This document shows positions 1 through 33,175 of a stretch of DNA of 33,175 nt, piece by piece (the first letter of the stretch is position 1; each line of letters opens with the position of its first letter). The notes beneath the pieces were generated by a model. The model did no database searches. It was not told the DNA's origin and saw nothing but the letters and a program-made list of their open reading frames with translations. Both the position numbers and the translations under genes were made by a program. The stretch comes from a bacterium (lineage in GTDB: Bacteria > Patescibacteriota > Minisyncoccia > Phycocordibacterales > UBA12079), in contig DAOWHH010000014.1 of NCBI GenBank assembly GCA_030641525.1, positions 1 to 33,175 of the forward strand, given 5' to 3'.

Positions 1-1
1 A

Positions 2-346
2 CCTGAAATTATGGTCAATAGTGAAATTGAAAGAATGTTGGCTCAAACAAAACAAGATATCACTAAAATGGGACTGCAATTCGATAAATATTTAGAACAT
101 ATCAAAAAAACAGAAGAAGAATTACGAAAAGAATTAAAACCAGAAGCTGAAAAGAAATCAAAAATACAATTAATTTTAGATAAAATTATCCAAGAAGAAA
201 AAATCAAACCAAACGAAGAAGAAGTAAAAAAACAGGTAAAAATGTTATTGGAACAACACAAAGAAGCGAAAGAAGATGTAGTAAAACCTTATGTAGAAAT
301 GGTGCTTTCTAATCAAGAAGTGTTTAAATTATTGGAAAGACAATAA
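2..346 (+). CDS. tig: Trigger factor, C-terminal part (truncated by window start)
   Basis: Frame is open to the window edge (P-E-I-M-V-N-S-E-I-E-R-M-L...). The helical C-terminal chaperone domain pattern (EIERML...DKYLEHIKKTEEELRKELKPEAEK...) is typical of trigger factor. Confidence 0.8.
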   Translation, partial: PEIMVNSEIERMLAQTKQDITKMGLQFDKYLEHIKKTEEELRKELKPEAEKKSKIQLILDKIIQEEKIKPNEEEVKKQVKMLLEQHKEAKEDVVKPYVEMVLSNQEVFKLLERQ

Positions 347-372
347 TTTAAACATTTTTAATTTTGTAATTT

Positions 373-395
373 ACTTAGAAGCTTAGCTTCTAAGT
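373..395. terminator. Intergenic hairpin downstream of tig
   Basis: Inverted repeat acttagaagcttagcttctaagt. Confidence 0.5.
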
Positions 396-476
396 ATAAA
401 ATATCCTTATTTATAGCTATTTGATAAAACAGTTTTTGAGTGCTAAAAGATCTTTATTTTAAGCCACATTTTTTGT

Positions 477-511
477 AAATCACCCAAAACTCACCGAGTT
501 TTGGGCGATTT
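477..511. terminator. Hairpin between convergent tig and GNAT genes
   Basis: aaatcacccaaaactc/gagttttgggcgattt near-perfect stem at a convergent junction. Confidence 0.65.
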
Positions 512-520
512 AATTGTTTT

Positions 521-994
521 TCATAGTAATTTTTCCATCTTAACCATCTTAACTTCTTGAGTTTTAAGTTTTAATTTAATTGGTTTTATCTCTTTAAATC
601 CTAATTGTTTATAAAAATCTATTGCATTTAAGGTTGAATTTAAGTTAATTTTCTCTGTATTATTTTTCTTAAATTCTTTTTCTAAAAATTTATATAATAA
701 GACACCTAAACCTTGTTTTTGATATTCTGTATCAATATTAATTTGATAAATAGAATCATCATCCAATGCAATTTGAGCAAAACCCACTATTTTATTATCT
801 TTTTCTAAAACAAACCATTTTGTGCTTTCAAATTGTTTCTTTATATTTTGAAAATTAATTGGTTCAATCCATTCACCTATCACTTTTTGATCATAAATTT
901 TTGCATTTGTTTTCTGAATACAAGATTTGTGAATTCTCTCAATATCTTCAATATCAATTTCTTTAGCTTTTCTTATTTTTATATCTTTTTTCAT
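521..994 (-). CDS. GNAT-family N-acetyltransferase
   Basis: MKKDIKIRKAKEIDIEDIERIHKSC...; acetyl-CoA motif YQKQGLGVLLYKFLEKE; LGFKEI end. Start at the internal Met (994) is preferred because TACAAT lies 8 nt upstream. Confidence 0.8.
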   Translation of the reverse strand: MKKDIKIRKAKEIDIEDIERIHKSCIQKTNAKIYDQKVIGEWIEPINFQNIKKQFESTKWFVLEKDNKIVGFAQIALDDDSIYQINIDTEYQKQGLGVLLYKFLEKEFKKNNTEKINLNSTLNAIDFYKQLGFKEIKPIKLKLKTQEVKMVKMEKLL

Positions 995-1169
995 CAGACA
1001 ACATTGTACCACAGCATAACAAAAACCACCCTTGCCAAAGACAGGAGTGGTGCTGTTAGTGTTCGTAGTATATATGTTTATATATAAAAAATCAAGGCAT
1101 TATCCCCAAGTTTAAACATTCCAAAAAATCACTATTGATTACCACACAAAATAATAATACTTCAAAATT

Positions 1170-1205
1170 TGTACACAAATGGAGCGACCGCTCCATTTGT
1201 GTACA
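1170..1205. terminator. Long perfect intergenic hairpin
   Basis: tgtacacaaatggagcg-ac-cgctccatttgtgtaca, 17-bp perfect inverted repeat. Confidence 0.55.
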
Positions 1206-1289
1206 TCTTAAAAAGATTGTTTTTATATATATTTTATGTTTTAATACTTGATACTTACTACCTAATACTTAATACTTAATACTAATTTT

Positions 1290-1871
1290 ATGTTAATTCC
1301 TACAGTAATAGAAAAATCACAATTTGGAGAAAGAGCTTATGATATCTATTCTCGCCTACTCAAAGATAGAATTATATTTTTAGGAGGTCCGATTGATGAT
1401 CATGTTGCTAATATAGTAATTGCTCAATTACTTTTTTTGGAATCAGAAGATCCTAAAAAAGATATTCACCTATATATAAACTCTCCTGGCGGTTCTGTCT
1501 CAGCCACTTTAGCAATGATAGATACAATTAATCATATAAAACCAGCGGTTTCTACCATTTGTGTTGGAATGGCAGCTTCAGGAGGTGCTTGGCTATTATC
1601 ATCTGGAGAAAAAGGCAAAAGATACGCTTTACCAAATTCAGAAGTTATGATACATCAACCACTTGGTGGAGTTGAAGGTCAAGCTACTGATATAGAAATA
1701 ACTGCTAAACATATTGTTGCCTTGAGAGAAAAGCTAGCAAAAATACTATCGAAAAATACTAAGAAAAAACTAGAAGAAATACAAAAAGATCTTGATAGAG
1801 ATTATTTTATGACTGCTGAAGAAGCCCAAAAATACGGAGTGGTTGATAAAATCCTAAAATCTAAAGCATAA
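1290..1871 (+). CDS. clpP: ATP-dependent Clp protease proteolytic subunit
   Basis: Full-length S14 protease: [25 protein letters not shown] (catalytic Ser), MIHQPLGG (catalytic His), [21 protein letters not shown]. Confidence 0.95.
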
Positions 1872-1933
1872 ATTTTATCCATAATTACTTGATTTTTAAT
1901 TATAAAAGTATATTATATAGGTAATCACTACAA

Positions 1934-1976
1934 AAAAGATCCTTACATAGATATGTCTATGTCGGGAGCTTTTTTA
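1934..1976. terminator. Rho-independent-like terminator after clpP
   Basis: aaaaaagatccttacatagatatgtctatgtcgggagcttttttatttt hairpin with U tract. Confidence 0.6.
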
Positions 1977-2302
1977 TTTTACAAGTAGATTATCTTAATA
2001 AAAACTTATGATAATGATCTTCAAGATTATTAATCTTTGCACAAGTTCTTTTGAGTAAAATTGAACATTTCTTTTTATTAGGAGCAATAATCAAAACACT
2101 TTTAACTTTCAACTTTATAAACTTTTAACTTGCCTTTAGACAGATTTGTATTTTTTCTAATTTTAAGGTATTATTGGATTATTCTTAGAATTAATACCAA
2201 ATCCGTCTGAAATAGATTAAATTTATGAAATTTTCTTTTAATTTAGCACAAAAACTACACTTATCACGAAAAATATCTATATAAAGATAGGATTTTATAA
2301 TT

Positions 2303-3832
2303 ATGTCATTAAAAATTGTGATACTTCTCTTAGGAGTATCTGGTCTAATCGGAATTATCTTCGGGTATTTTTTGAGATGGGCTCTAACTTTTGGAAAACA
2401 AGGTTCTGCTGACTTAAAAATCAAGCAGATGATTATGAATGCCCAAGAGAAATATAAAAATATCATTTCTAAGGCAGAAGATAAATCTAATCAAATATTA
2501 GAACAAACAAAAAAGGAAAAAAAGGAGCAAGAAAAAGAATTAAAAAAAACTGAAGAAAGATTAATAAAAAAAGAAAATTTTCTTGATGGAAGACAAATAG
2601 AAATTAGTTCTGAAACAAAAAAAATTGAAGAAAAAATTGAAAAAGTAAAACAGATAAAAGAAAATATAGAAAAACTTAAAGAAAAAGAAGAAAAAAGTTT
2701 GGAAAAAATAGCTCAATTATCAAAAGAAGGGGCTCGTAATCAATTAATGGAAACAATTGAAAAAAATTACGAAGAAGATTTAAGTGTTAGGTTACAAAAA
2801 CTAGAACAAAACGGGGAAGAAAAACTAGAAAGAAAAGCTCAAGATATTCTTATCACTGCTATACACAGAATGGGTAACTCTGTTTCTTCTGATGTATTAT
2901 CTACAACAGTGAATATTCCCTCTGATGATATAAAGGGAAAAATAATTGGAAAAGAAGGGAAAAATATTAGAGCTTTTGAAAAAGAATCTGGCACAGAAGT
3001 TATTGTAGATGATACACCAGGAGCAATTACTATTTCTTCTTTTGATCCTATTCGCAGACAAATAGCCAAAGTAGCATTAGAAAACCTTATAATAGACGGA
3101 AGAATTCAACCTGCTAGAATTGAAGAATTTATAGAAAAAGCTAAAGAAGAAATCAATAAAACTATCAAAAAAAGAGGTGAACAGGCAGTATATGAATGTG
3201 GAATATTGAATTTAGATCCAAGAATTATCTCTATTCTTGGTCGTCTACATTTTAGAACATCTTATGGACAAAATGTCTTACAACACTCCATAGAAATGTG
3301 TCATATTGCTGGAATGTTAGCTGAAGAATTAGGAGTAGATGTTGCTACTGCTAAAACAGGTGCTTTGTTGCACGACATCGGAAAAGCAGTTGACCATGAG
3401 ATTCAAGGAACTCATGTAGAAATAGGAAAAAGAATTTTACAAAAATTCGGTGCTAATAAGAAAATTATTCAAGCTATGCAATCTCACCACGAAGAATATC
3501 CTTATGAAACACTTGAATCAGTAATTGTTCAAATAGCAGATTCCATTTCAGGTAGTCGTCCAGGGGCTAGACGAGACAATGTAGAAAATTATCTAAAACG
3601 ACTTAAAGAATTAGAAGATATCACAAACTCTTTTGAAGGAATTGATAAAGTTTACGCTGTACAAGCAGGAAGAGAAATAAGGGTATTAGTGACACCAGAA
3701 GAGGTTTCTGATTTAGAAGCAAAGAAATTGGCTAGAAATATAGCATTAAAGATAGAAAAAGAATTGAAATACCCAGGAGAAATAAAAGTAAATGTTATTA
3801 GAGAATCAAGAATGATTGAATATGCTAGGTAA
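2303..3832 (+). CDS. rny: Ribonuclease Y
   Basis: N-terminal TM, coiled coil, KH (IKGKIIGKEGKNIRAFEKESGTEVIVDDTPGAITIS), HD (GALLHDIGKAVDHE), and C-term YPGEIKVNVIRESRMIEYAR. Confidence 0.96.
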   Translation: MSLKIVILLLGVSGLIGIIFGYFLRWALTFGKQGSADLKIKQMIMNAQEKYKNIISKAEDKSNQILEQTKKEKKEQEKELKKTEERLIKKENFLDGRQIEISSETKKIEEKIEKVKQIKENIEKLKEKEEKSLEKIAQLSKEGARNQLMETIEKNYEEDLSVRLQKLEQNGEEKLERKAQDILITAIHRMGNSVSSDVLSTTVNIPSDDIKGKIIGKEGKNIRAFEKESGTEVIVDDTPGAITISSFDPIRRQIAKVALENLIIDGRIQPARIEEFIEKAKEEINKTIKKRGEQAVYECGILNLDPRIISILGRLHFRTSYGQNVLQHSIEMCHIAGMLAEELGVDVATAKTGALLHDIGKAVDHEIQGTHVEIGKRILQKFGANKKIIQAMQSHHEEYPYETLESVIVQIADSISGSRPGARRDNVENYLKRLKELEDITNSFEGIDKVYAVQAGREIRVLVTPEEVSDLEAKKLARNIALKIEKELKYPGEIKVNVIRESRMIEYAR

Positions 3833-3837
3833 GTTAG

Positions 3838-3880
3838 CTTGCTAGGTTTTTAGCTTTCTAACTAAAAACCTAATAAGCTA
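3838..3880. terminator. Hairpin downstream of rny
   Basis: gctaggtttttag...ctaaaaacct...aagcta inverted repeat. Confidence 0.45.
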
Positions 3881-3981
3881 ATTAAGAGCTTGCACAAAAA
3901 AACTCTTACTATATAATAAGGGTATATATTATCACTTTAATAATAATATAGTCGTTTTATTAAAAATTAATTCAATTTATT

Positions 3982-4257
3982 ATGAATAAAGTAGCAATAA
4001 TAGAAGTAGTTCAAAATGTGTTAGGTGGAACAAAGGTAGATGCAGAAAAGGCAGTAGATTCTATCTTTGAAGCTATTACAGACTCATTAAAAAAGGGTGA
4101 AGATGTATCAATCGCAGGATTTGGTATCTTTTCAGGTAAAATGCGAGCAGCAAGAACTGCTAGAAATCCTAGAACTGGAGAAGCAATTCAAGTTCCAGCT
4201 ATGAGAGTACCAAAATTCAGAGCTTCAAAAACTTTGAAGGATACAGTAAAGGGATAA
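3982..4257 (+). CDS. hup: HU-family DNA-binding protein
   Basis: MNKVAIIEVVQNVLGGTKVDAEKAVDSIFEAI...GFGIFSGKMRAARTARNPRTGEAIQVPAMRVPKFRASKTLKDTVKG. Confidence 0.93.
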   Translation: MNKVAIIEVVQNVLGGTKVDAEKAVDSIFEAITDSLKKGEDVSIAGFGIFSGKMRAARTARNPRTGEAIQVPAMRVPKFRASKTLKDTVKG

Positions 4258-4271
4258 GAAAATAAGACTAT

Positions 4272-4313
4272 AAAAATAACCGAGTACTTTAAAAAGTACT
4301 CGGTTATTTTTTT
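4272..4313 (+). terminator. Rho-independent terminator of HU gene
   Basis: aaaaataaccgagtacttt-aa-aaagtactcggttattttttt. Confidence 0.85.
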
Positions 4314-4330
4314 GTGCCCGAAAATAATAG

Positions 4331-4760
4331 AGGGAGAATCGGGGTCAAGTTTCTAAGTAAAATTTTTCGCTATCGCTCAAATTTTACTAAGAACTTCCTC
4401 CCCGGACTCGGCGACAAGCACTCGCTTCGCTCGTCTTGTATACCGCCTCCGTCTTTCGATTCTCCCTATCCGTGCAAAAACATATCCTCCCAGAGCTTTC
4501 GCTCTGGGAGGATTGTTTTTGTGCGGATAGGGCTCTCGTCCTGACGGTCACTAAGTAAAATTGTTCATTCGCAAGCTCATTCCAATTTTACTAAGTGCCG
4601 CGGGACACAGCTCATAGTTGTTCGCTATCGCTCACAACATATTCCGCTGTTCGATTCTCCACGAAAAGCCCGCAGGGGCTTTTCTCTATCCGCACACAAT
4701 AGAAAAACACGCTCTGACAGAGCGTGTTTTTCTATTGTGTGCGGATAGGGAGAATCGAAC
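4331..4760. repeat. Composite palindromic array carrying inverted tRNA-Gly 3'-end copies
   Basis: Repeated gattctccctatccg / cggatagggagaatc arms, nested hairpins (cagagctttcgctctg, gaaaagcccgcaggggcttttc), two hairpins sharing ctaagtaaaatt arms, and a 63-nt perfect palindrome at 4686-4748 overlapping the tRNA acceptor end. Confidence 0.8.
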
Positions 4761-4810
4761 TCCCGTTTCATCCTTGGCAAGGACGTGTTCTACCACTAAA
4801 CTATACCCGC
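4740..4810 (-). tRNA. tRNA-Gly (GCC)
   Basis: Reverse strand gcgggtatagtttagtggtagaacacgtccttGCCaaggatgaaacgggagttcgattctccctatccgc-a. 7-bp acceptor, anticodon GCC, no encoded CCA. Confidence 0.95.
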
Positions 4811-4853
4811 ATTAATGTTATTTTATCAAAAAAACACTACTTTCTCAAATAAA

Positions 4854-4886
4854 AAAACTGCCAAAGATCCGAAGATATGGCAGTTA
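4854..4886 (-). terminator. Terminator of the 55-aa ORF
   Basis: Reverse strand aactgccatatcttcggatctttggcagtttttttatt. Confidence 0.65.
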
Positions 4887-4892
4887 AAACAA

Positions 4893-5060
4893 TCAAAAAG
4901 AGATGGACCAGATAAATAAAGCTAGTATCAATGCATAAGAAATACTTTTATCTATAACAGTACTCCAATACCCTTCGCCTTTGGATATAAAAAGTTTAAA
5001 TAAAATATCTAAAAAAGTCCATACAGCCCATAACATTACCGCTTTTATAAGCATGTCCAT
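4893..5060 (-). CDS. Small (55 aa) putative membrane protein, absent from the supplied ORF track
   Basis: Reverse-strand translation MDMLIKAVMLWAVWTFLDILFKLFISKGEGYWSTVIDKSISYALILALFIWSISF*. Preceded by SD-like ggag (ggagataatATG) and followed by a hairpin terminator at about 4856-4886. Confidence 0.65.
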   Translation of the reverse strand: MDMLIKAVMLWAVWTFLDILFKLFISKGEGYWSTVIDKSISYALILALFIWSISF

Positions 5061-5161
5061 ATTATCTCCAATTTGAATGTTTAGTTTTTATTAAATTCAT
5101 TTATTACTTACTGCTTTAACAATAACATATACTAATACTAATGTCAATATTACATTAATTT

Positions 5162-5190
5162 TTTACATAATAATCAAATACTGATATCAT
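5162..5190 (+). promoter_or_regulatory. Promoter of HD gene with -10 box 8 nt before ATG
   Basis: TTTACA-17 nt-TATCAT with extended -10 (TGaTATCAT), then agacaata, then ATG at 5199. Confidence 0.55.
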
Positions 5191-5198
5191 AGACAATA

Positions 5199-5762
5199 AT
5201 GATTAAAAAAATTGAAAAGATAGTAGAAGATGCCTGTAAAAAAGAAACTAATTATTTCGGTTATGGTATTTGGACAAACCATATTGTGCGTGTAGTTAAA
5301 TATTCAAAAATGATGGCTGAAAAAATTGGTGCTGATCAGGAAATAGTTGAAATAGCTTCTCTACTACATGATTATGCAGGTATTATTAACTACAATTTAT
5401 ATGAAGATCACCATATTCATGGAGCTATTGAAGCTGAAAAAATATTAAAGAAATTTAATTATCCCCAAGAAAGAATTGAATTAATAAAAGATTGTATAAT
5501 CTCACACAGAGGTAGCAAATTAAGACCTAAAAATAGCAAAGAAGTTGTATGTGTAGCAGATGCAGATGCTATGGCACATTTTAACTCTGTTAATTCGTTA
5601 TTTTATCTAACATTTTTTAGCCATAAATTAGAAGTTGATGAAGCTAGCGATTGGATAATGCAAAAATTAGAAAGAAGCTGGAATAAATTAAGCCCTGAAG
5701 CAAAAGATATCATTGAAGATAAGTACAAAGCGTGTAAATTGATATTAATTAATCAAGATTGA
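5199..5762 (+). CDS. HD-domain phosphohydrolase
   Basis: H..(31-32), ASLLHDYAG, HGAIEAEKIL, ISHRG, CVADADAM, arranged as in HD hydrolases. Confidence 0.8.
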   Translation: MIKKIEKIVEDACKKETNYFGYGIWTNHIVRVVKYSKMMAEKIGADQEIVEIASLLHDYAGIINYNLYEDHHIHGAIEAEKILKKFNYPQERIELIKDCIISHRGSKLRPKNSKEVVCVADADAMAHFNSVNSLFYLTFFSHKLEVDEASDWIMQKLERSWNKLSPEAKDIIEDKYKACKLILINQD

Positions 5763-5869
5763 TTTTATTTTCTATATTTAAATAAAAAGACTGGCACAAA
5801 AGTACCAGCCCTTCATCAATTGATATCAAATAATTAAACAAATTATTCAATTTTAGTAATAAGAAAGAT

Positions 5870-6103
5870 CTACCGAAAGAGTTCAGTTGAAACTACTGGT
5901 ATAATTTGATCTTCTCTAACAGGATCACCAGAACCTTGTTCAAGAACTTTTTCTATTCTAATGAAAACAATTCCTTTTCGACAACTGGATACTACTGCTT
6001 CAGCTAGAACATGATAACAACCCTTTCCTGCATCATAAATGACCTCATCATCTTTTCTTAAGAAAGGCATTACCTCTGGTATTAGTTGTTTTAATTCAGA
6101 CAT
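5870..6103 (-). CDS. Hypothetical small protein (77 aa) with strong SD
   Basis: Upstream reads aaagaggagttATG. Compact ORF MSELKQLIPEVMPFLRKDDEVIYDAGKGCYHVLAEAVVSSCRKGIVFIRIEKVLEQGSG.... Confidence 0.65.
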   Translation of the reverse strand: MSELKQLIPEVMPFLRKDDEVIYDAGKGCYHVLAEAVVSSCRKGIVFIRIEKVLEQGSGDPVREDQIIPVVSTELFR

Positions 6104-6224
6104 AACTCCTCTTTATTTTGTTTTATTAATTTAAATGAAGAACTACAATAAAGTAGAATGTAGATTACTATATATAATAATTAATATCAAGAATAATAGA
6201 GATGTTGACTTTTCACAATATATT

Positions 6225-6262
6225 CCATCATTCGAACCCTAGGTTGTCTACCTAAGGAGAAA
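6225..6262 (-). pseudogene. Degraded tRNA 3'-half remnant
   Basis: Reverse strand tctccttaggtagacaacctagggttcgaatgatgg parallels the anticodon-arm/T-arm part of the adjacent tRNA-Pro copies. Confidence 0.5.
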
Positions 6263-6303
6263 ATATTATATGTTATCTTATTATAAAATTAATTGATTAC
6301 TAG

Positions 6304-6378
6304 TCGGGATGCCGGGATTCGAACCCGGAGTCGTCTGTCTAAGGCAGAAAAGTCAGTCCTAATACCACACTCTAATTA
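6304..6378 (-). pseudogene. Degenerate tRNA-Pro-like pseudogene
   Basis: T-arm and 3' acceptor strand identical to the neighbouring tRNA-Pro (ccgggttcgaatcccggcatcccga), but the 5' half (agagtgtggtattagg...) mispairs and the anticodon loop lacks U33. Confidence 0.65.
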
Positions 6379-6387
6379 ACTATATTG

Positions 6388-6460
6388 TCGGGATGCCGGG
6401 ATTCGAACCCGGAGTCGTCCGCTCCCAAAGCGGAAATGTTAGCCGTTACACCACACCCCG
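6388..6460 (-). tRNA. tRNA-Pro (TGG)
   Basis: Reverse strand cggggtgtggtgtaacggctaacatttccgcttTGGgagcggacgactccgggttcgaatcccggcatcccg-a. Full cloverleaf, no encoded CCA. Confidence 0.93.
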
Positions 6461-6616
6461 AAATTATTTATTTGTTTATGTACTTTTGTGGGTCGTCTGC
6501 CTTAGGCAGAAAAACATTAGCCGTTACACCACACCCCGAAATTATTTATTTGTTTATGTACTTTTGTGGGTCGTCTGCCTTAGGCAGAAAAACATTAGTC
6601 GTTACACCACACCCCG
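6461..6616 (-). repeat. Two tandem 78-bp repeats each containing a tRNA-Pro 5' half
   Basis: 6461-6538 and 6539-6616 differ by one base (attagccg vs attagtcg). Each holds cggggtgtggtgtaacggctaat-gtttttctgcctaaggcagacga plus AT-rich spacer. Confidence 0.95.
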
Positions 6617-6620
6617 ATAT

Positions 6621-6875
6621 TTAATTGTTTATATATTGTTTTAATATCGTATTCTTTATCCATTCTCTTCCCTTTCCTCCTTTTAACATTTTCTCTCTTA
6701 ATATAGCCTGACTTCGTGTATTATATGATTCTTTATATATTATTTCAAATACACCTTTGTTTTTTGTATACTTTTCTCTTCCAGAATTATGTCGCTCTAA
6801 TCTATCATCCAAATTTTTTGTCTGCCCAATATAAGTTTGATTTTTATTATTTTTTAAAATATAAACATAATACAT
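6621..6875 (-). CDS. Single-domain GIY-YIG endonuclease
   Basis: MYYVYILKNNKNQTYIGQTKNLDDRLERHNSGREKYTKNKGVFEIIYKESYNTRSQAILREKMLKGGKGREWIKNTILK: YVYIL..YIGQT..L..R...H...Y motif order. Confidence 0.93.
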   Translation of the reverse strand: MYYVYILKNNKNQTYIGQTKNLDDRLERHNSGREKYTKNKGVFEIIYKESYNTRSQAILREKMLKGGKGREWIKNTILKQYINN

Positions 6876-6883
6876 CCTAGTTA

Positions 6884-6930
6884 GTCGTCTGCCTTAGGCA
6901 GAAAAACATTAGCCGTTACACCACACCCCG
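6884..6930 (-). pseudogene. Third tRNA-Pro 5'-half fragment
   Basis: cggggtgtggtgtaacggctaatgtttttctgcctaaggcagacgac on the reverse strand, same as the halves in the tandem repeat. Confidence 0.85.
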
Positions 6931-6931
6931 A

Positions 6932-6979
6932 TTATTTTAACAATGTATTTTTTATCCATTCTATCATATTCTTAACCAA
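6932..6979 (-). pseudogene. C-terminal remnant of a second GIY-YIG endonuclease
   Basis: Reverse strand encodes LVKNMIEWIKNTLLK*, matching the C-terminus GREWIKNTILK of the adjacent intact ORF. Confidence 0.65.
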
Positions 6980-6992
6980 TTTAAAATTAATT

Positions 6993-7415
6993 TTAAATAA
7001 TAATATCTTCAAAATATTTAACTTCAAATTTTTTGTCCTTTATATTTAAAAAGATAATTATAATATCAAATTGCCATTCTCTTTCATCAGAAATTTCTTT
7101 TTCCATTAAATAAGTCTGAAAAACTCTAGATAATCTCTGTAATTTCCAATGATGTATATTATCACTTACTAGATAATTATCCATTATTCCATTAATATTC
7201 CACCATCTATCACCACAGGAGACACTTTTTACCTCTATAAAATGAATTCTTTGATTTTTTTTAGGAAAAAAGGATTTTTTCTGAGCAATAATATCAATCT
7301 CACCCCATTTTTTTAAATAATTTCTATCGATAATTTTAAAGTCATTTTTCTTCAAAAATTTACAAGCCCTATCTTCACCCAAATTCCCTATTTTTCTTTT
7401 TTCACTTATTCCCAT
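6993..7415 (-). CDS. YraN-like (UPF0102) predicted endonuclease
   Basis: GNLGEDRACKFLKKNDFKIIDRNYLKKWGEIDIIAQKK...IHFIEVKSV: nuclease core (GEIDII...FVEVK). Confidence 0.85.
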   Translation of the reverse strand: MGISEKRKIGNLGEDRACKFLKKNDFKIIDRNYLKKWGEIDIIAQKKSFFPKKNQRIHFIEVKSVSCGDRWWNINGIMDNYLVSDNIHHWKLQRLSRVFQTYLMEKEISDEREWQFDIIIIFLNIKDKKFEVKYFEDIII

Positions 7416-7729
7416 CTTTTTATTACTTTAAATTAGAAAACAGAATCCTACTACGAACTTTCTAAACAGTAAATCTCTCGTAACAAGTTCTATTTTATAA
7501 TTCAAAGTCTTATTATGATAACATATATATAAAATATATGTTTTTCCTATAAAAAAAGTAGGAACAACACAAGATATGTTTCTTAGTAACATATATTTTC
7601 TATCTATCAACTAGTCAAAGAGTTTCTAAAAAGATAATGTCTTTTTATCATAATATACTTATATTAAGCCATATTTAAAGATAATTTGACACCTACAAAA
7701 AGACAAATCACTTGTTTATAAAGGTCAAG

Positions 7730-7769
7730 TTATACACTTTATACACCGTTTTATCCACATTTATACACA
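7730..7769 (+). promoter_or_regulatory. Cluster of four DnaA-box-like nonamers (candidate origin or DnaA-regulated site)
   Basis: TTATACACT 7730, TTATACACC 7739, TTATCCACA 7751 (perfect consensus), TTATACACA 7761; same orientation, AT-rich flanks. Confidence 0.55.
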
Positions 7770-7849
7770 ATTTAGATATAAAATTGGCATAAATAGAAAT
7801 TTTTATAAAAAGATTCTGACTAGCATATCTAATAACAAAGATATACTAA

Positions 7850-7980
7850 TCGGAGATCGTTTAAACAGTCAAGACTTATAACTGTTCGGTTCTCCACAAA
7901 AAGCCTGTAAAAGCTTCTCTCTACCCTCAAAAAACAAAAATATCTAGTAATTACTAGGTATTTTTGTTTTTGTGTAGGGT
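7850..7980. repeat. Dispersed tRNA-3'-end-like palindromic element without a tRNA
   Basis: ggagatcg...gttcggttctccacaaaaagcctgtaaaagcttctctctaccct...hairpin...agggt, same layout as 4648-4748. Confidence 0.65.
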
Positions 7981-8064
7981 AATGGACAATATTAAAACCT
8001 CTTTTAGGCATTAATTGGACACAATTCAGCTTGGATCACTTCTATTTAATGTGCACAATGTTCA

Positions 8065-8343
8065 TTATATTTTTATTATCTCAATTGCCTTACCTTTGGT
8101 TAATGCTTCAGCAATTTTTTTATAAGCAGAGGATAAAATTCTCTGAAATGTGCTTTGAGAGGTCTTCATTTGTTTAGCACATTCGGTTTGATCTAGATCT
8201 TTTACATTTTTCAATCTTATTGCTTCTAACTCTTCATTACTTAACTCAACCACTTCCAAAGACCCCATTGGTATTCCCTGAGGCTTGAAATAAGTCACAT
8301 CCGGTTTAAATTTTATTCTTCTACAAAGTCTTGGTCTTGTCAT
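8065..8343 (-). CDS. DUF134-family putative DNA-binding protein
   Basis: MTRPRLCRRIKFKPDVTYFKPQGIPM...LSNEELEAIRLKNVKDLDQTECAKQMKTSQSTFQRILSSAYKKIAEAL. Confidence 0.9.
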   Translation of the reverse strand: MTRPRLCRRIKFKPDVTYFKPQGIPMGSLEVVELSNEELEAIRLKNVKDLDQTECAKQMKTSQSTFQRILSSAYKKIAEALTKGKAIEIIKI

Positions 8344-8407
8344 GTATATTATTCTACTACAATTACTAATTTTATTAAGAAAAGCCCCTTTTTCGGGGGC
8401 TCCTCTC

Positions 8408-8611
8408 TTATTTCTGGTCTTTTAAGGCTTCTTTTTCCTCACGAACTGCTTTTAACTCTTTCTCTAACATTTTTTCTTCTTCATCCAAAGCTTCTTTTTC
8501 GTTTTTTTGAGTCCAAGCTCTACATCTCGGGCTATAAACACAGCAAGGACCACAACCTCTTCCAGTTCTAGAACCCAAGCCTCGAGGACCAGTTCCATCT
8601 AATCTAGGCAT
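8408..8611 (-). CDS. DUF5320-like protein
   Basis: MPRLDGTGPRGLGSRTGRGCGPC N-terminus followed by a coiled coil; typical neighbour of DUF134. Confidence 0.8.
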   Translation of the reverse strand: MPRLDGTGPRGLGSRTGRGCGPCCVYSPRCRAWTQKNEKEALDEEEKMLEKELKAVREEKEALKDQK

Positions 8612-8761
8612 AATATAATATTTTATTTATATTGATAAAATCGACCTTTCACTATTATGTTATAAGTATATACCCATAACTATATTCCTGTCAAGGAAAA
8701 CAAAAAAAATATAGCAATAAAAGATATTTATGCTAAAAACGAAATCTTGTGCAATATAGGC

Positions 8762-8860
8762 GGAGAATCAGTTCGATTCTCCCTACCCGCTACAAAAATA
8801 TAATGCAAAAATGCTATTGCATTTTTTTCATTATTTTTGTGCGGGTAGGGAGAATCGAAC
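8762..8860. repeat. Palindromic element with inverted copy of tRNA-Gly(TCC) 3' end
   Basis: gttcgattctccctacccgc (8771-8790) is the exact inverse of gcgggtagggagaatcgaac (8841-8860); the intervening sequence is itself hairpin-forming. Confidence 0.9.
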
Positions 8861-8910
8861 TCCCGTTTACTGCTTGGAAGGCAGTTGTTCTACCACTAAA
8901 CTATACCCGC
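8840..8910 (-). tRNA. tRNA-Gly (TCC)
   Basis: Reverse strand gcgggtatagtttagtggtagaacaactgcctTCCaagcagtaaacgggagttcgattctccctacccgc-a. No encoded CCA. Confidence 0.95.
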
Positions 8911-8994
8911 ATTATTTTTCATATTTTAACATAAAATATAGGAATATAAAATATTTATTTTATTTTTAATATATTGATGTATAATATAAACTAT

Positions 8995-9066
8995 GTCCTC
9001 GTGGTGAAATGGATATCACAACGGTCTTCGGAACCGTTATTGTGGGTTCGAATCCTGCCGAGGACA
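8995..9066 (+). tRNA. tRNA-Arg (TCG)
   Basis: gtcctcgtggtgaaatggatatcacaacggtctTCGgaaccgttattgtgggttcgaatcctgccgaggac-a. 7-bp acceptor; no encoded CCA; TATAAT 9 nt upstream. Confidence 0.95.
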
Positions 9067-9127
9067 CAAATTTACATAGTGTTTCACCAGAAACATCTAA
9101 AACCTTAATAATGTTTTATATAAAACA

Positions 9128-9571
9128 TTAAAAATTATCTATTTTCTCCTTAATTAACTGGAAAAGAGTCTGATTTCCATTTAATCTGTAATTTGGAACA
9201 AATTGGTCGTGCCTAATATTATCCAAATTTAAAACCTCAATTCTTCCTTTTGTAGAATTAAACATTTGTAAAGGCCAAAGCATCTTATTTGAAAATCTAG
9301 CAAAAAAATCACTTCCTGAACAAAAACAAAATATTGGAAAATCACTTATTTTTCTAGGTTTATTAACAGGACAAATAGCAATAATTCCTTTAATTTTTTG
9401 AATATTACCATTTTCAATAGCTAAAAGAGCTATTTCTGTGCCTATACTTTCAGTAAAAAATAAATACTCGTCATTTGGGTTTTTATCAAAAATCTTAATA
9501 ACTTCATCAGAAGCATTAGAAATGCTATAAGGAATCATCTTTCTACTCCAATTTAACTCTATTACATCCAA
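9128..9571 (-). CDS. Putative alpha/beta-hydrolase-like protein
   Basis: Nucleophile-elbow-like FFTESIGTEIALLAIE, ..IFCFCSGSDFF.., HDQFVPNYRL; weak family resemblance. Confidence 0.55.
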   Translation of the reverse strand: MDVIELNWSRKMIPYSISNASDEVIKIFDKNPNDEYLFFTESIGTEIALLAIENGNIQKIKGIIAICPVNKPRKISDFPIFCFCSGSDFFARFSNKMLWPLQMFNSTKGRIEVLNLDNIRHDQFVPNYRLNGNQTLFQLIKEKIDNF

Positions 9572-9645
9572 TCTAAATTTTTGGAATTCCTAAAACCAAG
9601 GATTTTTTATATTATTTTAATATAAAACTTGATATACTAAATACA

Positions 9646-11142
9646 ATGTTAAATATTAAAAACATTCCAAAAGAAGTTACACGTGTAACTGAAACTTTAG
9701 AAAAAGCTGATTTTGAGGCTTATCTTGTTGGTGGTTGTGTTAGAGATTTATTATTAAATAAAAAACCAAAAGATTGGGATATTACTACTAATGCTAAGCC
9801 AGAACAAATATTAGAACTTTTTGAGCATACTTTTTATGAAAATTCATTTGGAACAGTAGGAGTTGTTTCAGACCCTAAATCTACGGTCGGGCAAAGTGAA
9901 ACAATAGACGAAAGTCTAAAAACCATAGAAATAACCCCTTATCGTTTAGAAAGTCGTTATTCAGACAGCAGGCATCCAGATTCTGTTATTTTTAGTGATA
10001 AATTAGAAGATGATTTAAAAAGAAGAGATTTCACTATTAATGCTTTAGCCTATAATGTATCAAAAGATAAATTAGTAGATCTTTATAAAGGACAAAAAGA
10101 TATAAAGGACAAAATCATCCGAACTGTTGGTGAACCTGAAAATCGTTTTGATGAAGACTCCCTTAGAATATTGAGAGCAGTACGACTTGCAACAGAATTA
10201 GATTTTTCAATTGAACAAAAAACAGAAAAAAATATCTTAAAATTTGCGAGTAAATTGAAAAATATTTCACAGGAAAGGATACGAGATGAATTTTCTAAAA
10301 TTCTTATGTCGGATAATCCTATGAGTGGTATTATTTTAAGTCAAAAACTTGGTCTTCTTACATATATTATTCCTGAATTAGAAAAAGGTATAAACGAAAC
10401 ACAGAAAGGAGCTCATATCTATACAATATGGGAGCATAATTTACGCGCTCTGCAACATTCTGCAGACAAAAAATTTCCATTACATCTTCGTTTATCTGCC
10501 TTATTACACGATATTGCTAAACCACACACTAAATATTGGCATAAGGATAAAAAAGAATTTACTTTTTATGGTCATGAGGTAGTAGGGGAAAGGGTTTCAC
10601 GTGAAATATTACAAAGATTAAGATACTCTAAAAACACCATTGATATTGTCACAAAATTAGTTAGAAACCATCTTTTCTTTTCTGATATAGAAAAAATCAC
10701 ATTATCAGCAGTAAGACGAATTATTAGAAATATGGGATCAGAAAATGTTTGGGATCTTATGAAACTCCGCACTTGCGACAGGATAGGGATGGGGAGACCT
10801 AAAGAAAAACCTTATAGATTAAGGAAATATATGGCGATGATAGAAGAAGCGATGAAAGACCCTGTCTCTGTTAAAATGTTAAAAATAGACGGCAATAGAA
10901 TTATGGAAATAATAAACGAAAAACCTGGACCCAAAATAGGTTTGGTTTTAAATGCCTTAATGGAAGAAGTCCTAGACAATCCAAAATTAAATACAAAAAA
11001 ATATCTTGAATCTAGGACTTTAGAATTAATAAAATTACCTCAAAAACAATTAGAATCCCTAAGTAAAAAAGGGGAAGAAAAAAAAGAGATTTTGGAGAAA
11101 GAAGAAATTGGAGAGATCAGAAAAAGACACGGTGTTAAATAA
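9646..11142 (+). CDS. CCA-adding tRNA nucleotidyltransferase / poly(A) polymerase family with HD domain
   Basis: LVGGCVRDLLLNKKPKDWDITTNAKPEQI, RRDFTINALAYN, RFDEDSLRILRAVRLATEL, HD: LSALLHDIAKPHT, FYGHEVVG. Confidence 0.92.
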   Translation: MLNIKNIPKEVTRVTETLEKADFEAYLVGGCVRDLLLNKKPKDWDITTNAKPEQILELFEHTFYENSFGTVGVVSDPKSTVGQSETIDESLKTIEITPYRLESRYSDSRHPDSVIFSDKLEDDLKRRDFTINALAYNVSKDKLVDLYKGQKDIKDKIIRTVGEPENRFDEDSLRILRAVRLATELDFSIEQKTEKNILKFASKLKNISQERIRDEFSKILMSDNPMSGIILSQKLGLLTYIIPELEKGINETQKGAHIYTIWEHNLRALQHSADKKFPLHLRLSALLHDIAKPHTKYWHKDKKEFTFYGHEVVGERVSREILQRLRYSKNTIDIVTKLVRNHLFFSDIEKITLSAVRRIIRNMGSENVWDLMKLRTCDRIGMGRPKEKPYRLRKYMAMIEEAMKDPVSVKMLKIDGNRIMEIINEKPGPKIGLVLNALMEEVLDNPKLNTKKYLESRTLELIKLPQKQLESLSKKGEEKKEILEKEEIGEIRKRHGVK

Positions 11143-11174
11143 TTCAAAAAATAATAATGTTTCATGTAAAACAT

Positions 11175-11203
11175 AAATTTCGGAGGCTCAGCCTCCGAAA
11201 TTT
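11175..11203. terminator. Intergenic hairpin
   Basis: aaatttcggaggctcagcctccgaaattt. Confidence 0.6.
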
Positions 11204-11353
11204 GGTATCTTATAAACATTAAGTCTTGTTAAAAAAATAAGCTTGTTTTATAATAAAGAAAGTATAATAAATTAATAATTTAATAGGCTCTTATCAAAAT
11301 ATTAAGCCTTGTATTCAGATATTTATAGAACATCTAAATACTAAATTAAGTAT

Positions 11354-11896
11354 ATGAAACAAATATTAATATTAGCAATTGTATTTACATTTAATTCTTT
11401 TTTTATTACTCCTGTTATGGCACAAGAGGATGTTGAGATTGTTCCGACATTATATACAGATGAAAGTTCAGATCCTACTAATGTTGCTGCTATTGGGTCA
11501 TGGTGGTCAAGAACAAAAAATAATTTCAGTTCTATATTTAGACGAAGTCCAGTAAAAACCGTGCAGAAAGCCCCACCAGCAGCACCAGCACCACAAATAA
11601 GAACTACCTCCACTAGCGGTGGGTCATCATGGTGGTCAAGAACAAAAATTAATCTCAGTTCTATGTTTAAACAAATAAAAATAGCCCAACCAGCACCAAC
11701 AGCACCACAAATAACAACAACAAAATCTGTTTCATTATGGGGAAAAGTGGTTAATGTTATAAAAAGAGAACCAAAAGCACCTGCTGGAGTTGAGTCTCGA
11801 TTAAAAACAACCAGTAAAGATAAAAATTTAGAAAGATTAGAAAATATTGAAATAAAAGATATAGAATTAGAAAGATTAGAAGAAACTATAATATAA
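11354..11896 (+). CDS. Secreted/anchored hypothetical protein with internal repeats
   Basis: Signal peptide MKQILILAIVFTFNSFFITPVMAQ; duplicated SWWSRTKxNxSSxF...APxAPQIxTT units. Confidence 0.75.
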   Translation: MKQILILAIVFTFNSFFITPVMAQEDVEIVPTLYTDESSDPTNVAAIGSWWSRTKNNFSSIFRRSPVKTVQKAPPAAPAPQIRTTSTSGGSSWWSRTKINLSSMFKQIKIAQPAPTAPQITTTKSVSLWGKVVNVIKREPKAPAGVESRLKTTSKDKNLERLENIEIKDIELERLEETII

Positions 11897-11956
11897 ATAA
11901 TTAACTGAAAAATTAAAAAATTGATAATAAATTTTTTATTATCAGAAAACTACTAT

Positions 11957-11991
11957 CTTAATCTCCAAAGATCCAATCTTTGGAGATTAAG
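11957..11991. terminator. Hairpin after the first secreted gene
   Basis: taatctccaaagatccaatctttggagatta. Confidence 0.6.
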
Positions 11992-12141
11992 TTTTGTAAA
12001 CACCAAGCCTTGTTTTAAAAATAAGTTTGTTTTACAATAAATAAAACATCTTAAATATTACTAATTAGCAGGCTTTTATTTATATAAAAAGCCTCGTATT
12101 TAGGTTTAAAAAAAACGCCCGAATACTAAATATTTAAATAT

Positions 12142-13209
12142 ATGAAACAAATATTAATATTAGCAATTGTATTTACATTTAATTCTTTTTTTATTACTCC
12201 TGTTATGGCACAAGAGGATGTTGAGATTGTTCCGACATTATATGCAGATGAAAGTTCAGAGCCTACTCTTATAGCTGAGGAACCAGCCGAGATTGAAGAA
12301 ATAAAAACTCCTTCTAATCTTGGATTGTGGTGGATAAGCGTAAAAGAAACTCTTAGTTTAGCAACCACTTTAAATCCAGAAAAAAGAGTAGAAAAAGCAT
12401 TACTTTTTGCTGAGCAAAGAATGGAATTAGCTGAAGAATTTGCCCAAAATGCAGACACACCAGAACAACAAATAAGAGCTGAAAAAATGATAGAAAAAGC
12501 AACAACATTTATAGAAAAAGCTGAGGGAGAGAAAGAACTTGTAAAAGAAGAAACAAAAACTCATTTAGAGGAAGTTAAAGCTAGAAAAGAACGACATGAA
12601 GCTCAAATTGAGACATACCAAGAAGAAAAAGTAGAATTGATAGAAAGGATAAAAGCAGGAGATGAAATAGCTAAAGAAGAATTAAAAAATCTAAATACAG
12701 AAAGAAGAGAAGAAGCTGAAGAAGTAAAACAGGAAATTAAGGCTAAATTAGAAATAAGAGCTGAAGAGGGTGACGAAGGAGCTATAGAACGATTAGAAAA
12801 TATAGAAGAAAAGAAAGTTGAATTACAAACAATCAGGGAAGAAAAAGAAGTAGTAGAAACTAGTAAAAGAGATATTGAAAAAATATATTTTTCAAAAGAA
12901 ATAGAGATTGTAAATAAAAATCTTAAACCAGTTGAAGGAAGTAAAGAATCATTATGTTCTAATGCAGGTGGAGAATGGCAAAAATTCTCAAATACCTGTG
13001 CTAATACCTGTTCTTTTGAGAGAAATAAAGAAAATTCTATATGTGCCGAAGTCATTACAGAAAGCTGTAATTGTGGAACAGATAAATGTTGGAACGGAAA
13101 AAGTTGTGAAGGAATTCAAACCAATGAACAAAAAGGGGATATATTACAAAATACCATAAGAACAAATATCCAAAACATTAAAGAGGTAATACAAAAAAAC
13201 GAATATTAA
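12142..13209 (+). CDS. Secreted coiled-coil protein with C-terminal Cys-rich domain
   Basis: Same signal peptide as 11354; long Glu/Lys coiled coil; C-terminal 8-Cys segment LCSNAGGEWQKFSNTCANTCSFERNKENSICAEVITESCNCGTDKCWNGKSCEGI. Confidence 0.8.
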   Translation: MKQILILAIVFTFNSFFITPVMAQEDVEIVPTLYADESSEPTLIAEEPAEIEEIKTPSNLGLWWISVKETLSLATTLNPEKRVEKALLFAEQRMELAEEFAQNADTPEQQIRAEKMIEKATTFIEKAEGEKELVKEETKTHLEEVKARKERHEAQIETYQEEKVELIERIKAGDEIAKEELKNLNTERREEAEEVKQEIKAKLEIRAEEGDEGAIERLENIEEKKVELQTIREEKEVVETSKRDIEKIYFSKEIEIVNKNLKPVEGSKESLCSNAGGEWQKFSNTCANTCSFERNKENSICAEVITESCNCGTDKCWNGKSCEGIQTNEQKGDILQNTIRTNIQNIKEVIQKNEY

Positions 13210-13231
13210 TTTCAAGTAAATTACTATAGAT

Positions 13232-13261
13232 AAAAAGAACGAGTTTTTCTCGTTCTTTTTT
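13232..13261 (+). terminator. Rho-independent terminator
   Basis: aaaaagaacgagtttttctcgttctttttt. Confidence 0.8.
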
Positions 13262-13491
13262 CTTTTAACTACACTACTTTAAATTATAAAATAAAACATA
13301 AAAAAAGCCCCTAAAGGTTTTATATATTCCTATAGGGACTTACATATATTGTAGAAAACAGAGGTTCTCTACTAAAGAACAAACGAAATTATTTTTTTGT
13401 TATCAACGAACTTCTGCACTTTAGAATATCATTATAAAAGACATTGTAAAGGACATAATGTGGATAACTATGTCCTTTATAAATTATTGAC

Positions 13492-14397
13492 CTATTTCTT
13501 ATTATTATGAAATTTTTTGTGAATCTCTTTTAAATGTTTATCTGTTATATGTGTATAAATTTGAGTTGTTGAAATATCGGAATGACCCAACATCATTTGA
13601 ACCGATCTTAAATCAGCTCCATTCTGAAGTAAGTCAGTAGCAAAACTATGTCTAATTATGTGCGGAGTCACCACTTTTGTTATACCAGCTTTAACAGCAT
13701 AATATTTCACGATTCTTTCTACAGACCTAGTTGTTAAACGATTATTATCAGTTCTATTTCTCCCAAAAGAGATAAATAGAGCCTCGTTCATATCCTTTCT
13801 TTTAGCTAAATAATCTTTAATTATACTTTTAGCTGAATCTGATAGAAAAACAACCCTTATTTTATCACCCTTACCGCGTACAGACATCTCATCTTTCTTT
13901 AAATCAATATCTGAATTCAAGGCACATAATTCAGAAACCCTTAAGCCAGTAGAAAAAAGTAATTCCAATAAGGATTTATCTCTTAATTCTTTAATATTTT
14001 CTCCTTTAGGAGCTTTTAATAACCTTTCTAATTCTTCTATTGAAATTAAATCCAAAGATCTTTCGGAAATTTTAGCTAATTCTATTTTTTCAGGTGCTAA
14101 AGATTCCACCCCTCTCTTAACTAAGTACTTCAAAAAACCTCTCAAAGCAATTAAATAATAATTTTGAGTGGTCTTCTTTAAAGACTCCTTCCTGGCTCCA
14201 AATTCACCTCTATTTAAATATAAACGGTATTTTCTAACAATATCATCACTAATGTCTTTAGGGTCATTTTTGCTTAAAAATTCTAAAAATCTATCCAAAT
14301 ACCTGTCATAATTCGCCACAGTTTTTACACTTCTTCCTCTTTCAATTTCCAAATATTCCAAATATTCAGTTTTTAATTGTTTAAGATTGGAATTCAT
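13492..14397 (-). CDS. xer: Tyrosine recombinase, XerC/XerD type
   Basis: N-terminal SAM-like domain; catalytic R (STGLRVSEL), HxxR (TPHIIRHSFATDLL), GHSDISTTQIYTH. Confidence 0.93.
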   Translation of the reverse strand: MNSNLKQLKTEYLEYLEIERGRSVKTVANYDRYLDRFLEFLSKNDPKDISDDIVRKYRLYLNRGEFGARKESLKKTTQNYYLIALRGFLKYLVKRGVESLAPEKIELAKISERSLDLISIEELERLLKAPKGENIKELRDKSLLELLFSTGLRVSELCALNSDIDLKKDEMSVRGKGDKIRVVFLSDSAKSIIKDYLAKRKDMNEALFISFGRNRTDNNRLTTRSVERIVKYYAVKAGITKVVTPHIIRHSFATDLLQNGADLRSVQMMLGHSDISTTQIYTHITDKHLKEIHKKFHNNKK

Positions 14398-14404
14398 TGT
14401 TTTT

Positions 14405-14410
14405 ATTATA
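14405..14410 (-). promoter_or_regulatory. -10 box 7 nt before xer ATG
   Basis: Reverse strand TGaTATAAT-aaaaaca-ATG. Confidence 0.5.
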
Positions 14411-14578
14411 TCATGTAGTGAATATTTAAGAATAAGGTTATTACTGATTTTGATAATATATATAATTATTATTTTACTCGTTTTTTTGATATATAAATAG
14501 TGAATATCATTAGTGACACGATAACCTCATTGGTGTAGGGACTTGCATATTTTACCTAATAATGCTATTATTCAGGCA

Positions 14579-14845
14579 ATGTTAACAAAACTTAAAAAAG
14601 AAAATGCAATGAAAAAAACCCGTATCCATGATACAGATACAGGATCTCCTGAAACACAGATTTCTATTTTATCTAAAAAAATAGCAGAATTAGCTGATCA
14701 TCTTAAAAAACATAGAAAAGATAGACATTCTAGAAAAGGATTACTCCAAATGGTAGCGGATCGAAGAAAACATCTAAAATATCTACAAAAAAAGAATGTT
14801 AGGAGATATAATAAATTAATAAAAACTCTAGGATTGAAAAAATAA
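14579..14845 (+). CDS. rpsO: 30S ribosomal protein S15
   Basis: TRIHDTDTGSPETQISILSKKIAELADHLKKHRKDRHSRKGLLQMVADRRKHLKYLQKKNVRRYNKLIKTLGLKK. The Met at 14579 is preferred over 14543. Confidence 0.96.
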   Translation: MLTKLKKENAMKKTRIHDTDTGSPETQISILSKKIAELADHLKKHRKDRHSRKGLLQMVADRRKHLKYLQKKNVRRYNKLIKTLGLKK

Positions 14846-14923
14846 AGATAAAAATCTTTATTTTTTTTATTTATCAACTTTTAACCTTAGACTTTATAAA
14901 CTTTTAACTTTATACTATTCTAT

Positions 14924-15484
14924 ATGACAGTCATAAAACACAAAGAGCAAAGAATAGGGATATTCATAGATGCTCAAAACCTATATCATAGTGCTAAAAA
15001 CCTATACAAATCCAAAGTAAATTTCAAACAAATAATGGAAGATGCCGTTGTTGGTCGTGCTCTAATTAGAGCTATTGCTTATGTAATTACTACCGAATCA
15101 GCTGAAGAGAGTTCCTTTTTTGATGCTTTAGTTAAATTAGGAATTGAAACCAAAACAAAAGATCTTCAAATATTTTTTGGAGGAGCTAAAAAAGCTGATT
15201 GGGATGTTGGTTTAGCTGTAGATGCTATAACAATGGCTCCTAAATTAGATACTGTGATTATTGCATCTGGAGATGGTGATTTTATTCCCTTAGTGGAATA
15301 TCTACAAATGAACGAAGGTTGTCAGGTAGAAGTAATTGCCTTTGGAAAATCCTCATCCTCTCGATTAATAGAAAAAGCGGATGATTTTATTGATCTTTGC
15401 TCAGATCCTAAAAAATATCTAATAGGATACGGTGGTACAAAAAATATCAAAAGATCAAAACCTAAACTAAAGAGAAGTAAATAA
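14924..15484 (+). CDS. NYN-domain (LabA/DUF88-like) putative RNase
   Basis: RIGIFIDAQNLYHSA..., KKADWDVGLAVDAI, DTVIIASGDGDFIPLVEYLQ, VEVIAFG. Confidence 0.9.
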   Translation: MTVIKHKEQRIGIFIDAQNLYHSAKNLYKSKVNFKQIMEDAVVGRALIRAIAYVITTESAEESSFFDALVKLGIETKTKDLQIFFGGAKKADWDVGLAVDAITMAPKLDTVIIASGDGDFIPLVEYLQMNEGCQVEVIAFGKSSSSRLIEKADDFIDLCSDPKKYLIGYGGTKNIKRSKPKLKRSK

Positions 15485-15499
15485 ATTTTATTAAAGACC

Positions 15500-15527
15500 A
15501 GCCCTTTCTCAGGGCTGTTTTTTATTA
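15500..15527 (+). terminator. Terminator after NYN gene
   Basis: cagccctttctcagggctgttttttatt. Confidence 0.75.
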
Positions 15528-15726
15528 TTCAATTTAGATTTTTACAGAAAAAAGGAAATCCTCCCAAAAACCCTTAGGAGTTTTTGGAAGGATTAAAAGG
15601 TAAATGGCTATAAACAAGGCTAAAACATTCGAAAGAATGTCCGCCCGAACATCTTTTAATAAAAGATGTTTTAGGGGTTTTTAGAGCTATTTTTAGTAAT
15701 TTTTTAATGGTTTAAAATAAGGTTGT

Positions 15727-15770
15727 TTGAGGATAAAAAATACAAGGGATTTATCCCTCGTATTTATTAT
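15727..15770 (-). terminator. Hairpin terminator downstream of 15786-16226
   Basis: aaatacaagggatttatccctcgtattt. Confidence 0.55.
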
Positions 15771-15785
15771 TGAACTATCTGATTT

Positions 15786-16226
15786 TTAAGAACTGGAAAA
15801 TTTATGAATCACACGTTTCTTAAGAAATGGAAGTCTGTAAGAAATAATAGGCCAAAAAATATCGTCTTCGTCTGGGTGAATTTTGATTTTGATATATCCT
15901 TTTTTTATAAACCCTAAAGATTTATCCACACTGCCACCCGACGACCCTTTAAATACGACCTCAATCTCTTTTCTATTAAAAATAATATCAAATCGGGTTG
16001 GTTCAGGATCTTCTTTTGATATATTTGGCATAATTGTTTCACATATACTCGTTTTAGCAAAAAAACAGATATCTATTGCCTTTTTCGTGTAATTTGAAAC
16101 AAAGATTACTACCACACAGGTGTCATAACTTTCCGGATTACAACCACTTCTTACGTTAGAAATATCAGAACTATACCCTATAGTGACCCAAGACAAGAAT
16201 ATATAAAAGAGAATAAATTTTTTCAC
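15786..16226 (-). CDS. Secreted hypothetical protein (GTG start, strong SD)
   Basis: aggaaggaggagaaGTG; signal peptide MKKFILFYIFLSWVTIGYSS; several Cys. Confidence 0.7.
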   Translation of the reverse strand: MKKFILFYIFLSWVTIGYSSDISNVRSGCNPESYDTCVVVIFVSNYTKKAIDICFFAKTSICETIMPNISKEDPEPTRFDIIFNRKEIEVVFKGSSGGSVDKSLGFIKKGYIKIKIHPDEDDIFWPIISYRLPFLKKRVIHKFSSS

Positions 16227-16410
16227 TTCTCCTCCTTCCTAAAATTGTTTTAAGAAGCAAACAATTTGCTAAGATTCAAATCTTAACTCCTGTCTTATAT
16301 ATATATGATACGAGTACACATGTCAATAATTCTTGACGAGATTATACAAAAAGAGTATATTTCTTTACAAGAAACTTAGAATTTCTCACAAAAAATAATG
16401 GAGGAAGAAA

Positions 16411-16677
16411 ATGAAATGGGTGTTTTCAGAAAAAGGAGGGTTAGTTCATTTTGAAATAACATGTAAATTAACATTTATCTGTATAATAACTTCTTATTTA
16501 TCAGAAAATAGAATTTCTTATTTTAATAATAAAGCGAGAAAAATAATCAAACAAGGAAAAGAAACATCTAATGGTATCTGGTTAGGTGACCTTTGCCCTA
16601 AAGATGCTGATTTTCTTAAAGCTTGGCTTTTAAAGCAAAAAAATATCTTGAAAAAGATTAAAAATCTTCAGGGATAG
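16411..16677 (+). CDS. Hypothetical protein (88 aa) with strong SD
   Basis: aatggaggaagaaaATG; MKWVFSEKGGLVHFEITCKLTFICIITSYLSENRISYFNNKARK...; followed by a terminator hairpin. Confidence 0.65.
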   Translation: MKWVFSEKGGLVHFEITCKLTFICIITSYLSENRISYFNNKARKIIKQGKETSNGIWLGDLCPKDADFLKAWLLKQKNILKKIKNLQG

Positions 16678-16706
16678 GGTGGATCACTTCGTGATCCACC
16701 CTTTTT
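16676..16706 (+). terminator. Rho-independent terminator
   Basis: agggtggatcacttcgtgatccaccctttttat. Confidence 0.8.
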
Positions 16707-16967
16707 ATAACCTTATAAATTTCAAATTTTTCTACCAATAAATGAAATAGACTTCCAAGTCCAAGATTGCTATACTACAAATATTAACAATCGCTATGCT
16801 CTTTAGATAAGTAGGTTTGAAATTATTTCAAGTCTAAAATCTGAAGGGTATACTACAATAGTAGAAAGTTCGTAAAGTTTTTAAAGTTCATAAAGTAAAA
16901 AATTTGCAGAGCAAATTTTTTGAACTTTCAACTTTTAACTTTATAAACTTTATAAACTAAATTTATT

Positions 16968-19082
16968 ATGCAAATAAAAGAATATTCGCTAAAAATTGGC
17001 GGAAAAACTATCACCGCACAATTTAACGATTTAGCAGACCAAACCAATAGCTCTGTCATTTTGACTTGTGAAAATACTGTTGTAATAGCAACAGTAGTTA
17101 TGTCAGATAAAAAAAGAGAGGGGATTGATTATTTTCCTTTATCAGTAGAATACGAGGAAAAATTCTATGCTGCTGGAAAGATATTAGGTAGTCGTTTTAT
17201 GAGAAGGGAGGGAAGACCTTCAACTAACGCTGTTCTTAATGGAAGAATGGTAGACAGAACGATTCGTCCACTTTTTGAAAGTCATATCCGAAATGAAATT
17301 CAAGTAATAATTTCAGTTTTATCTTTAGGAGATATTAATCCTGATATATTAGCCATTAATGCCGCTTCTTTGGCTTTAGGAACATCTGATATTCCTTGGA
17401 ATGGTCCGGTAAGTGCCGTCCGAATTACCACTGATGATTCTAAAGAATTATTTACAAATTTTGCTACTGAAAATAGTGAAGAAAAAGAAAGAGTATTAGA
17501 TCTTGTAGCTTGTGGTAAGGATAATAATTTAAATATGATGGAAATTAAATCCAATCAAGTTTCCAATGAATTAACCACACAAGCATTTCAAAAAGCATCT
17601 GAAGAAATAGAAAAAATACAGTCATTTCAAAAAGAAATAATTAAAGAAATTGGAAAAGAAAAAGTTCTAATTGAAAAAATAGAGCTTTCTACTGAATCTA
17701 TTCAATTATTTAAAGAAAAAATCGAACCAAAAATGGAAAATGAAATTTTTAGTGATGTAGGAAAGTCTAAAATCAATGAAATTAAAGATGAGTGGTTAGA
17801 ATTATTCAATAAAGAACAGGAAAATTCAGATAGCAAGGAAAATCCATCTCTAGCTCTAGCTTATTACGAAAAAATGACCGACGATTTAATTCATAAAAAA
17901 GCATTGGAAGAAGACAAAAGAGTTGATGGTAGAAAAATGGATGAAATCAGAAATCTTTTGGCCGAAGCAGGATCTTTGTCACCGACGGCTCATGGAACAG
18001 GTATTTTTTATAGAGGTGGTACTCATGTTTTTTCAGCCTTAACCTTAGGAGGACCAAAAGATAGTCTATTAATAGATGATATTGGGGGTGAAGAAAAAAG
18101 AAAATATATCCATCATTATAATTTTCCTCCATTTTCAGTAGGGGAAACAGGAAGGGTAGGTGGTTTTAATCGCCGAATGATTGGACATGGTGCTTTGGCA
18201 GAAAAAGCTCTTCTAGCAGTTTTACCTTCAGAAGAAGATTTTCCTTACACCATCCGAATCGTTTCAGAATCAATGGCATCCAACGGCTCAACTTCTATGG
18301 CATCAACTTGTGCTAGCACTATTGCTTTAATGGATGCTGGAGTTCCAATCAAAGCTCCAGTAGGAGGTATAGCTATGGGATTAATGATGAAGGATGAAAA
18401 TAATTATAAAATATTAACCGATATCCAAGGACCAGAGGATCATTATGGAGATATGGATTTTAAAGTGACAGGCACAAGAGAGGGAATTACAGCTATTCAA
18501 ATGGATGTAAAAGTAGATGGAATTGCTATAAAAATTCTTTCAGAAGCCTTGAACCAAGCTGAAAAAGCCAGGCTACAAATATTGGATGTTATTGAAAAAG
18601 AAATTCCCAAACCTCGTCCCGATTTAGCCGAAAATGTTCCAAGAATAATTCAAATGCAAATTAAAACTGAACAAATAGGTGCAGTTATCGGTCCAGGAGG
18701 TAAAACTATTAAGGAAATAAAAGAAAAAACATTGGTAGAAGAAATTGATATTGAAGATAGCGGAAAAATATTCTTAACCGGGGCAAAAGAATCTGCCTTA
18801 GCAGCTGAAAAAATGATTATAGAAATCACTAGAGAATATAATGTAGGAGATAGATTTGAAGGAAAGATAATAAAGATATTAGATTTTGGAGCTATTGTTG
18901 AAATAGGAATAAAGACAGAAGGACTTGTTCACATATCAGAAATTGCTCCTTTCCGTATAGAAGATATCAACAAGGTATTAAAAGAAGGAATGAAAGTACC
19001 TGTTATAATAAAAGAGAAAGATGCTATGGGAAAGATGAGATTATCTATAAAAGAAGCTGACTCAAATTTCATCAAAAAATAA
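16968..19082 (+). CDS. pnp: Polyribonucleotide nucleotidyltransferase
   Basis: Two RNase PH repeats (FPPFSVGETGRVGGFNRRMIGHGALAEKAL, VSESMASNGSTSMASTCASTIALMDAGVP), KH (IGAVIGPGGKTIKEI), S1 (FEGKIIKILDFGAIVEI..GLVHISEIA). Confidence 0.97.
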   Translation: MQIKEYSLKIGGKTITAQFNDLADQTNSSVILTCENTVVIATVVMSDKKREGIDYFPLSVEYEEKFYAAGKILGSRFMRREGRPSTNAVLNGRMVDRTIRPLFESHIRNEIQVIISVLSLGDINPDILAINAASLALGTSDIPWNGPVSAVRITTDDSKELFTNFATENSEEKERVLDLVACGKDNNLNMMEIKSNQVSNELTTQAFQKASEEIEKIQSFQKEIIKEIGKEKVLIEKIELSTESIQLFKEKIEPKMENEIFSDVGKSKINEIKDEWLELFNKEQENSDSKENPSLALAYYEKMTDDLIHKKALEEDKRVDGRKMDEIRNLLAEAGSLSPTAHGTGIFYRGGTHVFSALTLGGPKDSLLIDDIGGEEKRKYIHHYNFPPFSVGETGRVGGFNRRMIGHGALAEKALLAVLPSEEDFPYTIRIVSESMASNGSTSMASTCASTIALMDAGVPIKAPVGGIAMGLMMKDENNYKILTDIQGPEDHYGDMDFKVTGTREGITAIQMDVKVDGIAIKILSEALNQAEKARLQILDVIEKEIPKPRPDLAENVPRIIQMQIKTEQIGAVIGPGGKTIKEIKEKTLVEEIDIEDSGKIFLTGAKESALAAEKMIIEITREYNVGDRFEGKIIKILDFGAIVEIGIKTEGLVHISEIAPFRIEDINKVLKEGMKVPVIIKEKDAMGKMRLSIKEADSNFIKK

Positions 19083-19245
19083 AACAGTATTAAGTATTAA
19101 GCTAGAATTCACTCCGTGAATTTTATAAATCTGAAAAATTACGACTAAAACATCTTTGATGTTCGTCCGATTAAAACAAAGTTTTAATTTAGGAAGCAAT
19201 TTTTATACTTAATACTTAATACCTAATACTTAATACTTAATTATT

Positions 19246-20796
19246 GTGGATGAATTTGAAAAAAAACAAAATAAAGGAGAACCAGATTCTAAAAATACAA
19301 AAAAACCTGATATTCCAGTTCCTTTTGGAATGGAAGATTTACAACCTGTGAAAGAACCCTCCTCCACAAAGGCTACAGCGAATCAAGAAAGCTACAATGT
19401 AACAAAACCTTCCTCCGCTGAAGCTATGACAGTCAAGGAAAACTCCGACACAGCAAAACTTACCTCCATTGAAGATTCTGGTATGGTAAAATCTGTCTTG
19501 GATGAACAAAACTTTGATGTAGTAGAAACTATCAATAAAACAAATTTAGCAGAAGAAAACATTACATATCCGATAGAACCAACACAAGCAACAGAAAAGA
19601 AAGCTCAAAAAAAACAAACATTAATCTCGAAAATAATTCCTAAAAAGATACTGGGGAAAAATCTTACTTCTACCACTTCTTCTACCAAACCTGTCTCGCC
19701 AGCAAATAAAATTATAGTGGACAAAAAAGAATTGGATGAAGTAAAACAAGACTCCACTACCTTCTCTGCCAAATCTTCCTCCGACGCTAAACCTACCTCA
19801 TCGGTAGACAAGATGGTAGTCGAGAAAGCTATGGTAGGTAAGACAGTGGATAAAATCACCTCTACCAAAGGCTCCGGCATGGTAAAACCTTCTTCTACTA
19901 AAGATATGGTAGGTAAAAAAAAGTCTGTATCTATCAGAACATACCAAGACGATATGGCAGATCTTTTAAAAAAAGACGGGTTGTCTGTAACTGGTGCAAT
20001 TATTGCAGAACAAATAAAGAAAGAAAATATCTTTTCAAAAGTAATGGGAGTTGAAAAGGCTACCAAAAAAAATATAATTCTATTAATCACAAGTATATCC
20101 ATTATCTTAATTGGAATATCATCTATAATTTTGATGTATTTTTTAAGACCTACACCAATTGTTAAAATTAGTGATGTAGAATTAAATTCTATTATATATT
20201 CCGAATATCAAAGAGAAATATTTTTAGATCAAACTAATAAAATAAAACTTTCTCAATTGATCGAAAATGAAATATTTAACACTGATATACCTATGGGATC
20301 TTTAATACATTTGTATTTGACCGACAGAGAATCTAATGCGAGCGGGGAATTAAGCAAAAAATTAATAGATATCAATACCTTGAGTAATTTATTAGATTTT
20401 CGTGTTTCTGACACTTTCTTAAGGTTTATTGAAAAAGATTTTATGTTTGGTTTCTATTCATCTTTTGGAAATAAACCATTTTTAATTCTTAAGACTGAAT
20501 CTTTTGAAAATTCTTTTCCAGAAATGCTGAAATGGGAAACTAATATGATTGAAGATTTAAGAGCTGTTTTTGTAGAAGAAAATCCAGCTATAATTACATC
20601 CCAATTAAGAAAAGGAGTATACCAATTTAAAGATATTGTTGTAAAAAACAGAGATGCTCGAGCTATTTTAGATAATGAAGGTAATATAATATTTGTATAT
20701 GCTTTTGCTGATAAAAATACTATAGTTATTGCTACCAACAAAAATACTTTGCAAGAAATATTTAATCGTTTAACAATTAGTTATCGAACTAGATAA
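19246..20796 (+). CDS. Hypothetical membrane protein with Ser/Thr/Lys-rich repetitive N-terminus (GTG start)
   Basis: Low-complexity repeats (TKPSSAEAM, TSIEDSGMVKS, TSTKGSGMVKPSSTKDMVGK), one TM (ILLITSISIILIGISSIILMYF), C-terminal globular domain. Confidence 0.7.
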   Translation: MDEFEKKQNKGEPDSKNTKKPDIPVPFGMEDLQPVKEPSSTKATANQESYNVTKPSSAEAMTVKENSDTAKLTSIEDSGMVKSVLDEQNFDVVETINKTNLAEENITYPIEPTQATEKKAQKKQTLISKIIPKKILGKNLTSTTSSTKPVSPANKIIVDKKELDEVKQDSTTFSAKSSSDAKPTSSVDKMVVEKAMVGKTVDKITSTKGSGMVKPSSTKDMVGKKKSVSIRTYQDDMADLLKKDGLSVTGAIIAEQIKKENIFSKVMGVEKATKKNIILLITSISIILIGISSIILMYFLRPTPIVKISDVELNSIIYSEYQREIFLDQTNKIKLSQLIENEIFNTDIPMGSLIHLYLTDRESNASGELSKKLIDINTLSNLLDFRVSDTFLRFIEKDFMFGFYSSFGNKPFLILKTESFENSFPEMLKWETNMIEDLRAVFVEENPAIITSQLRKGVYQFKDIVVKNRDARAILDNEGNIIFVYAFADKNTIVIATNKNTLQEIFNRLTISYRTR

Positions 20797-20894
20797 ATAG
20801 TAAGTAGCAAATATTAGGTATCAAGTATAGAAAAATTTGCTCCGCAAATTTTTCCGCTTAATACTTACCGATTAATAATTAACACTTAATTAAT

Positions 20895-21257
20895 ATGGAT
20901 ACACAATATTATAAAAAAAAGCTAGAGGATGAGTTAAAATTACTTACTAAAGAATTAAAAACTGTAGGTAGAATTAATCCTGATAATCCAAATGATTGGG
21001 AAGCAACCGGCAATCCAGAAACAAATCAAGACGATGATCATTCAGACCTTAATGATAATGCAGATGACCAAGAAGAATTTAGAGAAAGAAATGCTATTCT
21101 AACAGATTTAGAAATTCGTTTTAATAATGTTAAAAATGCATTAAAAAAGATTGACGAAGATAATTATGGAATATGTAAAGAATGTGGTGAAGATATAGAA
21201 AAAGAAAGATTGGAGGCTAATCCAGCAGCAGAGACTTGTATCAAGCATAAAAAGTAA
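20895..21257 (+). CDS. DksA/TraR-type zinc-finger protein
   Basis: ...DNYGICKECGEDIEKERLEANPAAETCIKHKK C4 zinc finger after an N-terminal coiled coil. Confidence 0.88.
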   Translation: MDTQYYKKKLEDELKLLTKELKTVGRINPDNPNDWEATGNPETNQDDDHSDLNDNADDQEEFRERNAILTDLEIRFNNVKNALKKIDEDNYGICKECGEDIEKERLEANPAAETCIKHKK

Positions 21258-21412
21258 GTTATAAAACTAAAAATAGTGTTGATATAAAAAAATATTAATT
21301 TAAATAATTTTTAAACATTAAAAATTAAAAATTTTACCCTTAGAGTTTCAGAGAAAACCATATATTTAATAAATAAAATCTCTACAAACAAATGAGATTA
21401 ATATTTTAAATT

Positions 21413-22951
21413 ATGCATTTCTCAAAATTACATTCTGCCCAAATAAATATGCTTAAAGCATATATAATTGATATTGAAGTAGATATTTCAAAAAATACTC
21501 TAAATGCTTTTTCCATAGTTGGACTACCTGATAAAGCAATAGAAGAATCTAAAGACAGGGTATCAGCTGCTATCAAAAATAACGGTTTTAAATCTCCTAA
21601 AAGCAAAAATCAAAAAGTAATTGTATCTTTAGCCCCTGCTAGTATTAAAAAAGAGGGTCCTAATTTTGATTTGGGAATAGCTATTGCATATCTATTAGCA
21701 TCAGGAGATATTGATTTTAATCCTGATAAAAAAATATTTTTAGGCGAATTAACATTAGATGGGAATTTAAGGAAAATTGATGGAACTCTTTCCTTAATTA
21801 GAAAAGCAAAAGAATTGGATTTTGAGGAAGTTTATCTACCTATAGAAAATGCAAAAGAAGGTGCTTTGGTTGGAGGAATAAAAATATTCGGAGTTAAAAA
21901 CATCAAAGAAATTATTAAACATTTTAGTAATTTAGAGTCAGAAAAAGATTTTTGTTTAAAAACACAAATACAAACTAAAATAAATTATAATAAATCACTT
22001 CCTGTAATTGATTTTTCTGATATTAAAGGACAAGAATTAGCAAAAAGAGGTTTAGAAATAGCTGCTTCTGGTGGTCATAATATCGCAATGTACGGACCTC
22101 CCGGAACGGGGAAAACTATGTTAGCTAAAGCATTTTGTTATATTCTCCCACCACTTTCTTTCAAAGAAATTTTAGAAACAACATCAATCCATTCTATTGC
22201 TGGGACATTAAAAGAAGATTTAATTATTCAGGCACCTTTCAGATCTCCTCATCATACCGCTTCTTATGTTGCTCTTGTAGGAGGTGGAGCCTCTCCTAAA
22301 CCAGGAGAAATTACTTTAGCTCATAAAGGAGTTTTATTTTTGGATGAATTTCCTGAATTTGAAAAAAGGGCTCTTGAAGCCTTAAGACAACCTTTAGAAG
22401 ATGGGGTAATAAATATCTCTCGTTCCAGAGGAAGTACATCTTTTCCGGCTGATTTTATATTAATAGCCACAATGAACCCTTGCCCTTGTGGAAATTACGG
22501 AACTAAAAAAGAATGTATTTGTTCACCTATTCAATTAACAAATTATCAAAGAAAAATCTCCGGTCCGATTATAGATAGGATAGATATGTGGGTTGAAGTT
22601 GCCAATATAGATCATCATAAACTTTCTGAAAAAGATGATTCTTTAGAAAAAACTAATATTATAAAAAAGAGAGTAGAAGAAGCTAGAAATATTCAAGAAA
22701 AAAGATTTAAAAACTCCAAATCTAAATTTAATTCCAATATGTCAGCCAAAGATATAGAGAAAATGATAGACTTGGATACAAAAACAAAAGATATCTTAAA
22801 TCAATCAGCTACCCAATTAGAATTATCAGCTCGTGCCTACCATAAAATAATAAAATTGGCTCAAACCATTGCTGATTTGAACCAATCTAAAAAAATACTT
22901 CCTGAACATATATTGGAAGCACTCCAATACAGACCTAAGAAAGTTTTTTAG
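21413..22951 (+). CDS. comM: YifB/ComM-family AAA ATPase (Mg chelatase-like)
   Basis: SIVGLPDKAIEESKDRVSAAIKNNGF, GPPGTGKTMLAKAF, RSPHHTASYVALVGGG, GVLFLDEFPEF, NPCPCGNYG. Confidence 0.95.
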   Translation: MHFSKLHSAQINMLKAYIIDIEVDISKNTLNAFSIVGLPDKAIEESKDRVSAAIKNNGFKSPKSKNQKVIVSLAPASIKKEGPNFDLGIAIAYLLASGDIDFNPDKKIFLGELTLDGNLRKIDGTLSLIRKAKELDFEEVYLPIENAKEGALVGGIKIFGVKNIKEIIKHFSNLESEKDFCLKTQIQTKINYNKSLPVIDFSDIKGQELAKRGLEIAASGGHNIAMYGPPGTGKTMLAKAFCYILPPLSFKEILETTSIHSIAGTLKEDLIIQAPFRSPHHTASYVALVGGGASPKPGEITLAHKGVLFLDEFPEFEKRALEALRQPLEDGVINISRSRGSTSFPADFILIATMNPCPCGNYGTKKECICSPIQLTNYQRKISGPIIDRIDMWVEVANIDHHKLSEKDDSLEKTNIIKKRVEEARNIQEKRFKNSKSKFNSNMSAKDIEKMIDLDTKTKDILNQSATQLELSARAYHKIIKLAQTIADLNQSKKILPEHILEALQYRPKKVF

Positions 22952-23369
22952 GTGGAAACCCCCATTTTCCCATCATCCACCAAAAACTAGAAGTTGTTGT
23001 AAGCATAAAAATTACAATATGGAACGCAAATACCTGATCACGAAGTATAGAATTTTCTAAAATTTCATTTAGAAATAAACCAAACAAATAATTACAAAAA
23101 AGACCTATACTTATTGCGATTATAGTAATTATATTAGTCCGCAACCTCTTACTGCTAGACTCACAACCAGTTATAAATGGAGCTATTTTCCATAAAATAA
23201 TAGCTGTGGATATGAGAAAGACAATAATCTCTAAAAGAGGATGTATCTTTAAATTTAAACCACAAATATTTTTAATAAAAAATAACAAAGCTTCCAAAAA
23301 GATTATTACTATTATTCCTGAAGTAATATTAGCAATAAAGATTCTTAAAAAACTTTCTTTTTCTAGCAT
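22935..23369 (-). CDS. Hypothetical integral membrane protein with strong SD; 3' end overlaps comM
   Basis: aataaggagaaattATG; four predicted hydrophobic segments. Confidence 0.65.
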   Translation of the reverse strand: MLEKESFLRIFIANITSGIIVIIFLEALLFFIKNICGLNLKIHPLLEIIVFLISTAIILWKIAPFITGCESSSKRLRTNIITIIAISIGLFCNYLFGLFLNEILENSILRDQVFAFHIVIFMLTTTSSFWWMMGKWGFPPKKLS

Positions 23370-23519
23370 AATTTCTCCTTATTTTAAGTTAAAAAAGATA
23401 AAAATCCAAAAACAACTATTTTTAGTTTACCAATATTTAATAAAAAAACAACACTTTTTTAAAAAAAATGCTAATATATAAACAATTATCAATTATATAA
23501 TCCTAACCCAAATAAAAAT

Positions 23520-23846
23520 ATGCCAAATAAAACAGATTTAGAAATGACTATAAGTCAACTTAAACAAGAAATACAAAGAGAAATATTAAAATTAAGTGAA
23601 CTTAAAACAAAATTACAGAATTTCCAAACAGAAAAAGAACAAAAAAATCAAGGAATTATACAAAAAGAAGGAGAGATACGAGTATTAAAAAACGAAATAG
23701 AACAAATGAAAAAAGAATCAAGAGATAATGATAGAAGTATAAAAACTACAATGGATGAAATCTCTAAAATTGAAACTGACCAACAATTAAAAAATAACGA
23801 ATTAATAAAAATCCAAGAAGAACTTGCTGATACATTAAGAAAATAA
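23520..23846 (+). CDS. Small coiled-coil protein
   Basis: MPNKTDLEMTISQLKQEIQREILKLSELKTKLQNFQTEKEQK... heptad pattern; TATAAT at 23496-23501. Confidence 0.6.
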   Translation: MPNKTDLEMTISQLKQEIQREILKLSELKTKLQNFQTEKEQKNQGIIQKEGEIRVLKNEIEQMKKESRDNDRSIKTTMDEISKIETDQQLKNNELIKIQEELADTLRK

Positions 23847-23912
23847 ATTTTTAGAACTCAATAAAAAAAATATCAGAATAATATTCTGTATATATTCTAA
23901 AAACAAAAAACC

Positions 23913-24989
23913 TTATAGAGAAAAAGGATTTTTAGCTCCACGAACCTCAAAGTGAACATGAGGTCCTGTTGATCTACCAGTAGATCCTATATAACCTATC
24001 ACTTGCCCTTGGACAACGTGATATCCAGCCCAAACAATATTTTGACTATTATGAGAGTATAAAGTCTGAGTACCGTTATTGTGCTTTATAACAATATAAT
24101 TACCATAACCACCATTCCAATACCCGTTATCTTTAGAAATAATCACTTCTCCTGAAGCAGATGCTACAATCGGAGTTCCTTTTGGTGCTGCGAAATCTAT
24201 TGCGTTATAACCATGCAAATCTTGTGAAATTCTTCCGCCAGAAATTGGTCTAATATAATAACCAATATATTCAGGACCACCAGTTCCTCTTAAAGGGTTA
24301 TATCTAATCACTGATTTTGAATTAGACTTAGGTAGAGGAGCTTCTCCTTCAGGAATTATAATTTCATCACCAACAGCCAACACACTATTATCCAACAAAT
24401 CGTTATATTGCCTTGTTTCTTTGATATCTCCTTTATATTTCTCAACAATACTTTCTAGAGTATCACCTTTTTGAACTGTATATTTAACCCCATTAATAGG
24501 TAAAATACTCAAAATCTGCCCATTTCTGATCAAATCACCTTGTTTTATATCGTTAGCCCAGATAATTGTTCCTATAGAAACATCAAACATTTCTGCAATT
24601 TGACCTAAAGTATCTCCCTCCCTAACAATATAAGTAGCAATTCTGTCTGAATTAGCCCTTTCTTCAACATTTACCATAGTTCCCATTGGACCGGATTCTG
24701 GTAATAAAGCGGAATTATCTACAATAACAATATCACCACCCCCTTTACCTGAATTAGGATTATAATTGATAGAAGCCCTTAATAAAGCCATATTTTGAGA
24801 ATTTAGATCTTCCTCCATCTCTATTAATTCATCTATAACATTGTCAAATAATCCAGAAAACAAAGAAAAAACACCTGCATTGCTTACAAGAGGTGTTCCT
24901 AATAACATAATTAAAAAAATTCCCAATCCAATAAATGAACCAAAAACAGAGTTTTTCGGAGAAAAACCTTTTATATCCAATTTAATCAC
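23913..24989 (-). CDS. LysM-containing M23 family metallopeptidase
   Basis: Two LysM-like segments (YIVREGDTLGQIAEMFDVSIGTIIWAND; YTVQKGDTLESIVEKY), M23 motifs (GYNAIDFAAPKGTPIVASASGEVI, GPHVHFEVRG). Confidence 0.92.
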   Translation of the reverse strand: MIKLDIKGFSPKNSVFGSFIGLGIFLIMLLGTPLVSNAGVFSLFSGLFDNVIDELIEMEEDLNSQNMALLRASINYNPNSGKGGGDIVIVDNSALLPESGPMGTMVNVEERANSDRIATYIVREGDTLGQIAEMFDVSIGTIIWANDIKQGDLIRNGQILSILPINGVKYTVQKGDTLESIVEKYKGDIKETRQYNDLLDNSVLAVGDEIIIPEGEAPLPKSNSKSVIRYNPLRGTGGPEYIGYYIRPISGGRISQDLHGYNAIDFAAPKGTPIVASASGEVIISKDNGYWNGGYGNYIVIKHNNGTQTLYSHNSQNIVWAGYHVVQGQVIGYIGSTGRSTGPHVHFEVRGAKNPFSL

Positions 24990-25278
24990 CTGTTTTGGCC
25001 ATATTTTTGACCAAATAGGATCTTTTTTATTAAGTAAAATAAGCCTAAATATTAATTTTCATCGTTTTCATCCGTTTTCTGATATTCAGCATAAACACTT
25101 AAATATTCCAATATAATAACAAAAAGCACTAAAAAGTCAATCGTTTTTTCTGCTTCTCAAATCTATAAGAACTTGTTTAGAATCTCTTAATACCTGAATT
25201 CTCAGGTACTATAATTTTATCAATTCCACCAACTCAGTCAATCATTCCAGTAAAAATTTGTGGATAGCAAAATCTCCG

Positions 25279-25311
25279 AAAATATTCGGAGGTTGAACCT
25301 CCGAATATTTT
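25279..25311. terminator. Intergenic hairpin
   Basis: aaaatattcggaggttgaacctccgaatatttt. Confidence 0.6.
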
Positions 25312-25344
25312 ATTTTGATAAAAAATCGTTGTGTTTTTTTATGA

Positions 25345-25350
25345 TATACT
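25345..25350 (+). promoter_or_regulatory. -10 box 6 nt before uvrD ATG (25357)
   Basis: TGaTATACT-acaaaa-ATG. Confidence 0.5.
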
Positions 25351-25356
25351 ACAAAA

Positions 25357-27316
25357 ATGTCATATTTAGATGAATTAAATTCAGAACAAAAAAAAAGCTG
25401 TTTTGCATAAAGATGGACCACTTTTAATATTAGCGGGAGCTGGAGCAGGAAAGACTAGAACTATTAGTTATAGAATTTTACATTTAATAAAAAACGGAGT
25501 GGCGCCAGAAAATATTTTAGCTGTCACATTCACAAATAAAGCTGCTAATGAAATGAAAGAAAGGGTGTCTAAACTTTTAAAAAAAGATTTCATTTCTAAT
25601 ATATCTTTTGAAGAAGAACCTTTCATAAAAACATTTCATTCCCTTGGTGTATACATTCTTCGAGAAAATTTCAAAGAATTAAATATTTCCAAATATTTTT
25701 CCATTCTTGATAAAAATGATTCACAAAAAATAATTAAAGAAATAATTATTTCTTTAGATTTAGACCCTAAACAAATTGAACCTAAAAAGATATTGGGGGT
25801 AATTTCTAAACAAAAAGGAAATTTTATAACTCCATTTGATTATGAAAGTGAACCACGGTCAGGAAGCGATTTTTTATCTAAAATAATTTCTGATGTCTGG
25901 ATAAAATACGAAGAGAGATTAAATAAGGAAAAGTCATTAGACTTTGATGATCTTCTATTAAAAACAGCAACTTTATTAAAAGAGAAAAAAGATATTTTGG
26001 AACGCTATCAAAAAAAATGGAAATATATTCATATAGACGAGTATCAAGATACAAATAAAGTTCAATATAAAATCGCTAAATTACTTTCTGGTAAAAATAA
26101 AAATATTTGTGTAGTAGGGGATGAAGATCAATTAATTTATGCTTGGCGAGGAGCTAGTATTAGAAATATTTTAAATTTTGAAAAAGATTTTTCTAAATCA
26201 CAAACAATCTTATTGGAAGAAAATTATCGCTCTACCCAAAATATTTTAGCTGCTGCTAATAAAGTCATAAAAAAGAATAGCTTACGAAAAGATAAGAATC
26301 TTTTTACCAAAAATAACGCAGGTGAAAAAATAGATTTATATTCTGCTTACGATGAAAAAGATGAAGCTAATTTCATAGCATTAACAGCTCAAGATTTAAT
26401 TGAGAATCAAAAAATTCCCGCCCAAGAAATTGCTGTCCTATATCGCACAAATTTTCAATCAAGAAATTTAGAAGAAGCTTTTTTAAATGTGGGAGTTCCT
26501 TATCAAGTTTTAGGAACAAAATTTTTTGATAGAAAAGAAATTAAAGACATCATCTCATATATAAAAACATCTCTTAATTCAGAAAATTTAATTGATTTCA
26601 AACGAGTGGTAAATACACCAGCTAGAGGAATTGGAAAAGTGACACTCGCAAAAATATTTGCCGATAAAGAAGATGAATTAAGTTCTACTATTCAATTAAA
26701 AATAAAAAACTTTAGGAGTCTATTAATCAAGATAAAAGAAATTGCCTTAATAAAAGAACCATCAATTTTAATTAAATTCATTATCCAAGAAAGTGGTTTA
26801 GGTGATAAATTAAAATCTGGAACAGAAGAAGATTTAGAAAGATTATCTAATATGAAAGAGCTTGTTTCACTAGCTTTGAAATATGACAAAATGCCAATAG
26901 GGGAAGGGATAGAAAAATTATTAGAAGATGTCGCTCTTATGACAGACCAAGATAAAATGGAGAAAAAAACTAATGCTGTAAAACTTATGACTGTTCATGC
27001 TTCTAAAGGACTTGAATTTGATTTTGTTTTTATTGCTGGCTTGGAAGACGAACTTTTTCCTAGTAAGATGTACGACAAATCTGATTCTAACCAAGAAGAG
27101 GAAGAAAGAAGATTATTTTATGTAGCTCTTACTCGTGCTAGAAAAAAATTATTTTTAACCTATACTTCAATGAGAACAATTTTCGGATCACGCAGAACAA
27201 ATACAATTTCAGAATTTATCACAGATATAGATGATAATTTAATAGAGGATGTTTCAGATAATCATTACACAAATTCTTCAGAAGGATCTGAAAAAATAGA
27301 ATATCTTGAATGGTAA
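25357..27316 (+). CDS. UvrD/PcrA-type helicase, N-terminus separated by an A9 frameshift
   Basis: Frame 1: ATG [13 protein letters not shown] then stop. Frame 2 from 25397: [27 protein letters not shown]..., IDEYQDTN, VGDEDQLIYAWRGA, LMTVHASKGLEFDFVFIAGLEDELFP, VALTRARKKLFLTY. Confidence 0.93.
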
Positions 27317-27336
27317 GTAAGTATTAAGTATTGAGG

Positions 27337-27363
27337 AAAAGGCGAGCCGAAGGCTCGCCTTTT
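27337..27363 (+). terminator. Hairpin downstream of uvrD
   Basis: aaaaggcgagccgaaggctcgcctttt. Confidence 0.7.
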
Positions 27364-27468
27364 CGGTTTTATTAGTATATTTACTATAAATCTATAGTTT
27401 TTTGGTTTTTATATTAAAAATGTTTCACATACTTGATACTTACTACTTGCTACTTTATACTGTCTTAT

Positions 27469-28281
27469 ATGTTTCATACTAAAAAATCATTAGGACAAAA
27501 CTTCTTAGAAGACTCCCAAATTCTAAATAAAATAATAGAAACAGCTAGTTTAAAATCCAGTGATATTGTTTTAGAGATTGGACCAGGACAAGGAACTTTA
27601 ACAACTAAAATTTTAGAAAAAGCTAAAAAAGTTATTGCTATTGAAAAAGATGATAGATTAATTAATTTTTTAGAAAATAAATTCAATAAAGAAATTAAAG
27701 AAGGGGGGTTGGAAATAATTCACTCTGATATTTTAAAATTTGATCACGAAGAATATTTTAAAGATTCTCAATATCAAATAATTGCCAATATCCCATATTA
27801 CATCACTGGTAAATTTTTAAAAAAATTTCTATCTTCAAATTCACAACCTACAAAAATGGTTTTAATGTTACAGAAAGAAGTTGCTCAAAGAATCATTGGA
27901 GAATCAAAAGACCCAAAGAAAAACAAAGAAAGTATTTTGTCTATTAGTATAAAAGTATATGGAATACCTAAATACATACGAACAATCCCTGCTAGATATT
28001 TTGAACCTCAACCAAAAGTAGATTCAGCTATTATTTTGATAGAAAAAATATCAAAAAGATTTTTTGAAGAAATAGATGAAGAATCTTTCTTTTTGTTAAT
28101 AAAAAAAGCTTTTTCAAGTAAAAGAAAAACTTTGGTAAATAATTTAGATTATTTACCGAAAAACGACTTAATTAAAGTATTTAAAAAATTAAATTTATCC
28201 CCTAAAATTAGGGCAGAAAACCTATCAATAGAAGATTGGAAAAATCTCTATTTTGAACTTATACCATTTCCCAAAAACTAA
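27469..28281 (+). CDS. rsmA: 16S rRNA dimethyladenosine transferase
   Basis: KKSLGQNFLEDSQILNKI, VLEIGPGQGTLTTKIL, IIANIPYYITGKFLKKFL, RYFEPQPKVDSAII. Confidence 0.95.
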   Translation: MFHTKKSLGQNFLEDSQILNKIIETASLKSSDIVLEIGPGQGTLTTKILEKAKKVIAIEKDDRLINFLENKFNKEIKEGGLEIIHSDILKFDHEEYFKDSQYQIIANIPYYITGKFLKKFLSSNSQPTKMVLMLQKEVAQRIIGESKDPKKNKESILSISIKVYGIPKYIRTIPARYFEPQPKVDSAIILIEKISKRFFEEIDEESFFLLIKKAFSSKRKTLVNNLDYLPKNDLIKVFKKLNLSPKIRAENLSIEDWKNLYFELIPFPKN

Positions 28282-28299
28282 CTTAAAATCAGTTATCGT

Positions 28300-28327
28300 A
28301 AATTCAGCTATCCGATAGCTGAATTTT
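28300..28327 (+). terminator. Terminator after rsmA
   Basis: aaattcagctatccgatagctgaatttttct. Confidence 0.75.
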
Positions 28328-28493
28328 TCTTTCCACTTTCCAGATCCTCCTTAGGCAGACTTCGCTACACTCATCCCTCCTGAGACGGATTTCACTTCGC
28401 TCAACTTTCGGCTGACAAAGACAAACTTAACCTTATTAGTTATTCACAAAAATAACTCTAAAAAGACACTGAATTTGATATAATTTATCTAGT

Positions 28494-29432
28494 ATGAATA
28501 AATATCTACCAAGCAAGAAAGTATTGGCTTTTTTAGGTGTAGTCTTTGTAATTTTTTCAATTATTTTTATATTTAAAAGGTTTCAAAATAGAGTTTCTAC
28601 TTATATTCCTAATATAAATAAAGAAGAAATAACAGAAGAAATAATTTCATTAGATTCAGATGGTGATGGATTAAAAGATTGGGAAGAAGTTTTGTGGAAA
28701 ACAGATCCTAATAATCCAGATACCGATGAAGATGGAACAAGTGATAATGACGAGATTTCATTAAACAGAAATCCGTTAATAGCAGGACCTAATGATGAAA
28801 TTACTGAAAATAAAAATAATATACAAAAACTTACAAGTGATTTGCGATCTAATACAGGACTCAATCAAACAGATATTTTCGCTCAAGAATTATTTATAGG
28901 CTATCTTGCATTAAAACAAGAAAATAAATTAGGAACTGAAGATCAAGACAAATTAATTCAAGCAATAGTTGGTAAAAATATACAATCAAATAATAAAGAA
29001 AATTATTTTATAGAAGATTTGATATTGGTTTCAGATAATCAGGATAATAGACAAAAATATGCGGATGAATTAAAAAATATGTTTTCTAAATTATCATCTG
29101 ATATGCGTAGTGATATTATTATATTAAAAGAAGCTTTGGATAAGGATGATATTAAAATATTAAAAGAAGCTGAAGAAAATATTATCGTTTATACCAATTT
29201 AATGAGTATATTGTTGAATATGGAAACACCTTTTGATTTAGGATCATTAAATCTACAAATAATAAATTTACTCTCTAACATAATTATTGATACAAAAAAA
29301 ATGAAAGCAGTCTTTATAGATCCGATATCAGCTTTAATTGCTTCTCAACAATATATTGAAGACGAAAATAAATTGATAATGACTTTCTCAGAAATTGGAG
29401 TATATTTCAATGAAAATAATATTGATTATTAA
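28494..29432 (+). CDS. Membrane-anchored protein with thrombospondin type-3-like calcium-binding repeats
   Basis: N-term TM; SLDSDGDGLKDWEEVLWKTDPNNPDTDEDGTSDNDEISLNRNPL. Confidence 0.8.
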   Translation: MNKYLPSKKVLAFLGVVFVIFSIIFIFKRFQNRVSTYIPNINKEEITEEIISLDSDGDGLKDWEEVLWKTDPNNPDTDEDGTSDNDEISLNRNPLIAGPNDEITENKNNIQKLTSDLRSNTGLNQTDIFAQELFIGYLALKQENKLGTEDQDKLIQAIVGKNIQSNNKENYFIEDLILVSDNQDNRQKYADELKNMFSKLSSDMRSDIIILKEALDKDDIKILKEAEENIIVYTNLMSILLNMETPFDLGSLNLQIINLLSNIIIDTKKMKAVFIDPISALIASQQYIEDENKLIMTFSEIGVYFNENNIDY

Positions 29433-29438
29433 TCAAAA

Positions 29439-30893
29439 ATGAATTTCAAAAATACAAAAAACAAAAAAATAATTTTTCCTATTTTAATATTTTCTTTATT
29501 ATTTTTATCGATTCCAATAACCACTGAAGCTATACTTACTACCACCGAAGCTGCTAACACAACAGCTAATGTAACCAGTGCTGTACTTCTTGGTGGCATA
29601 GCAACTGGCATATCAGCTATAGTTGGATCCACAGGAGCTACAGCTGGATCCACAGGAACAACAGCCGCAAATACAGGTGTATTAATAGCAGCAGAAGAGG
29701 CAAAAGCGATTGATAAAAAATCTATGGACATAGGAGATGCTCTTGCTTATGCAACTGCTAAAGTTATGCTTAGGCATATTACTGATCGTACTATTAATTG
29801 GATAAATAGTGGTTTTGAAGGAAATCCTCTTGTTATAGAAAATCTTAGTATTTTTTCAAGAGGAATTACTGACGAAATTATTGGAGAATATATTATGGGA
29901 ACAAAATTAGCATTTTTATGTAGCCCTTTCAGTTTAGATATAAAATTTGCTTTATATCATTATTTCAACCCAAGAGCTCCTTCTTGTACCTTGTCTGATG
30001 TAATAGGTAATTCAGAAGATGCTATTAATTCCCTTAGAAATGATTGGAATTGGGCTACTTGGTTTTCTATGACAAGTAAACCTGATAATAATGCTTATGG
30101 ATCATTTATGAAGGCTGAATTAGCTATTAGTGGAGAAATAGCTAAAGCATTAAAGGAAGAGGATCAGGAATTAAGTTGGGGAAGTGGTTTTCGAAGTATA
30201 AAAAAATGCGACACCGTACTAGAGTGTACTCCAGATGGCGAAACTTGTTGGAATAACACAGAGGTAAATTGCCGAATGATAACCCCTGGAGTTTGGGTAC
30301 AAGAATTAGGTGGTGAATCTCTTAAATTTGGAAACCAAACTTTAGTTATAGCAGATGAAGTTAACGAAGTTATTGGTGCTGCTGTCGCATATGCGGTATC
30401 AGAATATATTATGGGTCCTGAAGGATTAATAGGAAGTACTATATACAACGAAGATTTAGAAGATATTGAATTACCTGGGATATATGATGATATATCAAGT
30501 AAAATTGAAAATTCATTAGAAAACGAAATTGAATATAAGAGTATAAAGGAAGAATCTTTGATGTTTGCTACAGACTGTGCCACAACTACAGCAACTATAA
30601 AAGGAAACTCATTAAAAATTGCTAAATTAAGAGAAAGTATTCCGTTAGAAATAACAAGATCTAGTTCTGTTATTACAGAATTAAATACATTAATATCTAA
30701 AGCTAATTCAGCTGAATTCCTTGATGAATGGACTAAAATAAATAATAATTTTGATGACATAGATACTCACAATCTAGTTGATATTTCAAATGCCCAAATT
30801 GAGAATGATTTTCTTGAAAGTGAATTGGTGATAAGTAATTACGAAGGTGAAGAATTAATTTGTATTAAAGATAAAGACGAAGAGGAGGAGTAA
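29439..30893 (+). CDS. Secreted hypothetical protein of a putative secretion cluster
   Basis: Signal peptide IIFPILIFSLLFLSIPITTEA; Gly/Thr/Ala-rich segment; immediately downstream of 28494-29432 and upstream of the TrbL-like ORF. Confidence 0.65.
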   Translation: MNFKNTKNKKIIFPILIFSLLFLSIPITTEAILTTTEAANTTANVTSAVLLGGIATGISAIVGSTGATAGSTGTTAANTGVLIAAEEAKAIDKKSMDIGDALAYATAKVMLRHITDRTINWINSGFEGNPLVIENLSIFSRGITDEIIGEYIMGTKLAFLCSPFSLDIKFALYHYFNPRAPSCTLSDVIGNSEDAINSLRNDWNWATWFSMTSKPDNNAYGSFMKAELAISGEIAKALKEEDQELSWGSGFRSIKKCDTVLECTPDGETCWNNTEVNCRMITPGVWVQELGGESLKFGNQTLVIADEVNEVIGAAVAYAVSEYIMGPEGLIGSTIYNEDLEDIELPGIYDDISSKIENSLENEIEYKSIKEESLMFATDCATTTATIKGNSLKIAKLRESIPLEITRSSSVITELNTLISKANSAEFLDEWTKINNNFDDIDTHNLVDISNAQIENDFLESELVISNYEGEELICIKDKDEEEE

Positions 30894-30995
30894 AAAATAA
30901 TATTAAATATATGAAGCGAGCATATAATTCCTGCGTTCGGATTATGTAGAAATAAATATTAACATAATTATTTCTACCAATCCTCACTTGAAATT

Positions 30996-32945
30996 ATGAA
31001 AATCATTAAAAAATATAAATCAATATTAATTACAACAATATTTTCAACCTTAATATTTTTAGGAAATTTTAGTTTTGTTGGTGCCGAAACCTCTCCTAGT
31101 ATTTTTAGCATTGATAGTATTAAATTAGCTATTGCTAATATTATTTTAGGTTTAGCAGCTACAATCTTAGGATTAGCAGGAACTCTCTTTAATTTTGTAA
31201 TAAGTTATACCCTTAATTTTAAAGAGGTAATTGAAAATGTAGGGGTTGTAAATATCGGTTGGGAAATAATGAGGGATTTATCCAATATGGCTTTTATTTT
31301 TATTCTCTTGGCTATTTCAATTGCTACTATTTTGGGTATAGAAAAATATAATGCTAAAACTCTATTAAAACAAGTAATTATAGTGGCTCTCTTTATTAAT
31401 TTTTCTTTATTTATCACTAATGTCATTATAGATACTGCTAATGTTTTTACAGTTGGTTTTTATAATGCTATTACTGAAGATGTAGGTAGTGGTGGAACAG
31501 GTAATCAAGCCTGGGATAAAGGAATTTCAAATATATTTGCACAATCTTTAAATTTAGAAACTGTTTATGCTAAAGCGACATTAGAAAAGAAACCTGTTGA
31601 AAATATCTTGACAATGGCATTTATGGGTTCTATATTTTTACTTGTGACAGCTTTTGTATTTTTTGCTGCCGCTATTTTATTTATGAAAAGAATGATATTC
31701 TTGATGTTTTTAATGATATTATCTCCTTTTGCTTTCTTAGGATCAATTTTACCAGCCACCCAATCTCATGCTAAAAATTGGTGGAAAACATTATTTACTG
31801 AAGCATTTTATGCTCCTATATTTATGATGTTTATATATATAGTGGCTAGAGGAATAACTAGTGAAGCTTATCAAAATACTATAGGAGCAAAGAATACTGG
31901 TTTTGATAATATTGTTACAGGTACATCAGGAAGTGGGGTATCTTTTGTAATTTTTAATTTTATTTTAATTATTGGTCTAATGATAGCTTCTATCGTATCC
32001 GCTTCTAAATTAGGAGCTACTGGGGCAAAAGGAATGATGGGAATGGGAAAAGGTCTAAAAGAATGGGGAACTGGAAGAATCAAAGCTGGAGCTGGAGCTG
32101 GGGCTGGGGCTGCTACATTTGGAGCAACAGGACGACTTGGTAGAAGAGTTATTGGAGGGGTAGCTAGTAAAACCGCTGATTGGGCAAAAGACAAAGAGTT
32201 TGCAACTAACAGTATTGGTAAATTTGGAGTAGATAAGGTAAGAAAATTAGCTGATGCTAGTTTTGATGTTAGAAATATCCCCAAAGTAGGAAAAGCATTG
32301 GGCTTAGGTACAGGAATAAAAGGGGGTTATAAAACAAAAGTAATTGAACAAGAGAAAAAAAGAAAAGAATATGCTAAATTTCTTGGGGATGTAGTACAAA
32401 AAGATGACTCTGGAAAAGTAATAATGGATCCTACTACTGGAAAACCTAAAACTAAAAAAGGTTCTGAAATATATGCAAAAAATATCGGAGAAACTCGTGG
32501 ATTTGCTTCTGTACCAGGTTTTATACCAAAAATTGGTGGAAAAAAGATTTTACCAAGTATAGGAGGACGATCTATTATGAGTTCAATATTAGGAACAACA
32601 GAAGCAGATCAACAAGTCTCTAAAGCATTATTGGATATACCAAAAGCTGAAGAAGAATTAAAAATAGCTCAAAATAAATTAAAAGATAATAAAAATAAAG
32701 AGATCAAAAAGGCACGACATAAATTAAGAGTAATTAAAGATGAGATAAAAGATATTCGTGAAGTAGACAAAATAAAACCAAGCCCCGCTTTAAAAGAGAG
32801 CTTGTATAAAGCCGAAGATGAAGTTAAAGATATGGAAGCTAAAATAAAAGAGGAAATAGAAAAAGCAAAAGAAAAACTTAAAAAAACAAAAGAAAGTGTA
32901 AAAGTTAAGAAAGATGATAAAAAGAAACAAGAAAAAGATTTATGA
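30996..32945 (+). CDS. Polytopic TrbL/VirB6-like membrane protein
   Basis: Signal/TM N-terminus and repeated TM segments (IANIILGLAATILGLAGTLFNFVISY, MAFIFILLAISIATIL, VIIVALFINFSLFITNVIID, FLMILSPFAFLGSILP), Gly-rich linker and charged C-terminal tail. Confidence 0.65.
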   Translation: MKIIKKYKSILITTIFSTLIFLGNFSFVGAETSPSIFSIDSIKLAIANIILGLAATILGLAGTLFNFVISYTLNFKEVIENVGVVNIGWEIMRDLSNMAFIFILLAISIATILGIEKYNAKTLLKQVIIVALFINFSLFITNVIIDTANVFTVGFYNAITEDVGSGGTGNQAWDKGISNIFAQSLNLETVYAKATLEKKPVENILTMAFMGSIFLLVTAFVFFAAAILFMKRMIFLMFLMILSPFAFLGSILPATQSHAKNWWKTLFTEAFYAPIFMMFIYIVARGITSEAYQNTIGAKNTGFDNIVTGTSGSGVSFVIFNFILIIGLMIASIVSASKLGATGAKGMMGMGKGLKEWGTGRIKAGAGAGAGAATFGATGRLGRRVIGGVASKTADWAKDKEFATNSIGKFGVDKVRKLADASFDVRNIPKVGKALGLGTGIKGGYKTKVIEQEKKRKEYAKFLGDVVQKDDSGKVIMDPTTGKPKTKKGSEIYAKNIGETRGFASVPGFIPKIGGKKILPSIGGRSIMSSILGTTEADQQVSKALLDIPKAEEELKIAQNKLKDNKNKEIKKARHKLRVIKDEIKDIREVDKIKPSPALKESLYKAEDEVKDMEAKIKEEIEKAKEKLKKTKESVKVKKDDKKKQEKDL

Positions 32946-33021
32946 TTTAAGAATTAGGAATTAAGAAAACATTTGCAGCTAAAATTTTATACTTAATACT
33001 TACTACTTAATACTTATTTAT

Positions 33022-33175
33022 ATGTTTGAATTCAAACAATTAAAAGAAAAATTTTTATCTATCCCTGAGGATGTACGGGCGGCTATTTCATCTACTGACA
33101 TTGCTCAGAAATTACAAGAATTAGGAAATGAATATAGTTTACAGCTTGATGAAATAGATAAGTTATTTAATGAAA
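33022..33175 (+). CDS. Partial hypothetical protein, truncated by window end
   Basis: MFEFKQLKEKFLSIPEDVRAAISSTDIAQKLQELGNEYSLQLDEIDKLFNE... open to edge. Confidence 0.6.
   Translation, partial: MFEFKQLKEKFLSIPEDVRAAISSTDIAQKLQELGNEYSLQLDEIDKLFNE

Follow-up and report, generated by a model that had tools for sequence, protein, structure and literature searches.

The GIY-YIG homing enzyme SegB cleaves within tRNA genes and causes tRNA-segB repeats to form (PMC13096335). These repeats are tandem and consist of a tRNA together with a 3'-truncated segB, and they form via microhomology between the 5' end of the tRNA and the 3' end of segB (PMC13096335, PMC2988022). A second described system is that of the mORFs of fungal mitochondria, which are found in atp6 of Allomyces and in atp6, atp9, cox2 and nad3 of Glomus (PMC3630166). 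CPR bacteria, for their part, are known to have introns in their rRNA genes that carry homing endonucleases (Tsurumaki et al., cited in PMC10714607). In the open PMC literature that we searched, there was no earlier account of tRNA-inserted GIY-YIG genes in CPR bacteria. Here we describe a locus at which a small GIY-YIG ORF lies among partial and complete copies of tRNA-Pro, and compare it with related loci.

Layout of the tRNA-Pro array

The array occupies the minus strand of the window, a term used here for the entire 33,175-nucleotide stretch of DNA that was analysed, and its features are described in their 5' to 3' order on that strand. The site is marked upstream by a gene at 6993..7415, which we take to be a member of the YraN family. 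A 30-nt remnant of the C-terminus of an older GIY-YIG ORF (6932..6961, encoding EWIKNTLLK and a stop) is followed at a distance of 0 nt by a stranded 5' fragment of tRNA-Pro, half A (6884..6931), comprising tRNA positions 1-48. Next is an intact ORF of 84 aa (P0001, 6621..6875), and 3 nt past its stop codon begins another 5' fragment, half B (6570..6617). Half C (6492..6539) is a tandem copy of half B, the two being parts of a 78-bp repeat that consists of a half and a 30-nt spacer. An intact tRNA-Pro(UGG) at 6387..6461 (start 6461 or 6460) is called by ARAGORN and scores 60 bits with Rfam. Beyond it lie a degenerate tRNA-Pro-like copy (approximately 6303..6376), with a CCTTAG anticodon arm and an intact 3' half that has 33 identical 3' nt in common with the intact gene, and a decayed tRNA 3' part (approximately 6222..6259).

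Halves A, B and C are 98-100% identical over 48 nt, which excludes chance as the source of their resemblance. In these halves the 15-nt palindrome TCTGCCTAAGGCAGA stands in place of the anticodon arm, and exact matches to TCNGCCNNNGGCNGA in the window assembly are confined to the three halves. Of the 37 tRNA hits in the genome (584 kb in 18 contigs), a single one is a full tRNA-Pro of this type.

A first-pass annotation had read the locus as an array of tRNA-Pro halves, GIY-YIG copies and intact and degenerate tRNA-Pro genes on the minus strand, and this description stands with corrections. Of the two GIY-YIG copies that it listed, one is an intact ORF and the other is the 30-nt remnant. The "halves" are longer than that word implies, reaching the variable region at about position 48, with the anticodon arm exchanged for the palindrome. 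Its statement that the stop codons fall within about 1-4 nt of a tRNA 5' half was borne out by the distances of 0 and 3 nt given above. The degenerate tRNA-Pro-like gene is real as a copy, and neither ARAGORN nor Rfam calls it as a tRNA.

A GIY remnant also precedes a stranded half in the related genome G001, as it does before half A. These older GIY 3' remnants raise the possibility, inferred from their sequences, of successive insertions into a rebuilt tRNA. The window array is probably a derived form produced by more than one event; halves B and C either lost a GIY gene of their own or never possessed one. Elsewhere in the window, inverted partial copies of tRNA 3' ends occur just past a tRNA terminator (8770-8797 / 8834-8861, 4455-4480 and 4680-4754). 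The same is seen at L026, L029, L040 and L055, and the resulting long palindromes are centred on the terminator.

Small GIY-YIG genes abut tRNA genes in many genomes

We gathered 181 distinct small GIY ORFs from 61 related genomes, all of which (61/61) contain PF01541, and from 80 named contigs. The scan for homologues used the single protein as query, an alignment of 8 sequences having proved too diverse. A gene was scored as adjacent when a tRNA 5' end fell between -30 and +25 nt from the GIY stop; enough flanking sequence for this was available for 174 GIY genes, and the control consisted of the remaining genes on these loci with a length of 150 aa or more. A tRNA 5' end on the same strand was found in this interval for 48 of the 174 small GIY genes vs 13 of 421 other genes (p=3e-17). 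When genomes were picked solely by the presence of PF01541, 20 of 91 GIY genes were tRNA-adjacent (p=1e-8). No opposite-strand tRNA was found at the stop of any of the 174 small GIY genes. The adjacent tRNAs span 14 amino-acid families. An overlap of 10 nt between ORF and tRNA was seen at six loci, where the TAG found at tRNA positions 8-10 serves as the stop codon. Most of the sampled GIY genes are not tRNA-adjacent. It should be noted that related loci are not independent, which applies both to these counts and to the fragment counts below, and that the tRNA calls depend on ARAGORN, which missed some tRNAs (as at L148). The GIY-bearing contigs include records titled Bacteroidales, Planctomycetota, Margulisiibacteriota, Endomicrobiales and Dehalococcoidia; these are MAGs and the contigs may be misbinned.

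The check proposed with the first-pass annotation, whether homologues abut tRNA 5' ends, therefore gave a strongly positive answer, across many species and tRNA types. The accompanying worry that the array might be private to one assembly was not borne out, since independent assemblies from other species share the layout; an assembly artefact was rejected on the same ground.

Empty and occupied sites

Comparison of related genomes reveals sites with and without the ORF. In G010 the tRNA-Pro site is empty: after a YraN-like gene come ...TTTTTATGGTAAGATAGGGAAGTTAAATCAAATAATA and an intact tRNA-Pro, in that order. In G009, a genome from the same family, the site is occupied, and a near-identical promoter leads into a stranded half, the GIY ORF and an intact tRNA-Pro. 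The YraN-like gene upstream of the window locus resembles, as judged by eye, the gene that precedes the empty site in G010. Likewise, the tRNA-Asn site is empty in G003 and G001 and occupied in G002, with a promoter stretch in common. These comparisons are between species and not within a population. Because the native promoter leads to the intact tRNA when the site is empty and to the stranded fragment when it is occupied, we conclude from sequence alone that the tRNA gene itself took the insertion and that the copy downstream was rebuilt. By sequence, an occupied unit has the native promoter and tRNA 5' end stranded upstream, then the ORF, then a complete tRNA. The repeating module of GIY-YIG plus tRNA 5' half proposed earlier is thus only partly upheld, the basic unit being a stranded tRNA 5' fragment, the GIY gene and a complete regenerated tRNA.

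Over their first 26 nt, the tRNA-Pro 5' ends of the stranded copy, the rebuilt copy and the sister species are identical, and this similarity leaves both a donor and a local duplication possible as the source of the rebuilt 5' part. In G004 and G007, stranded Asn fragments without an ORF precede an intact tRNA, and we infer that these are most likely scars of ORF loss. A different kind of insertion was seen in G006 (C13:3598-4260, minus strand; L237), where a tRNA-Asn is split near the anticodon by about 580 nt encoding an HNH-like ORF. By its look only, with no Rfam comparison, this insert may resemble a group I intron.

Stranded fragments and their palindromes

The 150 nt before each GIY start were compared with the downstream tRNA. 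The 5' 30 nt of that tRNA were present in 40 of 57 loci and its 3' 30 nt in 8 of 57, while the 5' part was located downstream of the tRNA in 3 of 58. tRNAs of other species scored at least 30 in 0.75% vs 34%, the lower figure representing chance. None of the 12 testable control genes adjoining a tRNA had an upstream tRNA fragment. About 14 of the 57 tRNA-adjacent loci lack a clear stranded fragment. The fragments end anywhere from position 15 to the full length of the tRNA, with groups near 18-28 and 43-58. A duplicated gene end therefore flanks the ORF while the functional tRNA copy is intact, and the duplicated end is here the 5' end. A mirror image was observed at L051, L170, L108 and L114, where an intact tRNA is followed by the GIY gene and then by a stranded 3' fragment or a hairpin-bearing full copy.

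Inspection of the fragments shows that they are rich in palindromes. Counting GC hairpins with a stem of at least 6, we found a density of 18.8/kb in the fragments vs 0.5/kb just upstream and 0.84/kb in the intergenic background. These hairpins occupy the D arm or the anticodon arm, commonly in neighbouring pairs whose members are nearly reverse complements of each other, and their position and sequence vary between loci. In Bacteroidales it is the downstream copy, beyond the ORF, that bears them. Hairpins mark the non-functional tRNA copy in both layouts, whether it lies upstream or downstream of the ORF. They may be tolerated inserted passengers or they may have a role, and we do not choose between these possibilities. 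Pseudo-tRNAs with palindromes in the D and anticodon regions were also noticed at L044, downstream of tRNA-Phe, and at L102.

The GIY-YIG protein and its target specificity

The 84-aa protein consists of one GIY-YIG domain (PF01541, 60 bits) and a C-terminal helix, and its catalytic positions are conserved, with residues Y5, Y15, G17, R25, H29 and E61 invariant in 30 sequences. In the Pro clade, pN is 0.15-0.23 vs a pS of 0.58-0.81, and this low ratio indicates that the ORF is under purifying selection. The AlphaFold prediction is confident, with a pLDDT of 90, and the nearest solved chains are 1zg2 (UPF0213) and Slx1 6seh, with an rmsd of 2.4. Slx1 is a branched-DNA nuclease. Since it is a near fold, structure-selective cutting by the GIY protein is plausible by analogy; we offer this only as a possibility, and cleavage itself is inferred. 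The protein lacks a separate DNA-binding domain as found in characterised homing enzymes, a feature that is typical of them and not strictly defining. A search for a close phage relative found none (the best weak match had E 5e-7, 38% identity and 76% coverage of the query), and a phage or plasmid origin was set aside for want of a close relative.

On a tree of 175 GIY proteins, tRNA species requires 41 changes vs 57 for shuffled labels, and none of 200 shuffles was as low. The alignment is short and many forks are unresolved. This clustering of tRNA identity suggests with good probability that target specificity is inherited along nuclease lineages. A separate group of 33 members, which we take to be UPF0213-like, is never tRNA-adjacent in this manner.

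Sister clades in and beside other structured RNA genes

Related GIY clades lie inside 16S (L025, L126, L175, L157) and 23S (L027, L079) genes, one gene lies inside RNase P RNA (rnpB; L033), and others lie beside tmRNA (L001, L045, L068, L119, L032, L166, L169, L172, L043). L001 is the second small GIY gene of the window genome (G000:C13:22774-22986) and sits between an SmpB-like C-terminus and tmRNA, as do L045 and L068. One clade is found downstream of both tRNA-Ala and tmRNA. The 3' end of tmRNA is known to resemble tRNA-Ala, and the shared clade might fit recognition of a tRNA-like sequence or shape, although this is an inference.

A second class of GIY genes was observed 70-210 nt downstream of tRNA or tmRNA 3' ends (L032, L166, L169, L172, L043, L140, L149, L138, L142, L121), with a Ser type at L120, L144, L134, L176, L069 and L130. 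This class is preceded by a conserved structured stretch, CCACTNCTTCGCT-hairpin-AGCTTCGCAGTGC ... GCGAAGCAGTG, in which 7 of 19 predicted pairs show two-sided changes.

A homing interpretation and its rivals

The reading that we favor, and regard as likely, is that the ORF encodes a free-standing GIY-YIG homing endonuclease, and that this gene invades tRNA genes and regenerates the 5' part of its target. The earlier proposal of an endonuclease that spreads at tRNA-Pro with partial regeneration of the tRNA is in this way supported by the sequence comparisons; cleavage and transfer are inferred only. In this model the enzyme would cut an uninvaded tRNA allele, and repair from the occupied allele would copy the ORF across, with homology supplied on one side by the stranded 5' fragment and on the other by the 3' part of the tRNA. 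Direct repeats may then recombine and so delete units, as in the putative scars of G004 and G007, or multiply them, as in the window array. The host keeps its essential single-copy tRNA, which would now be expressed from the old tRNA promoter by transcription across the nuclease gene; this is inferred from the gap, which at 25 nt or less is too short to hold a new promoter outside the ORF. The bacteria concerned have very small genomes, and the arrangement could be that of a selfish gene that parasitises essential RNA genes without killing its host. This interpretation is limited by the lack of read data, population data and biochemistry, and by the fact that the protein is a bare domain of about 80 aa.

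Other explanations must be weighed. The GIY protein might be a resident, non-mobile nuclease, engaged in repair or RNA processing and co-transcribed with tRNAs, in which case the fragments would be debris of tandem duplication. The 78-bp tandem repeats of the window and the UPF0213-like members that are not linked to tRNAs speak for this view. We consider it unlikely, however, in light of the occupied and empty sites in sister species, the many different tRNA species involved, the restriction of fragments to GIY loci (0/12 at other tRNA-adjacent genes), and the placement of the fragment upstream of the ORF, where it is nearly always a 5' end. Less probable still is the notion that the stranded fragment and its hairpins were recruited to serve the nuclease as a working leader or regulatory RNA, such as an RNA antitoxin or a translation switch. 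The concentration of hairpins in the fragment relative to the sequence just upstream (18.8/kb vs 0.5/kb) would be expected on this view, the tandem halves before the window tRNA recall RNA-repeat antitoxins, and regulatory hairpins are present on T4 homing genes (PMC2988022). But the hairpins differ among loci in position and sequence, the fragments remain as scars once the ORF is lost, and their length varies from 15 nt to a full tRNA.

It is also very improbable that the unit is a transposon or integrase-type element with an incidental GIY protein, or what is left of a group I intron. In favour of such a view, tRNA genes often serve as sites of integration, and the tRNA-Asn of a related genome is interrupted by 580 nt that hold an HNH-like ORF. 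Against this, nothing but an ORF of about 80 codons lies between fragment and tRNA, the downstream tRNA is complete and not a 3' half, and no intron model was hit in the region; a group I intron at the tRNA-Pro site was rejected for lack of an Rfam intron hit in window positions 4000-10000.

A bolder reading can be entertained as a possibility. There may be a large unrecognised class of minimal, single-domain GIY-YIG elements dedicated to tRNA, tmRNA, RNase P RNA and rRNA genes, whose recognition, in the manner of Slx1, would rest on folded DNA, either hairpins or a cloverleaf formed by extrusion from a tRNA gene, and not on a long sequence. The palindromes in the stranded copies would then be by-products or safeguards.

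Comparison with known systems

UPF0213 and Slx1 have the same fold as the window protein, and Slx1 differs from it in possessing a further domain and a partner, Slx4. The rRNA introns of CPR bacteria resemble the GIY units in belonging to the same bacterial group and in placing homing genes within structured RNA genes. Those introns are spliced, whereas at the tRNA sites with GIY genes there is no intron and the tRNA is regenerated instead.

The units described here offer a direct test case for how a nuclease of 80 residues finds tRNA genes, and they are a source of tRNA fragments and pseudo-tRNAs that confuse annotation. They may also be regarded as the counterpart in bacteria of SegB and the mORFs, the closest of the known systems. 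Like the GIY protein of the window, SegB of phages T4 and T6 is an intron-less, free-standing GIY-YIG protein located among tRNA genes of many isotypes, and by analogy it provides a working precedent for intron-less homing at tRNA genes. SegB is a phage protein encoded in a tRNA cluster, while the window-type ORF is found in bacterial chromosomes. Unlike SegB, the latter encodes the catalytic domain alone, its 3' end lies only a few nt from a tRNA, and a fragment of the same tRNA is stranded upstream. The mORFs, again by analogy, are a precedent for the rebuilding of a gene end: as in the window unit, an endonuclease ORF lies in an essential gene, the cut-off end is supplied by the element, which keeps that gene functional, and the native end is stranded. 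A foreign origin of the new gene end has been shown for mORFs and not for the GIY-tRNA units. Finally, mORFs replace the 3' end of protein genes, whereas the GIY units mostly replace the 5' end of tRNA genes.

Follow-up and report, generated by a model that had tools for sequence, protein, structure and literature searches.

The free-standing GIY-YIG homing genes of the phage T4 seg type are small and intergenic, form target-specific lineages, and are patchily present. A phage SegB GIY-YIG gene is located next to tRNA genes (PMC13096335). The unit at a tRNA-Pro gene described here, from a 33,175 nt stretch of the genome of a Minisyncoccia bacterium (contig DAOWHH010000014.1, hereafter the window), shares these features. 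It differs in that its protein has nothing beyond a GIY-YIG core of approximately 80 aa, with no extra DNA-binding domain, in being found on bacterial chromosomes, and in that a partial copy of the target, with a palindrome in place of one arm, accompanies a regenerated intact target. It is doubtful that insertion of the tRNA-Pro unit destroys its site, as that of a homing gene does, since an intact tRNA persists beside the insertion.

A survey of the rRNA genes of CPR bacteria found the GIY-YIG proteins there within insertions that belong to neither the group I nor the group II introns, and placed most insertions, all types taken together, at stem-loop tops or bases (PMC11270868). These insertions have in common with the tRNA-Pro unit the bacterial group, the GIY-YIG ORF, and the stem-loop sites, a placement that fits the mechanism proposed below. 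They target rRNA genes, whereas the unit targets a tRNA gene, and the words tRNA and palindrome are absent from the main text of that report, which therefore describes neither tRNA copies nor palindromes. No group I or group II intron core was found at the tRNA-Pro locus either; a search of Rfam with positions 6000-7500 at E values up to 1 returned tRNA and a tmRNA fragment only.

The mobile ORFs and double-hairpin elements of fungal mitochondria combine an endonuclease ORF with hairpins and regenerate the end of the host gene, as the tRNA-Pro unit does. These are organellar, and we know of none with a tRNA half in which an arm has been replaced. The tRNA-associated elements that carry a tyrosine integrase also copy a portion of a tRNA gene and leave the gene restored, although they use the tRNA 3' end and an integrase, while the tRNA-Pro unit uses the 5' half and a nuclease and is approximately 0.3 kb. 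There is no integrase inside the unit, where the nuclease is the single ORF, and the nearest is 6.5 kb away. Terminal inverted repeats, as in DNA transposons, were not seen at the tRNA-Pro units. The REP and MITE repeats are similar in being short GC-rich palindromes, dispersed as the palindrome is within the order; they lack the fixed position in tRNA copies beside a nuclease gene.

Organization of the tRNA-Pro locus

The three tRNA-Pro 5' halves in the window belong to a mobile unit made up, in order, of a tRNA 5' copy with a palindrome, a GIY-YIG nuclease gene, and an intact tRNA (Table 1). In all three halves the 17-nt anticodon arm TCCGCTTTGGGAGCGGA has given way to the 15-bp perfect palindrome TCTGCCTAAGGCAGA. 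As DNA this has 7-bp arms and one central base, and as RNA it is predicted by folding to form 6 bp with a 3-nt loop. The acceptor 5' strand and D arm of halves no. 1 and 3 are identical to those of the intact tRNA-Pro over 22/22 nt, and those of no. 2 over 21/22 nt; the 3' strand of the D-stem is altered, from AACAT to AATGT. Past the palindrome each half has the variable-loop sequence CGAC, after which unrelated sequence begins. A preliminary description, made from the window alone, had reported the replaced arm, the nearly unchanged acceptor and D-arm sequences, the constant end at the variable loop, and the presence of palindrome variants in the degenerate tRNA and the shorter remnant beyond it, and in all of this it was accurate. 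The interval it gave, 6461-6616, contains two of the halves; the third is outside it, beyond the GIY-YIG ORF.

Table 1. Features of the tRNA-Pro locus, in the order read on the reverse strand
Feature	Positions	Strand	Evidence
3'-end remnant of an earlier GIY-YIG gene (KLVKNMIEWIKNTLLK*)	6932-6982	-	translation against GIY-YIG C-terminus GREWIKNTILK; repeat D4
tRNA-Pro 5' half no. 1, palindrome at 6888-6902; left end of the complete unit	6883-6930	-	
GIY-YIG nuclease ORF, 84 aa, beginning right behind half no. 1	6621-6875	-	Pfam PF01541, E 2.8e-16
tRNA-Pro 5' half no. 2, palindrome at 6574-6588	6569-6616	-	
Spacer, 3' part like the end of the GIY-YIG gene	6539-6568	-	local alignment (AT-rich, weak); repeat D2
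tRNA-Pro 5' half no. 3, palindrome at 6496-6510	6491-6538	-	repeats
Spacer, copy 2	6461-6490	-	repeat D2
Intact tRNA-Pro(UGG)	6387-6460	-	ARAGORN; Rfam RF00005, 60.1 bits
Decayed full-length tRNA-Pro copy, imperfect palindrome TCTGCCTTAGACAGA at 6334-6348	6304-6378	-	repeat D3
Older 3' remnant of another tRNA-Pro copy: anticodon-arm region and T arm, further decayed form of the palindrome	6225-6262	-	repeat D5

Immediately ahead of half no. 1 there is a GIY-YIG gene fragment (...EWIKNTLLK*) that is absent from the preliminary description. The resemblance of the 3' part of the spacer to the end of the GIY-YIG gene suggests that a deletion probably gave rise to the 78-bp unit. A change of anticodon, giving for example a suppressor tRNA, was rejected because a usable 7-nt loop is lacking in the 15-nt arm and there is no 3' half. 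A phage origin was likewise rejected, there being no DNA match and just two weak protein matches.

Occupied and empty sites in related genomes

The same unit is present in relatives of the window's genome (G000). In a congener (G002) there is one half, with TCCGCCTAAGGCGGA, then the GIY-YIG gene, then an intact tRNA-Pro. Here too a GIY-YIG gene end is found ahead of the half, within an exact 58-nt repeat, the copies of which are 298 bp apart. In a second genus of the family, one genome (G008) has a half with TCTGCCTGAGGCAGA, the GIY-YIG gene, and an intact tRNA-Pro, next to the UPF0102 gene that also adjoins the unit in the window. In another genome of that genus (G009) the same left flank runs directly into an intact tRNA-Pro, the tRNA in G008 being shifted by 308 bp relative to it. 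Occupied and empty alleles, as expected of a homing gene, are therefore found at one site with a shared left flank. The arrangement extends to a MAG of the Planctomycetota (L106), where TCCGCCTGAGGCGGA stands in place of the 17-nt anticodon arm CTGCGTTCGGGACGCAG of a tRNA-Pro(CGG), with a GIY-YIG ORF and then an intact tRNA behind it.

Within the family, the sequence of each 5' half agrees with the tRNA of its own genome (CGGGGTGTGG, CGGGATGTAG, CGGAGTGTAG), as is expected of a target duplication, and the palindrome stem varies by compensated changes only. Upstream of the displaced half in G008 there is a promoter-like TTGAAA-16-TAAGAT, making co-transcription from the tRNA promoter plausible.

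That degenerate copies adjoin an intact tRNA gene might suggest that a tandem array of tRNA genes has simply decayed, that the tRNA genes are split, or that the assembly is at fault. With the same unit in independent assemblies of other species, an intact tRNA always present, and a partner 3' half nowhere, such an origin can be virtually discounted; moreover, random decay yields no perfect palindromes at arm boundaries. It had also been proposed that the altered copies are nuclease-resistant decoys, conferring immunity, with the natural arm cut by the nuclease and the copy with the palindrome spared. The natural arm sequence is indeed gone from the altered copy. It persists, however, in the adjoining intact tRNA that every element regenerates, so that the altered copy protects nothing, and the successive units in the window's genome and its congener suggest that the regenerated tRNA was struck again. 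A decoy is therefore very unlikely. The broken GIY-YIG end before the half in both of these genomes may be the trace expected of a second insertion into the regenerated tRNA.

The GIY-YIG nuclease

The protein encoded in the window has kept the conserved residues of the active site, and Y5, Y15, G17, R25, and E61 are invariant in the alignment. By sequence, its closest relatives of solved structure in the PDB are UPF0213 and the structure-specific SLX1, which places it as a predicted single-domain member of the GIY-YIG superfamily in the UPF0213/SLX1-like branch. The gene is intact and under purifying selection, with a dN of 0.17 and a dS of 1.1-1.7 against the congener (dN/dS approximately 0.1-0.15). 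Between the window's genome and G008 the GIY-YIG proteins are 71% identical and the neighbouring UPF0102 proteins 52%, a difference that may reflect nothing but unequal rates of evolution.

The palindrome

Within the window, 9 strand-hits to the palindrome occur at 2 or fewer mismatches, against 0.16 expected. Its exact 13-mer is found in the whole 584-kb genome at the three tRNA halves only. As all three copies are tRNA-linked, the random distribution that would have counted against the preliminary description is ruled out in this genome. A 7-bp perfect stem arises in approximately 5 of 1000 shuffles of one half, and among the GIY-YIG relatives the longest perfect stem ahead of the ORF has a median of 7 bp, against 4.8 in shuffles. 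A broader motif, TCNGCCYNRGGCNGA, has 20 occurrences in the 36 kb beside GIY-YIG ORFs, and the other 491 kb of these loci contain 5, making it approximately 50 times denser near the ORFs. Positions 3 and 13 were left free in the search pattern, which did not demand complementarity, and each of the 13 distinct versions near the ORFs has complementary bases there, all four pair types being represented. This density and these compensated pairs favour a candidate hairpin or symmetric binding site.

The halves form a stable hairpin and one of them is just upstream of the ORF start, as might be expected of stable regulatory small RNAs. Folding of the whole half is no better than that of shuffled sequences (z -0.7 and 0.0), and a role of this kind is most improbable.

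Besides the tRNA linkage seen in the window's genome, this 15-mer has copies dispersed across the order as a hairpin. Of 397 genomes of the order, 64 contain the narrower motif TCNGCCTRAGGCNGA, with up to 10 copies in each, and many of the copies are terminator stems without a GIY-YIG gene or tRNA; dispersed copies like those of REP or MITE repeats are thus found in these genomes and are absent from the window's own. In the latter, copies of tRNA-Ile and tRNA-Thr contain unrelated AT-rich palindromes with no adjoining GIY-YIG gene. These findings suggest that the palindrome may be taken from a shared pool of hairpins. They could also be taken to mean that it is an independent REP- or terminator-like repeat that enters any hairpin loop, is tolerated in a redundant tRNA copy, and is unrelated to the nuclease. 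Against this, the 15-mer is confined to the tRNA halves in the window's genome, the position and sequence of the palindrome are conserved within target-specific lineages (Pro, Gln, Ser/Cys) of different host families, and its density near the ORFs far exceeds that in the rest of the same loci, so that independence from the nuclease is unlikely. The constant position of the palindrome within element lineages argues that it is retained for some reason. Its sequence differs between these lineages, and therefore no one sequence is required. The palindrome is possibly a recognition or cleavage site of the nuclease, as had been put forward for the window.

GIY-YIG genes at tRNA genes in other bacteria

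The link between palindrome, tRNA half, and GIY-YIG gene is strongly supported by its recurrence in congeners, in another phylum, and at many other tRNAs. A total of 110 loci was assembled, 80 from public genomes of many phyla, picked by protein similarity alone, and 30 from a search of the order. A tRNA or tmRNA gene on the same strand is present within 250 nt of 71 of these GIY-YIG relatives, and one has a tRNA on the opposite strand, upstream; the background is 0.03-0.07 tRNA per 500 bp. Across the ORF from the tRNA, a partial copy of the same tRNA (at least 14 matched nt) is found in 40 of the 71, compared to 34 of 568 comparisons (6%) with tRNAs of other isotypes. The loci are phylogenetically non-independent and include at least two duplicates (L051 is L125, and L104 is the G002 locus), so these counts give strength rather than exact probabilities.

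Usually a hairpin replaces or lengthens one arm of the tRNA copy. With arms assigned by eye, the anticodon arm is altered in Pro, Glu, Tyr, Val, Leu, and Cys cases, the D arm in Ser, Cys, Gln, Asn, His, Thr, and Bacteroidota Pro cases, and the T arm in some Ser and Tyr cases. Some of the tRNA-adjacent GIY-YIG genes among the 71 loci have no tRNA copy or no clear hairpin. The nuclease lineages cluster by target (Gln, Ser/Cys, Lys, Bacteroidota Pro, and tmRNA) across host families, in a tree that has few columns and many unresolved forks.

The tRNA-targeting GIY-YIG elements are apparently an undescribed class, seen across several bacterial phyla. No report tying GIY-YIG genes to palindrome-marked tRNA copies was found in the open-access journal literature. 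As a variation on free-standing nuclease elements, the class has a fair chance of being new in mechanism.

A proposed homing-like mechanism

The halves are likely to be the target-duplication ends of a minimal mobile element, homing-like in its behaviour, that has a single-domain GIY-YIG nuclease as its sole gene and the palindrome as a cis-acting end. In it the original tRNA-Pro 5' end stands on the left, with the nuclease gene behind it, and a complete, regenerated tRNA stands on the right, where it would probably share a transcript that starts at the original tRNA promoter. During or after insertion, a perfect palindrome would take the place of one hairpin arm in the displaced copy, which in the window is the anticodon arm. 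Recurring as it does at one arm in related lineages, the palindrome may best be read as the cis-acting end of the element. The arms of a tRNA are natural inverted repeats in DNA, and the most likely route would be homing-like repair after the nuclease cuts the tRNA gene at such a hairpin-forming arm. The 5' and 3' parts of the tRNA would serve as homology arms, and repair would copy in the palindrome and the nuclease gene and restore the tRNA. A cut at an arm and repair of this kind would account for the order seen and for the intact tRNA. The arrangement, its recurrence, the lineages specific to a target, the pair of occupied and empty sites, and the purifying selection on the nuclease are direct results; that hairpins are cut, that homology guides the repair, and that the palindrome has a part in that step is what we infer. 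Classical homing elements avoid leaving a cleavable target, and the regenerated tRNA would remain cleavable, which counts against a homing-like model.

It is also conceivable, within the same mobile-element interpretation, that the palindrome does no more than interrupt the direct repeat formed by the two tRNA copies, preventing recombinational loss of the nuclease gene, and disable the broken copy as a tRNA. Contiguous identity of the two copies is indeed down to approximately 8-30 nt in most loci. Any random sequence would suffice for such an interruption, however, and the perfect compensated palindromes would be unexplained, making this rather unlikely as the whole of its role.

Going beyond a cis-acting end in a homing-like element, the GIY-YIG genes could, as a tentative proposal that we hold at somewhat less than even chances, belong to a widespread class of minimal mobile elements with a structure-specific nuclease. 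Such nucleases would seek the hairpin DNA of tRNA, tmRNA, and rRNA genes, mark the displaced copy with a palindrome of their own, and regenerate the host gene, essential RNA genes providing them with safe landing sites and promoters.

Other candidate elements and repeats

Several further arrangements were observed. A second GIY-YIG group (L047, L050, L054, L056-L060, L064, L068, and L073) has terminal inverted repeats, several of the form TCCCGTTAGAGATA...TATCTCTAACGGGA. In several of its members the ORF end touches the ATGA that starts the next gene, and this looks like a 4-bp target duplication. Another GIY-YIG clade (L127, L148, L151, L152, L156, L162, L177, and L183) is found downstream of the 3' ends of tRNA or tmRNA genes, with repeats such as TTCGCTCGCCGAAGCGGCGAGC in between, and is apparently a 3'-end-targeting relative.

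The only other GIY-YIG gene of the window's genome (L004, C13:21274-24486) is upstream of the tmRNA, from which two long perfect hairpins separate it, and a relative of it (L070) is likewise located at tmRNA. Downstream of tRNA-Ile and tRNA-Thr in this genome, the copies with AT-rich palindromes (L078, ATGAAAGACATGCTTTCAT; L076, TTGAAAGTGTCTAGCTTTCAA) have these between the D arm and the anticodon. Upstream of the intact tRNA-Glu and tRNA-Leu genes there are 5' copies interrupted by hairpin-rich inserts of approximately 100 nt (L086 and L100). Repeats of approximately 150-200 nt are present downstream of several tRNAs (L082, L084, L086, and L088); these start with an inverted T-arm-like sequence, finish with 15-19 nt that repeat the tRNA 3' end, and are probably another tRNA-linked element. 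Elsewhere in the window, the adjacent ORFs at 11354-11896 and 12142-13209 are near-identical over their first 30-odd residues (MKQILILAIVFTFNSFFITPVMAQEDVEIVPTLY) and divergent after.

Significance

GIY-YIG genes of the UPF0213 type are frequent in bacteria with small genomes and are mostly annotated just as nucleases. If many of them are tRNA parasites with a fixed anatomy, the broken tRNA copies and pseudo-tRNAs in small genomes would be explained, and a poorly characterised family would gain a function. They would also provide a natural example of a possibly structure-guided nuclease that strikes essential RNA genes without killing them.

Follow-up and report, generated by a model that had tools for sequence, protein, structure and literature searches.

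Inverted copy of a tRNA 3' end downstream of tRNA-Gly(TCC) in a member of the Patescibacteriota: a probable remnant of a family of short non-coding elements associated with the T-loop of tRNA and tmRNA genes

Downstream of a tRNA-Gly(TCC) gene in a bacterium of the Patescibacteriota (Phycocordibacterales, UBA12079) lies an exact inverted copy of the 3' end of the same gene, and the question addressed here is where this copy comes from and whether it concerns one tRNA gene or many. The stretch of DNA analysed, referred to as the window, comprises 33,175 nucleotides (assembly GCA_030641525.1, contig DAOWHH010000014.1), and its features at this locus are:

8839 to 8910, minus strand: tRNA-Gly(TCC), the host tRNA gene (ARAGORN; Rfam RF00005, 77.5 bits)
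8791 to 8838, minus strand: AT-rich first hairpin, H1, which separates tRNA-Gly(TCC) from the inverted arm (fold prediction)
8770 to 8790, minus strand: inverted arm, the exact reverse complement of the tRNA-Gly(TCC) 3' end (tRNA positions 50-70)
8760 to 8769, minus strand: GATTCTCCGC, which comparison with the full elements in the relatives G002 and G010 suggests to be left over from a direct tRNA-Gly(TCC) 3'-end copy

The preliminary description of this DNA reported a perfect 20-nt inverted copy, and this was recovered (gttcgattctccctacccgc at 8771-8790, exact reverse complement at 8841-8860). With blastn the exact match covers 21 nt (tRNA positions 50-70 against trailer positions +69 to +49), and a repeat search returned an inverted repeat of 28 nt at 89% (8770-8797 / 8834-8861). 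Since the probability of this exact 20-mer within 400 positions is about 3e-11 at the local base composition, the copy cannot be due to chance. As had also been stated, it carries the ctaccc of tRNA-Gly(TCC) and not the ctatcc of tRNA-Gly(GCC), and the outer arm ggagaatc/gattctcc is present (8762-8769); compared with relatives, the latter reads as what is left of a further copy of this end, in direct orientation.

The minus strand between 8740 and 8910 is strongly structured (fold z = -10). The predicted fold with the long hairpin has an energy of -75.6 kcal/mol and leaves the tRNA misfolded, while tRNA-Gly(TCC) and the first hairpin alone, the latter standing between the gene and its inverted copy, give -40.7 kcal/mol and retain the acceptor and T arms. 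Should the region be transcribed, the prediction is that the long hairpin prevails over the tRNA-Gly(TCC) cloverleaf, and the inverted copy could compete with its T-arm and acceptor. A terminator scan gave no terminator-like site at the locus. The neighbouring gene, which we take to be lysS-like, has an 80% identical relative in Candidatus Paceibacterota, the group to which the organism is assigned.

Comparison of the same locus in three genomes showed that the arm changes with the tRNA, in keeping with the covariation proposed earlier as a check. Specifically, arm and tRNA end are GCGGGTAGGGAG and CTCCCTACCCGC in the window's own genome, GCGGGTGGGGAG and CTCCCCACCCGC in G010, and GTAGAGAG and CTCTCTACCCGC in G002; in G003 a partial direct tRNA copy is found instead of the arm. 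In both G002 and G010 the orthologous tRNA-Gly(TCC) locus carries a full element, the orthologous arm included, with a full core at the position where the window has none, i.e. between CGAACT and GATTCTCC. Judged from these three genomes, it appears that a core once present in the window copy has been deleted.

The own genome (584 kb in 18 contigs, 87% complete) has 36 distinct tRNAs as predicted by ARAGORN, and by eye the trailers of approximately 12 of these contain either an element of this kind or its inverted arm. The order within a unit is tRNA, AT-rich hairpin, inverted 3'-end copy, structured core and direct 3'-end copy, and units are often in tandem. Inverted 3'-end copies follow tRNA-Gly(TCC), tRNA-Gln(CTG) and tRNA-Val(TAC) (+49 to +71), and tRNA-Gly(GCC), while direct 3'-end copies are present at about +168 to +219 downstream of tRNA-Asp, tRNA-Glu(CTC), tRNA-Glu(TTC), tRNA-Leu(TAA) and tRNA-Thr(CGT); a tRNA-Cys match in the same range was excluded, as it falls on the adjacent tRNA-Leu gene. 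In a strict ungapped test, inverted matches of at least 15 of 18 nt at +25 to +110 were scored for 3 of 34 own tRNAs and for 7 of 35 tRNA/tmRNA genes of the relative G007, with controls at 0 and 0.3%. Two complete elements are located within the window, both of which were used to build the family model described below (R1):

4739 to 4810, minus strand: tRNA-Gly(GCC), host of two complete tandem elements
4521 to 4738, minus strand: complete element 1 after tRNA-Gly(GCC), with hairpin, hairpin-interrupted inverted arm, core and short direct copy (R1 match at 4538-4658, 67.8 bits)
4314 to 4520, minus strand: complete element 2, in tandem, with hairpin, inverted arm, core and degraded direct copy (R1 match at 4336-4463, 110.3 bits)

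The conserved core and the direct tRNA-end copy of the family point to events in the DNA, namely insertion and target duplication, rather than to some device that serves a single pre-tRNA. Of the earlier claims, the tie of the copy to the local tRNA-Gly(TCC), which it follows, stands; what had been described was just one arm of a worn family member.

An extra hairpin of similar sequence often splits the inverted arm between its acceptor and T-stem parts (L042, L055, L057, L062, L070, own tRNA-Gly(GCC) and own tRNA-Tyr). Tandem units of the tRNA-Thr(TGT) 3' half run into contig ends on both sides (end of contig C10 and start of contig C7 in G000; L003, L024). Moreover, the own tRNA genes have N73-C in 36 of 36 cases and A as the next base in 34 of 36, so that they end in N73-CA rather than in an encoded CCA. 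The tRNA-Pro gene (6387-6460) is flanked by partial copies of other types; the three 5' copies are 27 nt each, with units spaced 78 nt and two in tandem, and represent another kind of partial tRNA copy:

6303 to 6379, minus strand: partial 3' copy of tRNA-Pro that follows the gene directly, different type
6492 to 6539, 6570 to 6617 and 6884 to 6931, minus strand: three partial 5' copies that precede tRNA-Pro

For the distribution of the family we used a covariance model, R1, of 134 positions and 26 pairs, built from ten aligned own units and with a structure that was partly set by hand. The own genome has 14 strong matches, ten of them by construction. At E-values up to 0.001, R1 matches were detected in 47 of 61 genomes including the own genome (46 of 60 relatives), 429 matches in sum, and the copy number ranges from 7 to 33 within one genus. 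Among 286 genomes drawn from the phylum, 13 had matches at E up to 1e-5, with most copies in the order to which the window belongs and a few in other classes; among 17 loci from this draw, ten matches lie 32-88 nt after a tRNA on the same strand, three at 154-215 nt and one at 1009 nt, and three are without an upstream tRNA.

Position relative to tRNA genes was studied in 90 loci, i.e. those of the own genome together with listed matches picked by score and genome and not by tRNA. These hold 139 R1 matches (115 distinct), of which 110 distinct matches are within 1300 nt 3' of a tRNA or tmRNA gene on the same strand; 75 are at 15-89 nt and most others further down arrays. The host genes cover 17 isotypes and tmRNA (eight loci without an ARAGORN tRNA are tmRNA genes according to Rfam), and the sense orientation is fixed relative to the tRNA. 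The complete genome of G007 (752 kb) agrees with this: of its 21 elements, 15 begin at a distance of 40-103 nt from a tRNA/tmRNA gene that precedes them on the same strand, and three more, at 322, 341 and 544 nt, are later members of tandem arrays; of the remainder, one is at 987 nt and two are elsewhere. The five distinct matches without an upstream tRNA host are at L086, L111, L117, L142 and L145. The element at L086 carries a tRNA-Ser end, and between it and tRNA-Ser(GGA) lies a 13-kb island whose genes include a serine recombinase gene as well as LexA-like and terminase-like ones; L145 adjoins a tRNA 3' half 17.7 kb from tRNA-Gln(CTG), and at L111 the locus boundary appears to run through a preceding tRNA.

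The sequence ccttac.gggcttg ... cac.gttc.ag recurs in the place of the tRNA upstream of the elements in L086, L093, L145 and L117, most clearly in the first three; in at least L086 and L093 it follows a protein gene, and it is possibly a signal for the end of cargo or of an island. At L168 (4510-6301) the order is tRNA-Ser(TGA), element, an NTP_transf_6 gene, a second element and a DUF5673-like gene, i.e. a cassette-like gene between elements. An exact-motif match on a viral contig (L081), without tRNA, was taken as chance, and a stricter pattern gave 0 matches. An Rfam scan of the window and 14 loci returned tRNA, tmRNA and weak chance matches only, and no description of the T-loop element family was found in the open-licence literature searched.

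To what extent the arms follow the local tRNA was evaluated for 110 elements by comparing the last 18 nt of each tRNA with the arms, using 200 shuffles of isotypes; one row (L132), where the tRNA sequence could not be cut out at a contig edge, was kept at score zero. On average the direct arm matches its local tRNA at 13.6 of 18 positions (9.2 for other isotypes) and the inverted arm at 12.9 of 18 (9.3 for other isotypes), and the means were 9.7 or lower in all 200 shuffles. At lysS-linked loci of named, more distant relatives (43 loci), 1 of 109 tRNAs passed the strict ungapped test for an inverted arm, which indicates that close copying is mainly a feature of this family; by eye, about 10 of 21 listed lysS-linked tRNA-Gly(TCC) trailers have an arm, several of these being hairpin-interrupted and missed by the ungapped test. 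With respect to structure, 93.9% of the pair cells in the 115 distinct sequences are standard and 25 of the 26 R1 pairs have changed on both sides (643 cells), and the observed pairing was reached in 0 of 500 shuffles; the alignment had been fitted to the structure tested, and sliding the partners by 1-3 columns drops the pairing to 25-42%. The core also includes an internal loop that is conserved in sequence.

The cores themselves recur at different tRNA genes. For 22 of 110 cores the nearest core, as measured by normalised alignment scores and not by a tree, belongs to a different tRNA within the same genome, where shuffled labels give 6.0, and for 17 it follows a tRNA of the same type in a different genome (7.3 with shuffled labels); four have it in the same array, four in the same genome and type, and for 63 neither applies. 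The excess of the same type in other genomes implies that part of the pattern is vertical inheritance. Cores are common to tRNA-Arg(TCG) in G002 and tRNA-Tyr in G001, to tRNA-Ala in G022 and tRNA-Ser in G048, and to own tRNA-Tyr and own tRNA-Glu. In such pairs the direct copies, some of which are degraded, fit their own host tRNA, and so do most inverted ones; the inverted arm at own tRNA-Glu(TTC) is a poor fit to its tRNA. The hairpin H1 is sometimes common to core-sharing pairs, although the arm between H1 and the core is local.

Filled and empty orthologous sites were also found, one of them within the window:

8995 to 9067, plus strand: tRNA-Arg(TCG), an empty site in the own genome, with the orthologue filled in G003 and G002

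In G003 the element at tRNA-Arg(TCG) measures 206 nt from the tRNA end to the end of the direct copy, after which the native downstream sequence resumes; the alignment of the G003 and own downstream sequences scored 45.5 against a maximum of 41.5 for 1000 shuffled ones. Likewise, the own tRNA-Trp(CCA) has a gene end directly downstream, and in G002 two elements precede the same gene.

A second family is the mirror image of the first. The model R2, built from five units upstream of tRNAs, has matches in 13 of 31 genomes, including all 11 of the family of the window, and 25 of the 30 R2 loci returned are 49-290 nt upstream of a tRNA on the same strand. These units are mostly preceded by a copy of the 5' end of that tRNA, which breaks off in or near the D-loop. 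Mirror (D-loop) elements were seen upstream of tRNA genes in G000 (contig C2, 73573-73760) and in L248-L277, and in G013 an inverted copy of the 5' part of the tRNA comes after the mirror elements of tRNA-Val and tRNA-Lys.

Among the candidates searched (recombinase, reverse transcriptase and Y1) we did not identify a gene that mobilises the T-loop elements, and the units, of about 200 bp, have no integrase gene inside or adjacent to them. The own genome has one tyrosine recombinase gene (PF00589), at 13492-14397 of the window and approximately 4.6 kb from tRNA-Gly(TCC), which presumably is Xer-like. Reverse transcriptase, present in 27 of 61 genomes, was rejected as driver because of no association (it occurs in 19 of the 47 genomes that have elements and in 8 of the 14 that lack them); it is absent from the own genome, G002, G007 and G047, which have 14, 33, 21 and 18 matches, respectively. 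Y1 transposase was rejected because of a weak association without physical linkage: Y1 genes occur in 43 of 61 genomes (37 with both element and Y1, 10 with element only, 6 with Y1 only and 8 with neither), and of 20 Y1 loci one had an R1 match and two a tRNA, 18 being without tRNA or element. The RAYT-like Y1 gene near tRNA-Leu(TAG) at L171 has palindromes of its own (acttggaccttggaggtccaagt).

On balance we consider it probable that the inverted copy at tRNA-Gly(TCC) is what survives, as the left arm, of a T-loop element: a non-coding mini mobile element of approximately 200 bp. The insertion site of such an element would be the conserved T-loop sequence TTC|GA in tRNA and tmRNA genes, and insertion would leave an intact tRNA, followed by the hairpin, the inverted 3'-end copy, the structured core and a direct copy that runs from position 57 to the discriminator. 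The core would spread to unrelated tRNA genes, with both arms copied from, or converted to, the tRNA of the new site. As a guess, duplication of the target between the T-loop and the end of the gene would yield the direct copy, and fold-back copying at the trailer hairpin the inverted one. At tRNA-Gly(TCC) the core would have been deleted later. The comparisons above show the layout, the link to tRNAs, the local fit of both arms, one core at different tRNAs, filled and empty orthologous sites and covariation of paired bases; active movement, this order of events and the way in which the arms arise are what we infer. Against this reading stand the negative search for a mobilising gene among the candidates named above, the matches without an upstream tRNA (5 of 115) or elsewhere in G007 (2 of 21), the low count at the lysS-linked loci (1 of 109 tRNAs) and the share of vertical inheritance. 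Moreover, H1 sometimes travels with the core, which simple insertion does not predict, and simple target-site duplication accounts for the direct copy and not for the inverted one.

The structural covariation on a single strand, which is strong and includes the sequence-conserved internal loop, would also be expected for a functional RNA module that is co-transcribed with the tRNA, whose arms pair with each other (or the inverted arm with the tRNA) and from which processing releases a stable RNA. The fixed sense orientation fits such a module, as does Escherichia coli RtT, which shares the layout, has an arm-arm helix in its Rfam structure and is described in PMC4986893 and PMC2965389 as RNA released from tRNA operons. 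Folded single-stranded DNA would, however, equally give covariation, a hairpin stands between the tRNA and the element, members of one genus already differ in whether a particular tRNA has an element, and the copy number in one genus ranges from 7 to 33; we therefore regard it as rather unlikely. That nothing moves, and that the copies are mutational by-products of repeated fold-back (template-switch) copying at the trailer hairpin, would agree with inverted arms that begin right after the hairpin, with the few native trailer bases included in the G003 tRNA-Arg(TCG) arm and with the existence of core-less arms. This would leave the conserved core, the direct copy, the tandem arrays and the occurrence of one core at different tRNAs unaccounted for, and the shared core in particular makes it an improbable explanation. 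Direct copies of tRNA 3' ends are, on the other hand, the classic trace of ordinary tRNA-integrating prophages or islands, and the 13-kb serine-recombinase island between tRNA-Ser(GGA) and an element might be taken to indicate that the copies are attR/attL remnants. Gene-less tandem units of about 200 bp, a common core at 17 isotypes and the inverted arm argue against this, and the islands look like later insertions that displace an element, leaving such an origin with very little probability.

Returning to insertion of an element at the T-loop, it is possible, although we suggest this only tentatively, that the two mirror families, on the 3' side with the T-loop and on the 5' side with the D-loop, constitute a new type of mobile element that recognises both loops common to all tRNAs, inserts there, and rebuilds the ends as one direct and one inverted copy of its target. 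If so, any tRNA or tmRNA gene could be colonised without loss of function. The reading as T-loop elements would, if right, already provide a general route for small elements to occupy tRNA genes harmlessly; the making of target-derived inverted and direct copies would become testable, and many partial tRNA copies in these genomes would be explained.

Compared with known systems, integron cassette arrays (attC) likewise have tandem units, imperfect palindromes and a fixed anchor, and one gene-bearing unit between two elements was found here, but the anchor is any tRNA, the units are mostly gene-less and the genome has only one tyrosine recombinase. REP/BIME elements with their Y1 genes (RAYT) are likewise short, non-coding and palindromic; here, in contrast, the Y1 genes do not adjoin the elements, and one own Y1 gene has its own, different palindrome. 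To our knowledge REPs do not copy their target. Integrative elements whose attachment sites are tRNA 3' ends repeat that end directly on their far side and keep the tRNA intact (PMC9897764), as is the case here, whereas the present elements have no genes inside, are about 200 bp, have an inverted copy in addition and share one core among many isotypes.

The closest likeness in layout is the E. coli tyrT/tyrV repeat, RtT (rttR, RF00391), with 178-bp tandem units after tRNA-Tyr and about the same distances as here; RtT-like units were found in 4695 of 5426 E. coli genomes. The tyrT unit has a 19-nt exact direct 3'-end copy at +160-178 and an inverted copy (22 nt, 86%) at +60-81, which are paired in the Rfam structure, and in our elements, too, tandem units lie directly 3' of the tRNA and the direct 3'-end copy closes a helix with the upstream arm. 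R1 gave at most 6.8 bits on the E. coli tyrT locus, while RF00391 exceeded its cut-off (45 bits) in 0 of 61 genomes, with 19 bits as the best score, and gave no RtT in the window at E up to 1; with no sequence relation found in either direction, the elements are similar to RtT in layout and not members of it. RtT RNAs come from many tRNA operons, as stated in PMC4986893. Unlike RtT, which we examined at one E. coli locus, the present elements have many isotypes and tmRNA as hosts, arms that match their locus and a mirror 5' family. The E. coli tyrT repeat has long been regarded as an oddity; its layout, with no detectable sequence relation, is here spread over many tRNA types and tmRNA in bacteria with reduced genomes.
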